Source of the DNA: Oceanobacillus sp. FSL K6-2867
Lineage (GTDB): Bacteria; Bacillota; Bacilli; Bacillales; Amphibacillaceae
Assembly (NCBI RefSeq): GCF_037963145.1
Contig: NZ_CP150144.1
Coordinates: forward strand, 2,170,001 to 2,234,000
DNA length: 64,000 bases
Reading direction: 5' to 3'
Positions 1 to 64,000 of this stretch are shown piece after piece. The translations under genes were made by a program, and so were the position numbers. Positions within the stretch are counted from its first letter, which is position 1. Each line of letters opens with the position of its first letter. A model generated the notes under the pieces. It saw nothing but the letters and a program-made list of their open reading frames with translations, did not search any database and was not told where the DNA came from.

Positions 1-225
1 GTAAAGGCAGAGCAATTAATTATGTTCATGGAGATCTTTGATCGACCATATGCTTATTTCTTTAAGTCAAGTAATCCTATTCGTTCTATTAAGGTAGAGG
101 TGGAGTGTATACCTGATAAACTACAGATTATATATGGTTTCCTTAAAGCACATCCAGGGATTATAAAGAACTGGGAACAAAACGTATTAAAGTTGGAACA
201 AGAGATACATTCAAGTAGTTTTTAA
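1..225 (+). CDS. C-terminal end of an unidentified protein (partial)
   Basis: The reading frame is open from the first base of the window, so the true start lies upstream; the first internal ATG is at 22. About 74 residues are visible, mixed charged and hydrophobic, ending in a Glu/Ser-rich tail. No motif is recognised. It lies on the same strand as the replication initiator that follows and is separated from it by a 176-bp gap containing an inverted repeat, so it may belong to the same mobile element. Function unknown. Confidence 0.45.
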   Translation, partial: VKAEQLIMFMEIFDRPYAYFFKSSNPIRSIKVEVECIPDKLQIIYGFLKAHPGIIKNWEQNVLKLEQEIHSSSF

Positions 226-322
226 GAAAGGGAAAAAATTATTAAAAAGCACTGAATAAAGCAAAGTAAAAGCGGTAAAGAAAAAAGAATCACAGTATGA
301 TGCGAAAATTACCAACCATTAA

Positions 323-371
323 TAAGAGTATTATTGCTGTATTTTCAAGGGTTACAGCGATAATACTCTTA
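323..371. repeat. 18-bp inverted repeat upstream of rep; candidate replication or transfer origin
   Basis: TAAGAGTATTATTGCTGT (323-340) and ACAGCGATAATACTCTTA (354-371) form an 18-bp stem with one mismatch and a 13-nt loop. The repeat ends 31 bp before the start codon of the replication initiator and is followed by a short TATCCGGATA palindrome. Rolling-circle initiators commonly nick within a hairpin beside their own gene, so this could be the origin. A transcription terminator for the upstream gene is an alternative, but there is no T-run. Origin function is inference. Confidence 0.45.
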
Positions 372-401
372 TCCGGATAATTTAATAATAGGGGTGATTA
401 C

Positions 402-1472
402 ATGGTCCATACATTTGAATTGAACCACATAACCAACGAAACAAAGGTCATTAAGGTTCTTGTAGAACATTATGAGCTAAATGAAATACAAGAATTGCTT
501 GTTAAGTCAAAGAGGAAGAAGAACACTATAGATATTCCTATAAGTATTCCTGGTTTGATAGCAGTGTCTATTTCTTATATTGGTAACGAATGTTACAGAT
601 TTTACCTTAGAGTGGAACCTCAGTCTTTAATAGCTGGAAGGAGAACGATTAATGTCTTTGATTGTGCATTTGGTTCGGTAGAAAGGCTAAGACCAGTTTT
701 AGATGAATCCATTGAAATTATATCAAGTACACTACCTCAATCAGATCGGTGGTTTGTCTCGCGTATAGATTTTACCAAGAATTTAACTTCTGAGTATGTA
801 AGAGAGTGTGTCGAGTTAGCTAAGAAGGGAAAAGACCCATATCGTTTTAAAGAGACTATTGACAAGTCTGGAAGCTCGTACAGAAAGTCTAAAAGTGTGA
901 TATTAAATTATTATGACAAGCTCGATCATATTACTAAAAAGGTAGATAACATCTCTTTTGATAACCATCTGTTAGAAGAAGCTCATAATATTTATCGTAT
1001 AGAAGTACAGTGCTTAAATCACAAAAAATTAAAGCATATAAGAGAAAAATTTGACTTACCTCGAAAAAGTAATTTATATGACTACTTACGTACAGATATT
1101 GCCGAATGGGCCTTTTTTTCTTACTACGACAAAGTGATTGGAAGAGGAGATTATTACTCATTAGCTCAGGTTTTAAAAAGAATAGAGTCAACAGATTTAG
1201 GTTCGAGGAAAAAGAAAAATATTAAGAACTGGCTCAAGCTGATTGCTCAGGCTAAGGGAATGACTAACGCAAAAAAGCAGTTTGTTGATGGAACAACATT
1301 AGGTCGCACACAAACAGTTGTTCAAGGCTGCTTGGATACTTTTAGAAGCTATGAAAAGGTCTGTGAAGAAATAGGAGTCAATCCTGTAGCGATTCCTAAG
1401 GACTGGGGAATCGATTATATCCCTAATCCGATAAATTCATTAGATTCTAGTAAGATAACCGAGAATAAATAA
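402..1472 (+). CDS. Rolling-circle replication initiator-like protein (phage/plasmid gene II/X or Rep_trans type)
   Basis: The 356-residue product has the layout of rolling-circle initiators of small plasmids, ICEs and filamentous phages. There is a central WFVSRID segment (about residues 117-123). A SxxY...YYDK stretch follows (Y160; YYDK at 170-173), where this family usually has its catalytic tyrosine region followed by a YDK/YNK motif. After that comes YRIEVQCLNHKK, typical of the gene II/X family. Such proteins nick one DNA strand at the origin. The start has GGGGTG eight bases upstream. The next gene starts inside its stop codon, so the two are probably one operon. The family call is by eye, and the exact subfamily (plasmid Rep, ICE relaxase or phage gpII) is open. 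Confidence 0.6.
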   Translation: MVHTFELNHITNETKVIKVLVEHYELNEIQELLVKSKRKKNTIDIPISIPGLIAVSISYIGNECYRFYLRVEPQSLIAGRRTINVFDCAFGSVERLRPVLDESIEIISSTLPQSDRWFVSRIDFTKNLTSEYVRECVELAKKGKDPYRFKETIDKSGSSYRKSKSVILNYYDKLDHITKKVDNISFDNHLLEEAHNIYRIEVQCLNHKKLKHIREKFDLPRKSNLYDYLRTDIAEWAFFSYYDKVIGRGDYYSLAQVLKRIESTDLGSRKKKNIKNWLKLIAQAKGMTNAKKQFVDGTTLGRTQTVVQGCLDTFRSYEKVCEEIGVNPVAIPKDWGIDYIPNPINSLDSSKITENK

Positions 1473-2095
1473 TGAGTGTAGAAAGGATTGATAGAATGTT
1501 TGAATATTTAATTGAGAAGGATCAGGTGAATTTAAAAAGGATTGTGAGCCGTTGGTTGAAGCAATTTATAATAGAACCAACTCTAATGCAACGCACGACA
1601 CCAGAATCATATTTAAAAGGGTTTAATCGCAAGAGAACAGCCGAAAATTGTTACGAGTATTTGGCTCTTATGAAAGAACTAAATAATTCTCTTTTACAAG
1701 TTGATAAGAAGAAACTGGTTAAGGATATCGCCATGTATATCGATCTTCGTACGCCCTTTATTTATAGCCATATGCACTTGAAAACACCTGAGTATCAAAT
1801 TGAGAAGCAGTTATTTGAAGAGGTGCCTTTCCACTATAAATCCAATAATAGCAAAGCTTTATCATTTATAAAAGAGGCTAAAAAGAGCATGGTGCTTAAC
1901 CATAAAACAAAATGGATTAGTGAGAAACCTACTGTGAGACAGATAAAGCTTATTGAGAATAAACTAAAAAAGAAAAAGCAAGTACTTCGAATAAATATAG
2001 AGGAAATCAATAAATACCAAGCTGCTATATTGATCCCTTATCTATTAGAGAAACAAACTTATGATCGAGAAGGCCTTCAAAGTCTACTAGAGTAA
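1472..2095 (+). CDS. Uncharacterised protein coupled to the replication initiator
   Basis: The 207-residue product is basic and mostly helical in character, with a Lys-rich stretch (KLKKKKQVLR, about residues 163-172), and has no recognised domain. Its ATG shares the last base of the rep stop codon, so translation is likely coupled and the function is probably tied to replication, transfer or its control. Length and charge would suit a DNA-binding accessory protein, but this is inference. A strong terminator follows at 2173. Confidence 0.5.
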   Translation: MSVERIDRMFEYLIEKDQVNLKRIVSRWLKQFIIEPTLMQRTTPESYLKGFNRKRTAENCYEYLALMKELNNSLLQVDKKKLVKDIAMYIDLRTPFIYSHMHLKTPEYQIEKQLFEEVPFHYKSNNSKALSFIKEAKKSMVLNHKTKWISEKPTVRQIKLIENKLKKKKQVLRINIEEINKYQAAILIPYLLEKQTYDREGLQSLLE

Positions 2096-2172
2096 TAAAG
2101 AACTTGTATTTAAATTGGGGAATAATATTCCCTTAATTGTATAAAAAAGTGGACAAGTCAATAAGTAGACTT

Positions 2173-2200
2173 AAACGGGCAACCATTGCCCGTTTTTTTA
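2173..2200. terminator. Rho-independent terminator between convergent genes
   Basis: AAACGGGCAA / TTGCCCGTTT form a perfect 10-bp stem with a 3-nt loop, followed by a T-run on the plus strand. It lies between the rep operon and the convergent small gene at 2201, and probably serves the rep operon and perhaps both. Confidence 0.85.
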
Positions 2201-2548
2201 TTATTCTTTTAATTGGATATTATAAGGTTCAATGACTAATGTAATATCCTCAGTTGGTATCTCCTTATCTTGAATTAGTGCTTCTTTCAAGTGGCTTAAA
2301 AACCCTTCGTTATAGGACTTTAAATAAACCCTAGCAAGTTCGTAGCCTCCTTTATCATAAAAGGCAATGGAATCCTCAGGTTGAATTTTACGAATGCCAA
2401 ACATAGGGTAGTAAACAAGTTCTTCATCAAACTTAGAAGGTTTTAGTGTTTGAATAAAGCATTTAAAACAGGAGTAAACCTTCCCTTCGTTTTTTGAACC
2501 TACAAAAGCTTCAGTAATGCAAGAGTGACAGAAATGACAAGTATGCAT
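2201..2548 (-). CDS. Small Cys-rich protein with zinc-ribbon-like N-terminus
   Basis: The 115-residue protein begins with two paired-cysteine knuckles (CHFC near residue 4 and CFKC near residue 27, with extra His and Cys around them), which suggests a structural zinc ribbon. The remaining 80 residues are acidic and match no family I recognise. An AAAGGATG ribosome site lies about ten bases before the ATG. It is convergent with the rep operon. The zinc-binding call rests only on Cys spacing; a role in the mobile element is possible but unproven. Confidence 0.5.
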   Translation of the reverse strand: MHTCHFCHSCITEAFVGSKNEGKVYSCFKCFIQTLKPSKFDEELVYYPMFGIRKIQPEDSIAFYDKGGYELARVYLKSYNEGFLSHLKEALIQDKEIPTEDITLVIEPYNIQLKE

Positions 2549-3058
2549 GAATCGTTCATCCTTTCAATGGTTCTGTTGTTATAATGCTACTTTATAGATG
2601 TTTGAATGAGTATGGGTATGGGATAGATCCTGTAGCCTCCTTTCGTAATGATGTAGAACAAAGCTAGAAGAATGAAATAAGTGAATTCTACTTAACTCAA
2701 TAGAAAGTATGAGGGGAAGGTTTGAAAGATCTGTTTCAAATCGAATATTCGGGGTGTTGCTGTCATCTGTGTCAGAAGGACGGTCCTTCATCACCCGAAG
2801 GGCTCCAGAATCAAAGCGGGAGAGTTTACTCTTTAGATTGACATACCCGGGGCATTAATATTATTAAGTAAAATAGAAACTAATACCTAGTAGGGCCAGA
2901 AAAATTTAACTATTTTCCATTTCCCATAAGAAAAACCTCCGAAAAGAAGTGAGGAGTTAACCTTTTATTCTACTATACAGTGGTATAGTTATTATGGACT
3001 GTTTAATAAAAACTGGTAAAATAGACTTAGTAAACTCCTTTTATGACATGTTTATATG
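2549..3058. other. Non-coding stretch between the Cys-rich gene and the defence genes
   Basis: No convincing gene is seen. A minus-strand frame at 2579-2794 lacks a family match and has biased low-complexity composition. An imperfect hairpin (AACCTCC with GGAGTT, around 2936-2960) could be a weak terminator. The AT-rich bases from 2980 to 3050 probably hold the promoter of the genes that follow. Confidence 0.4.
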
Positions 3059-3220
3059 ATGGCTAATAATATGGATTTTAAGATGGCAGATAATAAGGGA
3101 GAAAACACCCTTATGCTAAAAGCTGAAATAAAAGCAGGCACTAAAATTGCAATTGCATCTGCGTATTTTAGTTTGTTTGCATACATGTACTTTAGCCTAG
3201 ATGTATTTTTGAAGGATTAA
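3059..3220 (+). pseudogene. N-terminal stump of a PLD-domain helicase-type defence gene
   Basis: The 53-residue frame reads like the first beta-alpha units of the phospholipase D-like domain found at the N-terminus of SNF2/DEAD-box helicases of defence islands: a DN-x-GENTL segment, then KIAIASAYFSLFAYM. After that match the frame diverges and stops. The full proteins run to about 1,000 residues, so this is a broken remnant and not a complete gene. It stops 7-28 bp before the AIPR gene, depending on the AIPR start chosen. The assignment is by pattern memory and moderately sure. Confidence 0.45.
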
Positions 3221-3248
3221 TAGAGAAATGGTAGAAAGGCTTGGTTAT

Positions 3249-5012
3249 ATGAAAAATTTAATCGTTAAGAACTTTTTAAGTCAATTCAAAAGCAACTTTG
3301 AATTAGGTGAAGAAAAGGAAGAAATGCTATTTGAACAGTTTATTAATTACTGTGTTTTAAATAACCATGTTATTGATTCAGAGAGAAACTTTCAAGATAT
3401 GGATACAGGGACCGCTAAAGCAATTGATGGAATAGCAATCCTAGTAAACAATAAGTTAGTCTTGAGCGAAGAAGATCTAAATGTATTAATCAATAACAAT
3501 AACATACTTTCAGTAGATTTTATCTTTGTTCAATCTAAGACATCCTCCAATTTTTCTGATGCAGATATTAACTACTTTTTAAAGAACGTTGAAAAATTCA
3601 TTTCTGAAGGTGACTGTTCAATTAATGAACTAGAGAATTTTTGGGAGTTGAAAAATATTATATATAATAACTCCCATCTATTTAGGAAAGGCAACCCTAA
3701 TTGTATAATGTATTATGCTAATTCATCGCCAACTACTGAAATTAGTGCTGATATAAATCAGACGATAAAAGATGGAGTAAAATCTCTAAATGACACAGGT
3801 CTTCTTTCTGAAAATATAACCTTCACCCCGCTTGGTGTTAAAGAGATACAAAGATTATATAGAAAAATTGATGCTGATTTAGAAGCATCCTTTCGCTTTC
3901 CAAAAAATGTATCGTACTCATATGATGGAGATAAAATAACATCAGCATATTTTGGTTTAGTTGATATTAGTGAATATATGAATTTACTCTTTGATGAGGA
4001 AACTTCAGGGGTTAAAAATGTGTTTGAAGACAATATACGGGATTATCTTGGTATAGAAAATAACGAAGTAAATAGTAATATGCAGGATAGGCTCCAGAAT
4101 GAGGAAGCACAACTTTTTGGTATATTAAATAATGGGGTAACTGTTGTAGCTGATGAAATAAAACCAGTAGGGGAAAAGTTCCATTTAATTAACTACCAAA
4201 TTGTGAATGGCTGCCAGACAAGTAATGTGATTTTCGACAATTATAGTAGTTTAAAAGAAAAGAGTATCTCATTACCAATTCGAATTATTTCTACAAAAGA
4301 TGAAGATACTAAGAATGAAATAGTAAGAGCGACAAATAGTCAGACAGGGTTAAAACCTGAGCAGTTAGATTCATTAAGTAACTTCCATAAAATGCTAGAG
4401 GAATTCTATAATTCCAAAAATAGTTTGCAAGAGAAAACAAATGATTACGATGTTTGCATTTATTATGAAAGACGATCTAATCAATATAGGAATGATGCAG
4501 TTCCTCAAACAAGGATAATTAATATCCCTAAACAAATAAAAGCAGTTACTTCCATGGTATTAGATAATCCACATGGTGTATCTGGGCATTATGGGACTGT
4601 TGCTAAAAAGGTTAAAGGTGATATTTTTCAAGAGAGCGATTATGCTGAGCCTTATTATGCAAGTGCGTTATTATTATATAGAATAGAGACTTTCTTTAGA
4701 AAGAATCGGGATTTTAAACAGTTTTCAAGAATGAGATGGCATATTTTAATGACGGTGAAATATTTATCCGGTAATACATCTAAATATTTGAATTCTAAAG
4801 ATATCTATAAATTTTCGAATGATATAGTTATTAAAATTAATACCGAGAGCAAAGCTAATCAGTTAATTATTGAAGCTATAAATCACATTAATCAAATGAT
4901 TGGAAATGAAGGTTTAGATTTAGAAGATAGAAAGGTATTTGAAAGAAAAGAAACAACAGATAAACTAAAGAAATATCTTCTTGAGCTAAATAAGGAGAAA
5001 GTATATATATAA
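3249..5012 (+). CDS. AIPR-family abortive-infection phage-resistance protein
   Basis: The 587-residue product carries the AIPR signature (Pfam PF10592): NNGVTVVAD, then INYQIVNGCQTSNVIF, then RIISTKDE and a VRATNSQTGLKPEQL segment, in the central third. AIPR proteins were named from phage abortive infection genes and are often found beside restriction-modification or other defence genes; their biochemical activity is poorly defined. The ATG at 3249 has AAAGG nine bases upstream and is preferred to the ATG at 3228. The gene converges on the protease gene ending at 5172. Base composition is strongly AT-rich, like the rest of this island. Confidence 0.8.
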   Translation: MKNLIVKNFLSQFKSNFELGEEKEEMLFEQFINYCVLNNHVIDSERNFQDMDTGTAKAIDGIAILVNNKLVLSEEDLNVLINNNNILSVDFIFVQSKTSSNFSDADINYFLKNVEKFISEGDCSINELENFWELKNIIYNNSHLFRKGNPNCIMYYANSSPTTEISADINQTIKDGVKSLNDTGLLSENITFTPLGVKEIQRLYRKIDADLEASFRFPKNVSYSYDGDKITSAYFGLVDISEYMNLLFDEETSGVKNVFEDNIRDYLGIENNEVNSNMQDRLQNEEAQLFGILNNGVTVVADEIKPVGEKFHLINYQIVNGCQTSNVIFDNYSSLKEKSISLPIRIISTKDEDTKNEIVRATNSQTGLKPEQLDSLSNFHKMLEEFYNSKNSLQEKTNDYDVCIYYERRSNQYRNDAVPQTRIINIPKQIKAVTSMVLDNPHGVSGHYGTVAKKVKGDIFQESDYAEPYYASALLLYRIETFFRKNRDFKQFSRMRWHILMTVKYLSGNTSKYLNSKDIYKFSNDIVIKINTESKANQLIIEAINHINQMIGNEGLDLEDRKVFERKETTDKLKKYLLELNKEKVYI

Positions 5013-5171
5013 ATGTGTTGTTTACATTCTATTTACACATCACATTAGAATGTCTTATATTACCAAGTGTCGAAAGACTGAGATTATAAGAGGGGGGTAT
5101 CATAGTGTTTCTCACCAGGAAACCCCCGATTCTCTTATTCTCTTTTCTGCTGGTATATGGCTTGTTATATC

Positions 5172-7637
5172 TCAATATTCAATTGGGATTGTTGTCTTAA
5201 TGCTTGTAGCGATAGGAGTGTATAAATCTACAGTCTCCTCCTCTGTTGTAATTGAAACAATTAGTGAATATCTAATGTTTTTATTCCATTTGCCTAACCA
5301 GGCTCTTTCTCTCCACCAACCAATGGCTGGATAAACACCTACCAGATTACTAGTTGCTAGCTCTGCTGCTGTACCTTCCCAAACATCTGTATGTACTGAA
5401 CCTAGATGTCTACTTTGTTTTCCATACAGCCATTTCACACTACTTCCTGAGCTATCTACATCGTCATCATCCGCTTCAACTGCTGCATTTATTCTGCGTA
5501 AAAATGTTTCTTTAGTATCATTTCCATTTACGTCAAATCTCAAAAGGCACGAAGGGTATCTATATCGATTTTTCCAACCTATTTCTCCTGGACCAGGCTC
5601 TATAAAATAAGATAAGGTAACTTTCATCTTTACATTTTCTTCCCCAAGATTTAGCAATACATCTTTTGGCCAGGGTAGTTCATGTATATGCATATCTTTA
5701 GTTTTATATGAACCGTTAACTTTATCATATGGTTGTAATTCCGATTGCAATATTAGATTCACACTATTGTCTAAACAATAAATTGCTCTATTTAGATCAG
5801 GAACACCATATCCACATATTCTTAATAGCTTCCTATAATCTTCTTTCTTATTACCATCTAAAAATTGTTCCTTCATAGTACTTGTCCATTCAGCAGAATG
5901 GATCATTAATCCTCTGATTGTCTCTGGCCATGCATTGGGATATTTTGCTTGAATTTCAGCAGCCATCCATGCTGCTTTGGCTGTTGCTGCGCTTGTAGCA
6001 TTTATGTAATCAAAATGTCTTTCAAATGGTTTATAAAATGTAGTTAATGATGATAATTCTTCTGATGTATAGCATCCGGATGAGTCCTTAAGAGCATTTC
6101 CACCTTCTAATAATATCTCTGGCTTTATAGGCCACTTATTGTCCCAGATAAATGAAGTTGAACTAAATGGTGAAAGTCCTCCATTTGGTGCTACAACCTC
6201 CATATTCTCATACTGTCTTGATTCAACCTCAGTCTTTTCAGTATATGCACCTACACTTAGAGCATTCCATGATTGAGCAGGATTTTGAACAGACAAAGTT
6301 AAATTGCTTTCAGGGTAATCTTGCCATTCATTACTTTCATTGATATTACCTGCTGAAACGATAAAAAGCTTCTTCTCCTCATCCATATATCCCGATGTTA
6401 TCTCATCGATAGCAGCAGACCACGAAGATGGACTGCCGTCTCCAGTCTCATATTTTGGTGCAGTTACCGCCATACAGATAATCCTCTTTTTCTCAGGGTT
6501 ATTAATAATTTGGTTACTAACAGCTGAAGCAGTAATTGCACCGTACAATTTTGGATCATTTTCTCCATTTGAAGGTACTATTTTACTAGATTCCAGATTA
6601 TGATAGATTTTAATTTTATCACTTGATTCAAGCGCATCTTTTAAATCTCCATATATACTTATCCCTGCCATCCTAGTTCCGTGACCACTGTGATCATCTA
6701 TTCCCCAGCCATTATTATATGTATGACGATCCTCATCTTTTAAAAATGGCTCAATTAGAATGTTACCGTTATTTACACCTGTATCTAATATACATATACA
6801 TACATTTGAGTCACTATCTATATCTAACCGTTCTGATAGTTCCCTTGCCCATTCAGATTGCTCACTATTTTCCATTTCAATAAAGAAACTATTAATTTCT
6901 GCCGCTTTCCTTATCTCAGCAATATCTGCACTACTCATTATTAATTCTTTCAATTCTTTACGATTTGCTTTTACTAACATAACGGATCTTTCTGGAAAGC
7001 GCAGAGTTTCTGGTTGAATAGGGAGATTCAGTGTTTGTGTTATTAGTGTTCTAAACCTTTCCTCAATTTCAGTATCATGGCTACTTAGCCATATTTCACA
7101 CCACTCTGGTTCATCCAAAGGTATCCAGTTAATTTGGCTTGGTGGCCAAAAGGATTCTAAAACGGCTAATTTAATATTTTCGATGCTATTAATAAGTGGT
7201 TGATTCTTAGGGTTGCCTTTTTTGGTTTCCTCTTCAAGGTAATCGGTAACTTTTTTCAAGTAAGCATTCTCTTTGCCTTTTGGAACAAAAACAGTTGCTT
7301 TATTTACTATCTTTTCTTCATTTTGCACTTGTCTTATATTTAACAACCTAATATTCTTTTGTCTATCCTCTAAACTCTTTGAGGCTAAATCGAAGTCTGG
7401 TGAGCTTTCAAATTCGATATAAGTGCCTTGCCGAACTGGCAGTGATACAGCAGAGCGAGATTCATCAATTTCTTTTGTTTCTTCCCACAATCGATCTAAC
7501 TGGCGCTTCAGGTGTAGTCCATGATTTCTACGATCTCTAGTAGGTAATTGGCCATTTCTACCAGTTACCTTCGAGGTGTATGGAACAGAATCTACCTCGT
7601 TATTGACAAATAAGTTATCATATCTATTATCACTCAT
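5172..7637 (-). CDS. ietS: IetS-like subtilisin-family (S8) serine protease of an IetAS defence module
   Basis: The 821-residue protein has a complete S8 catalytic set: Asp285 in ILDTG, His319 in HSGHGTRMAG, oxyanion Asn431 in VSAGN and Ser549 in NATSAATA. There is no signal peptide, so it acts in the cytoplasm. A long N-terminal region (about 270 residues) and a C-terminal beta-rich region of about 230 residues flank the protease. An AAA ATPase gene ends 3 bp upstream and its 3' end holds this gene's ribosome site (AAAGGGGGG). This ATPase-protease pair matches IetAS, first described as a plasmid stability/incompatibility system in Agrobacterium and later shown to give phage resistance (Gao et al. 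2020). The system call comes from gene pairing and domain layout and is strong but not tested. Confidence 0.75.
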   Translation of the reverse strand: MSDNRYDNLFVNNEVDSVPYTSKVTGRNGQLPTRDRRNHGLHLKRQLDRLWEETKEIDESRSAVSLPVRQGTYIEFESSPDFDLASKSLEDRQKNIRLLNIRQVQNEEKIVNKATVFVPKGKENAYLKKVTDYLEEETKKGNPKNQPLINSIENIKLAVLESFWPPSQINWIPLDEPEWCEIWLSSHDTEIEERFRTLITQTLNLPIQPETLRFPERSVMLVKANRKELKELIMSSADIAEIRKAAEINSFFIEMENSEQSEWARELSERLDIDSDSNVCICILDTGVNNGNILIEPFLKDEDRHTYNNGWGIDDHSGHGTRMAGISIYGDLKDALESSDKIKIYHNLESSKIVPSNGENDPKLYGAITASAVSNQIINNPEKKRIICMAVTAPKYETGDGSPSSWSAAIDEITSGYMDEEKKLFIVSAGNINESNEWQDYPESNLTLSVQNPAQSWNALSVGAYTEKTEVESRQYENMEVVAPNGGLSPFSSTSFIWDNKWPIKPEILLEGGNALKDSSGCYTSEELSSLTTFYKPFERHFDYINATSAATAKAAWMAAEIQAKYPNAWPETIRGLMIHSAEWTSTMKEQFLDGNKKEDYRKLLRICGYGVPDLNRAIYCLDNSVNLILQSELQPYDKVNGSYKTKDMHIHELPWPKDVLLNLGEENVKMKVTLSYFIEPGPGEIGWKNRYRYPSCLLRFDVNGNDTKETFLRRINAAVEADDDDVDSSGSSVKWLYGKQSRHLGSVHTDVWEGTAAELATSNLVGVYPAIGWWRERAWLGKWNKNIRYSLIVSITTEEETVDLYTPIATSIKTTIPIEY

Positions 7638-7640
7638 ATC

Positions 7641-8603
7641 TTAAATATCCCCCCTTTTGTAAGCATCCTTTCTTTCTTTAATCATCTTTATTAACAAATC
7701 TTCGTCTATGTTTTCTAAATCAAGTAATATTGCTTCCTTGACAGCATCATTAGTTGCCATAGATATTTCCGCATGACTTAAACTATGAGCGTTCTCTACA
7801 ACCTTATTTAAAGATAAATTTTTATTTTTATATCTACCTATTTTATTTTTTATTAATCTTCTTATTTGTTCTTTACAAGGCAATGTATAATGAATCACAT
7901 CATCAAATCTTCTGAATAGTGCCTGATCTAATAATTTCGGGTTATTTGTCGCAGCAACAATTATACTTTCTGAATTATCTTGTTCAATAAACTGTAAAAA
8001 AGAATTTAAAATTCTACGGATTTCACCAACGTCATTATCGAGGCTTCTTTCTGTACCAATAGTATCAAACTCATCAAATAAATATACAGCTGGATTACTT
8101 GAAATAAAATCAAATATTTGACGTAGTTTTACACTTGTCTCACCCATATACTTTGTAACCAATTTATCCATTACTATTGTGCAAAGAGGGAGGTTGGTTT
8201 CTCCAGCCAAGACAGAAGCAGTTAAAGTTTTTCCTGTACCTGGTTCACCAGCCAATAATATTTTCCTTCTATTTTTTAATCCATGTTTCTTTAGTTTGTC
8301 TTTTTGCCAATACTCCAATAAAATTCTTTCAATACGGGTTTTAATATCTTTACTTACAACAAGTTCAACCAATTTTTTCTCACTTAAATCGGTAGTAATA
8401 AGGTCATCAAGTTTTCTGTTAAATGGAATTACGTTTGTTTTTACTTTGGACCTTTCTACAAGATCTCTAATGTCACGTGCAAAAGATTGGTGACCATTTT
8501 TTGCTTCATATGCTGCTAGCTGTAATACTAGTGTTTTAAACCTGTCCTCGTCATTTTCAAAATGTGACTTGATTAACATTTTTATCTGATCAGCTGTAGC
8601 CAC
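7641..8603 (-). CDS. ietA: IetA-like AAA+ ATPase of an IetAS defence module
   Basis: The 320-residue protein has one AAA+ module: Walker A GEPGTGKT, pore-loop region with KYMGETSVKLR, Walker B VYLFDEFD, sensor-1 ATNN and the FRRFDD arginine-finger segment. The N-terminal 100 residues are helical. The start is one of two adjacent GTG codons; the one at 8603 is eight bases after GGAGG and is preferred over the TTG at 8618, which overlaps the ribosome site. It is the first gene of the pair. In the IetAS model the ATPase partners a subtilisin-like protease; which protein senses phage or which is toxic in this host cannot be read from sequence. Confidence 0.75.
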   Translation of the reverse strand: MATADQIKMLIKSHFENDEDRFKTLVLQLAAYEAKNGHQSFARDIRDLVERSKVKTNVIPFNRKLDDLITTDLSEKKLVELVVSKDIKTRIERILLEYWQKDKLKKHGLKNRRKILLAGEPGTGKTLTASVLAGETNLPLCTIVMDKLVTKYMGETSVKLRQIFDFISSNPAVYLFDEFDTIGTERSLDNDVGEIRRILNSFLQFIEQDNSESIIVAATNNPKLLDQALFRRFDDVIHYTLPCKEQIRRLIKNKIGRYKNKNLSLNKVVENAHSLSHAEISMATNDAVKEAILLDLENIDEDLLIKMIKERKDAYKRGDI

Positions 8604-8941
8604 CACGCTCACCTCCAATCTTTTTTCTTTATTATAACCTATTCTTATTATGGTAAATAAGTGTAAAATTTAGTCTAGGCATTATTGCTGTATTGCTGAA
8701 ATTTAATTCTGTTTCAGATGCCGTTGTTTTCCATTCAAAAATATCTACCGGGTTTAATTACAAGTTACCAATTTTACAATTAGATAACAAAACAAAAAAG
8801 AATAAAGATGGAATATTGTTCCCTTACTATATTTTAGACGTAGGTACAATTTTTAGCTACCCTTAAATCGTTACGGTGAACCTTACCATAAATAATGATG
8901 AAGCAGAGAGGAAAAGGTAGCGATAATGCTACCTTTTCCTA
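8604..8941. other. Intergenic stretch with an unassigned open frame
   Basis: A plus-strand frame is open from 8657 to 8866 without an ATG. It ends in a plausible protein-like tail (FPYYILDVGTIFSYP) and may be the 3' remnant of a lost gene; I cannot name the family. The minus-strand side next to ietA is AT-rich and contains TATAAT near 8635, a possible -10 element for ietAS. The 14-mer ATTATTGCTGTATT at 8681 also occurs in the hairpin before rep (330). Confidence 0.35.
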
Positions 8942-9397
8942 TTAATCAATATATTTATTTTTTAACTGGTCTGATCCAATACCACCGATTACCATTAAAA
9001 CTAATGGTGCAAAACTTACCAAGCCTTTTGGCAATCCTTCTAAAATCATAATAGTTGTACCAACAAAATAATTTAATCCGAAAATAAGTAGTTTTGCTAG
9101 TAATAAAAATACTCCTAACATAAACACACTATCAAAGAATGTTTTCCATTTTGGATATGCTAATTTCTTACTATCTTGAATTACTTGTTCCTTCAATTCT
9201 TTGTCACTCCTCAACATTTCATCTATCGTGATACCGAATAAATCACTCAAAACAATGATAATTTCGATACTTGGATAGTTCTTACCAGTTTCCCATTTTG
9301 AAACAGATTGACGACTCACATGAATTTTTTCAGCAAGATCAGTTTGTGACCACCCTCTTTTTTCCCGTTCCTTTTTTAATCGATCATTAAAAATCAT
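8942..9397 (-). CDS. XRE-family transcriptional regulator with C-terminal membrane segments
   Basis: Residues 1-60 form a Cro/CI helix-turn-helix (WSQTDLAEKIHVSRQSVSKWE). Two or three hydrophobic segments follow (about residues 80-140), giving a membrane-tethered regulator of about 151 residues. The ATG at 9397 has AAAGGTG nine bases upstream and is preferred to the GTG at 9409, which sits on the ribosome site. Many Bacillaceae carry such HTH-plus-TM regulators beside small membrane proteins or transporters. No target can be named here; it stands alone between the defence pair and a decayed region. Confidence 0.75.
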   Translation of the reverse strand: MIFNDRLKKEREKRGWSQTDLAEKIHVSRQSVSKWETGKNYPSIEIIIVLSDLFGITIDEMLRSDKELKEQVIQDSKKLAYPKWKTFFDSVFMLGVFLLLAKLLIFGLNYFVGTTIMILEGLPKGLVSFAPLVLMVIGGIGSDQLKNKYID

Positions 9398-9696
9398 GTT
9401 AGTTATCACCTTTCCTTATTTCCATTATTGTGGGAGTGTATAGCCGAAGTAAAGATAGTTATAGGTGCATCAAGGCGCAACCCCATGTTGCCAATTAATA
9501 AACCCTTGTCTTATCTATGTTATTTTATCCTTAATGATGTAAAAGTAAAAAATACTACACGAAACTATACGTCCTTTATAGCCACGGACTGTTTACCATT
9601 TCATACCTTCTGCATAGTTAAATATGTTATATTTTTTATATAAACTTGATTGACTTTTAATAAGATCAGTCTTCTGCAAACAAGGAGGATTCAATT

Positions 9697-10180
9697 ATGA
9701 TAAGTGATACAGATTTGAAACACCTGCGACGTTGTATTGAATTAGCAAAAACAGCACTGGAGAAAGGTGACGAGCCATTTGCTTCAGTCCTTGTCTTAGC
9801 CAATGGAGATGTTCTTGCAGAAGACCATAACCACGTTGCAGATGGTGACCATACCCAACACCCGGAATTTGCTTTGGCGAGATGGGCAGCCAGCAACATG
9901 ACACCTGAAGAAAGAAGCAAGGCGACAGTATATACCCTCTGGCGAACATTGTCCTATGTGCGCTGCGGCCCACGGCTGGGTTGGTTTAGGTAGGATCGTT
10001 TATATTAGTTCGTCCGAACAGTTGGTACAATGGTTAAGTGAAATGGACGTTACTCCATCACGTGTTCGGAATCTCCCCATTCAAGATGTTATTCGTGGTA
10101 CCACAGTAGATGGACCTGTTCCTGAACTAGCGGAGCAAGTTCGTGAACTACATCGTCAGTTTTATGCAAAAAAAGATTAA
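9697..10180 (+). pseudogene. Nucleoside (CMP/dCMP-type) deaminase, frameshifted
   Basis: Two overlapping frames together make one zinc-dependent nucleoside deaminase of about 160 residues. The first frame holds the N-terminal half and the HPE version of the zinc-binding H(A/P)E motif (QHPEFALAR). The second holds the CPMC cysteine pair and the C-terminal half. They join at the CCC run near 9935-9937: dropping one C restores a continuous TSGEHCPMCAAAH sequence. As it stands, translation ends soon after 9993 without the cysteines, so no active enzyme is expected. A sequencing error in the C-run is the main alternative. The ribosome site is AAGGAGG. Confidence 0.75.
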
Positions 10181-10328
10181 ACATATCACGCTTTTGATGT
10201 TTAAGCCTGTTATTAGGTGAGTCTCCCTACTGCACTAAAATGATAGAAGACTGGGGCTGACATCTAAAAAGAGCATTGAGAATAATAGTTCCCAATACTC
10301 CTGGTTCCTGTAACTTAATTGACTATTC

Positions 10329-10367
10329 GACTCTATAAAAGGCTACGATGTAGTTTTTTATAGAGTC
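10329..10367. repeat. 12-bp hairpin at the end of the small membrane gene
   Basis: GACTCTATAAAA (10329-10340) and TTTTATAGAGTC (10356-10367) form a perfect 12-bp stem with a 15-nt loop. It overlaps the stop codon of the minus-strand gene at 10358 and probably ends its transcript, although there is no long T-run. Confidence 0.5.
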
Positions 10368-10591
10368 TCATAAAATTTGTAAAAAAAAGCTAGGTATACA
10401 CCAATAAAATATAAGATAATCAAAATTTTTATAGCCTTATTAGGCTTCTTCGCATTTTTAAATATGTTAGCTTCTATTTTGTTACCCAAAAAAACGAAGA
10501 CCAAAGTTGCCAATAAAAAATATAAATGATTACTGATTCCCAAAATTAATAAAAGCGTTATAATTATACTGAATGTTAACATCGTCCACAT
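10358..10591 (-). CDS. Small membrane protein, unknown function
   Basis: The 77-residue product is strongly hydrophobic, with two segments near the N-terminus (SIIITLLLILGI and YFLLATLVFVFLG) and one near the C-terminus (ILIILYFIGVYLAFF), separated by a basic loop (KNAKKPNKAIK). A GAGGGAG ribosome site lies 11 bases before the ATG. No family is recognised. It lies in a region of decayed genes, so expression and function are uncertain. Confidence 0.5.
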   Translation of the reverse strand: MWTMLTFSIIITLLLILGISNHLYFLLATLVFVFLGNKIEANIFKNAKKPNKAIKILIILYFIGVYLAFFYKFYETL

Positions 10592-10784
10592 AAAAAATAC
10601 AACTCCCTCAAATAACTAAGTTGGTTTAATGACGAATACGAAAAAAACTTATATAGTCATACTAACATTTTATTCATAATATTATTTTACAAGACGATAA
10701 ACCTCACAATACATCCACCAAAAGTCATTTTTAAAGATAGACAATTAACTCGTAAATTACATAAAATCTTACCACAAATAAGTT

Positions 10785-10901
10785 TTATCCTATTCGCAAA
10801 ATTTGTTTATGGCACTCAACTGATTTTTTATTAGCTATCCAAAAGAAAAAGGTTAACAATGCATATATAGCTGTTACTGCAAACATAAACCATTCAGTCA
10901 T
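10785..10901 (-). CDS. Very small single-pass membrane protein (38 aa)
   Basis: From the ATG at 10901 the product is MTEWFMFAVTAIYALLTFFF followed by a short basic tail with WIANKKS. The start has an excellent ribosome site (AGAGGTGGG, four to five bases away). The longer frame to 10997 has no such site and its extra residues are random-looking. One transmembrane helix fills half of the protein. Similar tiny membrane peptides occur beside phage-like and mobile genes in Bacillaceae; no function can be assigned. Confidence 0.5.
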   Translation of the reverse strand: MTEWFMFAVTAIYALLTFFFWIANKKSVECHKQILRIG

Positions 10902-11037
10902 TTTCCCACCTCTTTTTAAATAACCTACTAAAAAATCCTTTCTTGGCTTCTTCTTCTGACGGTGCAATTTGTCATTGAGCCTCCAGCCTTTCATCAATCA
11001 CTTGTAACAAAAATTGGTCTCGTTGTGCAATGACTTA

Positions 11038-11200
11038 TTAATGTATCTGATCCCGACGATTGGTTAGTTCCTTAATCGCATCATTTTGTTTATATATTAA
11101 TTCTGTTTGATTATGTACCATTTCTTTTAACCCTTTTATATCGCTATCATTCGCTATAACGCTGTTATTTATGTCGTTTGTATAAGTGTTATCCTTTTCT
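11038..11200 (-). pseudogene. C-terminal fragment of an unidentified small protein, cut by a junction
   Basis: About 50 residues ending in a helical, charged segment (EMVHNQTELIYKQNDAIKEL) are open on the minus strand. The frame runs on into DNA that is antisense to the GH3 fragment starting near 11200, so the real gene has lost its 5' end there. The helical tail suits a coiled coil, but no family is recognised. It marks the left side of a recombination junction. Confidence 0.4.
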
Positions 11201-11201
11201 A

Positions 11202-12006
11202 TACCAGCAGTACTTGAAGCATGGTTCCCGGGTATGGAGGATGGCAATGCCGTCGCTAACCTGCTTTACGGTAAGGTAAATCCTTCCGGTAAGCTGCCTA
11301 TGACGTTTGGTGCTCTACTGAGCATGAGGCCGCATTTGCAACAGAGGAGCAGTTCCCTGGAACTCGTCAAGATACTGGCAAGCCAGGTGGTCCGGGCGCA
11401 TATGGTGACGGTTCTGATCAGTTAATTGCTCAATACACAGAGGGGCTTGAAATGGGTTACCGCTGGTATGAGGCCAACAATGTGGAACCAGTCTTCCAAT
11501 TCGGATACGGCTTGTCATACACGACCTTTGAGTTTGAGGATGACAATCTAAAGGTGAAGAAAGTCCGCAGAGAAGCCGATGGATCAGGGGAATGGAAGAA
11601 TAAAGGCAAAAACGGATCGCCTTCTGGTATTGACGTATCCTTTACCGTCACAAATACCGGTGATGTTGCAGGAAAAGAAGCCGCACAGGTTTACCTGACA
11701 CTGCCGAACAAGGCAGGACAGCCGAGCAAGCGACTTGTTAACTTCGAGAAAGTTGACGTTAAGCCAGGTGAGAGTCAGCGCGTAACTATAAGGATTAATC
11801 AAGCTGACTCTAACCATCCTTTTTCTTATTTCATTCCGGAAGATCCAGACAACTTGGAGAACTGGGCTGATGGCGAATGGGCAACCCTTGATGGAAAATA
11901 CAGCGTACATGTCGGTGGTTCATCGGCAGATACTCCGCTGGATAAGACTTTCCCATTGAATTTCAAACTCAACAAGGACAAAGGCAAAGGGAAACCTAAT
12001 CGGTAG
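11202..12006 (+). pseudogene. C-terminal remnant of a GH3 beta-glucosidase, truncated and frameshifted
   Basis: The first frame encodes the end of the GH3 C-terminal sugar-binding domain ([19 protein letters not shown], then [10 protein letters not shown]). A frameshift within 11309-11314 moves the match to another frame, which continues with EGLEMGYRWYEANN, FGYGLSYTTF and a fibronectin III-like domain (SFTVTNTGDVAGKEAAQVYL). The N-terminal catalytic barrel, including the nucleophile Asp, is missing. The DNA is visibly richer in G+C than its neighbours, which suggests transfer from another source. It cannot encode an active enzyme. Confidence 0.8.
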
Positions 12007-12066
12007 AACTGACCATAAGGATGACATCGGCGACCTACAGGAATTGTCAGGCATCCTATAAATATG

Positions 12067-12106
12067 AGCCCGCGAGCTCGGCAAGTCTTGCCGGGATTCG
12101 CGGGCT
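12067..12106. terminator. Strong GC-rich hairpin after the GH3 remnant
   Basis: AGCCCGCGA (12067-12075) pairs with TCGCGGGCT (12098-12106), and inside it CGGCAA pairs with TTGCCG around a 3-nt loop. Together they make a two-part stem. A short T-rich tract follows. It most likely came with the GH3 gene as its terminator. Confidence 0.6.
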
Positions 12107-12643
12107 TAACGCTTTTATCGATGCCTTTATAGGTGGCGATAGGAATGATAAAGTTAAAGAAGGATGAGAGAAATTTAATGAAAGAATTCGTAAGGAACAA
12201 GGCTTATTTATTGTGGTTAACATTTTTGCTTTCCAGCCCCATCATGCTGGGTGGATAAGACACGGATTAGGTCTCCAAGAATGCGAAAGCGGGAAACAAG
12301 TAATCTTAAGTTAACCTCTATAATTAACCCAGCCCTCATAAAAAATTGGGCTGGGATCCATCTAATTAATTTCATTTATCTTTAAACCATATTTAGTATA
12401 TTCACATACTACTTATTCCATATTTGCTTCAACATACTGATTTGTTCCTAATCGACAAATTGTTTGGCATTGAAAGTATCTATGTAAGCCTCATAAGAAG
12501 CGTAAAATCTTCAAGGAGAAATTGCCCTCCTCATGTACAAGCAGTAAGCGGATTTTTTCTAAATTAGGCGTTTTATATTAAAGTATAGGGTAAACGATGT
12601 ACATCATTGAAGCAGTTCATTTCTTTAAGCAAGGAGAGATACC
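12107..12643. other. Non-coding stretch before the fructosamine kinase gene
   Basis: No gene is seen. A perfect 8-bp hairpin, CCCAGCCC (12328-12335) with GGGCTGGG (12348-12355), resembles dispersed intergenic hairpins of this genus. The last 100 bases should hold the promoter of the next gene; no consensus element stands out. Confidence 0.4.
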
Positions 12644-13510
12644 ATGAAAGACATAATCCAAAGAGGATTAAAACAAATCCAAGAAGAAGATATTCAAGAA
12701 ATTCATGCTGTCACTGGCGGGGATATTAATGAGGCGTACTATGTTCGAGCAAAACACCAAGAATACTTTGTTAAGTTAAATAAAGAAATGGATGTTTCCT
12801 TCTTTGAATTTGAAGCAGAGGGACTTTCTGTCATTCGGCGTACAGGAACGATAGATGTTCCTGTTGTTTATGGTGTATGGGAGGATAAAGAAACCCAAAC
12901 ACCAATGCTGTGCATGGAATGGATTGAAGGGAAGAAAGAAAATAATACGGACGAGATCTTAGGAGAGCGTCTAGCAGCAATGCATTTAGGTGAGATCACC
13001 GGATATGGCTGGGAAGGTAAAAGTTATATTGGGAAACTAATGCATGACAATCATATTCACAAAAGCTGGCTTACTTATTATCGTGATGCTCGCCTGTTGG
13101 AGCAAATAAAAATAGGACAATCACAAGGAAGCATATCTGGAAAGCGAAACAAGCAACTAATGAAATTACTAGAAAAGCTTGATAAGTGGATTCCGGATAA
13201 ACCTAAATCCAGTATATTGCATGGAGATCTCTGGGGTGGAAACTGGATGACTGGGAAGGGTGGAATCCCCTATTTAATCGACCCATCTATTTTATATGGA
13301 CACCATGAGTTTGAAATGGCCTTTACACAGTTATTTGGGGGATTTTCACAACGGTTTTATGATGCATACCACTCTGTATTTCCATTATCAACGGAATATG
13401 AAACACGTAAAGAGCTTTATCAACTATATTATCTGCTTGCTCACCTAAATATGTTCGGTGAGTCGTATGGAGGGTCAGTAGACCGGATTGTTAGGAAGTA
13501 TGTTAAGTAA
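12644..13510 (+). CDS. Fructosamine/ketosamine-3-kinase family protein
   Basis: The 288-residue product matches the fructosamine kinase family (PF03881). Near the N-terminus it has GGDINEAYYV and KLN nucleotide-binding elements. Later come MEWIEG, the catalytic-loop motif HGDLWGGNW and the metal-binding LIDPS followed by GHHEFEMA. These cytoplasmic kinases phosphorylate the sugar part of glycated amines so that the adduct breaks down, a protein or amino-acid repair role. The start has AAGGAGAG seven bases upstream. The gene stands alone and its length is normal for the family. Confidence 0.85.
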   Translation: MKDIIQRGLKQIQEEDIQEIHAVTGGDINEAYYVRAKHQEYFVKLNKEMDVSFFEFEAEGLSVIRRTGTIDVPVVYGVWEDKETQTPMLCMEWIEGKKENNTDEILGERLAAMHLGEITGYGWEGKSYIGKLMHDNHIHKSWLTYYRDARLLEQIKIGQSQGSISGKRNKQLMKLLEKLDKWIPDKPKSSILHGDLWGGNWMTGKGGIPYLIDPSILYGHHEFEMAFTQLFGGFSQRFYDAYHSVFPLSTEYETRKELYQLYYLLAHLNMFGESYGGSVDRIVRKYVK

Positions 13511-13566
13511 AAAATCAAAGTGTTAAAATAGAGTAATAAAAGAAGGAAAGAAGGGAGGTGGCTCCA

Positions 13567-13707
13567 GTGAGAACCAAAAGTTAAATTATAATATGGTCAC
13601 TTTTAGTAGATAATCTTGTTCTAAGGTTCTTTGTCTTATTAGGGTGCTGGTTCACTTACGGAAATTATAAAAAAAGAGACACCGAGACCGATAATCCTGA
13701 AAAGTAA
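13567..13707 (+). pseudogene. Small membrane-protein gene with an in-frame stop at codon 6
   Basis: A strong ribosome site (GGGAGGTGG) precedes a GTG at 13567, but after five codons there is a TAA. The same frame then stays open to 13707 and encodes a plausible single-pass membrane peptide (LRFFVLLGCWFTYGNY followed by a charged tail). The stop looks like a mutation in a small protein of about 46 residues, though a five-codon leader peptide cannot be excluded. A T-run after AGACC/GGTCT (13684-13727) may end the transcript. Confidence 0.35.
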
Positions 13708-13872
13708 TGAAAAAGGTCTTTTTTTTTCGGGTTTAGGAGAAAGATTCTGTTTCGTTTTAGTAAAGGGATTTACTATTGGAATAAAAATTCTCAAAATTCA
13801 CCATAATATAAGTTGAATATTAAAGCGGTTACATATATGATTAACTTAATTTACAATAGCGGGGTGTTCAGA

Positions 13873-14298
13873 ATGGAATTGGGTAAGAACGAAACCATAA
13901 CGGTTGAAACAACAGTGCAAAAGCCAGTAGAAAATGTGTGGGAATACTGGACGAATCCAAAGCATATAACACAATGGTCCAATGCTTCTGATGACTGGCA
14001 TGCACCAAAGGCAGAGAACGATTTAAGAGTGGGAGGCAGCTTCCTTACACGAATGGAAGCGAAAGACGGTAGCTTCGGTTTTGATTTTGCCGGTGTTTAT
14101 GATGAGGTTAGGCAGAATGAGTTAATTTCTTACACGCTGGGGGACGGAAGAAAGGTCGAAATTACGTTTGCTGGTCAGGAAAATAGCACAATGGTAGTAG
14201 AAACATTCCAAGCTGAAAACACCAATTCCATTGAGATGCAGAAAGCAGGATGGCAAGCGATACTTGATAATTTTAAAAAGTATAGTGAAACTACGTAA
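13873..14298 (+). CDS. SRPBCC/AHSA1-like domain protein
   Basis: The 141-residue protein is a START-like (SRPBCC) single domain of the Aha1 C-terminal type: VEVTTVQKPVE-like N-terminal strand, WEYWTNPKHITQW, a central GGSFLTRMEAKDGS region, and the family ending NSIEMQKAGWQAILDNF. Members bind hydrophobic ligands, and many sit beside ArsR regulators or glyoxalase-fold proteins; substrates are rarely known. The ATG at 13873 has GGGGTG upstream, so the longer frame from 13813 is not favoured. A two-domain VOC gene follows, and the pair is a common neighbourhood. Confidence 0.75.
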   Translation: MELGKNETITVETTVQKPVENVWEYWTNPKHITQWSNASDDWHAPKAENDLRVGGSFLTRMEAKDGSFGFDFAGVYDEVRQNELISYTLGDGRKVEITFAGQENSTMVVETFQAENTNSIEMQKAGWQAILDNFKKYSETT

Positions 14299-14382
14299 GA
14301 AAGTCAGAAGCTGGAAGCAGAGGGAAACAGCGCTTTTTTGAACCATGTCTCTACGTTAAAAATAAGCTTTGGAGGTATTTTG

Positions 14383-15267
14383 ATGCAAAAAATAGTTCCA
14401 CATTTATGGTATGACAAAGAAGCGAAAGAAGCGGCAATGTTTTACATCGGTTTATTTGAACAGTCCAAATTACGAAATGTGACAGTTATTGAAGACACAC
14501 CATCTGGTGATTCAGAAATAGTAAGCTTTGAACTGGCCGGTCAGGAATTTCAGGCAATAAGTGCAGGTCCGCATTTCCAATTCAACCCAACGATTTCATT
14601 AATGGTAGCTTGCATGACCAAAGAAGAAGTGAATACCAAATGGGAGGCATTAGCAGACGGTGGCTTTGAATTAATGCCACTTGGGGAGTATCCATTTAGC
14701 AAACGGTATGGCTGGGTGCAGGATCGCTATGGCTTGTCCTGGCAGCTGATGCTGGTAGATAAGGGACAATCTTCGCAAAAAATTACACCAAACATGCTTT
14801 TCTCTGGTGATGTATGCGGAAAGGCTGAAGAAGCAGTAACCTTCTACACGAACATATTTAAGGAAGCTAGAATAGGAGTAATCAGCAAGTATGAACCTGG
14901 AGAATCGCAATCATCGGAAGCAACAGTTAAGTATGCTGATTTTAATCTTTTTGGAATGAACTTTTCAGCAATGGATAATGGAATGAATGCTGACTTTAAT
15001 TTTAATGAAGCATTTTCCTTCGTTGTTAATTGTAAAGACCAGGAAGAGATTGATTATTACTGGGACAAGCTTTCCGCCGTACCTGAATCGGAACAGTGCG
15101 GTTGGGTAAAAGATAAGTTTGGCGTTTCCTGGCAGATCGTTCCAGATAACATGGAGGAAGTTCTGTTTAAAGGACCAAAGGAGGAAGCACGCCGGGCTTC
15201 TGAAGCACTACTGAAAATGAAAAAAATTGATATCAACGCATTGGAAAAAGCGCGTTTGGTAAACTGA
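14383..15267 (+). CDS. Two-domain VOC (PhnB/3-demethylubiquinone methyltransferase-like) protein
   Basis: The 294-residue product has two tandem VOC/glyoxalase-fold domains. The first starts IVPHLWYDKEAKEAAMFY and the second ITPNMLFSGDVCGKAEEAV. Each ends with the family signature RYGWVQDRYGLSWQ or CGWVKDKFGVSWQ. These PhnB-like proteins are unrelated to phosphonate breakdown despite the name, and their substrate is generally unknown. The start at 14383 has GGAGG seven bases upstream. It lies 84 bp after the SRPBCC gene and may share its transcript. Confidence 0.8.
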   Translation: MQKIVPHLWYDKEAKEAAMFYIGLFEQSKLRNVTVIEDTPSGDSEIVSFELAGQEFQAISAGPHFQFNPTISLMVACMTKEEVNTKWEALADGGFELMPLGEYPFSKRYGWVQDRYGLSWQLMLVDKGQSSQKITPNMLFSGDVCGKAEEAVTFYTNIFKEARIGVISKYEPGESQSSEATVKYADFNLFGMNFSAMDNGMNADFNFNEAFSFVVNCKDQEEIDYYWDKLSAVPESEQCGWVKDKFGVSWQIVPDNMEEVLFKGPKEEARRASEALLKMKKIDINALEKARLVN

Positions 15268-15472
15268 AACAATATAGAAAACTTGGTCTTAATCCTTGTC
15301 AAATATGGAGTAAGGCCATTTTTATTTGTTCAATTGTTTTAATAGATTTAATTCATCTACCATAAAAGCCAACTAAGTAGAAATTTGTAGAAAAATGTCA
15401 AAAGTCATTGATTTTTCACACTTTACGTTATATTATTATATTTAAATTTTTAGATAAAAGGGGGTTTCAGCG

Positions 15473-16918
15473 GTGATTACTTTTATAGCATCTATTTTGT
15501 TGTTAATTGTTGGTTATATCGTTTACGGGAAGGTGGTTGAACGAATTTTTGGCATTAATGACCAGAATCCAACGCCTGCCTATACAAGCAATGATGGCCT
15601 TGATTATATGCCAATGAGTTGGTGGAAGGCAAGTTTAATTCAGCTTTTAAATATCGCTGGAACTGGTCCGATTTTTGGTGCAATAATGGGGGCGCTTTAT
15701 GGTCCTGTAGCATTTATCTGGATTGTTATTGGTTGTATTTTTGCTGGAGGAGTACATGATTATTTTTCAGGAATGATCTCACTCAGGCATAATGGAGCAC
15801 AATTTCCGACAATTGTCGGTAAGTATTTGGGCGAAAAGTTGAAATTGATTACTACGATTGTTTCGATATTTTTAATGGTTTTGGTAGCGGCAGCATTTAC
15901 TGCAGCACCTGCCCAGTTATTAACGCAAATAACACCATTGAACTTTGCGACATGGCTTCTTATTATATTTGCTTATTTAGTACTTGCAGCAGTACTGCCA
16001 ATTAATAAAGTAATTGGAAGGGTTTATCCGATTTTTGGAGCAATTTTAATTTTTATGGCTTTATCGATTGGGGTAGGCTTGTTCTTTTTTGATTACTCGA
16101 TTCCAAATTTAACATTAAGCAATTTGCATCCTGGAGAGATGCCAATTTGGCCATTATTAATGGTAACCATATCATGTGGTGCAATCTCTGGCTTTCATAG
16201 TACACAGAGTCCAATACTTGCCCGAACATTGAAAAAAGAGAGTGAAGGCAGAAAGGTATTTTACGGAGCAATGATTGGTGAAGGGGTTATTGCCATGATT
16301 TGGGCAGCGGCAGGGATGACCTTCTTTGGCAGTACTGGCGCATTGCAGACAGCATTGAATGCAGGTGGGCCTGCTGGAGTTGTTAATGAAATTAGTCTAA
16401 CAACACTGGGGGCGTTTGGCGGCGTTCTTGCGATATTAGGGATTGTCGTCCTTCCAATTACAACTGGTGATACGGCATTACGTTCATCAAGAATGATGCT
16501 TGCGGAATTATTGACTCAAATAACAAAGAAAGACTTTAATGGAAAAGGAAAGCTGGCATTGCTTATTATACCTATAGCCGGACCAGCATTATATCTCTCC
16601 ACAATTGATTATAGCTTTCTCTGGCGCTATGTGGGTGGATCTAATCAGATTGTTGCAGCGGTAATGTTATGGACTGCGGCCATGTATCTTGTGAAAAATA
16701 ATAAGTTTCATTGGATCTGCAGTATTCCAGCATTATTCATGACAGCGGTAGTAAGTACGTATTGGTTTTACGCACCAGAAGGATTTAATCTGGACTATGG
16801 TATTTCTTTGCTTCTAGGAATGATTATTTGGCTGGCTGTACTTGCTTGGTTTGTCAGACAGCTTATTAAACATAAAACAGCCGGCAACCATGAAGATGCG
16901 GATGTGAAAGCAGGGTAG
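15473..16918 (+). CDS. cstA: CstA-family peptide/pyruvate transporter, short form
   Basis: The 481-residue membrane protein matches carbon-starvation protein CstA: GYIVYGKVVERIFGI at the N-terminus, then MSWWKASLIQLLNIAGTGPI, GGVHDYFSGMISLRH and SCGAISGFHSTQSPI. About 13 membrane segments are visible. It is shorter than E. coli CstA (about 700 residues), as usual for this Gram-positive branch. The family imports peptides or pyruvate during carbon limitation. The start is a GTG with AAAGGGGG upstream. The gene is monocistronic, followed by two hairpins. Confidence 0.85.
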   Translation: MITFIASILLLIVGYIVYGKVVERIFGINDQNPTPAYTSNDGLDYMPMSWWKASLIQLLNIAGTGPIFGAIMGALYGPVAFIWIVIGCIFAGGVHDYFSGMISLRHNGAQFPTIVGKYLGEKLKLITTIVSIFLMVLVAAAFTAAPAQLLTQITPLNFATWLLIIFAYLVLAAVLPINKVIGRVYPIFGAILIFMALSIGVGLFFFDYSIPNLTLSNLHPGEMPIWPLLMVTISCGAISGFHSTQSPILARTLKKESEGRKVFYGAMIGEGVIAMIWAAAGMTFFGSTGALQTALNAGGPAGVVNEISLTTLGAFGGVLAILGIVVLPITTGDTALRSSRMMLAELLTQITKKDFNGKGKLALLIIPIAGPALYLSTIDYSFLWRYVGGSNQIVAAVMLWTAAMYLVKNNKFHWICSIPALFMTAVVSTYWFYAPEGFNLDYGISLLLGMIIWLAVLAWFVRQLIKHKTAGNHEDADVKAG

Positions 16919-16926
16919 GGATAGCA

Positions 16927-16957
16927 GGGACAAGGATTTTTTTCAGTTCCTTGTCCC
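16927..16957 (+). terminator. Perfect 10-bp hairpin directly after cstA
   Basis: GGGACAAGGA (16927-16936) and TCCTTGTCCC (16948-16957) pair perfectly around an 11-nt loop, eight bases after the cstA stop. No T-run follows, so it may stabilise the mRNA 3' end rather than terminate. Confidence 0.5.
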
Positions 16958-17030
16958 AAATAACTTTCTGTTTTGGGGCGATGAGCCTGACCCTGCGTTC
17001 CCTAAAGTCATTATGATACATATTATTGAT

Positions 17031-17073
17031 AACCCTGTCACTTTATATTGAAGTGGCAGGGTTATTTTATTTA
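17031..17073. terminator. Strong terminator downstream of cstA
   Basis: AACCCTGTCACTT (17031-17043) and AAGTGGCAGGGTT (17051-17063) form a 13-bp stem (one G-T pair) with a 7-nt loop and a T-rich tail. Nothing else is seen between 16919 and 17333 except AT-rich DNA that should hold the promoter of the following SDR gene. Confidence 0.8.
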
Positions 17074-17333
17074 CAATACTGTTCCGTAAGTAAGTTGAAT
17101 ATAACCATCCAAGCAGTGGTAGGCGTTGTTTGGCTCGAAAACGTATAAAGAAACGGTGCAAAAATGAATACGCTTGACTAAAACGGAGAAAGTATTAGAG
17201 GGTCAATTTCAAGACCTAAATTGACAAAATGAAATTAAAGCGACGATACATTTTTAATATTTTAAATACCTTAATTAAATATAAATTAATTAAATGCATT
17301 AGGATATAAAAATGGCAGAGAGGGATGACATAT

Positions 17334-18119
17334 ATGGAAAGGTTCGAAGGGAAAGCAGTACTTATCACTGGGGCAGGATCTGGTCTAGGTCGTGCTGTAG
17401 CATTACAAGTAGCAAAAGAAGGGGCAAAATTATCTTTAGTTGATTTAAATGAAAAGGGATTAGAAGAAACAAAAACGGAAGTACTTGAGGTAGCACCTAG
17501 TGCAGAGGTTCTTCTAGTAACGGCGAACGTTGCTAATGAGGATGAAGTAAAAAATTATGTAGATAAAACAGTAGAAGCATTTGGTACGATTGATGGATTC
17601 TTTAATAATGCTGGAATTGAAGGAAAACAAAACATGACAGAAGATTTCGGTTCAGATGAATTCCAAAAAGTTGTTGATATTAACCTGAATGGTGTATTCT
17701 ATGGCTTAAAATATGTTCTGAAAGTGATGAAAGAAAATGGCAGCGGGCACGTAGTAAATACTGCTTCAGTAGGTGGTATTCGTGGTGTTGGCAACCAATC
17801 AGGCTATGCTGCTAGTAAGCATGGTGTAGTTGGATTAACACATAACTCTGCAATTGAGTACGGCCAATTCGGGATTACAATTAATGCGATTGCACCGGGA
17901 GCAATTATGACACCAATGGTGGAAGGATCATTAAAACAAATCGGTGGCGAAGATGGCTGGGAAGAAGTAGGAAAAGCATTTGTTGAACCAAACCCAATGA
18001 AACGTTTTGGTAAACCAGAAGAAGTGGGCTACTTAACTGCCTTCCTTTTATCGGATCAAACAGGATTTGTTAATGCGGCTGTTGTGCCAATTGATGGTGG
18101 ACAGTCTTATAAATATTAA
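17334..18119 (+). CDS. Short-chain dehydrogenase/reductase (SDR)
   Basis: The 261-residue product is a classical SDR with the cofactor loop TGAGSGLG, acidic residue Asp at the end of strand 2 (SLVDLNE, favouring NAD), NNAG, catalytic Ser in NTASVGG and YAASK. The C-terminal PIDGGQSY closes the fold. Substrate unknown. The ATG at 17334 is nine bases from AGAGGG and is preferred over the ATG at 17325, which touches that site. It has its own terminator, so it is probably monocistronic. Confidence 0.85.
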   Translation: MERFEGKAVLITGAGSGLGRAVALQVAKEGAKLSLVDLNEKGLEETKTEVLEVAPSAEVLLVTANVANEDEVKNYVDKTVEAFGTIDGFFNNAGIEGKQNMTEDFGSDEFQKVVDINLNGVFYGLKYVLKVMKENGSGHVVNTASVGGIRGVGNQSGYAASKHGVVGLTHNSAIEYGQFGITINAIAPGAIMTPMVEGSLKQIGGEDGWEEVGKAFVEPNPMKRFGKPEEVGYLTAFLLSDQTGFVNAAVVPIDGGQSYKY

Positions 18120-18171
18120 ATTTCAATTAGACATTATGGGATAAATTAATTAGACAGTTTTAGATATGGAA

Positions 18172-18207
18172 AAGCAGGGAATCAGAAAAAGATTTCCTGC
18201 TTCTTTA
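18172..18207 (+). terminator. Terminator after the SDR gene
   Basis: AAGCAGGGAATC (18172-18183) and GATTTCCTGCTT (18191-18202) form a 12-bp stem with one G-T pair and a 7-nt A-rich loop, followed by a short T tract. Confidence 0.7.
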
Positions 18208-18323
18208 GAATTCCGCACAAATACGAACTGAAAGCTTCAGGTTGGACTTACAACCATTCAATGCATGACTGTTAAGCTGACTAGAATGAAGCAAAACCCC
18301 TATAAATAAACTTACTCTGCAAT

Positions 18324-18486
18324 TTAACGACCATCTCTCTTCTCTCGCACAGCTAGGATAGGTATTGTTGCACCATGTTCTTTCTGAATGGTTTTTCTTG
18401 CCTCTGCATGTGTTCTGGCATTTATCGTTTTAAGGAGTTTTTTTTCCATCTATTTCAGCTTTCACAAGAAAGCACTTTTGCCGCAT
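18324..18486 (-). pseudogene. Small basic protein gene (about 53 aa) interrupted by a frameshift in an A8 run
   Basis: A minus-strand ATG at 18486 has a good ribosome site (AAGGAGAG). The frame gives MRQKCFLVKAEIDGKK and then hits a stop just after a run of eight A residues (18438-18445 on the plus strand are T). Shifting by one base in that run restores LLKTINARTHAEARKTIQ and a sensible end at 18324. The total length of 163 bases fits one missing or extra base. The family is unknown. Mutation, sequencing error in the run, or programmed slippage are all possible. Confidence 0.45.
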
Positions 18487-18703
18487 CTCAATTGAATCTC
18501 TCCTTCTAAATTACAAATTGTACATATTTAAGAGTAAATAAGAAAAAATTCCGTTAACCCTATTATACGCTCCTCGTACGGGGTGCTATGAAATATAATT
18601 CTGCTCATTTTAAACAGTACAGAATAAACACACTACATGAATAACTCTCTACAAACAAATAAAACTGTTGAAAAAACAAACACAAATAACTCTATTTCTC
18701 CTC

Positions 18704-18732
18704 TTGACAATAATATAAACACAGTATAAAAT
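18704..18732 (+). promoter_or_regulatory. Consensus sigma-A promoter upstream of the gntP-type permease
   Basis: TTGACA (18704-18709), a 17-bp spacer and TAAAAT (18727-18732) match the vegetative consensus closely. It is about 355 bp before the permease ATG, so the transcript would have a long leader. An inverted-repeat operator candidate begins six bases downstream. Confidence 0.65.
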
Positions 18733-18737
18733 GACTT

Positions 18738-18754
18738 TGATGCGAAAAACAACA
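18738..18754. promoter_or_regulatory. Candidate operator, TGATGC-N5-ACAACA
   Basis: The site is a near-palindrome of the form TGTTGC-N5-GCAACA with one mismatch per half. It overlaps the expected transcription start of the promoter at 18704. A 17-bp site with identical half-sites is at 22597, and related sites are at 18833, 20594 and 22647. Confidence 0.5.
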
Positions 18755-18832
18755 GTTTAAGTGCCTTCTAAACTATTTCAAGTAGTGAATAGAAATAAGT
18801 GTTGTGAATTTTATCTTGGTATCATAGAAAAG

Positions 18833-18849
18833 TGTTGCGATTTAGCACA
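18833..18849. promoter_or_regulatory. Second candidate operator, TGTTGC-N5-AGCACA
   Basis: The left half-site is perfect (TGTTGC) and the right half is weak. It lies 95 bp downstream of the first site in the leader of the permease gene. A further lone half-site, TGTTGT, is at 18800. The rest of 18120-19088 holds only the terminator, the broken small gene and AT-rich DNA. Confidence 0.35.
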
Positions 18850-19088
18850 TATGGCGACTATGTACGTTGCTAATGGCGAACAGAGAACAAAAGCAGGCAG
18901 TCTGATTCTCTATTTTAAATTTATTTTGTAAGCACTGCCAATTGGGTTTGAGATGAATGAGTTTGGTCATTTATTGAGAGTGTATATAGTAGGAGCGCAC
19001 ATAGATGCTGCCATCTATAAAGAACAACTTACAACATCTTTATATAAAGCAAACAGAACTGCTAAAAATTACATTGGGGGGCTAATAT

Positions 19089-20435
19089 ATGCCATTATTA
19101 ATTGTTGCAATAGGGGTACTGTTACTACTTATTTTCATCATGAAATTTAAATTAAACACATTTGTTTCATTGATTATTGTTTCGTTTATTGTAGCCTTAG
19201 CGCTAGGAATGCCTATGGGAGAAGTTGTTGGGTCGATTGAAAGCGGTTTAGGTGGAACACTTGGTCATATTGCCTTAATCTTTGGTATGGGTGCCATGCT
19301 TGGTAGATTAATTGCAGATGCAGGTGGAGCGAATCGCATTGCGATAACGCTAATTGACAAATTTGGCGAAAAAAGAATTCAATGGGCTGTATTATTTGCC
19401 TCATTTATAGTTGGTATCGCATTATTCCTTGAAGTAGCAATTGTATTGCTTGTTCCAATTATATTCTCGATCGCCAAGGAATTAAAGGTTTCTATTGTAA
19501 AATTGGGACTGCCGATGGTTACTGCTGCATTGGCAACGCATGCATTTTTACCTCCGCATCCAGGGCCAACCGTAGTAGCTGCGGAATATGGTGCAAATAT
19601 TGGCTTGGTCTTAATTTACGGAATTATAGTCGCTATCCCTACAGTTATTTTTGCGGGTATCTTGTATCCGAAGCTTGCGAAAAAGATTGTGCCGACTGCA
19701 TTTACGAGAGAAGGCAGTGCATCGTTTGGAGTCCAAAAGACATTTAAATTAGAAGAAACGCCTGGTTTTGGTATTAGTTTATTTACAGCACTATTTCCTG
19801 TTATTCTAATGGCTTTAGGTGCTATCGTTGATATGGTTCAGCCAGTTTTCGGCTTTTCCGATAACATGTTAGTGAGCTTGATTCGTTTCATTGGTAATTC
19901 TTCAACTGCTATGTTGCTTTCTTTATTACTGGCAGTTTATACAATGGGATTGAGAAGAAATATTCCAATTAAGACATTAATGGATTCTTGTTCTTCCGCA
20001 ATCAATGCTTTAGGTATGCTGCTATTAATCATCGGTGGTGGCGGTGCTTTAAAACAAGTGCTTATTGATGGTGGTGTAGGTGATTATGTTGCTGATATTT
20101 TTGCAGGTTCTGCAATGTCTCCGGTCTTCTTTGCCTGGATGGTCGCAGCAATATTACGTATTTGCTTAGGATCTGGAACGGTTGCAACATTAACAACAGC
20201 AGGATTGGTTATACCTTCACTTGCTGGAATTCCCGATGTTAACCTAGAACTAGTTGCTCTTGCGACAGGAGCAGGTAGTGCCATTGCATCACATGTTAAC
20301 GATGCCGGCTTCTGGATGGTTAAAGAATCTCTGGGTATGACATTAAAAGAAGCATTTGGAACATATACCGTACTCTCCACAATCGTTGCTGTATCTGGTC
20401 TAGTATGTACTTTATTATTAGATATCATTATTTAA
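19089..20435 (+). CDS. GntP-family (gluconate:H+ symporter type) acid-sugar permease
   Basis: The 448-residue membrane protein has about 12-13 segments and GntP-family features: an N-terminal KLNTFVSLIIVSFIVALALG, then GFGxMLG-like GMGAMLGRLIADAGGANRIA, and the family stretch ATHAFLPPHPGPTVVA. GntP carriers import gluconate and related aldonates with protons. Its neighbours (DUF1537 kinase and PdxA2) point to a four-carbon acid such as threonate or erythronate as the cargo. The ribosome site is GGGGGG six bases away. A 19-bp-stem terminator follows. Confidence 0.85.
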   Translation: MPLLIVAIGVLLLLIFIMKFKLNTFVSLIIVSFIVALALGMPMGEVVGSIESGLGGTLGHIALIFGMGAMLGRLIADAGGANRIAITLIDKFGEKRIQWAVLFASFIVGIALFLEVAIVLLVPIIFSIAKELKVSIVKLGLPMVTAALATHAFLPPHPGPTVVAAEYGANIGLVLIYGIIVAIPTVIFAGILYPKLAKKIVPTAFTREGSASFGVQKTFKLEETPGFGISLFTALFPVILMALGAIVDMVQPVFGFSDNMLVSLIRFIGNSSTAMLLSLLLAVYTMGLRRNIPIKTLMDSCSSAINALGMLLLIIGGGGALKQVLIDGGVGDYVADIFAGSAMSPVFFAWMVAAILRICLGSGTVATLTTAGLVIPSLAGIPDVNLELVALATGAGSAIASHVNDAGFWMVKESLGMTLKEAFGTYTVLSTIVAVSGLVCTLLLDIII

Positions 20436-20441
20436 AAAAAC

Positions 20442-20490
20442 AAAGCAATCATTTTATAGATTCTGTTCTATAAAATGATTGCTTTTTATA
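20442..20490 (+). terminator. Terminator after the GntP-type gene
   Basis: AAAGCAATCATTTTATAGA (20442-20460) pairs perfectly with the 19 bases at 20467-20485 around a 6-nt loop, followed by TTAT. It separates the permease transcript from the regulator gene. The remaining 300 bp up to 20790 hold one operator-like site and AT-rich DNA. Confidence 0.85.
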
Positions 20491-20593
20491 TGCATTTCCT
20501 CCAGATTTCGTTTGAAAGCTGATATTCTAATTGGTATTGAAATCGCTTTATCAATTACTTTTACTTTAAGGGAATATGGCTTATAATTAATAG

Positions 20594-20610
20594 TGTTGCA
20601 AATTGCATAC
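20594..20610. promoter_or_regulatory. Candidate operator, TGTTGC-N5-GCATAC, before the regulator gene
   Basis: The left half is the consensus TGTTGC and the right half begins GCA, at the same 5-bp spacing as the other sites. It lies about 180 bp before the regulator start, which would fit autoregulation. Confidence 0.45.
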
Positions 20611-20789
20611 TATCAGCTTATCAAAGTAAGTAAAATGAAACAGAATAGGAAACAATGTATTCACTTCCTTTATAGATTGCTAGATTAGACTTTTTCATGG
20701 AAAATCTACAATAGATTTAGGTTAAGAATCATTGTAATTAAAATAAAAGAAATACATAGCTTGATTTTAGTGACAGAAGGTGAATTAAA

Positions 20790-22562
20790 ATGATAAAAGC
20801 GTTGGTAATCGTCCCTTATGAGGGACTGCTTGAAATGATGAAAGAGATCAGTCAAGAAATAGAAGATATTGAATTACACATTGAATTAGGTAACTTATAT
20901 GAAGGTGTCCAAATTGCAAAGAATGCTGAAAATGAAGGCTACCATGTTGTTATCAGCCGTGGCGGTACTGCTTCAATGATACAAGAGGCGGTATCTATCC
21001 CGGTAATCGATATTCAAGTTTCTGGCTACGATGTATTACGTATTTTAACACTTGTAAAAGGATTTTCTGGCAAAGCTGCTATTGTTGGATTTTCGAATAT
21101 TACACAAGGTGCAGCTACAATATGTAAACTACTGGATTTGGATGTTAAAACCTTAACGATTACAAGGGATAATGAAGTAAAGGAAAAATTAACGGCCTTA
21201 AAAAAGCAAGGTTATGAGGTAGTAATTGGAGACGTCATAACGATGCAGACTGCTAAACAATTAGGGATGACAGGAGTGCTGATTACATCTGGTAAAGAAG
21301 CGATTATGGATGCGTTAGAAGAGACAAGAAGGTCCTATCAGTTATTTTCAAGTTTACAGCAGGATATTGCATTAATGCAATCGATTCTTGATAGTAATGA
21401 ACAGGCTATCGGGGTTTTCGATCAAGCAGCAGAAATAACTTATGGTAATGCGCGATTCCATAACGAATTTCATTGGTTGCAATTAGACAATGCTACCGAT
21501 ATAAAAAAGCTTATACAGGAATCACTCTTAACAAACGAAAAGCAAGTAAAAACGCTTTACATTAATAATAAATTATGGAAAATAACAACATGCCCGATTA
21601 ATGGTGCAATGGCATTATTTTTTGAAAAAGCGCATTCGAATCAAATGACTGTGCAAAATGAGCACGAGAATCAAAATGCAATTGAATTGCATACAACCCC
21701 TTCTCGGACTCCATTTTCGGGAAAAAGCAAGGCAATCCAGAAAGTGCTGGATCAGATTAATCAATACGGAAAGCATGGAGAGCCTGTCTGGATTTCGGGG
21801 GAGCAAGGGAATGGAAAAGAATTAATTGCCCATTCCATTTATCTAAAAAGGAAAGCTGCGGATACCCCGTTGATTACATTGCATTGCGATGTGATAAGTG
21901 CAGAGCAATTGAAGGAGTTCATTAAGGAGGGCTTTTTTCAAAAGTACGCCAATGGAGTAATTTTCTTAAAGCATATCGACAACCTGAATTTTTATATGCA
22001 GAAGGAGTTATTAAGTGTGCTTCAGGATGAACATGAACAGAAGCCACAATGGCTTGTATCTTCAACCGATAATATGGATAAAAAGATTAAAAATGGAGAT
22101 TTCCATCGCGAGTTATTCCAATTATTAGCCCATTCACAGATTCAAATACCACCGCTTCGTGAACGGAGAGAAGATATTGAGGATTTAGTACATGTATTTA
22201 TTTCCGATTTGCATCCGAAGTATGGAAATGAAGTCGTCGGGATTCGGGATGATGCACTGAAGCAGCTCGTTCTTTATGATTGGCCTGGAAATGTGGCACA
22301 GCTGAAGGATGTAATGGAGCAATTATTTTTGGAGGCCCAATCCTATTATATTGAGAAAGCAGAAGTGGACATTGTATTTAAGAGATTGGAACATCAAGCA
22401 AGGTGGAATGATGCGTTATCGTATATTGACATTAGTGGTACATTAGAAGAAATCGAAAAAGAAGTGATTGCAAAAGTCCTTGAAGATGAAGGAATGAATC
22501 AATCCAGAGCGGCTAAACGCTTAGGAATTAATCGGTCGACCTTATGGCGCAAGCTTAAATAA
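20790..22562 (+). CDS. PrpR_N-domain regulator with a degenerate sigma-54-type AAA domain
   Basis: The 590-residue protein has four parts: a PrpR_N sensor domain (about 5-190, with SRGGTASMIQ and VIDIQVSGYDVLR), a PAS-like segment (about 195-300), an AAA domain (about 308-520) and a Fis-type helix-turn-helix (NQSRAAKRLGINRSTLWRKL). Walker A is kept (GEQGNGKE, 337-344) and so is the PPLRERREDI segment. However, the stretch between Cys366 and Gly389 is too short and lacks the GAFTGA loop needed to contact sigma-54, and Walker B reads FLKHID instead of FLDEI. It therefore probably controls sigma-A promoters, like TyrR-type proteins. The expected targets are the flanking permease and kinase genes. 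Confidence 0.8.
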   Translation: MIKALVIVPYEGLLEMMKEISQEIEDIELHIELGNLYEGVQIAKNAENEGYHVVISRGGTASMIQEAVSIPVIDIQVSGYDVLRILTLVKGFSGKAAIVGFSNITQGAATICKLLDLDVKTLTITRDNEVKEKLTALKKQGYEVVIGDVITMQTAKQLGMTGVLITSGKEAIMDALEETRRSYQLFSSLQQDIALMQSILDSNEQAIGVFDQAAEITYGNARFHNEFHWLQLDNATDIKKLIQESLLTNEKQVKTLYINNKLWKITTCPINGAMALFFEKAHSNQMTVQNEHENQNAIELHTTPSRTPFSGKSKAIQKVLDQINQYGKHGEPVWISGEQGNGKELIAHSIYLKRKAADTPLITLHCDVISAEQLKEFIKEGFFQKYANGVIFLKHIDNLNFYMQKELLSVLQDEHEQKPQWLVSSTDNMDKKIKNGDFHRELFQLLAHSQIQIPPLRERREDIEDLVHVFISDLHPKYGNEVVGIRDDALKQLVLYDWPGNVAQLKDVMEQLFLEAQSYYIEKAEVDIVFKRLEHQARWNDALSYIDISGTLEEIEKEVIAKVLEDEGMNQSRAAKRLGINRSTLWRKLK

Positions 22563-22596
22563 TAGCTTGCGTTTTTCTGTGCAAAAACGCTCCTTT

Positions 22597-22613
22597 TGAT
22601 GCAAAATACAACA
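22597..22613. promoter_or_regulatory. Candidate operator, TGATGC-N5-ACAACA
   Basis: The half-sites and spacing are identical to the site at 18738. It is directly followed by TTGACA (22615-22620), a possible -35 element, although no good -10 lies at the right distance. Position between the regulator and the kinase gene suits control of the catabolic operon. Confidence 0.5.
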
Positions 22614-22646
22614 ATTGACAGGAGTTTAAAAATAAATTAATTAAAA

Positions 22647-22663
22647 CATTGCTAAATGCAACG
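22647..22663. promoter_or_regulatory. Candidate operator, CATTGC-N5-GCAACG
   Basis: The inner TTGC-N5-GCAA core is a perfect palindrome at the same spacing as the other sites. It lies 50 bp downstream, centre to centre, from the site at 22597, about five helical turns, which would place both on one DNA face. Confidence 0.5.
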
Positions 22664-22683
22664 ATTTGGTTTATGATTGTTAT

Positions 22684-22697
22684 TGAAAGCGTTATTA
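22684..22697 (+). promoter_or_regulatory. cre-like catabolite-repression site
   Basis: TGAAAGCGTTATTA matches the CcpA consensus TGNAANCGNWNNCA except for one position near the end. Location in the leader of an acid-sugar operon makes carbon catabolite repression plausible. With one mismatch this could be chance. Confidence 0.4.
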
Positions 22698-22757
22698 GAA
22701 TAGTTAAGAGAAATAAATATAATGTGATATACGATAGACAATAGGAGTAGAAATAAA

Positions 22758-22808
22758 GTGAAAAAGCAAAAGATATATGCTGATCTTGTTAAGAAGGGAG
22801 GTAAATAG
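22758..22808 (+). CDS. Leader peptide (16 aa) upstream of the DUF1537 kinase
   Basis: A GTG preceded by AGGAG starts a 16-codon frame (MKKQKIYADLVKKGGK) whose last codons contain the GGGAGG ribosome site of the kinase. Its TAG ends two bases before the kinase TTG. This layout is typical of translational coupling, where ribosomes finishing the small frame help start the next one. Whether the peptide itself matters is unknown. Confidence 0.4.
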   Translation: MKKQKIYADLVKKGGK

Positions 22809-22810
22809 AG

Positions 22811-24130
22811 TTGAAACTGGCAGTGATAGCAGATGATTTAACAGGTGCAAATGATACAGGCGTTCAGTTTGCGAAAAAAGGGCTAAGCACAACGGTGCTT
22901 TTTTCGGATACACACATACAGCCAGTGCATCTAAGTGAAGATGTCATCGTTTTAAATTCAGATAGTCGTGCACTCGATTTTCAAAAAGCTTATGATATTG
23001 TTTTTAATCTATCAACAGAATTAAACAAATTAGGTGTAACAAAAGTGTTTAAGAAAATTGATTCAACGATGAGAGGGAATGTCGGTCAAGAAATTGATGC
23101 AGTAATGGACGTATTTCAATTTAAGACGTCATTTGTCGTACCAGCTTTCCCAAAAAGCAAGCGAACAACCGTGGATGGTAAGCACTATGTGCATGGGGTA
23201 CTATTAGCAGAATCGGAAATTGCAAACGACCCCTCCTGTCCTGTAAAAGAAAGCTACCTTCCAAAATTATTGCAGGAGCAAAGCAAGCGGGACATTGAAT
23301 TGATCTCCATTTCGGATGTTCAGAAAGGGAAACACCACTTATTGGAAAAAATGACAGCGATAACTGCGGATGCTCCCTCTAAAATTATTGTTATAGATGC
23401 TTCAACAGATGAAGAATTAAAGGCAATTGTGGAAGCCGCGGAAATGCTTGAAGAGAACTTCCTTTGGGTTGGTTCGGCAGGAGTTGCATCACACCTTTCA
23501 AGCACAGGAAACTATGACGAAGCAGTACTTAACAAGCAAATAGATGAACGGCCGCCGGTATTGGTGGTAGCAGGTAGTGTGAACACGATTACCCATCAAC
23601 AGATTCGTGATTTACGAAAAGGGAATACTGTAGAAGAAATTGTTATTTCCCCTGAAGCGTTCTTTTATGAAGAGGAGCGAAAGAGCGAGATTGATCGTGT
23701 TGTTCGAGCGGGTCAAGCATTACTGGGAAAAGGTGATCTAGTAATAACGACCGATCGTGGACAAGAGGCGATGAATCGAGTGAAGGAATTGAAACGAGAA
23801 CTAGGTTTATCAAACTTTGAGGTAGGGCATACGATTGCCGAATCTATGGGAGTCATTGCCGGTCAGTTAATTGAATCGAGCGACATTTGTGGTGCTGTTT
23901 TAACAGGTGGAGATATTGCCGGTGCAGCTTGTAAAGCATTAAAGGGTGAAGGAATTCGAGTCATTGGTGAAGTAGAAGCAGGTATTCCATATGGTAAGCT
24001 ATTTGGTGGATTGTATGACGGCATTCCGGTTGTAACAAAGGCCGGTGCATTTGGTACCGAACAGGCACTTTCAAAAGCACTTCAAACCGTTACGGAAGTG
24101 CATGGACATGCAATAAGCAGTAATGGGTAA
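22811..24130 (+). CDS. Four-carbon acid sugar kinase family protein (DUF1537)
   Basis: The 439-residue product starts with the DUF1537 signature VIADDLTGANDTGVQFAKKG and has the substrate-side KKIDSTMRGNVGQEI and, near the C-terminus, VLTGGDIAGAACKAL plus GIPYGKLFGGLYDG for nucleotide binding. Family members (DtnK, DenK, OtnK) phosphorylate D-threonate, D-erythronate or 3-oxo-tetronate at O4. The PdxA2 gene 98 bp downstream completes the known D-threonate/D-erythronate route to dihydroxyacetone phosphate. The start is TTG with GGGAGG nine bases upstream. The exact isomer used cannot be read from sequence. Confidence 0.85.
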   Translation: MKLAVIADDLTGANDTGVQFAKKGLSTTVLFSDTHIQPVHLSEDVIVLNSDSRALDFQKAYDIVFNLSTELNKLGVTKVFKKIDSTMRGNVGQEIDAVMDVFQFKTSFVVPAFPKSKRTTVDGKHYVHGVLLAESEIANDPSCPVKESYLPKLLQEQSKRDIELISISDVQKGKHHLLEKMTAITADAPSKIIVIDASTDEELKAIVEAAEMLEENFLWVGSAGVASHLSSTGNYDEAVLNKQIDERPPVLVVAGSVNTITHQQIRDLRKGNTVEEIVISPEAFFYEEERKSEIDRVVRAGQALLGKGDLVITTDRGQEAMNRVKELKRELGLSNFEVGHTIAESMGVIAGQLIESSDICGAVLTGGDIAGAACKALKGEGIRVIGEVEAGIPYGKLFGGLYDGIPVVTKAGAFGTEQALSKALQTVTEVHGHAISSNG

Positions 24131-24228
24131 TTATGATACGTATAGATGTAGTCAAACGATCAGGCTAAGCTTATGATTGCCATTCACAATGAACTTGGCG
24201 AAAAAGAAAAGGATAATAGGAGGAAATA

Positions 24229-25230
24229 ATGATGGCCACTAAAAAACCAAATATTGCAATTACAATGGGCGATCCTTCAGGAGTAGGACCTGAGATTATC
24301 GTCAAATCCTTAAATGATAAAAATATCTATGAAACATGTCGTCCATTTGTAGTTGGCGATGCAAAAATATTGAAAAGAGCACTTGATGTAACCAATGTAG
24401 AGCTTCAAATAAATAGCATTACACAACCAGAGGAAGCAATGTACGAATATGGCACCATCGATATTATTGATTTAGATTTAGTTTCTGCCGATTTACCATG
24501 GGGACAAGTCTCACCAGAGGCTGGAAACGCTGCATTCCGTTATTTGGAAAAGGCAATTGCTTATGCAAATGAAGGGAAAATCCAAGGGATCTGTACAGCG
24601 CCTTTAAATAAAGAAGCGCTTCATAAAGCAGGTCACATCTACCCTGGACATACAGAAATTTTAGCAGAACTAACGAACACGAAAGATTTTGCAATGATGC
24701 TATCTGCTCCAGGGTTACGCGTAATTCATGCAACAACACATGTTGGTCTAATGGATGCTATCAAAAACAATAATGTTGATCGTCAATATACAGTGATTAA
24801 GCTTGCGCATGAAACGTTGCAAAAAGCAGGAATTGAATCTCCGCGCATCGCTGTTTGTGGAATTAACCCGCATGCCGGAGAAAATGGACTTTTCGGAAAT
24901 GGCGAAGAGGAGGAAAAAATTATTCCAGCTGTTGAAAAAGCACAAGCAGAAGGGATTAATGTACAAGGGCCACTTCCAGCAGATACACTATTCTTTAGAG
25001 CAAAACGTGGCGACTTTGACATCGTTGTTGCGCAATATCATGATCAAGGACATGGTCCAATTAAAGTTCTAGGTCTAGAGGCTGGTGTAAATATTACAGT
25101 TGGACTTCCAACAATCCGTACAAGTGTAGACCATGGAACAGCTTTTGATATCGCTGGTAAAAATATTGCGGACGAGCTATCCCTAAAAGAAGCGCTTCGT
25201 ATGGCGGTTGAACTAGCCCCCGAAAATTAA
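24229..25230 (+). CDS. pdxA2: PdxA2-type 4-phospho-D-threonate/D-erythronate 3-dehydrogenase
   Basis: The 333-residue protein matches the PdxA family: ITMGDPSGVGPEI, the TAPLNKEAL segment, YPGHTEILAELT and ATTHVGLMD, then NPHAGENGLFG and AQYHDQGHGPIK with the metal-binding histidines, and TVGLPTIRTSVDHGTAFDIA. True PdxA acts in vitamin B6 synthesis, but PdxA2 paralogues beside DUF1537 kinases oxidise 4-phosphotetronates, which then lose CO2 to give DHAP. The context favours PdxA2. Two adjacent ATGs (24229, 24232) follow AGGAGG; either may start. Confidence 0.8.
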   Translation: MMATKKPNIAITMGDPSGVGPEIIVKSLNDKNIYETCRPFVVGDAKILKRALDVTNVELQINSITQPEEAMYEYGTIDIIDLDLVSADLPWGQVSPEAGNAAFRYLEKAIAYANEGKIQGICTAPLNKEALHKAGHIYPGHTEILAELTNTKDFAMMLSAPGLRVIHATTHVGLMDAIKNNNVDRQYTVIKLAHETLQKAGIESPRIAVCGINPHAGENGLFGNGEEEEKIIPAVEKAQAEGINVQGPLPADTLFFRAKRGDFDIVVAQYHDQGHGPIKVLGLEAGVNITVGLPTIRTSVDHGTAFDIAGKNIADELSLKEALRMAVELAPEN

Positions 25231-25242
25231 TAATAACTAATC

Positions 25243-25275
25243 AAGCAGGAGGTTGACATCGACCTCTTGCTTTCC
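25243..25275 (+). terminator. Hairpin between pdxA2 and the LarA-like gene
   Basis: A 13-bp stem with two G-T pairs (AAGCAGGAGGTTG with CGACCTCTTGCTT) and a 4-nt loop lies 12 bases after the pdxA2 stop. The tail is only moderately T-rich, so some read-through into the next gene is likely. Confidence 0.55.
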
Positions 25276-25368
25276 TTGCATAAAGATTTTGTTGAAGAAT
25301 AGATGCTACCCACTACATGGGATATTTCTTAAAAACTGGATAAAAGTAATATGGAAGGAGTGACGTCA

Positions 25369-26619
25369 ATGTCTTTACCGAAGTTCGCAAAAATAAGACA
25401 AAAATTTCAAGTAGAAAGCCTGAACGATATTGCTGGAACCATTTCTGAACAATTCAACCATGTAAAAGCAGACGAAAAAATAGTGTCTGGCATGGAAATT
25501 GCGATTACCGTAGGAAGCCGGGGGATTGCTAACATTCCACAGATCGTCAAAAGTGTAGCAGATGAAATAAAAAAAAGAGGTGCAAAACCATTTATCATCC
25601 CTGCGATGGGAAGTCATGGTGGAGCAACTGCCGAAGGGCAAATTGAAGTATTGGACGGTCTTGGTGTAACAGAGGAATCTACCGGATGCGAAATTCGTTC
25701 GTCCATGGAAGTTGTAGAGGTTGGCAAAACGTCAGCAGGCATTCCCGTTTATGTTGATAAGCATGCATATCATGCCGATGGTATTATCGTGATGGGTCGT
25801 GTGAAGCCACATACTGATTTTAAAAAGGATATTGAAAGTGGCGTTTTAAAAATGGCATCGATTGGCATGGGGAAACATAAGCAAGCATTAGCTCTTCACA
25901 CATATGGTATTAGAGGGATTCGTGACATGATGCCTGAAGTTGGTAAAGTAGCCATTGGTAATTCAAATACATTATTTGGGATAGCAATTGTAGAAAACGC
26001 CCATGAAGAAACTGCAATCATTGAAGCTATCCATCCAGATGAAATTGAAAATCGCGAAAGAGAATTATTGAAACGTGCATTTGCTTTGATGCCAAGTCTT
26101 CCAGTTGACGAAATGGATATATTAGTCGTTGATGAAATCGGCAAAAATTATAGTGGAACCGGTATGGATACGAATATCATTGGCCGAATCCGTGTATTAG
26201 GTGTGGAAGAGCCAGAAAAACCTAGTGTAAAATATGTTATCGCTTCGAATTTAAGTGAGGCAAGCCATGGTAATGCATTAGGAATTGGTCTATCTGATTT
26301 AACAACGAGGCGTCTATTTGACAAAATTGATTTAAAAACAATGAATGAAAATGTTGTAACAAGTACATTTTTAGATAGAGCTAAAATTCCAATTGTCCTT
26401 GATAGCGATCGTGAAGCGTTGGAGGCTGCTCTCCGCGCTACTTGGGGTGTGCCAGCACAGGACGCAAGAATTGTACGAATTCCAAACACCCTTCATATTG
26501 GCGAACTGTTTGTATCAGAAGTAATTTTCAATGAACTGAAGGATAAGGAAAATATTGAGGTATTAGAAGGCTTACATGAAATGAAATTTGATGCGGATGA
26601 TTATTTTCCTCCGATGTAA
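25369..26619 (+). CDS. LarA-like (lactate racemase domain) hydroxyacid racemase/epimerase
   Basis: The 416-residue protein belongs to the nickel-pincer racemase superfamily (Lar_N, PF09861). His83 in GSHGG, His148 in RVKPHTDF, Lys161 in SGVLKM and His170 in MGKHKQ are spaced much like the His/Lys set that holds the NPN cofactor in Lactobacillus LarA. Family members racemise lactate or malate or epimerise C2 of aldonates such as gluconate. Next to a tetronate kinase and dehydrogenase, a C2 epimerase converting threonate and erythronate is an attractive guess. The ATG at 25369 has GGAAGGAG seven bases upstream. No larB/C/E cofactor genes are in the window. Confidence 0.75.
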   Translation: MSLPKFAKIRQKFQVESLNDIAGTISEQFNHVKADEKIVSGMEIAITVGSRGIANIPQIVKSVADEIKKRGAKPFIIPAMGSHGGATAEGQIEVLDGLGVTEESTGCEIRSSMEVVEVGKTSAGIPVYVDKHAYHADGIIVMGRVKPHTDFKKDIESGVLKMASIGMGKHKQALALHTYGIRGIRDMMPEVGKVAIGNSNTLFGIAIVENAHEETAIIEAIHPDEIENRERELLKRAFALMPSLPVDEMDILVVDEIGKNYSGTGMDTNIIGRIRVLGVEEPEKPSVKYVIASNLSEASHGNALGIGLSDLTTRRLFDKIDLKTMNENVVTSTFLDRAKIPIVLDSDREALEAALRATWGVPAQDARIVRIPNTLHIGELFVSEVIFNELKDKENIEVLEGLHEMKFDADDYFPPM

Positions 26620-26687
26620 CAGGTATGGAAGTTTGTAACGGTCAGCTGACTTAAAAAAGTATGCAGAAATAATGATTTAATCTGTTT

Positions 26688-26722
26688 AAAGAGGGACATT
26701 TAGTGGAATCCCTCTTTTTTTA
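26688..26722 (+). terminator. Terminator of the tetronate operon
   Basis: AAAGAGGGA (26688-26696) pairs with TCCCTCTTT (26709-26717), and seven T residues follow. This is a textbook rho-independent terminator. Confidence 0.9.
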
Positions 26723-26786
26723 TGGTTTTAGTTAAATAAAACTTCTTATACTGAACTGCAGCTCCAACATAACATAATATTAACTT

Positions 26787-26829
26787 AAATAGAGACAAGC
26801 CTAGGATATACCTTAGCTTGTCTCTATTT
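26787..26829. terminator. Bidirectional terminator before convergent minus-strand genes
   Basis: AAATAGAGACAAGC (26787-26800) and GCTTGTCTCTATTT (26816-26829) form a perfect 14-bp stem. It sits 11 bp from the end of the minus-strand small gene and would end its transcript. Confidence 0.8.
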
Positions 26830-26839
26830 ATCTTTATCG

Positions 26840-27007
26840 TTAATTTCGTCTTTTTTTATCAATCTTTTCAGCTATTGAGTAGGCTATAATTTGAACCACT
26901 ACTAATGCCATAATTATTTCGAAAGCATATTTAAGTTCAGTAGTTAAATGAATAACTAGAAGAGTTAAAAACATGATTATAAATATATATTTTACCCTCT
27001 TTACCAT
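26840..27007 (-). CDS. Small two-helix membrane protein, unknown
   Basis: From the ATG at 27007 (AAAGGGG eight bases upstream) the product has 55 residues: a basic start (MVKRVK), two hydrophobic helices (IFIIMFLTLLVIHL and IIMALVVVQIIAYSIA) and a basic tail (EKIDKKRRN). The longer frame to 27049 lacks a ribosome site. No family is recognised. It has its own strong terminator, which argues that it is really expressed. Confidence 0.55.
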   Translation of the reverse strand: MVKRVKYIFIIMFLTLLVIHLTTELKYAFEIIMALVVVQIIAYSIAEKIDKKRRN

Positions 27008-27127
27008 AATATGGTCCCCTTTATAATAGAGTGGATCCGATATACTCATAGCAAATAAGCGCTTCGAATTAGGCTGTTCAGATAAAGCAACATTTAACGC
27101 AGCCCCTTTTACAGCTTTTGGATTACA

Positions 27128-28102
27128 TCAATCTATCACTTCGAAAACCTTCTTTTTAATTGTTAAGTAATTTTTAATCTCAAAGTTTAAATAAAATAGG
27201 TTTGCTCTAACTTCAAATTCCTCTCTTGTTTTAGGTAGTTCTGTTTCGCGAATAGACGCTTCATAGTTCTCCAGCCTTTCAAGAGCAATATGTATCTTAT
27301 CTCCTGAATGAACATTTTGACTCACATACTCAAAAAAGTCAGCAAGCATTCCTCTTTGTTTAACATGCAAATCAGATGAAGAGATAATATGAACGATGGT
27401 TACCATTTTTTTGAGGATTTCCAGCTGATCCCCGCGCATTTGCAGATAGTGATAATCTTTATTCTCAGCCCTGAAAAGATGATTTTCTACATCCTGAATG
27501 ACAATGCTCTTGGATTTATGGATGATATCTTCTGCTTCAATGATTTCTTTTCCATCCCATTCTCTTTCATTGTCTCTTAAGTAGGCAGCTAGCTCATAAA
27601 GAATAATGCCAAACCTTTCTCCAATTTCGAACATATTCTTGTTAATACTCTTTTTAAAACTTGGCATGATGCTGTTAACAAGGATAGCAATTCCCATTCC
27701 AATCAAAATAATATAAAGTTCATTCAAAAATGTCTCCAGGCTCGCCTCTTGCACCGTATAAATATGCAGCAAGACTACCATGCTTGTGATAAAGCCATTC
27801 TGTATCCGAGCCCTCAAAAGAATTGGAACGAATAGGAGGATAAATACAGCAAAGGCAATTGGGTTATACCCTAATAATTCAAAAAATACCATTCCAAGAA
27901 TGATGGATAAAAGGGATGCGAAGAACTTTTCTTTAATTGTATTTAATGTTCTTTTCTTTGTTGTTTCGATACACATAATGACGATAATCGCTGCAAACGT
28001 TGCAAATTCCAAATCGATTAAACTAGCTATCCATATTGCTAACCCTGCGCCAATAGCAGTTTTTATTGTTCGATAGCCCATTCCGACCATATAAAACACC
28101 AT
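27128..28102 (-). CDS. Aromatic acid exporter (ArAE_1) family membrane protein
   Basis: The 324-residue protein has six N-terminal membrane segments (about residues 5-145), with the family start GYRTIKTAIGAGLAIWIA and ETTKKRTLNTIKEKF loop. A cytoplasmic helical C-terminal domain (ArAE_1_C) covers the last 170 residues. This matches the YqjA/YgaE-like proteins of Bacilli. Relatives are thought to export aromatic acids, but substrates in Bacilli are unproven. The start is uncertain: ATG at 28102 or at 28090, the latter better placed after AGGA. It stands alone on the minus strand. Confidence 0.75.
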   Translation of the reverse strand: MVFYMVGMGYRTIKTAIGAGLAIWIASLIDLEFATFAAIIVIMCIETTKKRTLNTIKEKFFASLLSIILGMVFFELLGYNPIAFAVFILLFVPILLRARIQNGFITSMVVLLHIYTVQEASLETFLNELYIILIGMGIAILVNSIMPSFKKSINKNMFEIGERFGIILYELAAYLRDNEREWDGKEIIEAEDIIHKSKSIVIQDVENHLFRAENKDYHYLQMRGDQLEILKKMVTIVHIISSSDLHVKQRGMLADFFEYVSQNVHSGDKIHIALERLENYEASIRETELPKTREEFEVRANLFYLNFEIKNYLTIKKKVFEVID

Positions 28103-28286
28103 CCTGTAATTGTTCAGTGATTACTCCATTATAACCCATAATGGGTAGCGGGATGAATCTTAGGTTCAGCGCCGTATATAGCGGGTTGGCATGCTTGTAC
28201 CTTTAAAAAGTATGTCCAATTTTATGACAATTCGCATGCGCGATAATTGCATTCAACATTAAGTCATGTTATTATTTAGATGTTAA

Positions 28287-28306
28287 ATATTTAGACGTCT
28301 AAATAT
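28287..28306. promoter_or_regulatory. Perfect 20-bp palindrome before the SDR pair; probable MarR operator
   Basis: ATATTTAGAC followed directly by GTCTAAATAT is a perfect 20-bp palindrome, 21 bases before the first SDR ATG. An overlapping weaker copy (TATTTAGA/TTAAATA) lies just upstream. A MarR-family gene follows the two SDR genes, and MarR dimers bind such palindromes, so it is the likely operator. Confidence 0.65.
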
Positions 28307-28326
28307 ATACGAAAGAGGTAATTGGA

Positions 28327-29076
28327 ATGAGATTACAAGATAAAGTGGCAATTGTTACAGGCAGTGCTTCTGGTATTGGCAGAGGGATTGCTCTGGCAAT
28401 GGCAAAAGAAGGCGCGCACGTTGCAATTGTTGATGTAAATGAAGAAAAGGGAAAAGCAGCCTTTGCGGAAATAAATCAATTTACGCAAGGCTTACTTTTT
28501 ATAAGAGATATCTCGATGAAAGAAAACATCGAGGAGATCGTTACCGAAGTTGTGGAGAAATTCGGCAGGTTGGATATCCTAGTGAATAATGCACATGTAT
28601 CCAAACAGGCTCCTTTTATGGAAACAACACTGGAGCATTTTGATTTATCATTTGCAACAGGTTTTTATCCTACATTCCATTTCATGCAGGCGTCCTATCC
28701 GGAGTTAAAGAAGACTCGTGGCAAGGTCATTAACTTTGCGTCTGGTGCTGGACTTGATGGGCAAGTAACACAAACATCCTATGCTGCGGCAAAAGAGGCA
28801 ATACGCGCAATTTCCCGAGTTGCGGCAAATGAATGGGGACCAGATGGAATTAATGTGAATCTGATATCACCAATTGCCCTCACGCCTGGTGTTGAACAAT
28901 GGCGCGACAATGCACCTGAATTATATGATGCGATGATTAATAAACTGCCCCTTCGTCGACTGGGTGACCCAGAGCAGGATATTGGCAGAACTGCAGTCTT
29001 CCTGGCAAGCAGTGATTCCGATTATATTACGGGGCAAACAATCATGGTTGATGGCGGGTCAATTAAATTACGTTAA
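28327..29076 (+). CDS. Short-chain dehydrogenase/reductase, first of a pair
   Basis: The 249-residue SDR has TGSASGIGRG, Asp after strand 2 (AIVDVNEEK, suggesting NAD), NNAHV in place of NNAG, Ser in INFASGAG and YAAAK for catalysis, and a C-terminal IMVDGGSIKL. It is the first gene after the palindromic operator and ends 13 bp before a second SDR gene, so the two form an operon. The substrate is unknown; paired SDRs under MarR control often process alcohols or aromatic compounds. Confidence 0.85.
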   Translation: MRLQDKVAIVTGSASGIGRGIALAMAKEGAHVAIVDVNEEKGKAAFAEINQFTQGLLFIRDISMKENIEEIVTEVVEKFGRLDILVNNAHVSKQAPFMETTLEHFDLSFATGFYPTFHFMQASYPELKKTRGKVINFASGAGLDGQVTQTSYAAAKEAIRAISRVAANEWGPDGINVNLISPIALTPGVEQWRDNAPELYDAMINKLPLRRLGDPEQDIGRTAVFLASSDSDYITGQTIMVDGGSIKLR

Positions 29077-29089
29077 GGAGGAAAATATA

Positions 29090-29824
29090 ATGGGACGATT
29101 AGATAACAAGGTTGCGATTATTACTGGCGGAGCATCAGGTATTGGTGAAGGGATGGCAGAACTCTTCAGTAAAGAGGGAGCTACTGTTATTGCGGCTGAC
29201 ATTAATGAGGAAGCACTGCAAAAGGTAAGTGAAAAAGAAAATATATATGGCATGAAATTAAATGTTGCCTCTGATGAAGATTGGAAAGCTTTTGCTAAGG
29301 AAGTGAACGATCGTTTTGGTAAAATTGATATTCTCGTAAATAACGCTGGTATATCATCTGAAAAGTCATACGAAGAGATTGACCTGGACGATTGGCAAAA
29401 AATGCTGTCTATTAATGGCTTTGGGCCATTTGCTGGTATTAAACATGTTGCACCATATATGGCAGAACAACATAAAGGGTCCATTGTTAATATTTCATCC
29501 TATACGGCGCAGATCGGACAAGGCTTTAATCATTATTCTGCATCAAAAGGAGCGGTACGTGCGCTATCAAAAGCGGCTGCAACAACCTTTGGCCGCCAGG
29601 GAGTGCGTGTGAATACACTTTTCCCTGGTATTATTGAAACACCAATGACTGCTGCGCTCAGCACATCAAAGGAACTGGTTGGCCGCTTAGTTCAGGCAAC
29701 CCCGCTTCAGCGATTAGGAAAACCTGAGGATATAGCAAATGCGGCGCTATTCTTAGCATCTGATGAATCTTCTTATATTACTGGCTCCGAATTAGTGATT
29801 GACGGTGGATTTTCTGCACAGTAG
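29090..29824 (+). CDS. Short-chain dehydrogenase/reductase, second of a pair
   Basis: The 244-residue SDR has TGGASGIGEG, Asp in IAADINEEAL, NNAGIS, Ser in NISSYTAQIG and YSASK, and VIDGGFSAQ at the end. The ATG at 29090 follows AAGGAGG, so the longer frame starting within the previous gene is not used. It is only distantly similar to its neighbour, so this is not a recent duplication. Probably works on the same pathway; substrate unknown. Confidence 0.85.
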   Translation: MGRLDNKVAIITGGASGIGEGMAELFSKEGATVIAADINEEALQKVSEKENIYGMKLNVASDEDWKAFAKEVNDRFGKIDILVNNAGISSEKSYEEIDLDDWQKMLSINGFGPFAGIKHVAPYMAEQHKGSIVNISSYTAQIGQGFNHYSASKGAVRALSKAAATTFGRQGVRVNTLFPGIIETPMTAALSTSKELVGRLVQATPLQRLGKPEDIANAALFLASDESSYITGSELVIDGGFSAQ

Positions 29825-29840
29825 TATAGACATATACAGG

Positions 29841-29876
29841 AAGTGCCCTCTATTTTCTTAGGGGGCACTTCGCTTA
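29841..29876 (+). terminator. Terminator after the SDR pair
   Basis: AAGTGCCCTC (29841-29850) and GGGGGCACTT (29861-29870) form a 10-bp stem with one G-T pair and a T-containing tail. It lies 16 bp after the second SDR stop and 27 bp before the MarR gene. Confidence 0.7.
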
Positions 29877-29897
29877 TAGAAAGCAGGTTATACAAAT

Positions 29898-30317
29898 ATG
29901 AAAGAACGAACAATTTTTGAACTGATTCATTCCATGGACCAGGTGACGAACAATTTAATCATACAGTGGAATAAACTATTTAAAGAAAACCTTGGAATCT
30001 CGCACATTCTTGTTCTTGGCCATTTGAAGCGAAACGGTAAAAGCAGGCCATCCGATATTGCGAAGACCCTAGGCTTAACTCCGCCATCTTTGACACACTT
30101 ATCCGAAAAGCTTGTCCAACGGAAATTGGCTGTTCGGCTTGTGGATGAAAATGATCGTCGGATTATTTATTTAGCAATTACCGACGAAGGAATTGAGATG
30201 GTAAATAAAGCACATGATGAAGGAAAAGCACTCCGTGGAAGTCTATTTGATAAGCTGACTGACGAGGAAGTACTGCAATTGCTTGCTATATATGAGAAGC
30301 TAAATCGGTTTGTATAA
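29898..30317 (+). CDS. MarR-family transcriptional regulator
   Basis: The 139-residue protein has the MarR winged helix: LGHLKRNGKSRPSDIAKTLG, then TPPSLTHLSEKLVQRKLAVR and the wing DENDRRIIYLAITDEG. MarR proteins are dimeric repressors released by small, often aromatic, ligands. Its position directly after the SDR pair, and the perfect palindrome before that pair, suggest it represses them. The ribosome site is weak (GCAGG), and a terminator sits between, so expression is probably low. Confidence 0.85.
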   Translation: MKERTIFELIHSMDQVTNNLIIQWNKLFKENLGISHILVLGHLKRNGKSRPSDIAKTLGLTPPSLTHLSEKLVQRKLAVRLVDENDRRIIYLAITDEGIEMVNKAHDEGKALRGSLFDKLTDEEVLQLLAIYEKLNRFV

Positions 30318-30392
30318 ATTCGTCTATACTAAAATGAGCGGAAACAGCATAGGGATAAAAACTAATAATAAAAGAAATAGAAGAAGAATCTC

Positions 30393-31250
30393 CTATTTCT
30401 CAAATGGAATATTCAATAACTGCGGTACTGTAACAAATTCGTATCCTTGCTCTTGCAATGATGGAATTATTTGATGAAGGGATTCGATTGTATTCGTGCG
30501 ATCTCCCTCCCATTCTGCCCCATCATGCATAAGAATGACAGCCCCCGGATGGATGTTGTCCAATACATTCGAAGCAATAACCTCTGGCGGGTCTTCTTGC
30601 CAATCCAAAGAGTCCACTGACCAGCCAATTACAGAATAGTTCATCCTCGCAAGCTGTTCGACTAATTCATCGTATAAGAAACCATATGGAGGTCTGAATA
30701 AGTGTGTACGGTAACCGATCATGTCATAGAGTTCATCTTCCGTTCTGATTGCTTCCTGCTCTAGCGCTCTAATGTCTGCTTCATCTACAAGGTTAGGATG
30801 GAAGTATGTATGATTTCCAATCACATGTCCCTCATTTTGAATTCGTGTGACAATTTCAGGATAAGCAGCAGTCCTCGAACCGAGCAAGAAAAATGTCGCC
30901 GGAACACCGTATTGGTTTAATACGTCCAGTATTTCATTTGTAAAGCGCGGGTCCGGCCCATCATCAAATGTTAAAGCAACTTGATTCTGATCTGAAGCGC
31001 CTTGCAAGAAAAACACATCTGGATACCGCTGTTGTAAGATTCTCAAATCAACAGGCTGCTGACGTTCACGCTCGGGATTTTCAGACCCTCCTCTAAGATC
31101 AGGAATAGCATCTTCTGGATTTTCCTGTTGCTCTTGCTGTGAAGCATCTTCTAGAGGTACCTTATTTGCATTTGCAGTAATATCATTTATTGGATAAAAG
31201 CAAAATAAAAACCCGACAGTCAATAGCCATTTAACAATCTGTCCTTTCAT
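30393..31250 (-). CDS. Secreted polysaccharide deacetylase (CE4)
   Basis: The 285-residue protein has an N-terminal signal or anchor segment (WLLTVGFLFCFYPI), an acidic Gln/Glu-rich linker (about 30-65) and a NodB-type CE4 domain. Its motifs are TFDDGPDPRF, GNHTYFHPN, RPPYGFLYDEL, WSVDSLDW and ILMHDGAEW. The zinc-binding Asp-His-His set and catalytic Asp are all present. It should remove acetyl groups from cell-wall sugars outside the membrane, like the PdaA/PgdA group. It is monocistronic and convergent with the MarR gene. Confidence 0.85.
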   Translation of the reverse strand: MKGQIVKWLLTVGFLFCFYPINDITANANKVPLEDASQQEQQENPEDAIPDLRGGSENPERERQQPVDLRILQQRYPDVFFLQGASDQNQVALTFDDGPDPRFTNEILDVLNQYGVPATFFLLGSRTAAYPEIVTRIQNEGHVIGNHTYFHPNLVDEADIRALEQEAIRTEDELYDMIGYRTHLFRPPYGFLYDELVEQLARMNYSVIGWSVDSLDWQEDPPEVIASNVLDNIHPGAVILMHDGAEWEGDRTNTIESLHQIIPSLQEQGYEFVTVPQLLNIPFEK

Positions 31251-31365
31251 TTATTCATCTCCTCTTCCAGCAATGGGATCTATGTTATTAATAACTTAGT
31301 GTTATTTTAGGTGAAAGAATATGATTTATACGGAAACTTTATGATTGACTATTATTGGATAGTAT

Positions 31366-31407
31366 TTTAATCTATATATGAGCATATGTTCATGTATATA
31401 GATTAAA
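31366..31407. promoter_or_regulatory. Compound dyad upstream of czrA; probable CzrA operator
   Basis: An inner dyad ATGAGCATATGTTCAT (31378-31393) resembles the ATATGAACA-type SmtB/CzrA sites. Outer arms TTTAATCTATATA and TATATAGATTAAA are exactly complementary (13 bp). The element lies 22 bp before the regulator ATG, so it probably mediates zinc-responsive autoregulation of the czrA-czcD operon. Confidence 0.6.
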
Positions 31408-31428
31408 ATATATGATAAAGGGGTAAAA

Positions 31429-31767
31429 ATGATGAGTGAAGAGCAGAAACTGGCACAGAGTTTTAGTAAAAGTGAGCAGCATTTAGATGAAGAAACGCTG
31501 TTTGTCGTATCTCAAACATTTAAAGCTTTAAGTGACCCAACCAGAATCCGTATTTTGAACTTATTATGTACAGGAGAGCATTCTGTTAATGATATTGCAG
31601 AGACACTGAATTTAAGTCAATCAAGTGTCTCCCACCAATTACGATTCCTAAAAAACTTAAGATTAGTCAAATATAGAAGAGCGGGAACAACTTTATATTA
31701 TTCAGAAGATGACGATCATGTTATGAATTTACTGAAGCAAGCAATTGAGCATGCTGCACATCATTAA
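31429..31767 (+). CDS. czrA: CzrA/SmtB-type zinc-responsive ArsR-family repressor
   Basis: The 112-residue protein has the ArsR winged helix ([16 protein letters not shown], then [21 protein letters not shown]). The C-terminal helix carries Asp95, His97, His108 and His111, with exactly the spacing of the alpha-5 zinc/cobalt sensing site of CzrA. Metal binding should release it from DNA. The CzcD exporter gene starts 17 bp downstream, so the pair forms a zinc-resistance operon. AAAGGGG lies just before two adjacent ATGs. Confidence 0.9.
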
Positions 31768-31784
31768 TTGGGGAGGTATTTAAA

Positions 31785-32750
31785 TTGGGACATAATCATG
31801 GACACGATCACCACCATGGACATGACCATACACATGGTGCAAATAAAAAGACGTTAATGATAAGTTTTATTATTATTACGTTATATATGATTGTGGAGGC
31901 TATAGGTGGATTTCTTACAAATAGCCTTGCATTGCTGGCAGATGCAGGTCATATGTTAAGTGATGCTATCTCGCTTGGGATTGCATTATTGGCCTTTACA
32001 CTTGGAGAAAGGGCTGCTAACTACAGCAAAACCTATGGATATAAACGATTTGAAATACTGGCGGCTGTCCTTAACGGGATAACGCTTGTATTAATAGCTA
32101 TTTATATTTTTTATGAAGCAATTGAACGTTTTCAAAATCCGCCCGAAGTTGCTTCAACTGGAATGTTAATGATCGCTTCTATTGGCTTAATAGTCAATAT
32201 TCTGGTTGCGTGGATTATGATGCGCGGCGGAGACGTAGAAGAGAACTTGAATATGCGTGGAGCATACTTGCATGTGATTAGTGATATGCTTGGTTCCATT
32301 GGTGCAATTATCGCTGCGCTGCTCATGATATTCTTTGGCTGGGGCTGGGCAGACCCCCTGGCAAGTGTCATTGTTGCTGTACTCGTATTACGGAGCGGCT
32401 ATTATGTTGCGAAGTCCGGACTCCATATCCTGATGGAAGGAACCCCGCAAAATGTAGATGTGGAAGATGTGATTCAAACAATCCAAAATACAAGAGGGAT
32501 TCAAGGCGTTCATGATTTGCACATCTGGTCAATCACAAGTGGATTGAATGCACTTTCCTGTCATGCTGTTGTCGCTGATCAAATGTCCATTGCTGAAAGT
32601 GAACAAATGCTTCGTCAAATTGAACACGACCTTGAACATAAAAATATTCATCATATGACGATTCAGTTGGAAACAGCCACTCACCTGCATGACAATTCAA
32701 TTTTGTGCAAAGTGAAGGCAGAATCATCTGGACACCACCATCACCACTAA
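31785..32750 (+). CDS. czcD: Cation diffusion facilitator, zinc/cobalt/cadmium efflux (CzcD)
   Basis: The 321-residue protein begins with a His-rich metal-binding tail (repeated HGHDH), has six membrane segments and the CDF motifs LLADAGHMLSD in helix 2 and HVISDMLGSIG in helix 5 (the HxxxD/DxxxD transport site), a C-terminal cytoplasmic domain and a final His5. It exports divalent zinc-type metals in exchange for protons. The start is TTG with GGGGAGG eight bases upstream. It is the second gene of the czrA operon. Confidence 0.9.
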   Translation: MGHNHGHDHHHGHDHTHGANKKTLMISFIIITLYMIVEAIGGFLTNSLALLADAGHMLSDAISLGIALLAFTLGERAANYSKTYGYKRFEILAAVLNGITLVLIAIYIFYEAIERFQNPPEVASTGMLMIASIGLIVNILVAWIMMRGGDVEENLNMRGAYLHVISDMLGSIGAIIAALLMIFFGWGWADPLASVIVAVLVLRSGYYVAKSGLHILMEGTPQNVDVEDVIQTIQNTRGIQGVHDLHIWSITSGLNALSCHAVVADQMSIAESEQMLRQIEHDLEHKNIHHMTIQLETATHLHDNSILCKVKAESSGHHHHH

Positions 32751-32874
32751 TGGGAATTGTAATTGAATCAATGAAAATTTATAATTCTCCTCAATGATAT
32801 GAGGATTGAGGGGAATTATAGCATTCCTTGCTTTAATATATAATCATCTTTTAACACAAGAGGCTGGTTCTTAT

Positions 32875-33057
32875 TCATTGCCCCTCTTCGTTAACAAAGC
32901 GAAGCATTCCTTATCCAACGGAAATAACGTCTTCTTCATTAAAAATAATACACGCTGTTCCTCCAGCATATTTCTCACATTCAAACTTGCCAAGAACAGT
33001 CACCTATCCCTTTTCGAACAAATAAATGAGTTCACCGTCATGTTCTTCAGGCAGCAC
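32875..33057 (-). pseudogene. Decayed minus-strand reading frame with two internal stops
   Basis: A single minus-strand frame gives protein-like, acidic text (VLPEEHDGELIYLFEKG, stop, VTVLGKFECEKYAGGTACII and so on, stop, MLRFVNEEGQ) across 61 codons with two internal stops. The composition looks like a real former gene, but I cannot name the family and there is no start site. The overlapping plus-strand frame at 32806-33114 looks random. No other feature is seen in 32751-33166 apart from the terminator at its end. Confidence 0.3.
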
Positions 33058-33123
33058 TTAATTCGTTTATTAAGAAGGTTTAAATGCCATTTACCAAGCG
33101 AAAACCGTTTATAAAATAATAAA

Positions 33124-33150
33124 GACAGCATTCCAAATTTGAATGCTGCC
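33124..33150 (-). terminator. Terminator of the antiporter gene
   Basis: On the minus strand GGCAGCATTC and GAATGCTGTC form a stem followed by a T-rich tail, 17 bp beyond the antiporter stop. Confidence 0.75.
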
Positions 33151-33166
33151 TAATTTATGATCTAAA

Positions 33167-34315
33167 TTACATTGATTCTGCTCTTACATCCGATTTGAAA
33201 AATAACTTCATCATTGGAGGAGTAACAATAGTTGTTGCAATAACAACAACAATCATGGTTGCATACAAATCCTGAGTTATTAAATTTGATGCTAATCCCA
33301 TTGAGGCAACAATTAATGCAACTTCTCCACGAGAAACCATCGCTGAACCAATTCCCATTGAGCTCTGCCAACCGAAACCAGAGAATCTTGCACTAACCCC
33401 TGCACCAATAAATTTGGTTAAGATCGCGAAGATACTAAGCAAAATAATCAAACCTAAATTATCAAGAATGCCAGTAAATTCTGCTGAAATACCAATATAG
33501 GCAAAGAACACAGGAACAAATAGCGAGTAACTTATCGTTTCAACTTTCTCAAAAACTTCGTGTTTGAAGTTGGTTAAACCAATTGCAATACCTGCTATAT
33601 AAGCTCCAATAATGTTTGCAACTCCTGTATATTCCGCTGCATATGCATAAAGAAAACAAATAATTAGTGCGGAGGAGATAACGATCTCACTAACAGGTAA
33701 TCTTGATAATGTATTCATTACCCAAGGAACAACCTTCCAAGCAATCAATATAGCCACTGCAAAGAACAACACTTTCTTGATTACTAACGTAGTTAAAGAT
33801 ACGTCCCCGCCGATTGCAAAGCTCATTAGGAATGCCAGAATGATCATTACGACAACATCATCAATAACAGCGGCACCAAGGATAGTTGTTCCTTCACGTG
33901 TTTTGAGCTGGTTCATTTCTTTAAGGGCTTGAACGGAGATACTTACACTCGTAGCAGAAAGCATTACGCCCAAAAACCAAGATTGCAGGTTCGTTAAATC
34001 CATCATAACCCCTGCAAAGTATCCTAAAAATAATGGTACAATAATGCCGCCTAAACCAACAAAAGTTGATGATTTACCAGAGCGTTTAAATTCGCCAAGA
34101 TCCGTTTCCAGACCAGCAATAAACATTAACAAGATAACACCAATTGTACTGAATGCCGATAATGTATCGGTTGCTGTAATTAATCCAAATACAGATGGAC
34201 CTAATAAGACACCTACAATAATTTCTCCTAACACGGAAGGTTGGCCAAATCTGATACTTAAACCACCTGCTAGTTTAGCTGCAATAATAATGAGCGCTAA
34301 TTGAAGAATAATCAT
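33167..34315 (-). CDS. CPA2-family Na+(K+)/H+ antiporter (GerN/NapA-like)
   Basis: The 382-residue membrane protein has about 12 segments and CPA2 signatures: LSIRFGQPSVLGEIIVGVLL, AGLETDL, ATSVSISVQALKEM and the paired aspartates in AAVIDDVVVM that mark electrogenic antiporters. No regulatory TrkA domain is attached. GerN and NapA exchange Na+ or K+ for protons, fitting a salt-tolerant host. AAAGGCGG lies six bases before the ATG. A large hairpin lies in its leader (34371-34432). Confidence 0.8.
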   Translation of the reverse strand: MIILQLALIIIAAKLAGGLSIRFGQPSVLGEIIVGVLLGPSVFGLITATDTLSAFSTIGVILLMFIAGLETDLGEFKRSGKSSTFVGLGGIIVPLFLGYFAGVMMDLTNLQSWFLGVMLSATSVSISVQALKEMNQLKTREGTTILGAAVIDDVVVMIILAFLMSFAIGGDVSLTTLVIKKVLFFAVAILIAWKVVPWVMNTLSRLPVSEIVISSALIICFLYAYAAEYTGVANIIGAYIAGIAIGLTNFKHEVFEKVETISYSLFVPVFFAYIGISAEFTGILDNLGLIILLSIFAILTKFIGAGVSARFSGFGWQSSMGIGSAMVSRGEVALIVASMGLASNLITQDLYATMIVVVIATTIVTPPMMKLFFKSDVRAESM

Positions 34316-34370
34316 ATAATTCCGCCTTTCAAAGATTTGTTATTTTTGCATTTTACAAACAACATAAAAA

Positions 34371-34432
34371 AAACCGAAGGATCTGACACAAAAGGGCATA
34401 GTTATCCCTTGGTGACAGACTCCTCCGGTTTT
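34371..34432. terminator. Long imperfect hairpin with T-tails in the antiporter leader
   Basis: Arms at 34371-34396 and 34406-34432 pair over about 20 of 25 positions (AAACCG/CGGTTT at the base, AAGGG/CCCTT at the top). T-runs follow on both strands. It lies 56 bp upstream of the antiporter start, so it is either a bidirectional terminator or an attenuator for that gene. I see no known riboswitch aptamer above it. Confidence 0.6.
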
Positions 34433-34833
34433 TGCTTGTCGCTTTATTTGTATACCAAAATACTAGCATAAATTTGCAAATGGATAAAGTAAAATTATTT
34501 TCCATTTATAAATTTACTGTTTCTTTAACGAAATATGCGCCTATCTAAATGGGTTGAAATCATCGTAATCGAAATTAAAAAATCTCTTTAACTCCATATT
34601 TCGATTGAAGTTACTTTAACAACGCGTGTTTTAGATACTCGTGTTATCCATTGGAAATCGGGCATTCTCAGTAGCAAAGTATTCCCTAACGCTCCTGCAA
34701 TATGATGCTGCCGTTCGCTCCAGTCTTCTTTAACCTTAAACACTTTAGTTATGCCGCAGCCCCTTATTTTAAAAATAAACAAACTAAATAATTGATAATA
34801 ACGTTTCAAGTACGAACAGATACTAAGAAATTG
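34433..34833. other. Stretch without a supported gene
   Basis: A minus-strand frame at 34588-34809 gives 73 residues with some protein-like text in its second half (RMPDFQWITRVSKTRVVKV), but it has no ribosome site and no family I recognise; it may be a remnant. The part from 34440 to 34560 is AT-rich and probably contains the antiporter promoter. Confidence 0.3.
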
Positions 34834-35277
34834 CTAATTCAGGCTTAATTCATAATGATAGAATTGGGAATCCCGAATGTATCCATTTCTTTCATAAAGT
34901 CTTTGGGCAGCATAGTTATCAGGGGCTGTACTTAGGCTGATGCTTACTGCGCCTTTTCCTATAGCGAATTCTTTGGCTTTTTGCAAAAGTATTTCTCCTG
35001 CTCCCTGTTTTCTGGCCGCTTCATCAACAAATAAATCATTTAATATCCAAGCCTTTTTCATAGCTATAGATGAAAACGAAGGGTATAGCTGGGTAAATCC
35101 AACATATTTCTGTTTGTCTTTAACTACAAAAATTACGGATTCCTGGTTTTCTATACGTGCTTTTATGTAAGCTTTAGCCCCTTCTAAATCCGATGTTTGC
35201 TGGTAGAATATTCGGTATGAATTAAATAAATTGGACACGCCCTCTAAATCTTCAATTTTAGCTTGGTAAATTTCCAT
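34834..35277 (-). CDS. GNAT-family N-acetyltransferase
   Basis: The 147-residue protein is a single GNAT domain: strand start IYQAKIEDLEGVSNLFNSY, then VGFTQLYPSF, LNDLFVDEAARKQGAGEILL with the acetyl-CoA-binding R-x-x-G-x-G-like loop (RKQGAG), and the closing NYAAQRLYERNGYIRD. Substrate unknown. The ATG at 35277 is eight bases after GGAGAG, so the longer N-terminus is discarded. It follows a small membrane-protein gene on the same strand by about 50 bp. Confidence 0.85.
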   Translation of the reverse strand: MEIYQAKIEDLEGVSNLFNSYRIFYQQTSDLEGAKAYIKARIENQESVIFVVKDKQKYVGFTQLYPSFSSIAMKKAWILNDLFVDEAARKQGAGEILLQKAKEFAIGKGAVSISLSTAPDNYAAQRLYERNGYIRDSQFYHYELSLN

Positions 35278-35328
35278 CTTTATTTCTCTCCTGCTTTTTG
35301 GTTTTGTATTTCTTTGTTTCATAATCAA

Positions 35329-35529
35329 TCAGGACCGATTGCCTCCTTTGGCATCGTGTTTCCATTTAATGGAGGATACTAATGATATCATTTGGCAGAC
35401 CAGTGCCATTCCCCACCCGATAAGGGGTGCATATACATTAAATTCTTTTAATGCGAACCCACCTGCTAAAAAAGAGGTACTTAATAAAATAAATACAATT
35501 GCTCGTTTCTGATACCTATTTATTTTCAT
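35329..35529 (-). CDS. Small two-helix membrane protein, unknown
   Basis: The 66-residue product starts with a basic MKINRYQKR, has two hydrophobic helices (AIVFILLSTSFLAGGFAL and APLIGWGMALVCQMISLV) and a basic C-terminus. A GGGGG tract lies close to the ATG. It may be cotranscribed with the GNAT gene downstream. No family is recognised. Confidence 0.55.
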   Translation of the reverse strand: MKINRYQKRAIVFILLSTSFLAGGFALKEFNVYAPLIGWGMALVCQMISLVSSIKWKHDAKGGNRS

Positions 35530-35615
35530 CGCCCCCAGCGCGGTTATTTAATTAACAATTTTAAACTTTACCGCAATGTTAATACAAGAGATAGGACTTA
35601 CGTTTATTAAATATA

Positions 35616-35645
35616 TAACCCTATCCTAAAAATGGGACAGGGTTA
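35616..35645 (-). terminator. Terminator after the VOC gene
   Basis: TAACCCTATCC and GGGACAGGGTTA form a largely paired stem. On the minus strand a TATATATTT tail follows, 28 bp beyond the VOC gene stop. Confidence 0.65.
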
Positions 35646-35672
35646 TACAAACAATTTGTTATTTGAGTTAGC

Positions 35673-36056
35673 TTATTGCTGGATTATCTGAATAAGGTTG
35701 CCGCACGTATCATCAAATACAGCTATCGTAATCTCGCCCATTTTTGTCGGCTTCATCGTAAATTTCACGCCCAGCTGCAATAATCTCTCATATTCTTTGT
35801 GAATATCCTCAATACCAAACATGGTTACTGGAATACCTTCTTCAAATAGTCTCTTTTGATAATCTTTGGCGATCGGATTGTTATTCGGTTCGAGTACAAT
35901 CTCGGTACCTTCTTGATCCTCTGGAGAAACAAGCGTAATCCACCTGAATTCTCCGGCAGGAACGTCATGCTTTTTTATAAAGCCAAGTTTTTCTGAGTAA
36001 AACTGCAATGCTTTATCTTGATCTTCTACGAATATACTGGTAACGATGATTTTCAT
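35673..36056 (-). CDS. VOC/glyoxalase-fold protein
   Basis: The 127-residue single-domain protein reads as a VOC family member: TSIFVEDQDKALQFYSEKLG at the N-terminus, FRWITLVSPED and EIVLEP in the middle, and IAVFDDTCGNLIQI at the end, where the Glu/His metal ligands of glyoxalases are usually found. Substrate unknown. It lies downstream of an ArsR-type regulator on the same strand, a frequent pairing in Bacilli, so both may be controlled by the tandem operators at 36486-36530. Confidence 0.8.
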   Translation of the reverse strand: MKIIVTSIFVEDQDKALQFYSEKLGFIKKHDVPAGEFRWITLVSPEDQEGTEIVLEPNNNPIAKDYQKRLFEEGIPVTMFGIEDIHKEYERLLQLGVKFTMKPTKMGEITIAVFDDTCGNLIQIIQQ

Positions 36057-36196
36057 ATTGTTCTGCCTCCTAATTGTTGTTAGTGCTTGAGCTTGAACTA
36101 CACGTTCTTCCGAAATTTATTGTAATAATGTGATCATATTGGACTTTTGGGCAAATCTCCCCTTGCTTCAGCGGATATAGCTTGTGTTTTATAAAA

Positions 36197-36472
36197 TTAT
36201 TCTATCCACCCTTCCAACAAGTTTTGAAGTGGCTCGCTGTTGAATAGCAGTACGCGATATTTCCCCTTTCGTTTTGATGTTACAAGTCCTGCCTCTTCCA
36301 ACACAGAAAGATGTTTTGCTATTGCCTGTCTCGAAATAGAAAGACTGTGCTTCATAATCAGGCGTCCCGTAAGTTCATATAATGTCATCTCATTGCGTTC
36401 GGATAATTCATCTAATATAAGCCGACGGTTCGAGTCGGCGAGTGCTTTAAAAATAGCGTCTTTGTCCAACAT
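36197..36472 (-). CDS. ArsR-family winged-helix regulator
   Basis: The 91-residue protein is a compact ArsR-type winged helix (IFKALADSNRRLILDELSERN, then ISRQAIAKHLSVLEEAGLVTSKRKGKYRVL). It has no cysteine metal site, so it belongs to the non-metal subgroup that usually controls neighbouring SRPBCC or VOC genes. The ATG at 36472 is preferred because homologues begin with the MLDKDAIFKAL-like segment; the ribosome site is weak. Two identical-form inverted repeats lie directly upstream and suggest autoregulation. Confidence 0.75.
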   Translation of the reverse strand: MLDKDAIFKALADSNRRLILDELSERNEMTLYELTGRLIMKHSLSISRQAIAKHLSVLEEAGLVTSKRKGKYRVLLFNSEPLQNLLEGWIE

Positions 36473-36485
36473 GCTTTTATTATAG

Positions 36486-36501
36486 GCAACTAAATGGTTG
36501 C
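36486..36501. promoter_or_regulatory. ArsR operator candidate 1, GCAACTAAATGGTTGC
   Basis: The 16-bp inverted repeat has perfect 5-bp arms (GCAAC/GTTGC) and lies 14 bp upstream of the regulator start codon. A second copy is 29 bp away, centre to centre. Confidence 0.55.
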
Positions 36502-36514
36502 GTGTCAATCGTGA

Positions 36515-36530
36515 GCAACTGTTTAGTTGC
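36515..36530. promoter_or_regulatory. ArsR operator candidate 2, GCAACTGTTTAGTTGC
   Basis: The 16-bp inverted repeat has perfect 6-bp arms (GCAACT/AGTTGC). With the first copy it forms a tandem operator in the promoter region of the ArsR-type gene. Confidence 0.55.
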
Positions 36531-37174
36531 TTGTTGTAGTTATATCTTTTAACTAACCTACCCCCATTTAGGTGCAATTTTTCACAATCCTTTCATATAC
36601 CATTTCAATTACTTTTATAAATCCTGTTTAAAAAAGCTCTAAATAATAAGCTAGACAACCTGCCTACATCCATATAGCTCATAAATACTTCAGAACGGCG
36701 TCTTGTAGTCCAAGGGCTTTCTGTGGTTGGGGAAGCTTTATTTCCGAAGCAGACCAATGGAATGCTCGTTCAGTCCCCGTGGGAAAGCGCCCGGTGATCG
36801 ACGACGTAAAATAGAGACATCACCTGCGGTTGCTCATTTCTCGCCAGTTCGAAAACTATTTTCATGCTCTAATTTGTGCCAGTTCGAATATATAAAATGA
36901 GTTATTACGAAGATGTCCTCTCTCTCCATCAATCAGTTCGGTTGGTGTAGGACCTTTTTTAAATGGGTATATTAATTATGGGCATCTCAGTGAGAGATGA
37001 AAACATGAAATACTGGTAATATGGCCTGGGCTTGACGATGGGCCGCGAGCTTTTTAACCGGAACCACTGTTTGGTGAAGACAGCCTGTTGGTTTCATCTT
37101 GGCAGACGTGAAGGAAATATCTTTTTCTATCATTCTCAGGCTTATATTACAAAGATTTTAAAGGAGATGAGACT
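36531..37174. other. Long non-coding stretch before the aldo/keto reductase
   Basis: No gene is seen. It contains copy 1 of a dispersed repeat (36645-36725) and more GC-rich text (CCCCGTGGGAAAGCGCCCGG near 36776) that looks like a genus-specific intergenic repeat. The last 40 bases carry the AAAGGAGATGAG ribosome site of the following gene. Confidence 0.4.
36645..36725 (+). repeat. Dispersed repeat, copy 1
   Basis: The text begins AATAAGCTAGACAACCTGCC and continues ...CATCCATATAGCTCATAA...GGCGTCTTGTAGT...GGGCTTTCTG. Copy 2 is at 38238-38311 in the same orientation, with about 75 percent identity by eye and a 10-bp length difference. The two copies flank the aldo/keto reductase gene. Confidence 0.6.
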
Positions 37175-38029
37175 TTGACTAGTGATAATAACAGTTTTAT
37201 TCTAAATGATGGCTCAATGCTTCCCCTTGTGGGATTAGGCACGATCGGCATTGATGGTGATCAGGGTACATTTGAAATTTTAAATGCCTTAAAAACAGGA
37301 TACCGTTTAATCGATACTTCAACAAACTATAACAATGAAGGTATTGTCGGTGAAGCTGTGCGTCGATCCGCACTGCCCAGGGAAGAAATTTTAATCAGTA
37401 CGAAATTGCCCGGATCGCACCATGAATACGACAAGGCGTTTATCTTTATTCAAGAATCTTTACGCCGCACTGGATTAAAGTATTTTGACAAGTATTTAAT
37501 TCATTGGCCGAATCCCAAAGACGGCAAATATGTAGAAGCTTGGAAGGCTTTAGTGGATGCTCAAAAACAAGGATTAATCAGAACCATCGGTGTTTCAAAC
37601 TTTGAACCGGAACATCTGGACAACATTATCGAAGAAACAGGTGTCACTCCTGCTACAAACCAGGTTGAGCGTCAACCGTATTTTAATAATAACCGTATGG
37701 TTGAAGAAAATAAAAAGCGGGGTATTCTTACGGAAGCCTGGAGTCCTTTTGGTCGGGGTTATCTGAATGACGTGCTGGAAAATGCCACCATTAAAGAAAT
37801 TGCGGATAAATACGATAAAACTACGGCACAGATTATCTTAAACTGGAACTATCAAGCCGGCGTATTTACGATTCCAAAATCGAGTAATCCAATGCATCAA
37901 AAAGATAATATCAATAGTACCAACTTTACATTAGCCCCTGAGGATATTGAAACAATTGATTCATTGGATAAAGGGGAAGACGGCCGTGTAGAAGGGCAGG
38001 ACCCTAACGAATACCACGAATATGTATAG
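37175..38029 (+). CDS. Aldo/keto reductase
   Basis: The 284-residue product is an AKR barrel enzyme: Asp and Tyr in RLIDTSTNYNNE, Lys in ISTKLPG and His in YLIHWPNP form the catalytic tetrad, and IGVSNFEPEHL plus TIPKSSNPMHQKDN give the NADP-binding C-terminal part. It probably reduces aldehydes or diketones in the cytoplasm. The start is TTG with AAAGGAG eight bases upstream. The gene is alone and lies between two copies of a dispersed repeat. Confidence 0.85.
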   Translation: MTSDNNSFILNDGSMLPLVGLGTIGIDGDQGTFEILNALKTGYRLIDTSTNYNNEGIVGEAVRRSALPREEILISTKLPGSHHEYDKAFIFIQESLRRTGLKYFDKYLIHWPNPKDGKYVEAWKALVDAQKQGLIRTIGVSNFEPEHLDNIIEETGVTPATNQVERQPYFNNNRMVEENKKRGILTEAWSPFGRGYLNDVLENATIKEIADKYDKTTAQIILNWNYQAGVFTIPKSSNPMHQKDNINSTNFTLAPEDIETIDSLDKGEDGRVEGQDPNEYHEYV

Positions 38030-38448
38030 ACAGACTACGATATGAACATCGTCTTGTATTCTGTCCATAAAGGCGCTGCGGTTTCTGATAGATAGTCATC
38101 GATATTCGGTTTGAGACTGAAAAACACTTAAAAAGGGAAAGAATACGCATGTAGAAAACTATGGAATGTTTAAGGATGATAGTTATTTGGCTAGAAAAGT
38201 TTTAGAGCATTTATAAATTTAATGCTTTGTTTGTCAAAATAAGCTAGACATCCTACCTGCATCCATGTAACTCATAACCAACGGGGTCTGGTAATACAGG
38301 GGCTTCCTGGGTATTTACCGTGGATACTATAAACTTAAAAACACAATTTCTGAGTTAGATATTTTTGAGCAATAGATAAAGGGTGGGTCTGTTTTAAGCA
38401 GACTCATTTTTTTAAAATTGTTCCGTTAACGGGTGCTGTTACTCCCAA
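38030..38448. other. Non-coding stretch after the aldo/keto reductase
   Basis: It holds copy 2 of the dispersed repeat (38238-38311) and a short hairpin region around 38385-38410 (AGACTCATTTTTTT) that may terminate transcription. No gene is seen. Confidence 0.4.
38238..38311 (+). repeat. Dispersed repeat, copy 2
   Basis: The text begins AATAAGCTAGACATCCTACC and continues ...CATCCATGTAACTCATAA...GGGGTCTGGTAAT...GGGGCTTCCTGG. It aligns with copy 1 at 36645 in direct orientation. Confidence 0.6.
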
Positions 38449-38610
38449 TCAACAGATAGGCGGCAAAGCAAAAATATAAACAACAAGGAAAGCATCCATG
38501 GAAAATGATAGTGAACCATTATGTATGAAAATTAAACTAAATACATTATATAAGATGGAAAACGAAGATAGTGCTACTGACTCTAAGAAAGCAACTACAA
38601 ATTTCAGCAA
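38449..38610 (-). CDS. Possible small hydrophobic protein (53 aa)
   Basis: A TTG at 38610 lies seven bases after a perfect AAGGAGG site and starts a 53-residue hydrophobic product (LKFVVAFLESVALSSFSILY, then FLVVYIFALPPIC). It has one or two membrane helices. No family is recognised. The ribosome site is the main support; the frame to 38643 adds unlikely residues. Confidence 0.35.
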   Translation of the reverse strand: MLKFVVAFLESVALSSFSILYNVFSLIFIHNGSLSFSMDAFLVVYIFALPPIC

Positions 38611-38782
38611 ATATTTTCCTCCTTGCCTGTCTAACAAAATCATTTATTAACACATAGGTAAACAATTTGGAATGCTGTAATTCAAAGATGCTTATTTTAC
38701 GAACCTGCCAGTTACTTTAAGTATATCATTTCATAAAGTTATCTTATCGTACATTAGTAATTATTAAAAAACTTAGAAAAAC

Positions 38783-38818
38783 CCAAATTAACTATTGCGC
38801 CTAATAGTTAATTTGGGA
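38783..38818. terminator. Perfect 15-bp hairpin terminator
   Basis: CCCAAATTAACTATT (38783-38797) pairs perfectly with AATAGTTAATTTGGG (38804-38818) around a 6-nt loop; T-rich DNA follows on the minus strand. It lies 28 bp beyond the end of the minus-strand gene at 38847. Confidence 0.8.
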
Positions 38819-38846
38819 TTGGCAGCAAGGTTCGAGAACCTAAATG

Positions 38847-39110
38847 TTAGCGATACATCGATTGAATCTCTTCAAGGTCTCTAATAAAGAGGTTCACTTC
38901 TTCCTGACTCAACCGTATCGGCATTTGATCATACAATGTAATGATTTGACCGTCCGTTTCATCTTGGTGTTTTTTCAGATAATCATACAGGCTTTTTAGC
39001 TGGTTTTCTTTTATGCTTGATTCTGTGGTGAAATGTTTTACCTTCTGTATGGAAAATTCATTCGCAAGTTCATCAAATTCACCTGAGATAATGTCCCCTG
39101 TCAGCAGCAT
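38847..39110 (-). CDS. Small acidic protein, unknown function
   Basis: The 87-residue soluble protein is acidic and helical, ending LFIRDLEEIQSMYR. It has no cysteines or membrane segment and no family I recognise. AGGAGTG lies seven bases before the ATG, and its own terminator follows, so it is likely a real single gene. It lies downstream of the broken Old Yellow Enzyme gene on the same strand but is separated from it by a terminator. Confidence 0.6.
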   Translation of the reverse strand: MLLTGDIISGEFDELANEFSIQKVKHFTTESSIKENQLKSLYDYLKKHQDETDGQIITLYDQMPIRLSQEEVNLFIRDLEEIQSMYR

Positions 39111-39181
39111 ATGATCACTCCTAATCCATTTGTTTTTGTTAGTTTAAACAAAAGCAGATGAAATAAACACCTATCATAAAA

Positions 39182-39219
39182 AGCTGGCCCCCTATCAATC
39201 ATATAGAGGGCCAGCTGCA
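39182..39219 (-). terminator. Terminator after the Old Yellow Enzyme gene
   Basis: AGCTGGCCC (39182-39190) pairs with GGGCCAGCT near 39208-39216, with extra CCTAT/ATAG pairing inside. On the minus strand TTTTTA follows. Its position just past 39226 supports the full-length, not the truncated, reading frame as the original gene end. Confidence 0.75.
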
Positions 39220-39225
39220 TATCAC

Positions 39226-40350
39226 TTACACTCCGGGAAACCAGCCAGGAGTATTCAAAATTACATTCCACAATGGATCTGGTATAACTAATTCTTCCTG
39301 ATTATCCTTGTTAATTTCCGTCACAATTTCGTCATCTCGTCCTTCTGCTGCTTTTTGTACCCAGTCCGGATCAATAATAAGCTCTCAGCCAATTGCGATT
39401 AATGGAACCCCTGTTTCAAAAGCTCTTCGTGCATCCTCTGCAGTGTAAATAGAGCCTACACCAATTAAAGGAAGGCGGTTATCGATCGTTTCAAGCAAGT
39501 AGTCGATGCGTGTTTTATTTACATCCTCCACGCCTCTTCTTGCTTTGGAAAGGAAATGCTGTAAGGACACATGCAGATAGTCCAAGTCCTTTTCTGCTAA
39601 TGCATCCACCAATTTAATGGTGTCTGCCATAATGATTCCCGGCGTTTCGGCTTCTTCCGGCGAGAAGCGGTATCCTACGATAAAAGAATCATCGGCATGC
39701 TCCTCCACTACTTCTGTTATTTTATCAACGATAGCTAACGGGAAGGTCATCCGTTTTTCGACACTTCCACCAAATCGATCATCACGTTGATTGGAATGTG
39801 GGGAGAAGAATTGCTGGATTAAATATCCGTTCGCTCCGTGGATTTCAACTCCGTCATATCCCGCTTCAATCGCACGGCGTGTCGTCTCTCCAAAAGCATC
39901 AATAATCTCCTCAACCTCTGTTTCCGTTAAAGCTCTAGGTGTTTTAGCTCCTGCCACCTCCGCCGGAACAGCACTGGCACTTACGATGTCACCATGAGGA
40001 ACCAGCTCTGGCGGGCACATTCTCCCGCCGTGGAAAATTTGCAAAATAGCTTTAGCGCCTCGACTTTGGATGGTCTTAGCTAATTGGCTTAGACTTGGAA
40101 TCATTTCATCACGGTCACCAGCGAATTCATTATGGAAACCTTTTCCGTTAGGGGTGACATATGTACAAGCAGTAATTACCATGCTTACACCTTTGGAACG
40201 TCGTGCATAGTAGGCCAGCTCTTCTTCTGTAACTGTCCCATCAGGATTGGATGAATAGTTGGTCATTGGAGCCATTATAATTCGATTCTTTAATTCAACT
40301 CCATTTTTAAATGTATATGGTGAAAAAAATATCTGATTGCTTGGATTCAT
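39226..40350 (-). pseudogene. NADH:flavin oxidoreductase (Old Yellow Enzyme family) with an internal TGA
   Basis: The protein is an OYE/2,4-dienoyl-CoA-reductase-like barrel: RIIMAPMTNYSS, ILQIFHGGRM, GYDGVEIHGANGYLIQQFF, SPHSNQRDDRFGGS. The frame is intact until LIAIG, where a TGA (39385-39387) replaces an expected Arg codon. It then continues in frame with ELIIDPDWVQKAAEGRDDEI to a natural end at 39226. The normal length would be about 374 residues; the stop removes the last 53, which help hold the FMN phosphate. The ATG at 40350 follows AAGGAGG. A CGA-to-TGA mutation or a sequencing error is likely. Confidence 0.8.
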
Positions 40351-40636
40351 AGTTTCTTCCTCCTTCAAGGGTTACTCTATGGTTATGATAGTAGTTCTAT
40401 TTCGTTTTGTATATTATTGTGCTTGGAGTAATAATTTTACTTGTGGAGCTGGGCTTTTTTCGGTAGAAAACTGGACAACGCTTATTCTGACAGACCCCAC
40501 ATAATTTTTTCCGGATTTTTCTCTTTACTCTCATGCAACCAATTTTAGTCATTTGGAACTATTTTTCTCGCAGATTGAAACCTATTATTACCGATAATCG
40601 TATGAAAATTACCAAAATAAAAAAGGAGCGATTCGA

Positions 40637-41968
40637 TTGTATAAGCGATATTACCTACCCATACTTTTACTCATATTGATTTTAATCGCAGCAGGTTGTA
40701 ATAACTCGAATGGAAACGAAGAGGATAGCGGAGAAAGTAATGAAACTTCCGCTGAGGAAAATAACGATGAGAAAACAGATAAAGAAGAAAATGGAGCATC
40801 AGGACATCATACCGATTTACTTAATGTAGAAGGAATTCCCTTTGATGAGTCATTATTTGAAGTGGTGGACTTTGAATCGGACCCATCGCCAAATGATTAT
40901 TCTTACCAATATGCATCAAGTGGAGCGTTAGCCATGGGCGGAGAAAATAATAGTATATTCTTTGATTATCGGACTGGAGAAAGATTAAACTTAGAAACCG
41001 ATGTTGAACGGCTGAAAGGAAGAGCTGAGTCATCCATTGTAAATACGGATAGCTATACTTGGCCATTTTTATTCGGTAATTACTATTATCTTCAGGGTAA
41101 TGACGTTGGCACAAATAAAATCATTCAAGTTGATCTTTCGACTGGGGAAATTGAAGATTTAGCAGACACAGATGGTCCATCAGATATGGTGAAAAAAGAT
41201 GATATTCTTTATGTTGTCAACGCTGATAGGTTGTTTGCACTTGATACTAATACAAAAGAAACAATTTGGGAAACAACAGGAGAAGTTGAGCTTAGTACGG
41301 GATATGCTGAACTTCATGTGACAGATCATGCACTTATTTATGAAGATCAATACGGGTTAACAGCTTTCGATTTAAAAGACGGAACAAAATTATTTGAAGA
41401 AGAAGGAGTATTCCGTGATGTTGCTGTTGATGGAAGTACCTTCTATGCTTTGGCAGATGAAGCTGATGCGTTTTCGGACTCGCTTTACAAGGTAGTGGAA
41501 TTTGATGATCAAGAAGGAAGAAAGGAAACCATAATTGAAGCTCCAGAAGTGGAAGAACCATACGATATTGGAGAGATAAAATTAGATTTAGTTGGCGACC
41601 TTCTTTATATTACTGTTGAAAATGGAATTTTAACGTATGATATCAATAGCCATGAGCAGCTATGGTCGGTTTCTGTCGGAGACTTAAAGGATCGTTCTGA
41701 AACAGGTGATGATTATAACTACTGGTTCTCTGCAGGTATTACAGATAATCATGTATATGCATTTACAGAGAAATCAAATGTTGCAAATGATCGTGACAAC
41801 TTTCTTACGGTAATTGATTCTAAAACTGGCGAGGTAAAAAATCAGTATTCCTTTGGAAAGGCAATTGGTGCCGGTCCAATAATTGATGAAGAAAATGGGA
41901 ATGTTATGGTATATCTGCAATACTTTAATGATGAAGGGGCACAAGGGTTTATTTTGCCGATTGAATAA
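40637..41968 (+). CDS. Lipoprotein with PQQ-type beta-propeller fold
   Basis: The 443-residue product has a lipobox (LIAAGC, Cys about residue 21), a long acidic Glu/Asn/Asp-rich linker (about 22-60) and then repeated beta-propeller blades with the pattern LFALDTNTKETIWET, LTAFDLKDGTKLFEE, LTYDINSHEQLWSV and LTVIDSKTGEVKNQY. It is anchored on the outer face of the membrane. The family usually binds proteins or acts as an assembly factor; no redox cofactor residues are evident. The start is TTG after AAAGGAG. It is monocistronic. Confidence 0.75.
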   Translation: MYKRYYLPILLLILILIAAGCNNSNGNEEDSGESNETSAEENNDEKTDKEENGASGHHTDLLNVEGIPFDESLFEVVDFESDPSPNDYSYQYASSGALAMGGENNSIFFDYRTGERLNLETDVERLKGRAESSIVNTDSYTWPFLFGNYYYLQGNDVGTNKIIQVDLSTGEIEDLADTDGPSDMVKKDDILYVVNADRLFALDTNTKETIWETTGEVELSTGYAELHVTDHALIYEDQYGLTAFDLKDGTKLFEEEGVFRDVAVDGSTFYALADEADAFSDSLYKVVEFDDQEGRKETIIEAPEVEEPYDIGEIKLDLVGDLLYITVENGILTYDINSHEQLWSVSVGDLKDRSETGDDYNYWFSAGITDNHVYAFTEKSNVANDRDNFLTVIDSKTGEVKNQYSFGKAIGAGPIIDEENGNVMVYLQYFNDEGAQGFILPIE

Positions 41969-41979
41969 AGTGGAAAAAG

Positions 41980-42017
41980 AGGCTATTAGCTAAATTGGGT
42001 AATAGCCTTCTTTATTT
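41980..42017 (+). terminator. Terminator after the propeller lipoprotein
   Basis: AGGCTATTA (41980-41988) and TAATAGCCT (42000-42008) form a 9-bp stem followed by TCTTTATTTT. Confidence 0.85.
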
Positions 42018-42084
42018 TGTAGTATACGTAATTAGACCTTTAATTCTTATAGTGCATAATAGAAATCTATAAAGGAGTCATGAT

Positions 42085-42582
42085 ATGAAAGAACTTTATA
42101 TAAAACAGAAGGTATTCAGTCTAAGCGGCAAGTTTACTGTAAAAGATCAGCAGGAAAATGATGTTTATTTTGTTGAGGGCAGTTTTATGAAGGTTCCAAA
42201 GACCTTCTCCATAAATAACCATGCAGGGAATAAAGTTGCACTGATTACGAAAAAGGTGTTCAGCTTTTTGCCAAAGTTCATGGTTGAGGTAGATGGCCGT
42301 GAAGTGTTAACGATTAAGAAGGAGTTTTCTTTCTTTAAAGCACGCTATACGATTGATGCGGCAGGCATTGAAGTACATGGCAACTGGTGGGACATGAACT
42401 TTGAAGTGTACCAGCATGGTGAAGTCGTAGGGAAGGTGAGCAAAGAGTGGTTCACTTGGGGCGACAGCTACAAGGTACAGGTATTGAACGAAGGGATGGA
42501 GACGCTCATTCTTGCGCTCGTTATTGCAATTGATTGTGTGAAGGCAGATCAAGCAGCTGCTTCATCTGTTGCGTCGAGTTAA
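42085..42582 (+). CDS. LURP-one-related (YxjI-like) protein
   Basis: The 165-residue protein shows the LURP-one/Tubby-like beta-barrel pattern: YIKQKVFSLSGKFTVKDQQ, VYFVEGSFMKVPKTFSI, KVALITKKVFSFLPKF, GNWWDMNFEVY and KVSKEWFTWGDSYKVQV, ending with a hydrophobic helix (LILALVIAID). YxjI of B. subtilis is the usual Gram-positive relative. Function unknown; related folds bind membrane lipids. AAAGGAG lies eight bases before the ATG. Confidence 0.8.
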   Translation: MKELYIKQKVFSLSGKFTVKDQQENDVYFVEGSFMKVPKTFSINNHAGNKVALITKKVFSFLPKFMVEVDGREVLTIKKEFSFFKARYTIDAAGIEVHGNWWDMNFEVYQHGEVVGKVSKEWFTWGDSYKVQVLNEGMETLILALVIAIDCVKADQAAASSVASS

Positions 42583-42722
42583 CAGAGAGCGCCAAGAAAT
42601 AATATTTATGAAATGTCATATAATATTATTTGAGTAATCCAAAGGGAAGGTTGAATAGAATTTTTGATATGTTAAAATGAAAAACATCTTTAATAAATAA
42701 TGCAAAGAGGATGAACCTTTTC

Positions 42723-44294
42723 ATGAATCAAAATAAGAAGAAATTTTCTAATGTATTTACTTATGCGTCAATAATTGTCGGCGTGCTGGTACTTTTTGGA
42801 GCAGTTTTTCCCAATCGGTTTGGTAAAGTCTCCAGCGGTGTTGGCGCATGGATTACAGAAACCTTTGGCTGGTATTATATGACCGTTTTCACTTTGATTT
42901 TACTTTTTTTTATATTTTTGGGTCTTAGCCCAATTGGTAAACTCAAATTGGGTAAACCACATGATAAACCAGAGTTTAAAACGGTATCATGGTTAACCAT
43001 GCTGTTTAGTGCTGGTATGGGGATTGGATTAGTCTTTTATGGTACAGCTGAACCCATTTCGCATTACCTGGCACCACCCACTGCTGATGCTGAAACAAAA
43101 GCTGCTTTAGCTGAAGCAATGCGGTCAACTTTTTTTCACTATGGATTTCACCCTTGGGCAGTATACGGTATTGTAGCACTTGCATTGGCTTATTCACAGT
43201 TTAGAAAAGGAGAACTTGGCTTAATTTCGAAAACATTACGACCTGTTTTAGGAGATAAAGTAGATGGTCCTATCGGTAATGTTGTCGATGTGTTATCGGT
43301 ATTCGCCACAATTATTGGTGTAGCAGTTTCTTTAGGTATAGGAGCAATGCAAATTAATGGAGGATTGAACTACCTCTTTGGTATCCCAAACAATCAGCTG
43401 GTCCAAGGCATCATTATTGCCATTGTAACTGTGTTGTTCTTATATAGTGCTTGGAGCGGATTAAGTAAGGGAATTCAATATTTAAGTAATTTAAATATGC
43501 TGTTAGCAGGATTATTGTTTGTTGCTGTTTTAATTTTAGGTCCAACTTTACTTATTTTCAATATGATGACAAGTGCGACTGGTGATTACTTAAACACTTT
43601 ATTATATAATAGCTTGGATGTAGCGCCATTAAACGAGCAAAAACATGAGTGGATGCAGTCCTGGACTATATATTATTGGGGCTGGTGGATGAGCTGGAGT
43701 CCATTTGTAGGTATATTTATTGCAAGGATTTCCCGCGGGCGATCAATCCGGGAATTTGTCATTGCGGTATTATTTGTTCCAACCATTGTGAGTATATTTT
43801 GGTTTAGCTCATTTGGTCTAACGGGAGTCGAAGTAGGTCTGAAGGTACCGGGGATATTTGAAATGCCTCCAGAAACGCAGTTGTTTGGGATTCTCAATGA
43901 ACTCCCTTTAAGTATCGTTTTATCTGTTGTTGCTTTGATACTTATAGCGTCATTTTTTATTACTTCAGCAGATTCGGCAACATTTGTTTTAGGCATGCAA
44001 ACTAGTTTTGGAACTTTAAGTCCTTCTGGTTTTGTCAAACTTGTATGGGGGCTGGCACTATCAGCAATCGCATATGTATTGCTGTTATCGGGTGGAGAAA
44101 CCGGCTTAAATGCATTACAATCTGCATCCATAATATCGGCCTTGCCATTTAGTGTAGTGGTAATTTTGATGGCAATAGCATTCTACAAAGATGCCAATCA
44201 GGAAAGAAAATACTTAGGTTTGACACTTAAACCCGATAAAAAAAGATTGAAGGAATATAGTGATAAAGTAAAATCCGATAGAGGTCTACGATAA
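42723..44294 (+). CDS. BCCT-family betaine/choline/carnitine transporter
   Basis: The protein of about 523 residues has 12 membrane segments and BCCT signatures: GMGIGLVFYGTAEPISHY, ALAYSQFRKG, and the substrate-site tryptophan segment WTIYYWGWWMSWSPFVGIFIA followed by RISRGRSIREF. It imports glycine betaine or a related osmolyte with sodium, which suits a salt-tolerant host. The ATG at 42723 is 12 bases after GAGG; the ATG at 42711 touches the site and is unlikely. It is monocistronic. Confidence 0.88.
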   Translation: MNQNKKKFSNVFTYASIIVGVLVLFGAVFPNRFGKVSSGVGAWITETFGWYYMTVFTLILLFFIFLGLSPIGKLKLGKPHDKPEFKTVSWLTMLFSAGMGIGLVFYGTAEPISHYLAPPTADAETKAALAEAMRSTFFHYGFHPWAVYGIVALALAYSQFRKGELGLISKTLRPVLGDKVDGPIGNVVDVLSVFATIIGVAVSLGIGAMQINGGLNYLFGIPNNQLVQGIIIAIVTVLFLYSAWSGLSKGIQYLSNLNMLLAGLLFVAVLILGPTLLIFNMMTSATGDYLNTLLYNSLDVAPLNEQKHEWMQSWTIYYWGWWMSWSPFVGIFIARISRGRSIREFVIAVLFVPTIVSIFWFSSFGLTGVEVGLKVPGIFEMPPETQLFGILNELPLSIVLSVVALILIASFFITSADSATFVLGMQTSFGTLSPSGFVKLVWGLALSAIAYVLLLSGGETGLNALQSASIISALPFSVVVILMAIAFYKDANQERKYLGLTLKPDKKRLKEYSDKVKSDRGLR

Positions 44295-44400
44295 AAAAGG
44301 ACCGCTGATTAACTTTTTACGATATGTTTTTAAGCATGCTTAATTACTCTAGCGCAGCAGCCTATTTCCATTAATGAGCAATGTTGCATGATAGTACAAA

Positions 44401-44450
44401 TCAAACAAGCATAACCCCATTTTTATTAATACGGGGTTATGCTTGTTTGA
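44401..44450. terminator. Perfect 18-bp hairpin downstream of the BCCT gene
   Basis: Bases 44401-44418 (TCAAACAAGCATAACCCC) pair perfectly with 44433-44450 around a 14-nt AT loop. It is the likely terminator for the transporter gene. The rest of 44295-44625 is AT-rich and holds the lacI promoter and operator. Confidence 0.75.
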
Positions 44451-44555
44451 GGTTTAAAAATAAAAATAACTTTTGTCTTGGCAAATAAATTCCTTGTAAA
44501 AAAGTAAATATCGTTTCTTTTTTCAGCATGAACCAGTTAGCCAATTTTTATAATC

Positions 44556-44584
44556 TTGACAAAACACACTCAAAATTATAACAT
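44556..44584 (+). promoter_or_regulatory. Sigma-A promoter of the lacI-type gene
   Basis: TTGACA (44556-44561), a 17-bp spacer and TAACAT (44579-44584); TATAAC at 15-bp spacing is an alternative -10. The LacI operator candidate begins four bases later, so binding would block transcription. Confidence 0.6.
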
Positions 44585-44587
44585 AAA

Positions 44588-44603
44588 ATGTAATCGATTT
44601 CAT
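44588..44603. promoter_or_regulatory. LacI-family operator, ATGTAATCGATTTCAT
   Basis: The 16-bp near-palindrome (one mismatch) around CG is typical of LacI-family operators. The identical 16 bases occur at 46483 before the transporter operon. Confidence 0.75.
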
Positions 44604-44625
44604 AAAATGTAAGGCAGGTGATTAT

Positions 44626-45609
44626 ATGGTAACCATACAGGAAGTGGCTAAGAAGGCAGGTGTTTCTACTGCAACTGTTTCAAGGGTTCTTAATAACAGG
44701 GAGACGGTTAAAGAAAAAACAAGAATACGGGTAGAGCAGGCCATAGAAGAATTAAATTATGAGCCGAGTGCGCTTGGGCGTAACCTCAGGAACTCTGAAA
44801 GCAGGCTGCTTCTTGTTTTGATTCCCAGCATTTCAAATCCATTTTATACGGAAATTATTAATGGGATTGAGGATACAGCGATCAGCAAGGGATATAATAT
44901 ACTCCTTTGTGAAACGGATTCTAATCCAAAAAGAGAAGCGATTTATTTTAATATGGTGCGGAACAGACTTGCAGACGGCATTATTCTAATGGACCCGACT
45001 GTCAATCGGAAGAATCTGTATGACCTTGCAAGCAGGCATCCGATCGTGCAGTGCAGTGAATTTGATGAACAGGGGGAAATTTCTTACGTAACCATCGATA
45101 ATGAACTGGCTGCCTATCAGGCGGTTAAACATTTAATTAAAATAGGGAACAGAAAAGTTGCATTGATTAACACGGATGAGAAATACTTGTATGCCCGTGA
45201 ACGCAGGAGTGGCTATGAAAAGGCCTTACATGAGTTCGGTTTGCCGATTGAAACAAAACAGATGCGGGAAACGGAGCAGCTTGAATTTGAAGGCGGACAG
45301 CAGGCAATGCGTTCTTTATTAAACGATGCGGATAGGCCAGATGCTGTTTTTGCGGTTTCAGATGTCCTTGCAATTGGTGCGATGAAAGAAATTCAATTAC
45401 AGGGATTAAAGGTGCCTGATGATATTGCTGTGATTGGCTTTGACAAGATCAGCTTTTCCAATATGACAAACCCGACGCTCACAACTATTGCTCAGCCGAT
45501 GTACAAAATGGGGTGCACTTCTGCGAATATGATTATCAATAAAATTAGAGGGAAAGCAGTGGAAAGCCTGATATTGGATCATGAATTGATTATTAGGGAG
45601 TCTACATAA
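44626..45609 (+). CDS. LacI-family transcriptional regulator
   Basis: The 327-residue protein has the LacI N-terminal helix-turn-helix and hinge (TIQEVAKKAGVSTATVSRVL, then NYEPSALGRNL) and a periplasmic-binding-like effector domain (LVLIPSISNPFYTEIINGIE, DGIILMDP, AVSDVLAIGAMKEIQ, VIGFDKISFS). It should repress the sugar operon until its inducer binds. The operator copies at 44588 and 46483 indicate autoregulation and control of the genes from 46563. The SDR gene starts within its stop codon. Confidence 0.88.
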   Translation: MVTIQEVAKKAGVSTATVSRVLNNRETVKEKTRIRVEQAIEELNYEPSALGRNLRNSESRLLLVLIPSISNPFYTEIINGIEDTAISKGYNILLCETDSNPKREAIYFNMVRNRLADGIILMDPTVNRKNLYDLASRHPIVQCSEFDEQGEISYVTIDNELAAYQAVKHLIKIGNRKVALINTDEKYLYARERRSGYEKALHEFGLPIETKQMRETEQLEFEGGQQAMRSLLNDADRPDAVFAVSDVLAIGAMKEIQLQGLKVPDDIAVIGFDKISFSNMTNPTLTTIAQPMYKMGCTSANMIINKIRGKAVESLILDHELIIREST

Positions 45610-46376
45610 TGAAAGCGAGGCAGATAAAGATGGCAAATCAAATTGCTGTTGTCACTGGTGTCAGCCATAAGCATGGGATTGGAGCGGCCACATGTCGGGA
45701 GCTTGCAAAAGCAGGGGTGGAGCTATTTTTTACTCATTGGCAGTCGGACAAAGCGTGGCCGGAGACATTCCAAAAGGAAATTGAGGAGCTCGGGGTGAAG
45801 TGTGCCCATGCTGAGGTTGATTTATCGGAAGCTGAGGCATACCTCCAGGTTCTTCAAGGTGCCGAAAAGTCGCTGGGTGTGCCTTCGATTTTAATTAATA
45901 ATGCCGCCTATTCCACTAGAGATGGGTATGAAAAGCTTGAGGTGGCAGAGGTGGATGCGCATTATGCGGTCAATATCAGATCTGTAATGATGCTTTCTGC
46001 AGCATTTGCAAGGAGGTTTGAGCAGGCCGGACATCATGCAGGAAGAGTTATTAATTTGACTTCTGGACAGGCGCAAGGTCCAATGGTCGAAGAACTTGCC
46101 TATGTAGCGACAAAAGGGACTATCTCTGCCTTTACGCTTTCCTTATCTGCGGAGCTGGGACCGCTTGGCATCACGGTTAATGCCGTCAATCCTGGACCTA
46201 CCGATACGGGCTGGATGTCAGAGGAATTGAAGCATGCATTGTTGCCGAAATTTAGATTGGGTCGTATAGGAGAAGCAAAGGATGCTGCAAGACTGATAGC
46301 GTTTTTGGCAAGTGAGGAAGCAGCATGGATTACAGGACAGGTAATTCATTCAGAAGGCGGATTTTTAAGGCAATAA
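45609..46376 (+). CDS. Short-chain dehydrogenase/reductase coupled to lacI
   Basis: The 255-residue SDR starts TGVSHKHGIGAATC, a longer cofactor loop than usual, as in the FabG-like group with His inserts. It has NNAAYS, Ser in LTSGQAQG, YVATK for catalysis and a final IHSEGGFLRQ. The first ATG overlaps the lacI stop (TAATG); the ATG at 45630 with GAGG upstream is an alternative start. Genetic linkage to a 3-keto-sugar type operon suggests a sugar or polyol substrate, but this is inference. Confidence 0.8.
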   Translation: MKARQIKMANQIAVVTGVSHKHGIGAATCRELAKAGVELFFTHWQSDKAWPETFQKEIEELGVKCAHAEVDLSEAEAYLQVLQGAEKSLGVPSILINNAAYSTRDGYEKLEVAEVDAHYAVNIRSVMMLSAAFARRFEQAGHHAGRVINLTSGQAQGPMVEELAYVATKGTISAFTLSLSAELGPLGITVNAVNPGPTDTGWMSEELKHALLPKFRLGRIGEAKDAARLIAFLASEEAAWITGQVIHSEGGFLRQ

Positions 46377-46446
46377 CGAGATTTGCACTTACAGGCTCTG
46401 TTGCCCAGCGCCTAAAACAACTGTAAAAATAAATTAATAAATAGAG

Positions 46447-46474
46447 TTGACATCAAAAATAATTATCGTATAAT
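46447..46474 (+). promoter_or_regulatory. Sigma-A promoter of the sugar operon
   Basis: TTGACA (46447-46452), a 16-bp spacer and a perfect TATAAT (46469-46474). The LacI operator follows eight bases after the -10, covering the expected start of transcription. Confidence 0.75.
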
Positions 46475-46482
46475 ATAACCAA

Positions 46483-46498
46483 ATGTAATCGATTTCAT
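46483..46498. promoter_or_regulatory. LacI-family operator before the sugar ABC genes
   Basis: ATGTAATCGATTTCAT, identical to the copy before lacI at 44588. Position over the transcription start implies repression. Confidence 0.8.
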
Positions 46499-46562
46499 TT
46501 TAAAGAATATTCCTTAAATATACTTTGAACTGGAATCGACATTAAAAAAAGGGGGCATTACA

Positions 46563-47894
46563 TTGAAGTTTTCAAAGTTAGCACTTAGCAGTTTGTTGTT
46601 TATCGCTCTGGTTTTCTTTTTAGTTGCATGTAATTCAGATTCATCGGAACAAGATGGTAACGATGAATCGGATACATCAAATGCAAATGGTGAACAAGCA
46701 TCAGAAGGCAGTGAAGAAGAGCCCGTTACCATTGTATATGCGCGAGGGGTGGATACAACACCAGGTACAGAGGCAGTAATCAAAGCATTCGAGGAAAAGT
46801 TTCCGCACATCAAAGTGGAGCAGCGTGAAATGCCTGCAGATACAGGCCAGTCCCATGATCAATATGTGACGCTTTTAAGCTCTCAAAGCTCGGAAATTGA
46901 CGTTTTTAATGCTGATGTAATCTGGCCGGCAGAATTTGCTCAGGCTAACTACGTGCTGGAGCTGGATCGTTTTATTGAAAAGGATGGAATCAACATGGAT
47001 GATTACTTCCCTGGAACAGTTGCAGCAGCAAACTTTAATGGAAAGCAATGGGCAATGCCTCAGTATACAGATGCCGGAGTTTTCTACTACCGTACGGACA
47101 TTGTGGACGAGCCCCCTGCAACTTGGGATGAATTGATTGAAATGGCTGACGAGCTGAAAGGGGAAAAGGGCACAAAGTATGGCTACCTTATGCAGGCTGC
47201 ACAATATGAAGGCTTGATTACAAATGCCATTGAATTTATCGCATCCTATGGCGGTGAAGTAGTGGATGAAAATAATAATGTGGTCGTGGACAGTCCTGAG
47301 ACAATTAAAGCACTTGATAAAATGAAAGAAGTTGTATCATCTGATTTTGTACCAGAGAATATCGTGAACTTCATGGAAATCGAAACAGAAAATGCCTGGA
47401 TTGAAGGCAATGCCGTTTTTGCCAGAAACTGGCCGTATATGATGGCATCTTCCAATGATGAAGAGAGATCTGAAATAGCGGATAATGTCGAAATGTCCAG
47501 ACTTCCAGCAGGTGATGAAGGTACTGCATCATCGCTTGGCGGATGGATGACAATGATTAACCGATATTCTGAGCATCCTGAAGCGGCATGGGAGTTTGTG
47601 AAATTTATATCCGGTCCAGAAGGCCAGAAAATTAGTGCCGTTGAAGGTGGACGAGCTCCAACGTTAAACGCTTTGTATGACGATCCGGAAGTACAGGAAG
47701 TAAGTTCATTATTCGCGAATCCTGAATTCAGGGAAGTACTGCAGTCAGCAGTTCCTAGACCAGTCTCACCTATCTATCCGGAAGTTTCGGATATTATGCA
47801 AATTGAAATTTCAAAAGTATTGACAGGTGACCAGACCTCCGAGGAAGCAGCAAAGAATATGCAGGAGAAGATTGAAGCAGCGATGGCTGAATAA
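46563..47894 (+). CDS. Sugar ABC transporter substrate-binding lipoprotein (trehalose/maltose type)
   Basis: The 443-residue protein has a signal peptide with lipobox (FFLVAC), an acidic linker and a cluster-B (family 1) solute-binding fold: VIKAFEEKFPHIKVE, the ATWDELIEMADELK segment, WPYMMASS and LGGWMTMINRYSEHPEAAWEF. It resembles ThuE/MalE-like binders of disaccharides and should capture the sugar outside the membrane. The start is TTG with AAAGGGGG upstream. A hairpin directly after the gene may keep its mRNA more abundant than the permease part. Confidence 0.85.
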   Translation: MKFSKLALSSLLFIALVFFLVACNSDSSEQDGNDESDTSNANGEQASEGSEEEPVTIVYARGVDTTPGTEAVIKAFEEKFPHIKVEQREMPADTGQSHDQYVTLLSSQSSEIDVFNADVIWPAEFAQANYVLELDRFIEKDGINMDDYFPGTVAAANFNGKQWAMPQYTDAGVFYYRTDIVDEPPATWDELIEMADELKGEKGTKYGYLMQAAQYEGLITNAIEFIASYGGEVVDENNNVVVDSPETIKALDKMKEVVSSDFVPENIVNFMEIETENAWIEGNAVFARNWPYMMASSNDEERSEIADNVEMSRLPAGDEGTASSLGGWMTMINRYSEHPEAAWEFVKFISGPEGQKISAVEGGRAPTLNALYDDPEVQEVSSLFANPEFREVLQSAVPRPVSPIYPEVSDIMQIEISKVLTGDQTSEEAAKNMQEKIEAAMAE

Positions 47895-47908
47895 TGTAAG
47901 TTAGTCAA

Positions 47909-47942
47909 AATAGCAGGATGGGCATATACTCATCTTGCTATT
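47909..47942 (+). terminator. Intercistronic hairpin after the binding-protein gene
   Basis: AATAGCAGGATG (47909-47920) and CATCTTGCTATT (47931-47942) pair over 12 bp with one G-T pair. Such hairpins after binding-protein genes commonly protect that mRNA segment and partly terminate transcription. Confidence 0.6.
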
Positions 47943-47988
47943 CTTATAATAGGGTCAGAAAGCTAGCTTAATAACGAGGAGGTAAAAC

Positions 47989-49320
47989 ATGAAAAACAAG
48001 AAAAGGCGCAGCTTTCAACTAAGTGAGAAGCAGCTTGGATATGCTATGGTCATCCCGTCTCTTGTTCTAGTAATGGTTGTTGTGCTATGGCCGGTGGCAC
48101 AATCCTTTTACAATAGCTTATTCGACTATAGGCTGAATGATCCCTCTCGTTCGCAGCTCATGCTCAGTGCAACGATTGATCTGGAACGTTATGTGGATAA
48201 TCATTTTTACATAGGGAGTCAGCTTGACAGTTTACTAGAAACTGCTGAGAATGAAGCGGATGCTGAAACAATAAAGGGAATTCAGCAGGATGTTGAAAAC
48301 TATCATGCTGAACTGATCAGTGATGAAGAAATGAATACAAAAGTAGAGGAGATTGATGAATTATTAGCAAGTTTCACGCCTGTAAGAGATTCCGAGTTGA
48401 AGTATTCCAAAGTAGATAATGCGTTTGCCGAAGAGTACCAGGGAGCGCTGGAATCTCATGCTGCAGCACTTGCTGAAATAGCAGCATCAAGCAATAATGA
48501 GCAGACTGGACAGCAGTTCCAGCAAACCTCAGATTTGCTGACATCAACAGCAGGCAATATATTAAATTCAAATTTTATCGGATTGGATAACTATGGGAAA
48601 TACATGAAGGACCAGCGAATGTGGAAGGCGATGGGAAATACCGCATTTTTCACTGTGATCTCTGTAGCATTTGAGCTGGTGCTTGGTTTGGCGATTGCAC
48701 TTCTGATCAACCGGGCATTTAAAGGGAGGGGAATCATCCGTGCATCTGTACTGATCCCGTGGGCGATTCCGACAGCAGTAGCAGCAATGATGTGGGGATT
48801 CTTATATGACGGGCAGTCAGGGATTATTGCACATTACTTGGAAGTGCTTAATCTGATTCCAGGTTCATCCTGGCTATTGACCACATCTGATGGCGGCATG
48901 TTTTCCATCATCCTTGCAGATGTCTGGAAAACAACACCATACATGGCACTGCTATTGCTGGCAGGCTTGCAGACTATTCCGCAATCATTATATGAGGCGT
49001 CAAGCGTGGATGGAGCCAATAAATTTCAGCAGTTCTGGAGCATTACATTGCCACTTTTGAAATCATCGATTCTCGTTGCATTATTGTTCCGAACGCTCGA
49101 TGCATTCCGAGTATTTGACCTGATTTATGTATTGACAGGTGGAGGTCCTGCAAACGCGACCGAGTCCATTTCCGTTTACGCCTATAAAACATTATTCGCC
49201 CAGCAGAATTTCGGGGAAGGCTCTGTTCTTTCTGTCATTGTATTTATCAGTGTGGCGATCATCAGCTTAATCTATGTGAAATTAATCGGTTCCGATCTAT
49301 TTGATGGCCGTACGAAATGA
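47989..49320 (+). CDS. Sugar ABC transporter permease (MalF/ThuF type) with a large external insert
   Basis: The 443-residue permease begins with one membrane helix (about 18-40). It then has an unusual insert of about 140 helical residues (52-193), and continues as a normal MalF-type permease (FIGLDNYGKYMKDQRMWKA, AIALLINRAFKG, then the EAA loop YEASSVDGANKFQQFWSITLPLL that docks the ATPase). Standard ThuF-type permeases have about 300 residues. The insert should face outside and may contact the binding protein, as the P2 loop of MalF does. It pairs with the permease encoded 12 bp downstream. Confidence 0.85.
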   Translation: MKNKKRRSFQLSEKQLGYAMVIPSLVLVMVVVLWPVAQSFYNSLFDYRLNDPSRSQLMLSATIDLERYVDNHFYIGSQLDSLLETAENEADAETIKGIQQDVENYHAELISDEEMNTKVEEIDELLASFTPVRDSELKYSKVDNAFAEEYQGALESHAAALAEIAASSNNEQTGQQFQQTSDLLTSTAGNILNSNFIGLDNYGKYMKDQRMWKAMGNTAFFTVISVAFELVLGLAIALLINRAFKGRGIIRASVLIPWAIPTAVAAMMWGFLYDGQSGIIAHYLEVLNLIPGSSWLLTTSDGGMFSIILADVWKTTPYMALLLLAGLQTIPQSLYEASSVDGANKFQQFWSITLPLLKSSILVALLFRTLDAFRVFDLIYVLTGGGPANATESISVYAYKTLFAQQNFGEGSVLSVIVFISVAIISLIYVKLIGSDLFDGRTK

Positions 49321-49332
49321 GGAGGGGTATAA

Positions 49333-50154
49333 ATGAATAAACGCGGTGGAATTGGATTTTATCTGTTTCTGATCATCTTTGTTTTTCTTGTGATGTTTCC
49401 ATTCATCTGGGTATTTTTAACATCGATCAAACCACCAAGAGAAATATTCTCGTCTTTCAGCTGGTTCACAAGCAACCCTTCGTTGGACTCCTATGAAGCG
49501 GCGCTAACGAACCGACCTTTAGTAAGATATATGATTAATAGCTTTGCGGTCTCTGCTATAACAACGATCTTATCACTTGTATTTGCATCGTTTACGGCAT
49601 ATGCAGTTACGAGATTGCCGATTAAAGGAAAAGGCTTAATCCTGGGATTGGTGCTTGCTGCATCAATGTTCCCGCAAATCGCGATTATCTCGCCAATGTT
49701 CAACTTAGTAACAGATCTTGGCTTGCGAAATAGCTATATGGGACTCGTTATCCCTTACATTACGATCAGTCTTCCACTGGCAATCTGGATTCTGGCAACC
49801 TTTTTCAAAAAGATTCCATATGAGCTGGAGGAGTCTGCCAAGCTGGATGGGGCAAGTCCATTTCAGACATTCCGGAAAATTATTCTGCCATTAGCAGCAC
49901 CTGGTATTTTTACAACCGGAATCCTAGTATTTATCGCAGCCTGGAATGAATATTTATTCGCATTAACGATCAACAGTGATGATGCATGGAGAACCGTTCC
50001 TGTTGGGATTTCGATGTATCAGAGTCAATATTCGATCCCATGGGGAGATATTTCGGCAGCAACGGTCATTGTGACGATTCCAATCGTTATATTGGTATTA
50101 TTTTTCCAAAAACGGATTGTTTCTGGTTTAACATCTGGCTCTGTTAAAGAATAG
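49333..50154 (+). CDS. Sugar ABC transporter permease (MalG/ThuG type)
   Basis: The 273-residue protein has six membrane segments and the MalG pattern: FPFIWVFLTSIKPPREIF at the N-terminus, FTAYAVTRLPIKGK, and the EAA loop LEESAKLDGASPFQTFRKIILPL. It forms the channel together with the preceding permease. GGAGGGG lies six bases before the ATG. No ATP-binding subunit is encoded in the operon; in Bacilli a shared MsmX-type ATPase encoded elsewhere usually serves such transporters. Confidence 0.88.
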   Translation: MNKRGGIGFYLFLIIFVFLVMFPFIWVFLTSIKPPREIFSSFSWFTSNPSLDSYEAALTNRPLVRYMINSFAVSAITTILSLVFASFTAYAVTRLPIKGKGLILGLVLAASMFPQIAIISPMFNLVTDLGLRNSYMGLVIPYITISLPLAIWILATFFKKIPYELEESAKLDGASPFQTFRKIILPLAAPGIFTTGILVFIAAWNEYLFALTINSDDAWRTVPVGISMYQSQYSIPWGDISAATVIVTIPIVILVLFFQKRIVSGLTSGSVKE

Positions 50155-50180
50155 TTCATGAAAAATGAGGTTGATTGAAT

Positions 50181-51263
50181 ATGAAGGACAAGTTGAAAAT
50201 TGGAATTATTGGCTGTGGGGCAATTGCGGTGGAAAAGCATCTCAAGAGTCTCCAAAAAATCAGCCAGGTTGAGGTGACGGCCTTTTGCAATTGGAACATT
50301 GAAAAAGCACAGGCAGTCGCAAAAGAATTCGGAACCGCCGACGCAAAAGTTTATGCGGATTACAGAGAGCTGCTGAAAGATGGAAGCCTTGATGTTGTCC
50401 ACATATGCACACCGAATGTGTCCCATGCCGAAATTACGATAGCTGCGCTTGAGGCTGGCAAGCACGTAATGTGTGAAAAGCCGATGGCAAGGACGTCAGA
50501 GGAAGCCAAGCAAATGCTTGCAGCTGCCAAGAAAAGCGGGAAAAAGCTGACAATCGGCTATAACAACCGTTTCCGACCGGACAGCCAGTACTTGCATCAG
50601 GCCGTGACTCGTGGAGATCTGGGAGAAATCTATTATGCAAAGGCCCATGCGATCCGAAGGCGGGCTGTTCCAACATGGGGTGTGTTTTTGGATGAAGAAA
50701 AACAGGGAGGCGGCCCGCTTATCGATATTGGGACCCATGCCCTCGATCTGACGTTATGGATGATGGATAATTACCAGCCACAATCGGTGATGGGCTCTGT
50801 TTTCCATAAGCTTGGGAAACAAAACGGTGCTGCAAATGCTTTTGGCTCTTGGGATCCCGAGAAATTTACGGTAGAGGATTCTGCGTTTGGTTTTATAAAA
50901 ATGCAAAACGGCGCGACAATTGTCCTGGAGTCAAGCTGGGCACTGAATTCACTTGATGTGGATGAGGCAAAATGCTCCTTAAGCGGAACCAAGGGTGGCG
51001 CTGATATGAAGGATGGCCTCCGGATACATGGCGAGGACTTCGGTAAATTGTATACGACAAATGTCGAACTGGAACCCGGTCGCGTCGCTTTTTTTGAAGG
51101 AGAAACTGAAAGTGAAGCGGATCTCGAGATGCGTTTATGGATTGAATGTATTTTGCATGATACAGAACCGGTTGTGAAGCCGAAAGAAGCATTGGTTGTC
51201 ACACAAATTTTGGAGGCAATCTATGAATCTGCGAGAACTGGTAAGGCAGTATATTTTGATTAA
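50181..51263 (+). CDS. Gfo/Idh/MocA-family oxidoreductase 1 (ThuB-like position)
   Basis: The 360-residue protein has the Rossmann start [17 protein letters not shown], the cofactor-binding [15 protein letters not shown] motif with the conserved Lys, and [19 protein letters not shown], which holds the catalytic Asp/His pair. Family members oxidise sugars or inositols with NAD(P). In thu-type operons such an enzyme works with ThuA to make 3-keto-trehalose. The ATG at 50181 (ten bases after GAGG) is preferred over the TTG at 50175. Confidence 0.85.
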
Positions 51264-51313
51264 AATATCTCTTGAAACTAGATGAATACAATAAAAATCA
51301 AGGAGTGAACAAA

Positions 51314-52030
51314 ATGAAAGTAACCGTATGGAATGAATTTCGACACGAGAAGGAAGACACTGCAGTTGCAGCGGTTTATCCGAATGGCATCCACGAAACA
51401 ATTGCAGCCTTTCTAAAAGAAGCTGGTCATGAAACAAAAACAGCTGTACTCGATGAGCCGGAGCATGGTTTGACAGAAGAAGTGCTGGCTGAAACAGATG
51501 TGCTTGTATGGTGGGGGCATAAGGTCCATGAAGAAGTTAGTGAGGAAGTTGCCGAGAGAGTTAAGCAACGTGTGCTGAATGGTATGGGGCTCGTCGTACT
51601 CCACTCGGCGCATTTTTCCAAAGTGTTCAAAAAGCTGATGGGTACTGGTTGTGATTTGAAATGGCGCGAGGCGGATGAAAAAGAACGACTCTGGGTTGTG
51701 GATCCGACACATCCAATCACAGAGGGGCTGGGAGAATACATCGAGCTGGAAAAAGAAGAAATGTATGGGGAACATTTTGATATTCCAACGCCTGATGAAT
51801 TGATTTTTATCAGCTGGTTTGAGGGTGGAGAGGTGTTCCGAAGTGGGGCAACCTTTAAACGCGGACGTGGCAAAATCTTTTATTTCCGTCCAGGACATGA
51901 AACCTATCCAACCTACCATAACAAGGAAATCCAGAAAGTAATCCAAAATGGCGTAAAATGGGCTGCGAATACCAATACACCAAAGCATGTATATGGCAAT
52001 AGACAGCCACTTGAATCATTATCGAAATAG
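51314..52030 (+). CDS. thuA: ThuA-like trehalose-utilisation family protein
   Basis: The 238-residue protein matches the ThuA family (PF06283), a glutamine-amidotransferase-like fold: [23 protein letters not shown] [29 protein letters not shown] and [16 protein letters not shown]. In Sinorhizobium thuA/thuB are needed to convert trehalose and related disaccharides to 3-keto forms; the chemical role of ThuA is still unclear. The ATG at 51314 follows AAGGAGTG. It sits between the first and second Gfo/Idh genes. Confidence 0.85.
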
Positions 52031-52042
52031 GGGTGACAGCAG

Positions 52043-53074
52043 ATGGCAAAATTGAAGATTGCAGTAATTGGATGTGGAAGCATTGCAAAACATAGACATT
52101 TAATCGAATATGCTGCAAATCCGCATGTGGAGATCACAGCGGTTTGCGATATCGTCGAAAAACGTGCAGAGGAAATGGCGCAAACATACGGCGCTAAAGC
52201 ATATACAGACTATGAACAGCTGCTTGGAAAGGAGGATGTGGATGCGGTAAGTATTTGCCTGCCGAATTATCTGCATGCCCCTGTTTCGATTCTTGCATTG
52301 AATGCCGGCAAGCATGTTTTATGCGAAAAGCCGATGGCAACATCAAGCGAAGAAGCAGAGAATATGATTCAAGCAGCAAAGAAAAATGGCAAAAAGTTGA
52401 TGATCGGTCATAATCAGCGCTTTGTTCCGTCCCATCAAAAAGCAAAGCAATTAATTGAGAGTGGTGAGATAGGGAAAATCTACAGCTTCCGGACAACCTT
52501 TGGGCATGGCGGACCTGAAACATGGAGTGCTGATGGAAGAGAAGGCTGGTTTTTTGATAAGGAAAAGGCCTTTATTGGTGCAATGGGAGACCTTGGTGTA
52601 CATAAGGCCGATTTAATGCGGTATCTGCTTGGCGAGGAATTTTCCGAGGTAGCGGCATTTGTGGAAACAAGTGCAAAAGGAGATACCGATGTGGATGATA
52701 ATGCCGTTTGTGTTCTGAAGACGGAAAGCGGTATTGTCGGAACGCTCGCTGCAAGCTGGGCATACAACGCGAAAGAGGATAATTCCACCATTATTTACGG
52801 GGAAAACGCGATATTGCGGCTCGAGGATGATCCGAAATATTCCTTGATTGTCCAGTATGCAACAGGTGAAGTCGTAAATTATGAGCTTGGCGGTATCCAG
52901 ACCAATGAATCCGGCGGGCAGACAACCACACATGTCATCGATCACTTCGTGGAAAGTATTCTGGAAGACCGCGAGCCATTGATAAATGGTGTGGAAGGAA
53001 TGAAGTCCCTGGAGGTTATTTTAGGGGCCTTGGAGTCCAGTGCAACACGGAAAATCAGCAATGTGAAGGGATGA
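52043..53074 (+). CDS. Gfo/Idh/MocA-family oxidoreductase 2
   Basis: The 343-residue protein has AVIGCGSIAKHRHLIEYA, the CEKPMATSSEEAENM cofactor motif, GHNQRFVPSHQKAKQLI and GAMGDLGVHKADLMRYLLG, where Asp and His form the catalytic site. It differs clearly from its two neighbours, so the three are an ancient set and not recent copies. Each may act on one step or one sugar unit. It starts 12 bp after thuA and ends 4 bp before the third paralogue. Confidence 0.85.
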   Translation: MAKLKIAVIGCGSIAKHRHLIEYAANPHVEITAVCDIVEKRAEEMAQTYGAKAYTDYEQLLGKEDVDAVSICLPNYLHAPVSILALNAGKHVLCEKPMATSSEEAENMIQAAKKNGKKLMIGHNQRFVPSHQKAKQLIESGEIGKIYSFRTTFGHGGPETWSADGREGWFFDKEKAFIGAMGDLGVHKADLMRYLLGEEFSEVAAFVETSAKGDTDVDDNAVCVLKTESGIVGTLAASWAYNAKEDNSTIIYGENAILRLEDDPKYSLIVQYATGEVVNYELGGIQTNESGGQTTTHVIDHFVESILEDREPLINGVEGMKSLEVILGALESSATRKISNVKG

Positions 53075-53078
53075 TACG

Positions 53079-54119
53079 ATGAAAAAATTACGAATGGGAA
53101 TCATCGGTGCTGGCGGGATTGCTCAAAGCAGGCACATCCCTGCCTTCCTGGAACTACAGGACAAGGTTGAGTTGACAGCAGTCCATGATATGAACGAGCA
53201 GCGAGCAAGTGAGGTTGCCGAAAAATATGGCATTCCATATGTGTTCAAGAATTACCATGATTTATTCAAAGAAGTGGATGCGGTAGCGATTTGTACACCA
53301 AATAAATTCCATTGTGAAATATCTGTAGCTGCACTGGAAGCAGGAGTTCATGTACTATGTGAAAAGCCGATGGCCATTACGACAGCGGAATGTGAAAGGA
53401 TGGTCGAAGCTTCCAAAAAGGCAGGAAAACATCTTTTAATTGGCTATCACTATCGTTATACAGAGGCAGGCCAGCTAGCTAAAAAAGCAGTGATGAATAA
53501 TGAAATAGGCGATCCGCTTGTTGTAAGGGTCCAGGCATTAAGAAGACGAAAGGTTCCTGGCTGGGGAGTTTTTACAAACAAAGATCTTCAGGGCGGTGGA
53601 AGCTTAATCGACTTTGGCTGTCACATGCTTGATTTAGCAATCTGGCTGCTTGGTGAACAGGAGCCTGTGGAATTGATGGGAACAACCTATAACCGGCTAA
53701 GCAAATCCCCGAACCAAATTAACGACTGGGGAATTTTTGATCATCAAACATTTGAGGTGGATGACCATGTTTCGTCATACATGACGTTTGAAAATGGCAT
53801 TTCCCTGCAGTTCGAATGTTCATGGGCTGCGAATATTAAAGAAGATAAAATTCATCTCAGCGTGTCCGGATCTGACGGTGGTTTAAATGTGTACCCATTT
53901 GAACTATACCAGCCAAGGCTTGGCAAGATGATGGAAAGCTCTACTGAAGCGAAGCATAACGAAACAGCAGCAGGACTTGCCCAGGCTAAAAACTTTGTTG
54001 AAAGCTGTCTCGGTGAGGCGGAATTAGTTGTGAAGCCTGAAGAGGCGATGAAGGTTTCCCAAATTATTGAAGCGATTTATAAAAGCAGTGAAACGAGATC
54101 AAGTGTCAACTTTAGATGA
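53079..54119 (+). CDS. Gfo/Idh/MocA-family oxidoreductase 3
   Basis: The 346-residue protein has GIIGAGGIAQSRHIPAFL, CEKPMAITTAECERM, the YHYRYTEAGQLAKKAV segment and GGSLIDFGCHMLDLAIWLLG, with Cys before His in the catalytic helix. The segment RRRKVPGWGVFTNKDLQGGG closely parallels [20 protein letters not shown] in the first Gfo/Idh protein, so these two are probably sister enzymes for the same kind of sugar. It overlaps the non-coding leader of the next gene. Confidence 0.85.
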   Translation: MKKLRMGIIGAGGIAQSRHIPAFLELQDKVELTAVHDMNEQRASEVAEKYGIPYVFKNYHDLFKEVDAVAICTPNKFHCEISVAALEAGVHVLCEKPMAITTAECERMVEASKKAGKHLLIGYHYRYTEAGQLAKKAVMNNEIGDPLVVRVQALRRRKVPGWGVFTNKDLQGGGSLIDFGCHMLDLAIWLLGEQEPVELMGTTYNRLSKSPNQINDWGIFDHQTFEVDDHVSSYMTFENGISLQFECSWAANIKEDKIHLSVSGSDGGLNVYPFELYQPRLGKMMESSTEAKHNETAAGLAQAKNFVESCLGEAELVVKPEEAMKVSQIIEAIYKSSETRSSVNFR

Positions 54120-54199
54120 GGCATGTGCACAGGCGGTTTTCGGAGGACCCATCCATTGACTGCCACGGCAAAATTAATTTTCAGAAGGGCGGAGAGAAT

Positions 54200-55168
54200 A
54201 TGAAGCTTGGCGTATTCACCGTATTATTTCAGGATAAACCATTAGAAGAAATGCTCGATTACGTAAAGAAATCTGGCGTTGATGCAGTGGAAATTGGTAC
54301 TGGCGGGAACCCAGGTAATGCACATTGTGACATTGATGCACTTTTAGAAAGTGAAGATAAGCGGAGGGAATATTTAGATAAGATTCACTCACGCGGTTTA
54401 ACGATCAGTGCATTCAGCTGCCATGATAACCCCGTGTCACCAGACAAAAAGCATGCACAGGACTCACATGATATTTTTATTAAAACCGTCCGTCTGGCAG
54501 AGTTAATGGATGTTCCAGTGGTCAACACATTTTCAGGAACACCGGGTTCCAATGAAGATTCCAACTACCCGAACTGGCCTGTAACACCTTGGCCGACCGC
54601 ATATTCGGATATTCTGGAATGGCAATGGGAGAAAAGATTAATTCCATATTGGAAAGAGCAAGGACAGTTTGCGAAGGATCATGGTGTAAAAGTTGGACTG
54701 GAGCTGCATGCAGGCTTTCTTGTGCATACACCATATACCATGCTAAAACTAAGAGAAGCAACCAATGATGCTATTGGCGCAAATCTTGATCCAAGTCATC
54801 TATGGTGGCAGGGGATTGATCCGGTCGCAGCAATCAAAATCCTTGGCAAAGAAAATGCAATCCATCATTTCCATGCAAAGGACACCTACATTGATTGGGA
54901 TAATGTGAACATGTATGGCCTGACAGACATGCAGCCGTATTCCAATGTGCAAACACGCGCTTGGACATTCCGAAGTGTCGGCTATGGCCACAGCGCACAG
55001 GAATGGTCCAATATTATCAGTGCTTTAAGGACATACGGATATGATTATGTAGTGAGTATTGAACATGAAGATCCGCTGATGTCGGTGGATGAAGGATTTC
55101 ATGCGGCTGTTGGGAATTTGAAGGACGTATTGATTCGGGAAAAGCCTGTTGATATGTGGTGGGCTTAA
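54200..55168 (+). CDS. Sugar phosphate isomerase/epimerase-type TIM-barrel protein
   Basis: The 322-residue protein is an AP-endonuclease-like barrel: GVFTVLFQDKPLEEMLDYVK, VEIGTGGNPGNAHCD, GLELHAGFLVHTPYTM, NLDPSHLWWQGIDP, HHFHAKDTYIDWDN and SIEHEDPLM supply the Glu/Asp/His metal ligands. Relatives beside Gfo/Idh and ThuA genes act on 3-keto-glycosides or ketosugars. The ATG at 54200 follows GGAGAG, so the longer frame from 54116 is discarded. It is the last gene of the operon; no strong terminator is seen before the repeat array. Confidence 0.85.
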   Translation: MKLGVFTVLFQDKPLEEMLDYVKKSGVDAVEIGTGGNPGNAHCDIDALLESEDKRREYLDKIHSRGLTISAFSCHDNPVSPDKKHAQDSHDIFIKTVRLAELMDVPVVNTFSGTPGSNEDSNYPNWPVTPWPTAYSDILEWQWEKRLIPYWKEQGQFAKDHGVKVGLELHAGFLVHTPYTMLKLREATNDAIGANLDPSHLWWQGIDPVAAIKILGKENAIHHFHAKDTYIDWDNVNMYGLTDMQPYSNVQTRAWTFRSVGYGHSAQEWSNIISALRTYGYDYVVSIEHEDPLMSVDEGFHAAVGNLKDVLIREKPVDMWWA

Positions 55169-55265
55169 GGTTGGGGGAGCTAGGTATTTATGATGCCTGG
55201 CTCTTTTATTTGTGTTCTAGGGTGTATTCTAAAAAGATAACTTCCAAACCCAGGCTTAATTCAAA

Positions 55266-55537
55266 ACCCAGCACCCCCCACCCAGAAAACAGCACCATGC
55301 CAATCCGAAACAGCACCATCCACCAAGGAAACCGCACCATGCCAATCCGAAATAGCACCACCTACCAAGAAAACAGCACCATCGCAATCCGAAACAGCAC
55401 CCCCCCACCAAAAACAGCACCATGCCAATCCGAAACAGCACCATCCACCAAGGAAACCGCACCATGCCAATCCGAAACAGCACCATCTGCCAAGGAAACC
55501 GCACCCTCCCATTCTGAAACAGCACCACCTAGGCAAG
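55266..55537. repeat. Tandem array of 12 (plus one degenerate) 21-bp repeats
   Basis: Units begin AAACAGCACC and alternate between two tails, ATGCCAATCCG (type A) and ATCCACCAAGG (type B), giving a 42-bp higher-order repeat. Unit boundaries are 55287, 55308, 55329, 55350, 55371, 55392 (20 bp), 55412, 55433, 55454, 55475, 55496 and 55517. Units 1-3 and 7-9 are identical, showing a recent block duplication. Long frames are open on both strands only because 21 is a multiple of three; the 20-bp unit breaks any constant protein frame. The flanks 55169-55265 and 55538-55687 hold no gene. Confidence 0.9.
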
Positions 55538-55687
55538 GGTTTAGGTGGATAGAAGATTCATTTTATAAAATGGTAGTATTTTTCCAATACTATTATCATT
55601 ACTTTCATTTTGTTGTGGAATGATAAACAATTAATTTGGAAATTGTTATAATAAATTAGTGCCGTCCGCGATAGGGGGTTTTGGCAT

Positions 55688-57622
55688 ATGAGAAAAAGAA
55701 ATAAACATACAACATTCACGGATTCAGCATTCCTAAAAACATTAATCCAGGCATTTGAAATTAAAAGAACTCCCTTGCCATGGAATAAGGCGATTCTCGC
55801 TGGGGTCAGTGCAGCATTTCCGGCTGGGGTTGGGTTGATGCTTGGCGATTTACAATCCGGTCTTGCAGCTGGAATTGGCGGTTTTACATATCTGTATATG
55901 TTTAATGAACCGTATGCGGAGCGGGCGAAAAAGCTATTTTTCGTTATGATTGGTCTATCACTATCAATCGGTCTAGGAATGCTGCTCGCACCATATCCAT
56001 TCATATTTTCATTGATGACTGGTGTACTTGGTTTTCTGTTTACCTTCTTATTCGGGGCGTTGAAAATACCAGGGCCTGCGTCAGTATTCTTTGTATTAGT
56101 CTTCACCATAACATCTGCAATGCCAATCGATCCTTCCCTTGCACCAATGCGGGCAGGACTTACTTTATTAGGTGGGGCTTTCGCATGGGTCCTGGCAATG
56201 AGCGGCTGGTTTATCAATCCGCATGGCCCAGAGAAAAAGACAATTAAGCAGGTGTATACGGCACTGGCATCTTTAATTGATGTGGCAGGTACAGCGGAGT
56301 TTAGCAAGGAAAGACAAAAGGCATTGCAAATGCTGAAAGATACGGAAGATACTTTATCCAGAGCGTATATTTCCTGGCAAAATTCAGCCGAATTTAGAAA
56401 ACTTCACTATTTATATGGACAAGCAAATTTAATTTATGCGGAAATTATCGAGTTTTATGCAGTACCTGATACAAAGCAACTATCCGCAATTGCCCAAATG
56501 CTCCGAACGTTAGCGGCTAAAATAGACAAACATACAGATAAACCAATCGAGCTCATGAATGACACGGAAACCAGCCTTCGTTTAGAAAAGAGGGTAAATG
56601 AAGCAGCGCACATTTTAAATGGAGATGATGAGCGATTAGAGAAAGAAATCCATGTTCCCAGGCGCTCACTGAAAGAGACGTTAACAGGAAGCTTTCATAA
56701 AAATTCCTTTGTCTTTATTTCTGCGGTTCGTTATGGATTTATTCTATTTATCGCTTCGCTCATTGCCTTTTCATTTGAATTTGAACGTTCTTATTGGATT
56801 GTACTGTCATGCGGTGCTGTTATGTTAGGTGCGAACATTATTACAACGTTTCACCGTGCCATCCAGCGTTCATTGGGAACCATCGTCGGTGTCCTGATTG
56901 CGACCTTGCTTCTCTCCACCCACCCAGATGGCATCTTTATCATTTTGATTATTTGGCTGCTCACATTCCTGACAGAGCTGTTTATCCCGAGAAATTATGC
57001 GATTGCTGTAAGCTTTATTACACCCAATGCAATCTTCATGGCAGAAAACACGTCCCAGATCTATGATTTACGCTTTTTTGCAACAGCACGGATTATGGAT
57101 ATTCTGATTGGTTGTGCGATCGGACTTATTGGCATATTCCTTATCGGCAGAAGATCGGCATCCAGTCGTCTTCCGCATTTAATTGCTAAAACGATCCGCA
57201 GCCAAATGCAATTGATGGCTTTATTATTTTCTGGTCCAAAGGATAATTTGAATACTACAAACAGCAGTGAATCAAAGAAAATGCATACGAACTTGAAGAA
57301 CTTGAGTCTTGTATACCGGACAGCTTTAGGTGAAATCCCGCGTCACCAAAAAGCACTGGAGCAATTATGGTCCGTTATTTTCTCGATTGAACAGTTGGGC
57401 TATTTGTTGGAAGCTGCATCAAGAAAGCAAGATCTACCCATTCTTAAAGATGAGGATTTAGCACAGCTGATGCTTGTTTTCGAAATGATGGCGAAATCAG
57501 CGAAGCAAATGGAAGACCCGGAGACAAGACATATTCCAGCAATTCCAGGCTTTCCGCAGATTCAGAAAGAGATTGGCGATTTGCAGGTGGCGATGCAGGT
57601 TGGAGGAAGTGGTTTGGTGTAG
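55688..57622 (+). CDS. FUSC-family membrane protein
   Basis: The 644-residue protein has two blocks of about six membrane helices (roughly 30-180 and 345-490) separated by a helical cytoplasmic domain, with a second helical domain at the C-terminus. It has the FUSC-type texture (AVRYGFILFIASLIAFSFEFERSYW... VMLGANIITTFHRAIQRSLGT, with the RxxGT element). Relatives export aromatic acids or fusaric acid or act in envelope stress; the substrate here is unknown. GGGGG lies nine bases before the ATG. It is monocistronic. Confidence 0.75.
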   Translation: MRKRNKHTTFTDSAFLKTLIQAFEIKRTPLPWNKAILAGVSAAFPAGVGLMLGDLQSGLAAGIGGFTYLYMFNEPYAERAKKLFFVMIGLSLSIGLGMLLAPYPFIFSLMTGVLGFLFTFLFGALKIPGPASVFFVLVFTITSAMPIDPSLAPMRAGLTLLGGAFAWVLAMSGWFINPHGPEKKTIKQVYTALASLIDVAGTAEFSKERQKALQMLKDTEDTLSRAYISWQNSAEFRKLHYLYGQANLIYAEIIEFYAVPDTKQLSAIAQMLRTLAAKIDKHTDKPIELMNDTETSLRLEKRVNEAAHILNGDDERLEKEIHVPRRSLKETLTGSFHKNSFVFISAVRYGFILFIASLIAFSFEFERSYWIVLSCGAVMLGANIITTFHRAIQRSLGTIVGVLIATLLLSTHPDGIFIILIIWLLTFLTELFIPRNYAIAVSFITPNAIFMAENTSQIYDLRFFATARIMDILIGCAIGLIGIFLIGRRSASSRLPHLIAKTIRSQMQLMALLFSGPKDNLNTTNSSESKKMHTNLKNLSLVYRTALGEIPRHQKALEQLWSVIFSIEQLGYLLEAASRKQDLPILKDEDLAQLMLVFEMMAKSAKQMEDPETRHIPAIPGFPQIQKEIGDLQVAMQVGGSGLV

Positions 57623-57645
57623 GGGATACTCTTTTAATTAGTTGA

Positions 57646-57699
57646 ACGCGACAAATTCTGTCTTTGACTCTAAAGAATTTATAGCAGAAATTGTCGCGT
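57646..57699. terminator. Hairpin after the FUSC gene
   Basis: ACGCGACAAATTCTG (57646-57660) and CAGAAATTGTCGCGT (57685-57699) pair over 15 positions with one mismatch around a 24-nt loop. It probably ends the FUSC transcript. Confidence 0.55.
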
Positions 57700-57833
57700 A
57701 TCTTGCTGTTCAGGAATAGATCAGGAAACGTAGCAAGAAATTTACCATCATAGGTTAATTTATGAATAGATATCTATCCTATTTGGAAGGAAGCTAATCT
57801 GTTTTTCATTTAATTACTGCAACTCATTTCTGA

Positions 57834-58610
57834 TTAGTGTGGAGAAAGAATCCGAATATCCTGTTTACTATATTCCGCTGCGATATCAGATGGAAGTGAG
57901 CTATCCGTAACAATTAGATCAATATCTTTTAATGGACACACATTGATGTAAGAAGATGTCTCAAACTTTGATGAATCAGCAACGACTACTTTATGCTTTG
58001 AGCGTGAGATAATGGTTTGAATAACGCCTACTTCATGCATTCTAAAATCGGTTAAACCATGTTCAAGTGATAATCCGTTTACCGTAAGAAAAGCAATATC
58101 AATATTAAAATCAGAAAGGATTTCTTCGCATTGTTTCCCATATAACGTGTATTCCTCTGGATTAAAAAAGCCGCCGGTGAGGATAACGTTGAAGTTTTTA
58201 TTTTCCCCAAGAATAGATAGAATACGAAGATCGTTTGTAATAATTGTTAATCGCTTAAACTTGTTAACAAGTACCTTCGCAATTTCAATCGTCGTTGTCC
58301 CGCCGTTTAGTGCAATTGCCTGCCCTTCTTCAATTAATTCAATTGCTGCTAAAGCAGCTTCTTGTTTTTTACCTTGATTTTTGACCTCTCTCTCACTAAA
58401 AAGTCTGTTTAGTACATTATCACTTTTTTGAGTTAAAACAGCCCCGCCGTGAACTCGTTTGACGATTCCTTTTTTCTCAAGAACCTCTAAATCCCTACGG
58501 ACCGTATCAATGGAGATATCTAATAAAGTAGCAAGCTCTGAAGCTTTTACAGCTTTTTGCTGTTTTAAAAAGGATTCTATCATTTGATGTCTTTGCTCCT
58601 GTAACATCAT
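57834..58610 (-). CDS. DeoR-family regulator of the phosphonate cluster
   Basis: The 258-residue protein has the DeoR helix-turn-helix (VKASELATLLDISIDTVRRDL, then KGIVKRVHGGAV) and a sugar-phosphate-isomerase-like effector domain (ALNGGTTTIEIAKVL, IITNDLRI, LTGGFFNPEEYTLYG, VVADSSKFE). DeoR proteins usually sense phosphorylated metabolites. It is divergent from the 2-aminoethylphosphonate genes and probably controls them. The ATG at 58610 follows GGGAG; the longer hydrophobic N-terminus to 58709 is an artefact. Several TGTAAA copies lie in the shared promoter region. Confidence 0.85.
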   Translation of the reverse strand: MMLQEQRHQMIESFLKQQKAVKASELATLLDISIDTVRRDLEVLEKKGIVKRVHGGAVLTQKSDNVLNRLFSEREVKNQGKKQEAALAAIELIEEGQAIALNGGTTTIEIAKVLVNKFKRLTIITNDLRILSILGENKNFNVILTGGFFNPEEYTLYGKQCEEILSDFNIDIAFLTVNGLSLEHGLTDFRMHEVGVIQTIISRSKHKVVVADSSKFETSSYINVCPLKDIDLIVTDSSLPSDIAAEYSKQDIRILSPH

Positions 58611-58690
58611 CCAGCTCTCCCATCTTCCTTTGTATATACAAATCATAACATATATTAAAAAATAGCAAAACAAAGCAAATAAAAGCAATT

Positions 58691-58768
58691 TGTAAAGTAA
58701 AAAAAGCATACATTCTATGTAAAAAGCATTAATGTTTTGTTAATTAACTGTAAAACCCCTTGTAAAAC
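58691..58768. promoter_or_regulatory. Four direct TGTAAA repeats; candidate DeoR operator region
   Basis: TGTAAA occurs at 58691, 58718, 58749 and 58761 (the last two extended to TGTAAAAC, 12 bp apart). All are in the same direction within the 225-bp divergent promoter region. DeoR-family regulators often bind direct repeats of this kind. Confidence 0.5.
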
Positions 58769-58835
58769 TGCAAAATACGGATTAATCTTGCATTGTACAG
58801 CAAAACAAAAGCTAACAAAGAAAGGAAATGGCCAA

Positions 58836-59969
58836 ATGGGGAACTTTTACAACCCTGTCAAAATTAAAATAGATACCATAGATGTCATGAAAGAAGTACT
58901 ACATACGATCAAACCTCAATTTAGCAATATTGTCCTTTTACATCGAGGTAGTGACTTCTTAGAAACCGAGGCTGGACGTAACCTTTATAAAAGCCTGGAG
59001 GATTATGAAGTCAAACAAATAGAAGTGAACATATCCAATCCTGATGTGGAAGACTTGTTTCATTACTATAAGCAAATTGAAAACGTTGATTATCAATGCA
59101 TCGTAGGGATTGGAGGAGGCAGTGTTCTTGATCTCTCGAAATCATTGGCTGCATTAAAGGATTTGAAAATAGAGTCTGTCTCTGCATTACGTACCATGAT
59201 TGAACAAAAGCAATATGCAGACAATCAAAACGTTGTACCATGGATTGGCATTCCTACAACCTCAGGTACGGGTTCTGAGGTTACTTGCTGGGCAACGATT
59301 TGGGATCGCGCCAACGGAGTGAAAATGTCCGTTGATAGTGAATACTTATATGCTTATGCAGCCATCATTGATCCAACGCTAACTGTAACCTTACCACAAG
59401 GATTAACGGCTTCAACAGCTTTGGATGCTTTATGTCATGCAACAGAGGCTTACTGGTCAAAAAGCTCCAATGAAATTTCAAGAATCTATGCATTAGAAGG
59501 GATCAAACGTATTGTCAGCAACTTTGAAAAGGTGTTACATCATCCGAATGAAGTGACATACAGAAATGAAATAGCTTTAGGCAGCTTGTATGCAGGACTG
59601 GCATTTAGTAACACAAGGACGACTGCATGTCATTCCATGTCCTATCCTCTGACACTGGAACTTGGAATGGTCCATGGGGTAGCGGCAAGCATTACGTTGG
59701 CTAACGTAATGAAAATCAATTTTGACTCGATTATGGAGAGCGATAAGCTATTACAAGCATTTGGGGTAAGCAGCTGCAGTGAAGTTCAAGGTCTTATTGA
59801 GCATTTTCATCAGCTAGCAGGTTTTTCAAGCAAGCTCAGAGATTACAATGCGAATGAGGAAATAATCGAAAAGGTTGCCGCAAATGCCTTTACAAAGGGT
59901 CGAATGGATAATAACCCCGTTGCTTTAACACAGGAAGATGTCAAACAAATTCTACGATCTATTTATTAA
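58836..59969 (+). CDS. Iron-containing alcohol dehydrogenase, phosphonoacetaldehyde reductase-like
   Basis: The 377-residue protein is a group III Fe-dependent alcohol dehydrogenase: IGGGSVLDLSKSLA for NAD(P) binding, IPTTSGTGSEVTCWATIWD, and the iron ligands in DALCHATEAY, ACHSMSYPLT and GMVHGVAAS. The GSEVT-x-WATIWD text is typical of phosphonoacetaldehyde reductases (PsrA/PhpC-like), which interconvert phosphonoacetaldehyde and 2-hydroxyethylphosphonate. In a catabolic cluster it could let the cell enter from 2-hydroxyethylphosphonate, or reduce acetaldehyde released later. The ATG at 58836 follows AAAGGAAA. Confidence 0.75.
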   Translation: MGNFYNPVKIKIDTIDVMKEVLHTIKPQFSNIVLLHRGSDFLETEAGRNLYKSLEDYEVKQIEVNISNPDVEDLFHYYKQIENVDYQCIVGIGGGSVLDLSKSLAALKDLKIESVSALRTMIEQKQYADNQNVVPWIGIPTTSGTGSEVTCWATIWDRANGVKMSVDSEYLYAYAAIIDPTLTVTLPQGLTASTALDALCHATEAYWSKSSNEISRIYALEGIKRIVSNFEKVLHHPNEVTYRNEIALGSLYAGLAFSNTRTTACHSMSYPLTLELGMVHGVAASITLANVMKINFDSIMESDKLLQAFGVSSCSEVQGLIEHFHQLAGFSSKLRDYNANEEIIEKVAANAFTKGRMDNNPVALTQEDVKQILRSIY

Positions 59970-59987
59970 GGATAAGGAGTGTAACAT

Positions 59988-61019
59988 ATGAAAACGAACC
60001 TTTTATTGATAATGCTCGCCGTGTTCGCTGTTTTGTTAACAGCATGTGGTGGCGGTAATAGTGGTAGTGCAACAGCAGATGATGTGATTAAAATTGTTTG
60101 GTATCCGAACGAGTCTGGTAATGATTTGAAATCATCTCGTGATGAAATTGGAAGACTTATTTCAGAGGCTACAGGTAAAGAGGTAGAGCATCAATTAACA
60201 ACGGACTACTCGATTGCGATTGAAACGTTAGCAGGCAACAATGCGGACCTTGCATTCATGGGTTCACAAGGATATGTAGAAGCAAATAACAGAAATGATG
60301 CGGTTCAAACCTTAGCCGTAAAATCCGGTGAATCCGGAACATTGGACGATGCGAAATACTATAGCTGGTTAGCGGTGAATGTGGGCGAGCAAGACAAGTT
60401 TAAAGAAAATGGGGAATTCTCCCTTGATACGATTGCAGATACAAGATTTTCATTCGTATCAAACAGTTCAACATCAGGGTTTAAAGTTCCATCATCTACT
60501 ATTATTGAACATTTCTCACAACAAGAAGCATATGCAGATTTAACGGAAGAAGACTTAATGGGAAGCGGGCCATTGTTCTCCCAAGTATTATTTGGCAACT
60601 CTCACCAAGGTTCCGCAGTCAATTTGTTATCGGGCAATGCAGATGTTGCAGCATTCTGTGATACTTGTGTGGAAGAATATGTGGAGCTTGCTGAAGGAGA
60701 AGAAAATACTGCTGGTGCTGTTTATCGCGTGAAAGACAATGCAGCCGAACCTTTCAATTCAGTTACAGGCAAAGAATTTACATTAATGAGCTCCGACCCA
60801 GTATTAAATGAACCATTTGTTGTGAATATGGATGTCATCGGACAAGCGGATTTTGATAAAATTCAAGAACTATTAACCTCAGATGAAGTAGCAAATAATG
60901 AAAAAATCTTTGCCCCTGAGGATTCAGAACAGAGCGCTTTATTCTCTAAAAGTGATAAAGAAAGACTATTGCCAGTGGAAGATGAATGGTATGATCCAAT
61001 TCGCGAAATTTCGAAATAA
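59988..61019 (+). CDS. phnD: Phosphonate ABC transporter substrate-binding lipoprotein
   Basis: The 343-residue protein has a lipobox (LLTAC) and the PhnD-type fold: IKIVWYPNESGNDLKSSRDE, DLAFMGSQGYVEA, FVSNSSTSGFKVPSS for binding the phosphonate group, and VAAFCDTCVEEY. It captures phosphonates, here probably 2-aminoethylphosphonate, outside the membrane. It follows the dehydrogenase by 18 bp and precedes the ATPase gene, so the import system is complete with the next three genes. Confidence 0.88.
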   Translation: MKTNLLLIMLAVFAVLLTACGGGNSGSATADDVIKIVWYPNESGNDLKSSRDEIGRLISEATGKEVEHQLTTDYSIAIETLAGNNADLAFMGSQGYVEANNRNDAVQTLAVKSGESGTLDDAKYYSWLAVNVGEQDKFKENGEFSLDTIADTRFSFVSNSSTSGFKVPSSTIIEHFSQQEAYADLTEEDLMGSGPLFSQVLFGNSHQGSAVNLLSGNADVAAFCDTCVEEYVELAEGEENTAGAVYRVKDNAAEPFNSVTGKEFTLMSSDPVLNEPFVVNMDVIGQADFDKIQELLTSDEVANNEKIFAPEDSEQSALFSKSDKERLLPVEDEWYDPIREISK

Positions 61020-61101
61020 TAGTAGAGGAAAACGAAACCAGGAAGCATGTACTTACGATGCGTAATCTTACTTAATAAGCTCTAAAAAGGAGTCAATACA
61101 C

Positions 61102-61866
61102 ATGTCATTGTTAAAAGTAGAAGGATTGGGAAAATCATATACAGCGGATAAACAAATATTAAAGAATATTCACTTTGAAATCAAAGCAGGAGAGCTAGTT
61201 TCTATCATTGGTCCGTCTGGTGCTGGTAAATCTACCATGCTGCGTTGTATGAATCGAATGGTTGAATTTAATGAAGGAAAGATTATTTTTAACAATCATG
61301 ATGTTGGAAGTTTAAATAAAAAAGAATTACGCAATTTACGAGCGAATATTGGGATGGTGTTTCAGCACTATAATCTCGTGCCTCGTTTGACAGTGATTGA
61401 GAATGTGCTGCATGGCCGATTTGGTTATAAAACAACACTGCAGGGACTGTTAGGAAAATATACAGAAGCAGAAAAAGAACAAGCCTTTCACCTGCTGGAG
61501 AAACTAGGAATTCATGAACATGCCTATAAGCGATGTGACCAATTAAGTGGTGGTCAGCAGCAACGTGTAGGGATATGCAGAGCGCTTATTCAAGAGCCAA
61601 AACTTATCTTATGTGATGAACCGATTGCTTCGCTGGATCCGAATTCCTCTAAGATTATCATGGATCTTTTAAAATCAATCAGTACAGAAATGGGCATTAC
61701 GTGCTTGGTGAATTTACATCAAGTGGACGTGGCGCAACGTTATTCAGATCGAATTATTGGTTTAAATAAAGGTGAAATTGTATTTACTGGAACAAGTCAT
61801 GAACTTTATGAAGAACAGATTAACAAAATTTACGGATCCAAAACGGAAGATTTAATAACAGCGTAA
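61102..61866 (+). CDS. phnC: Phosphonate ABC transporter ATP-binding protein
   Basis: The 254-residue ATPase has Walker A GPSGAGKST, Q-loop VFQHYNLVPRLTV, ABC signature LSGGQQQR, Walker B LILCDEPIASLDP and the H-loop NLHQVDVA. The VFQHYNLVPRLTVIENVLHGR stretch is characteristic of PhnC. It powers import with the two PhnE permeases. AAAGGAG lies before the ATG. Confidence 0.92.
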   Translation: MSLLKVEGLGKSYTADKQILKNIHFEIKAGELVSIIGPSGAGKSTMLRCMNRMVEFNEGKIIFNNHDVGSLNKKELRNLRANIGMVFQHYNLVPRLTVIENVLHGRFGYKTTLQGLLGKYTEAEKEQAFHLLEKLGIHEHAYKRCDQLSGGQQQRVGICRALIQEPKLILCDEPIASLDPNSSKIIMDLLKSISTEMGITCLVNLHQVDVAQRYSDRIIGLNKGEIVFTGTSHELYEEQINKIYGSKTEDLITA

Positions 61867-61878
61867 GGAGAGATGACT

Positions 61879-62664
61879 GTGAATGAAAAAAAGATGCGAA
61901 AAAACAGATGGCAGACAGTAATCTTTCTTCTTATCATCATCGTTCTAACCTATTTATCAGCAGCTATTACATCATTTAACTTTGTGGATGGGTTAGCGAC
62001 AATCCCTAAAGCTATCGGCTGGATGTTTTCTAATCTAATGGTGACGCAGGAAACGCTCGATAAATTGCCAACCATCCTGGAAAAACTAGCTGAAACTACG
62101 TTTATGTCGATAGCGGCAACAACGATAGCAGCTGTGGTCTCTCTCTTCTTAGGGGTATTCGGTTCAAAAGTGACAAAAGTAAATAACTTTTTAAGTGTAT
62201 TTGCCCGTTTTATTGCATCCATATCAAGAAATATCCCAGTTGTTGCATGGGCGCTGGTTTTGCTTATTTCTTTTGGTCAAAATTCCGTAACAGGCTTTCT
62301 CGCTCTTTTTGTTGGGACAGTAGGGTTTTTAACGAGGGCATTTATTGAATCGATTGATGAAGCAAGCCAAAGTTCTGTTGAAGCATTGACTGCAACAGGG
62401 TCTACCTATTTCCAAATTGTAGGTAAGGCAGTTATTCCGCAAAGTTTGCCGCAGATGATCAGCTGGGTGTTGTTTATGGTAGAAACCAACATTCGAAATG
62501 CTACATTGGTAGGAATCTTAACGGGGACAGGAATTGGATATACCTTTGATATGTATTATAAGATGTTAAATTATAATGCCGTAGCGCTTGTGACATTATG
62601 TATTGTAATAACCGTTATTGTTGTCGACCTTATGTCAAATTATGTGCGGAAGGTGATTCTATAA
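61879..62664 (+). CDS. phnE1: Phosphonate ABC transporter permease 1
   Basis: The 261-residue protein has six membrane segments and the PhnE EAA-like loop SVEALTATGSTYFQIVGKAVIPQ. RFIASISRNIPVVAWALVL is the typical central helix. The GTG at 61879 is eight bases after AAGGAG; the ATG at 61873 is only two bases from it and less likely. The next permease starts on its stop codon, so the two are translated together and probably form a heterodimeric channel. Confidence 0.88.
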   Translation: MNEKKMRKNRWQTVIFLLIIIVLTYLSAAITSFNFVDGLATIPKAIGWMFSNLMVTQETLDKLPTILEKLAETTFMSIAATTIAAVVSLFLGVFGSKVTKVNNFLSVFARFIASISRNIPVVAWALVLLISFGQNSVTGFLALFVGTVGFLTRAFIESIDEASQSSVEALTATGSTYFQIVGKAVIPQSLPQMISWVLFMVETNIRNATLVGILTGTGIGYTFDMYYKMLNYNAVALVTLCIVITVIVVDLMSNYVRKVIL

Positions 62665-63506
62665 TGGAAGCAACCTATATAAAGCGAAAGAAAGACGGTC
62701 GTATTCATATAAAATCGGGTAATAAAGGTGATCGAGTCCTAAGGAGCACATTAGTTGTTCTAACCCTTTTGACATTCGTTGCCTTTCTATTCTTTAACTA
62801 TGCAGGACTGGAATTACGCTCAGCGATTACGGAAACAGCGTATAACTTGAAAGTGATGTTTCTGGAGCCGGCATTAAGTCATTTCAGTTTAAGTGAAGCC
62901 ATCTATCAAGTTGGGGTAACACTTAGTCTAGCATTCTTAGCCACGGCTATTGGTGCCGTTATTGCCTTTTTCCTATCTTTAATGGCTGCAACCAATTTAG
63001 CCCCAGTAGGCTTAACTAGAATTATTCGGGTATTTGTTGCGTTTATTCGGGCTGTTCCAACCGTATTATGGGTGTTGATCTTTGCGATTGCCGCAGGGCT
63101 TGGAAGTGAAGCGGCGGTTCTTGGTATGTTATTTCATTCGATTGCCTATTTAGTAAAAGCATTTTCGGAAGCATTTGAAGAAGTCGATAAGGGAATCTTG
63201 GAAGCCGTACGGTCAACTGGCGGGAACTGGTGGCATGTCGTAAAAAGCGGTGTATTACCGTCTACCTTTACCTATTTATTATCGTGGGTTTTCCTGCGGT
63301 TTGAAATCAACTTTGGTGTAGCTGTGGCAATGGGAGCGGCAGCTGGAGCCGGTGGAATTGGATTCGATTTATTTATGGCTTCCAGCTTCTACTTTGATAT
63401 GCGGGAGGTCGGCTTTATTACCTACGCCATTCTCATTGTTGCCTTTCTATTAGAAGTAGTTTCAACTCGTTTGAAAAAACGTTTCTTTCCAGCAACTTCT
63501 GATTAA
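62664..63506 (+). CDS. phnE2: Phosphonate ABC transporter permease 2
   Basis: The 280-residue protein has a basic cytoplasmic N-terminus, six membrane segments and the loop ILEAVRSTGGNWWHVVKSGVLP. RIIRVFVAFIRAVPTVLWVLI matches PhnE. Its ATG shares one base with the stop of the first permease. It pairs with the first permease rather than forming a homodimer, as in other Gram-positive phn clusters with two phnE genes. Confidence 0.88.
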   Translation: MEATYIKRKKDGRIHIKSGNKGDRVLRSTLVVLTLLTFVAFLFFNYAGLELRSAITETAYNLKVMFLEPALSHFSLSEAIYQVGVTLSLAFLATAIGAVIAFFLSLMAATNLAPVGLTRIIRVFVAFIRAVPTVLWVLIFAIAAGLGSEAAVLGMLFHSIAYLVKAFSEAFEEVDKGILEAVRSTGGNWWHVVKSGVLPSTFTYLLSWVFLRFEINFGVAVAMGAAAGAGGIGFDLFMASSFYFDMREVGFITYAILIVAFLLEVVSTRLKKRFFPATSD

Positions 63507-63534
63507 ATGATAAATGAAGGAGGATATAGTAAAC

Positions 63535-64000
63535 ATGAATTCTTACAAGCTTTTAACGCCAGGCCCCTTAACAACAACAGCTACAGTGAAAGAGGAAATG
63601 CTCTTTGATCGCTGTACATGGGATCAAGATTATAAGAATATTACCCAAAAAATAAGAACGCAGCTTCTTGAACTCGCAGGGGTGACAGCTGATGAATATA
63701 CAACGGTATTAATGCAAGGAAGTGGTACATTCACGGTTGAATCGGTGATGACAACTTCATTGAAAAAGCAGGATAAAGCATTAATCATAACGAATGGTGC
63801 TTATGGAGAGCGTATTGTCAAAATGGCTGATTATATTGGCATACAGTACCAGCAATACAGTGGTGCATACAATGCATATCCAAATGAAGCTGAACTAAGA
63901 CGTATTTTAGAAGAGGATCAGCAGATTACACATATTGTCATGGTTCATTGTGAAACAACAACAGGAATACTAAATCCAATTGAAATGGTCTCTGAGCTTG
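63535..64000 (+). CDS. phnW: 2-aminoethylphosphonate:pyruvate aminotransferase, N-terminal part (cut by window end)
   Basis: The frame starts at an ATG after GAAGGAGG and stays open to the window end (155 codons). It begins KLLTPGPLTTTATVKEEML, then DRCTWDQDY, MQGSGTFTVESVM, ITNGAYGERI and HCETTTGILNPI, which are PhnW features of the class V PLP-dependent aminotransferases. PhnW transfers the amino group of 2-aminoethylphosphonate to pyruvate, giving phosphonoacetaldehyde and alanine. The PLP lysine would lie beyond the window, where PhnX is the expected next gene. Confidence 0.9.
   Translation, partial: MNSYKLLTPGPLTTTATVKEEMLFDRCTWDQDYKNITQKIRTQLLELAGVTADEYTTVLMQGSGTFTVESVMTTSLKKQDKALIITNGAYGERIVKMADYIGIQYQQYSGAYNAYPNEAELRRILEEDQQITHIVMVHCETTTGILNPIEMVSEL

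What the first reader, a model, noticed from the sequence alone, without database searches (positions are those of the whole stretch)
5172..8603. IetAS-type AAA-ATPase/subtilisin defence pair in a Bacillaceae mobile region
The sequence shows an AAA+ ATPase followed 3 bp later by an 821-residue cytoplasmic S8 protease with an intact triad. This layout is that of IetAS, known as a plasmid stability system and as an anti-phage system. The protease has about 270 N-terminal and 230 C-terminal residues of unassigned function that could be sensor or effector modules. How the pair works is not settled in the literature I know.
Basis: partly seen in the sequence, partly recalled or inferred. Interest (0 to 1): 0.72.

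Follow-up and report, generated by a model that had tools for sequence, protein, structure and literature searches.

The report
IetAS protease pair on SCC-like island
A bacterial chromosome carries a known kind of two-gene defence or self-killing module, an ATP-using protein paired with a subtilisin-type protease, on a small mobile island inserted at the same spot that methicillin-resistance cassettes use; it is a new member of a known family whose working is still unsolved.

Summary
Confirmed. On the minus strand lie an AAA+ ATPase (7641-8603) and, 3 nt behind it, an 821-aa S8 protease (5172-7637) with intact triad. PADLOC names both (IetA 2.7e-72, IetS 1.6e-33); both score far below NCBI's narrow IteA/IteS cut-offs, so this is a divergent member of the wider family. 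New here: (1) the pair is cargo of a 14,011-bp island inserted in the 3' end of rlmH beside a Ccr-like serine recombinase, with att repeats and an empty site in a relative; an AbiU gene converges on it. (2) IetA lies directly upstream of IetS in 76 of 80 relatives, the other four starting at contig edges; catalytic residues 103/103; IetA has a PAN/p97-type core with an aromatic pore loop (71/71). (3) The protease's extra regions look like conserved architecture, not a hypervariable sensor. (4) Type I restriction genes accompany 14 of 70 relatives and 3 of 10 in a second sample. Best reading: IetS is a toxic cytoplasmic protease held off by IetA and released on phage attack or island loss. That polarity is reported by others for homologues; trigger, substrate and this copy's activity are untested.

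The parts
5172..7637 (-). ietS: 821-aa S8 (subtilisin-type) protease; catalytic domain about aa 277-620, C-terminal beta-rich part about aa 625-800, N-terminal region aa 1-270 with a beta-alpha-beta-beta-alpha-beta stretch at aa 178-244
   Evidence: PADLOC IetS 1.6e-33; Pfam S8 3.8e-63; triad 103/103; AF2 pLDDT 87.8; fold matches
7641..8603 (-). ietA: 320-aa AAA+ ATPase, GTG start, immediately upstream of ietS
8610..8616 (-). GGAGGTG ribosome-binding site ahead of ietA (a TATAAT hexamer at 8631-8636 has no well-spaced -35)
   Evidence: read from sequence; the consensus scan of 4900-9000 found 16 promoter-like sites against 18.6 in shuffles and none ahead of ietA
8875..8894 (+). attR: right end of the island, GGTGAACCTTACCATAAATA, a 19-of-20 copy of the rlmH 3' end
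   Evidence: repeat search; alignment to the empty site of relative G003/L011
1..8894 (.). the part of the 14,011-bp rlmH-inserted island that lies in the window (rlmH, attL and the Ccr-like recombinase lie left of it; attL starts 5,137 bp before window base 1)
   Evidence: GC 33.0% against 41.6% and 39.3% in the flanks
3228..5012 (+). AbiU/AIPR-type abortive-infection gene, converging on ietS (159-bp gap)
   Evidence: PADLOC AbiU 1.1e-116; Pfam AIPR 2e-47
402..1472 (+). 356-aa island ORF of unknown function
   Evidence: no convincing hit in PADLOC, Pfam, PHROGs, NCBIfam or PDB sequences
1472..2095 (+). 207-aa island ORF of unknown function
   Evidence: no hit
8942..9409 (-). HTH_3 regulator just outside the island; chromosomal, next to rlmH in the empty site
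   Evidence: beside rlmH in L011

Best explanation
This is an IetAS pair carried by an SCC-like integrative island. IetS is a cytoplasmic subtilisin-type protease that harms the cell when unrestrained. IetA is a PAN/p97-type AAA+ protein, expected to act as a ring, that uses ATP to hold or remodel IetS into an inactive state, much as TRIP13 keeps HORMA-type defence switches off (comparison recalled). When IetA is depleted or blocked, by an infecting phage or because the island has been excised and lost, IetS cleaves host or phage proteins and stops the cell, which protects the clone and the island together. Shown here: both genes, the constant pairing, intact catalytic and ATPase residues, the island and its ends. 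Reported by others for homologues: toxicity of the protease and neutralisation by the ATPase. Inferred: ring assembly, the way IetS is kept off, trigger, substrate, and that this particular copy works.
Against: No toxicity, neutralisation or phage test of this copy was found or possible here. Homology of the tested pairs to this one rests on PADLOC, on an Agrobacterium pAt copy (44%/38%) and on the papers' descriptions, not on direct comparison. The mycoplasma paper says its tests in E. coli and B. subtilis had clear limitations. The SGI1 pair showed no post-segregational killing from its own promoter, and SGI1 was not lost without it unless an IncA/C plasmid was present. The aromatic pore loop and PAN-like fold would equally fit an unfoldase that feeds substrates into IetS. 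The fused two-protein model (pTM 0.61) came without coordinates or PAE, so no interface is shown. Broken copies are uninformative: in 4 of 5 degraded pairs IetS is broken and IetA intact (L083, L108, L164, L167 against L073), but IetS is 72% of the pair's length, so chance gives about that; assembly errors are not excluded.
Confidence: 0.62

Rival explanations
1. Island addiction rather than anti-phage defence: the pair is a toxin-antitoxin module whose selected role is to stabilise the excisable island.
For: SGI1's homologous sgiAT stabilises an excisable chromosomal island when an IncA/C plasmid is present. The pair here sits at the very end of an island with a Ccr-like recombinase. 339 of 477 plasmid records with IetS relatives are typed conjugative.
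Against: SGI1 without sgiAT was not lost in 350 generations in the absence of the plasmid, and sgiAT gave no killing effect from its own promoter. Relatives often adjoin type I restriction genes (14 of 70), Drt2 follows the pair in L160, and AbiU adjoins this one, which points to defence. The two roles are not exclusive. Excision of this island was not tested.
Confidence: 0.35
2. Two-part ATP-dependent protease: IetA unfolds and threads phage or host proteins into IetS, a subtilisin-based counterpart of PAN-20S or ClpXP.
For: PAN/FtsH/p97-like AAA core, aromatic-hydrophobic-Gly pore loop in 71 of 71, constant pairing.
Against: In homologues the protease is reported toxic without the ATPase, so it seems not to need it. 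IetA's C-terminus is variable and keeps no terminal HbYX-type docking motif (mean entropy 2.58; motif recalled). The subtilase fold is not known to form a closed chamber (recalled).
Confidence: 0.2
3. Restriction-linked guard: IetAS senses the state of a type I restriction complex and is a second line of defence when restriction is blocked.
For: hsd genes within the fetched stretch in 14 of 70 loci, 8 of them with the pair ahead of hsdR on the same strand; 3 of 10 in a second Bacillota sample, including L168, whose IetS is 73% identical.
Against: 56 of 70 loci show no such genes (many are short contigs; 30 of the 39 with 3 kb or more on both sides show none), nor does this island; the own genome's one HsdR match lies about 240 kb away. 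Nesting may only mark a shared defence hotspot.
Confidence: 0.15
4. Housekeeping protease/chaperone pair.
For: Broad phylum spread.
Against: 5 of 299 genomes of the order and 9 of 398 of the phylum, own included; island with an empty site in a close relative.
Confidence: 0.02

Closest known systems
IetAS (pTiC58 toxin-antitoxin pair; later filed as an anti-phage system)
   Same: Order and kind of both genes; PADLOC IetA and IetS models hit both. A copy on the conjugative plasmid pAtCFBP7129c of Agrobacterium is 44.1% (IetA, 87% covered) and 37.6% (IetS, 98% covered) identical.
   Different: Below NCBI's narrow equivalog cut-offs (IteA 205.2 of 510 bits, IteS 60.5 of 900); chromosomal SCC-like island instead of a plasmid. 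The pTiC58 proteins themselves were not compared.
sgiAT of Salmonella genomic island 1 (S026/S025)
   Same: AAA+/S8 pair on an excisable chromosomal island; described there as IetA/IetS homologues.
   Different: SGI1 is another kind of island that depends on an IncA/C helper; direct sequence comparison not made here.
[quoted passage not shown]
   Same: Same gene order and type; toxicity and neutralisation reported.
   Different: Sequence comparison not made; likeness taken from the paper's description.
SCCmec / Enterococcus cassette chromosome (carrier)
   Same: Insertion in the 3' end of rlmH, short att repeats, Ccr-type large serine recombinase.
   Different: One recombinase gene seen; 296.6 bits to CcrB against a cut-off of 900; different cargo.
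TRIP13-HORMA module of CBASS
   Same: An AAA+ remodeller that holds a defence effector off (recalled); TRIP13 models match IetA, weaker than IetA models (6.2e-14).
   Different: No HORMA protein or cyclase seen in the island; a likeness of working only.

Membership tests
IetAS (wide, PADLOC) | AAA+ ATPase gene directly upstream of and co-directional with an S8 protease gene | tested here: met
   76 of 80 relatives, the other 4 at contig edges
IetAS (wide, PADLOC) | IetA and IetS profiles as best hits | tested here: met
   IetA 2.7e-72, IetS 1.6e-33; PADLOC's own score thresholds were not shown
IteA/IteS anti-phage equivalogs (narrow, NCBIfam NF042959/NF042956) | Scores above the curated cut-offs | tested here: not met
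   205.2 of 510 and 60.5 of 900 bits; not filed there
IetAS | Intact Asp-His-Ser triad and Walker A/B | tested here: met
   own residues printed
IetAS | IetS toxic alone, neutralised by IetA | not testable with these tools
   reported by others for SGI1 and mycoplasma pairs
IetAS | Protection against phages | not testable with these tools
   association reported for another copy
SCC-like element | Insertion at the 3' end of rlmH with att direct repeats and an empty site elsewhere | tested here: met
SCC-like element | Ccr-related large serine recombinase next to rlmH | tested here: met
   CcrB 3.5e-88, CcrC 8.7e-80; rlmH beside the recombinase in 20 of 30 fetched loci, own included
SCCmec Ccr equivalogs (NCBIfam) | Scores above the CcrA/B/C cut-offs | tested here: not met
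   296.6 of 900 (CcrB), 268.8 of 900 (CcrC), 142.1 of 700 (CcrA); hence 'SCC-like', not SCC
AAA+ protease (PAN-20S/ClpXP type) | Aromatic-hydrophobic-Gly pore loop 1 in the ATPase | tested here: met
   [FY]152-[ML]153-G154 in 71 of 71; meaning of the motif recalled
AAA+ protease (PAN-20S type) | C-terminal HbYX docking motif | tested here: not met
   C-terminal 20 residues variable, mean entropy 2.58; own end RGDI
AbiU (neighbour 3228-5012) | Profile match over the full length | tested here: met
   PADLOC AbiU 389.1 bits, profile 2-534 of 537

The most novel reading that the evidence does not exclude
IetAS is a distinct class of AAA+-controlled protease machine: a PAN-like unfoldase ring dedicated to a subtilisin-fold protease, which acts as a back-up fuse wired into type I restriction loci (hsdS-ietA-ietS-hsdR) and is carried without them, as here, on SCC-like islands, where loss of the island is a second trigger.
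Probability: 0.14. Interest if true: 0.78.

Novelty: new member of a known kind. Interest (0 to 1): 0.42.

Why it matters
IetAS is counted in genome surveys, yet two papers whose passages I read say its mechanism is unknown. This copy is a workable test case: a Shouchella-like background (inferred only from the nearest named homologues), a defined island, and clear residues to mutate. The repeated place of the pair beside hsd genes, often ahead of hsdR, is a concrete hint about a partner or trigger. It also shows an SCC-like rlmH island outside staphylococci and enterococci with defence-type cargo.

Tried and rejected
Housekeeping reading: rejected on patchy distribution and the island.

Hypervariable sensor in the N-terminal 270 residues: segment entropy is high only at aa 1-60, 181-210 and the last 11 residues (2.45-2.61; all other segments 2.00 or less); aa 601-810 is as conserved as the protease core. 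The alignment holds close to moderately distant relatives (42-95% identity), so a sensor in more distant ones is not excluded.

Names for the N- and C-terminal pieces of IetS and the N-terminus of IetA: only chance-level Pfam hits at E up to 10. Many homologues carry a newer Pfam label, PF27160, that the library here does not hold. VIA-align says parts outside 252-627 of IetS were barely tested.

Two-protein fold: I read IetA's stop as Gln so that IetA and IetS, which are in frame, could be modelled as one chain with in-frame relatives as paired rows. No coordinates or PAE are returned, so nothing can be said on an interface; pTM 0.61 (0.75 for IetS alone) is no evidence of docking.

In-frame coupling as a signal: 25 of 70, about the one third expected by chance. 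Rejected.

Broken-copy asymmetry: 4 of 5, as expected from gene length. Rejected as evidence.

AbiU as a regular partner: no AbiU relative (tblastn 1e-5) in the stretches held for the 80 loci. The pairing seems local.

Viral structure library with IetS: 16 matches at E 0.001 or less, mostly named as S8/subtilase proteins; nothing that names a target. Phage records: 6 of 50,697, one with 80% coverage.

Literature on mechanism: and 97 for the restriction link, listed no paper that I could recognise as a mechanistic study of IetAS; I read passages of 6 papers only, and subscription papers and preprints are not held, so this is no proof of absence. One search looked for rlmH cassettes in Bacillaceae or Shouchella and listed two papers, not read.
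Full report
1. The observation. Window 5172-8603 (minus strand) holds ietA (7641-8603, 320 aa, GTG, with GGAGGTG at 8610-8616) and ietS (5172-7637, 821 aa), separated by GAT between the TAA of ietA and the ATG of ietS. Pfam: AAA 1e-28 and Peptidase_S8 3.8e-63. PADLOC: IetA 2.7e-72 (profile 4-322 of 374) and IetS 1.6e-33 (profile 243-781 of 795). NCBIfam's narrow equivalogs IteA/IteS match far under their cut-offs (205.2 of 510; 60.5 of 900 bits).

2. The carrier. The genome (4,401,831 bp, one contig, unnamed; nearest named IetS homologues Shouchella clausii, 95%, and Bacillus paralicheniformis, 91%) has rlmH at L007:14396-14884 and beside it a 581-aa large serine recombinase frame (L007:14771-16516, minus). 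Twenty of the last 21 bases of rlmH recur with one mismatch at window 8875-8894. The two copies start 14,011 bp apart. In relative G003 (96% identical in the right flank) rlmH is followed directly by the HTH gene that here lies at window 8942-9409, and both flanks align to this empty site up to and from the repeat; the repeat core itself differs from G003 at three or four bases. The island is 33.0% GC against 41.6% and 39.3% in the flanks. The recombinase's best NCBIfam matches are SCCmec CcrB (3.5e-88), CcrC (8.7e-80) and CcrA (2.7e-41), all below their cut-offs. Relatives at E<=1e-60 occur in 45 of 299 genomes of the order, and in 20 of the 30 loci fetched (own included) rlmH lies beside the recombinase (the 10 others show no rlmH within about 1.5 kb). 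This is the site used by SCCmec and the Enterococcus cassette chromosome (passages read, PMC6222049). I call it SCC-like. Its cargo in the window includes two ORFs without a convincing hit (402-1472, 1472-2095), an AbiU/AIPR gene (3228-5012, PADLOC AbiU 1.1e-116) and, converging on it with a 159-bp gap, ietAS, whose upstream side ends at attR.

3. Distribution. IetS at E<=1e-40 is in 5 of 299 genomes of the order, and at E<=1e-60 with a profile in 9 of 398 of the phylum, own included in both. In plasmid records 477 of 72,556 have a match, all under 60% identity; 339 of these 477 are typed conjugative. Phage records: 6 of 50,697, one with 80% coverage.

4. The pair. In 76 of the 80 loci tblastn (1e-5, co-directional hits only were taken) finds IetA, each time directly upstream of IetS. 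The other 4 begin at contig edges: L033, L057, L101, and L064, which still holds the C-terminal piece of IetA. Seventy loci hold both genes complete; spacer -4 to 99 nt, 55 of 70 at 10 nt or less. Dropped before this count, besides those 4: L079 (IetA cut by the contig edge), L063 and L102 (IetS cut), L073, L083 and L108 (frameshift or stop).

6. Context of relatives. Around the 70 pairs, 555 further ORFs of 100 aa or more were found; the only families recurring in more than three loci are HsdM (12 loci), HsdR (12) and HsdS (10) (representatives named by Pfam; 8 HSDR_N and 7 Methylase_S among the 124 nearest neighbours; PADLOC type I hits). Fourteen of 70 loci have at least one. In 8 of these (L031, L051, L053, L080, L082, L092, L093, L100) the pair lies ahead of hsdR on the same strand, mostly behind hsdS or hsdM (L093 has only the pair and hsdR on its contig). 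In the other 6 the order differs (for example M-S-R-ietA-ietS in L062, opposite strand in L077). Among the 39 loci with 3 kb or more on both sides, 9 have hsd genes. A second sample: of 12 non-own hits of the order and phylum searches I fetched 11 (G660, a fragment, was not); L151 holds only the pair; of the remaining 10, 3 have hsd genes (L159, L163, L168), two of them with the pair behind hsdR. None of these contigs has the length of one of the 80 records, but I did not test independence further. For scale, 96 of 199 Bacillota genomes have any HSDR_N match, so a random 18-kb window should hold one in roughly 1% or less (my estimate, not a computed control). Defence genes cluster anyway, so this shows linkage, not a joint mechanism. 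Of 124 nearest neighbours 3 are phage-type integrases. In L160 Drt2 follows the pair. Plasmid copies looked at (5 of 477 records) lie among transposases, integrases or metabolic genes, without hsd genes in the annotated stretch.

7. Working. From others' work on homologues: SGI1's S025 lowers transformation 100- to 1000-fold and the pair is reported as a functional toxin-antitoxin system that helps keep SGI1 when an IncA/C plasmid is present; without the plasmid no loss was seen in 350 generations even when sgiAT was deleted, and its own promoter gave no killing effect (passages, PMC5006074). In a synthetic mycoplasma the ATPase gene of such a pair could not be deleted alone, while the protease or the pair could; tests in E. 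coli and B. subtilis are said to have had clear limitations (passages, PMC8562856). A Pf prophage IetAS is associated with phage resistance, 'mechanism of action remains unknown' (passages, PMC11878078); a Salmonella survey says the mechanism is still to be described (passages, PMC9958689). The founding pTiC58 paper is not held, and the 2020 anti-phage report is recalled only. This polarity makes IetA the restraint. Its unfoldase-type pore loop makes active remodelling of IetS the likeliest way, rather than simple masking. A feeding machine is the main mechanistic rival.

8. Verdict. A well-supported, divergent IetAS on a newly delimited SCC-like island. The pair is a new member of a known kind; the island setting and the restriction linkage are the new information.

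Noticed in passing
window 3228-5012: AbiU/AIPR abortive-infection gene converging on ietS, same island.
   Followed up: partly
L007:14771-16516: The recombinase frame runs on antisense through the 3' end of rlmH; in three 61%-identical relatives next to rlmH (L117-L119) stops interrupt the match, so the C-terminal extension here may come from the integration junction.
   Followed up: partly
L031, L051, L053, L080, L082, L092, L093, L100 and others; L159, L163, L168: IetAS relatives repeatedly adjoin or sit inside type I restriction operons, in eight cases ahead of hsdR.
   Followed up: yes
L007:24-1412, 3136-4617, 4789-7503, 7632-9155: Four neighbouring enzyme-like ORFs end in a similar tail of about 60 residues (...LHLTAV..YE....K..KHLEGF..LLDQ...), seen by eye in the translations.
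   Followed up: no
window 9697-10180: A cytidine/guanine-deaminase-like gene appears split between two overlapping frames (dCMP_cyt_deam_1 1.4e-05 in the first).
   Followed up: no
window 11452-12006: C-terminal remnant of a family 3 glycoside hydrolase (Fn3-like 3.7e-15; GH3-type models).
   Followed up: no
window 402-1472 and 1472-2095: Two overlapping island ORFs, 356 and 207 aa, with no convincing hit in any library tried.
   Followed up: partly
L007:11079-12365: A TnpB-like (IS200/IS605 type) ORF left of rlmH, by impression from the translation; not scanned.
   Followed up: no
G000 C1: Five other S8 protease matches in the genome, none of them near the island.
   Followed up: no
P0003, P0004, P0006 and other homologues: Carry a newer Pfam label, PF27160, besides PF00082; the family is not in the library here.
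   Followed up: partly
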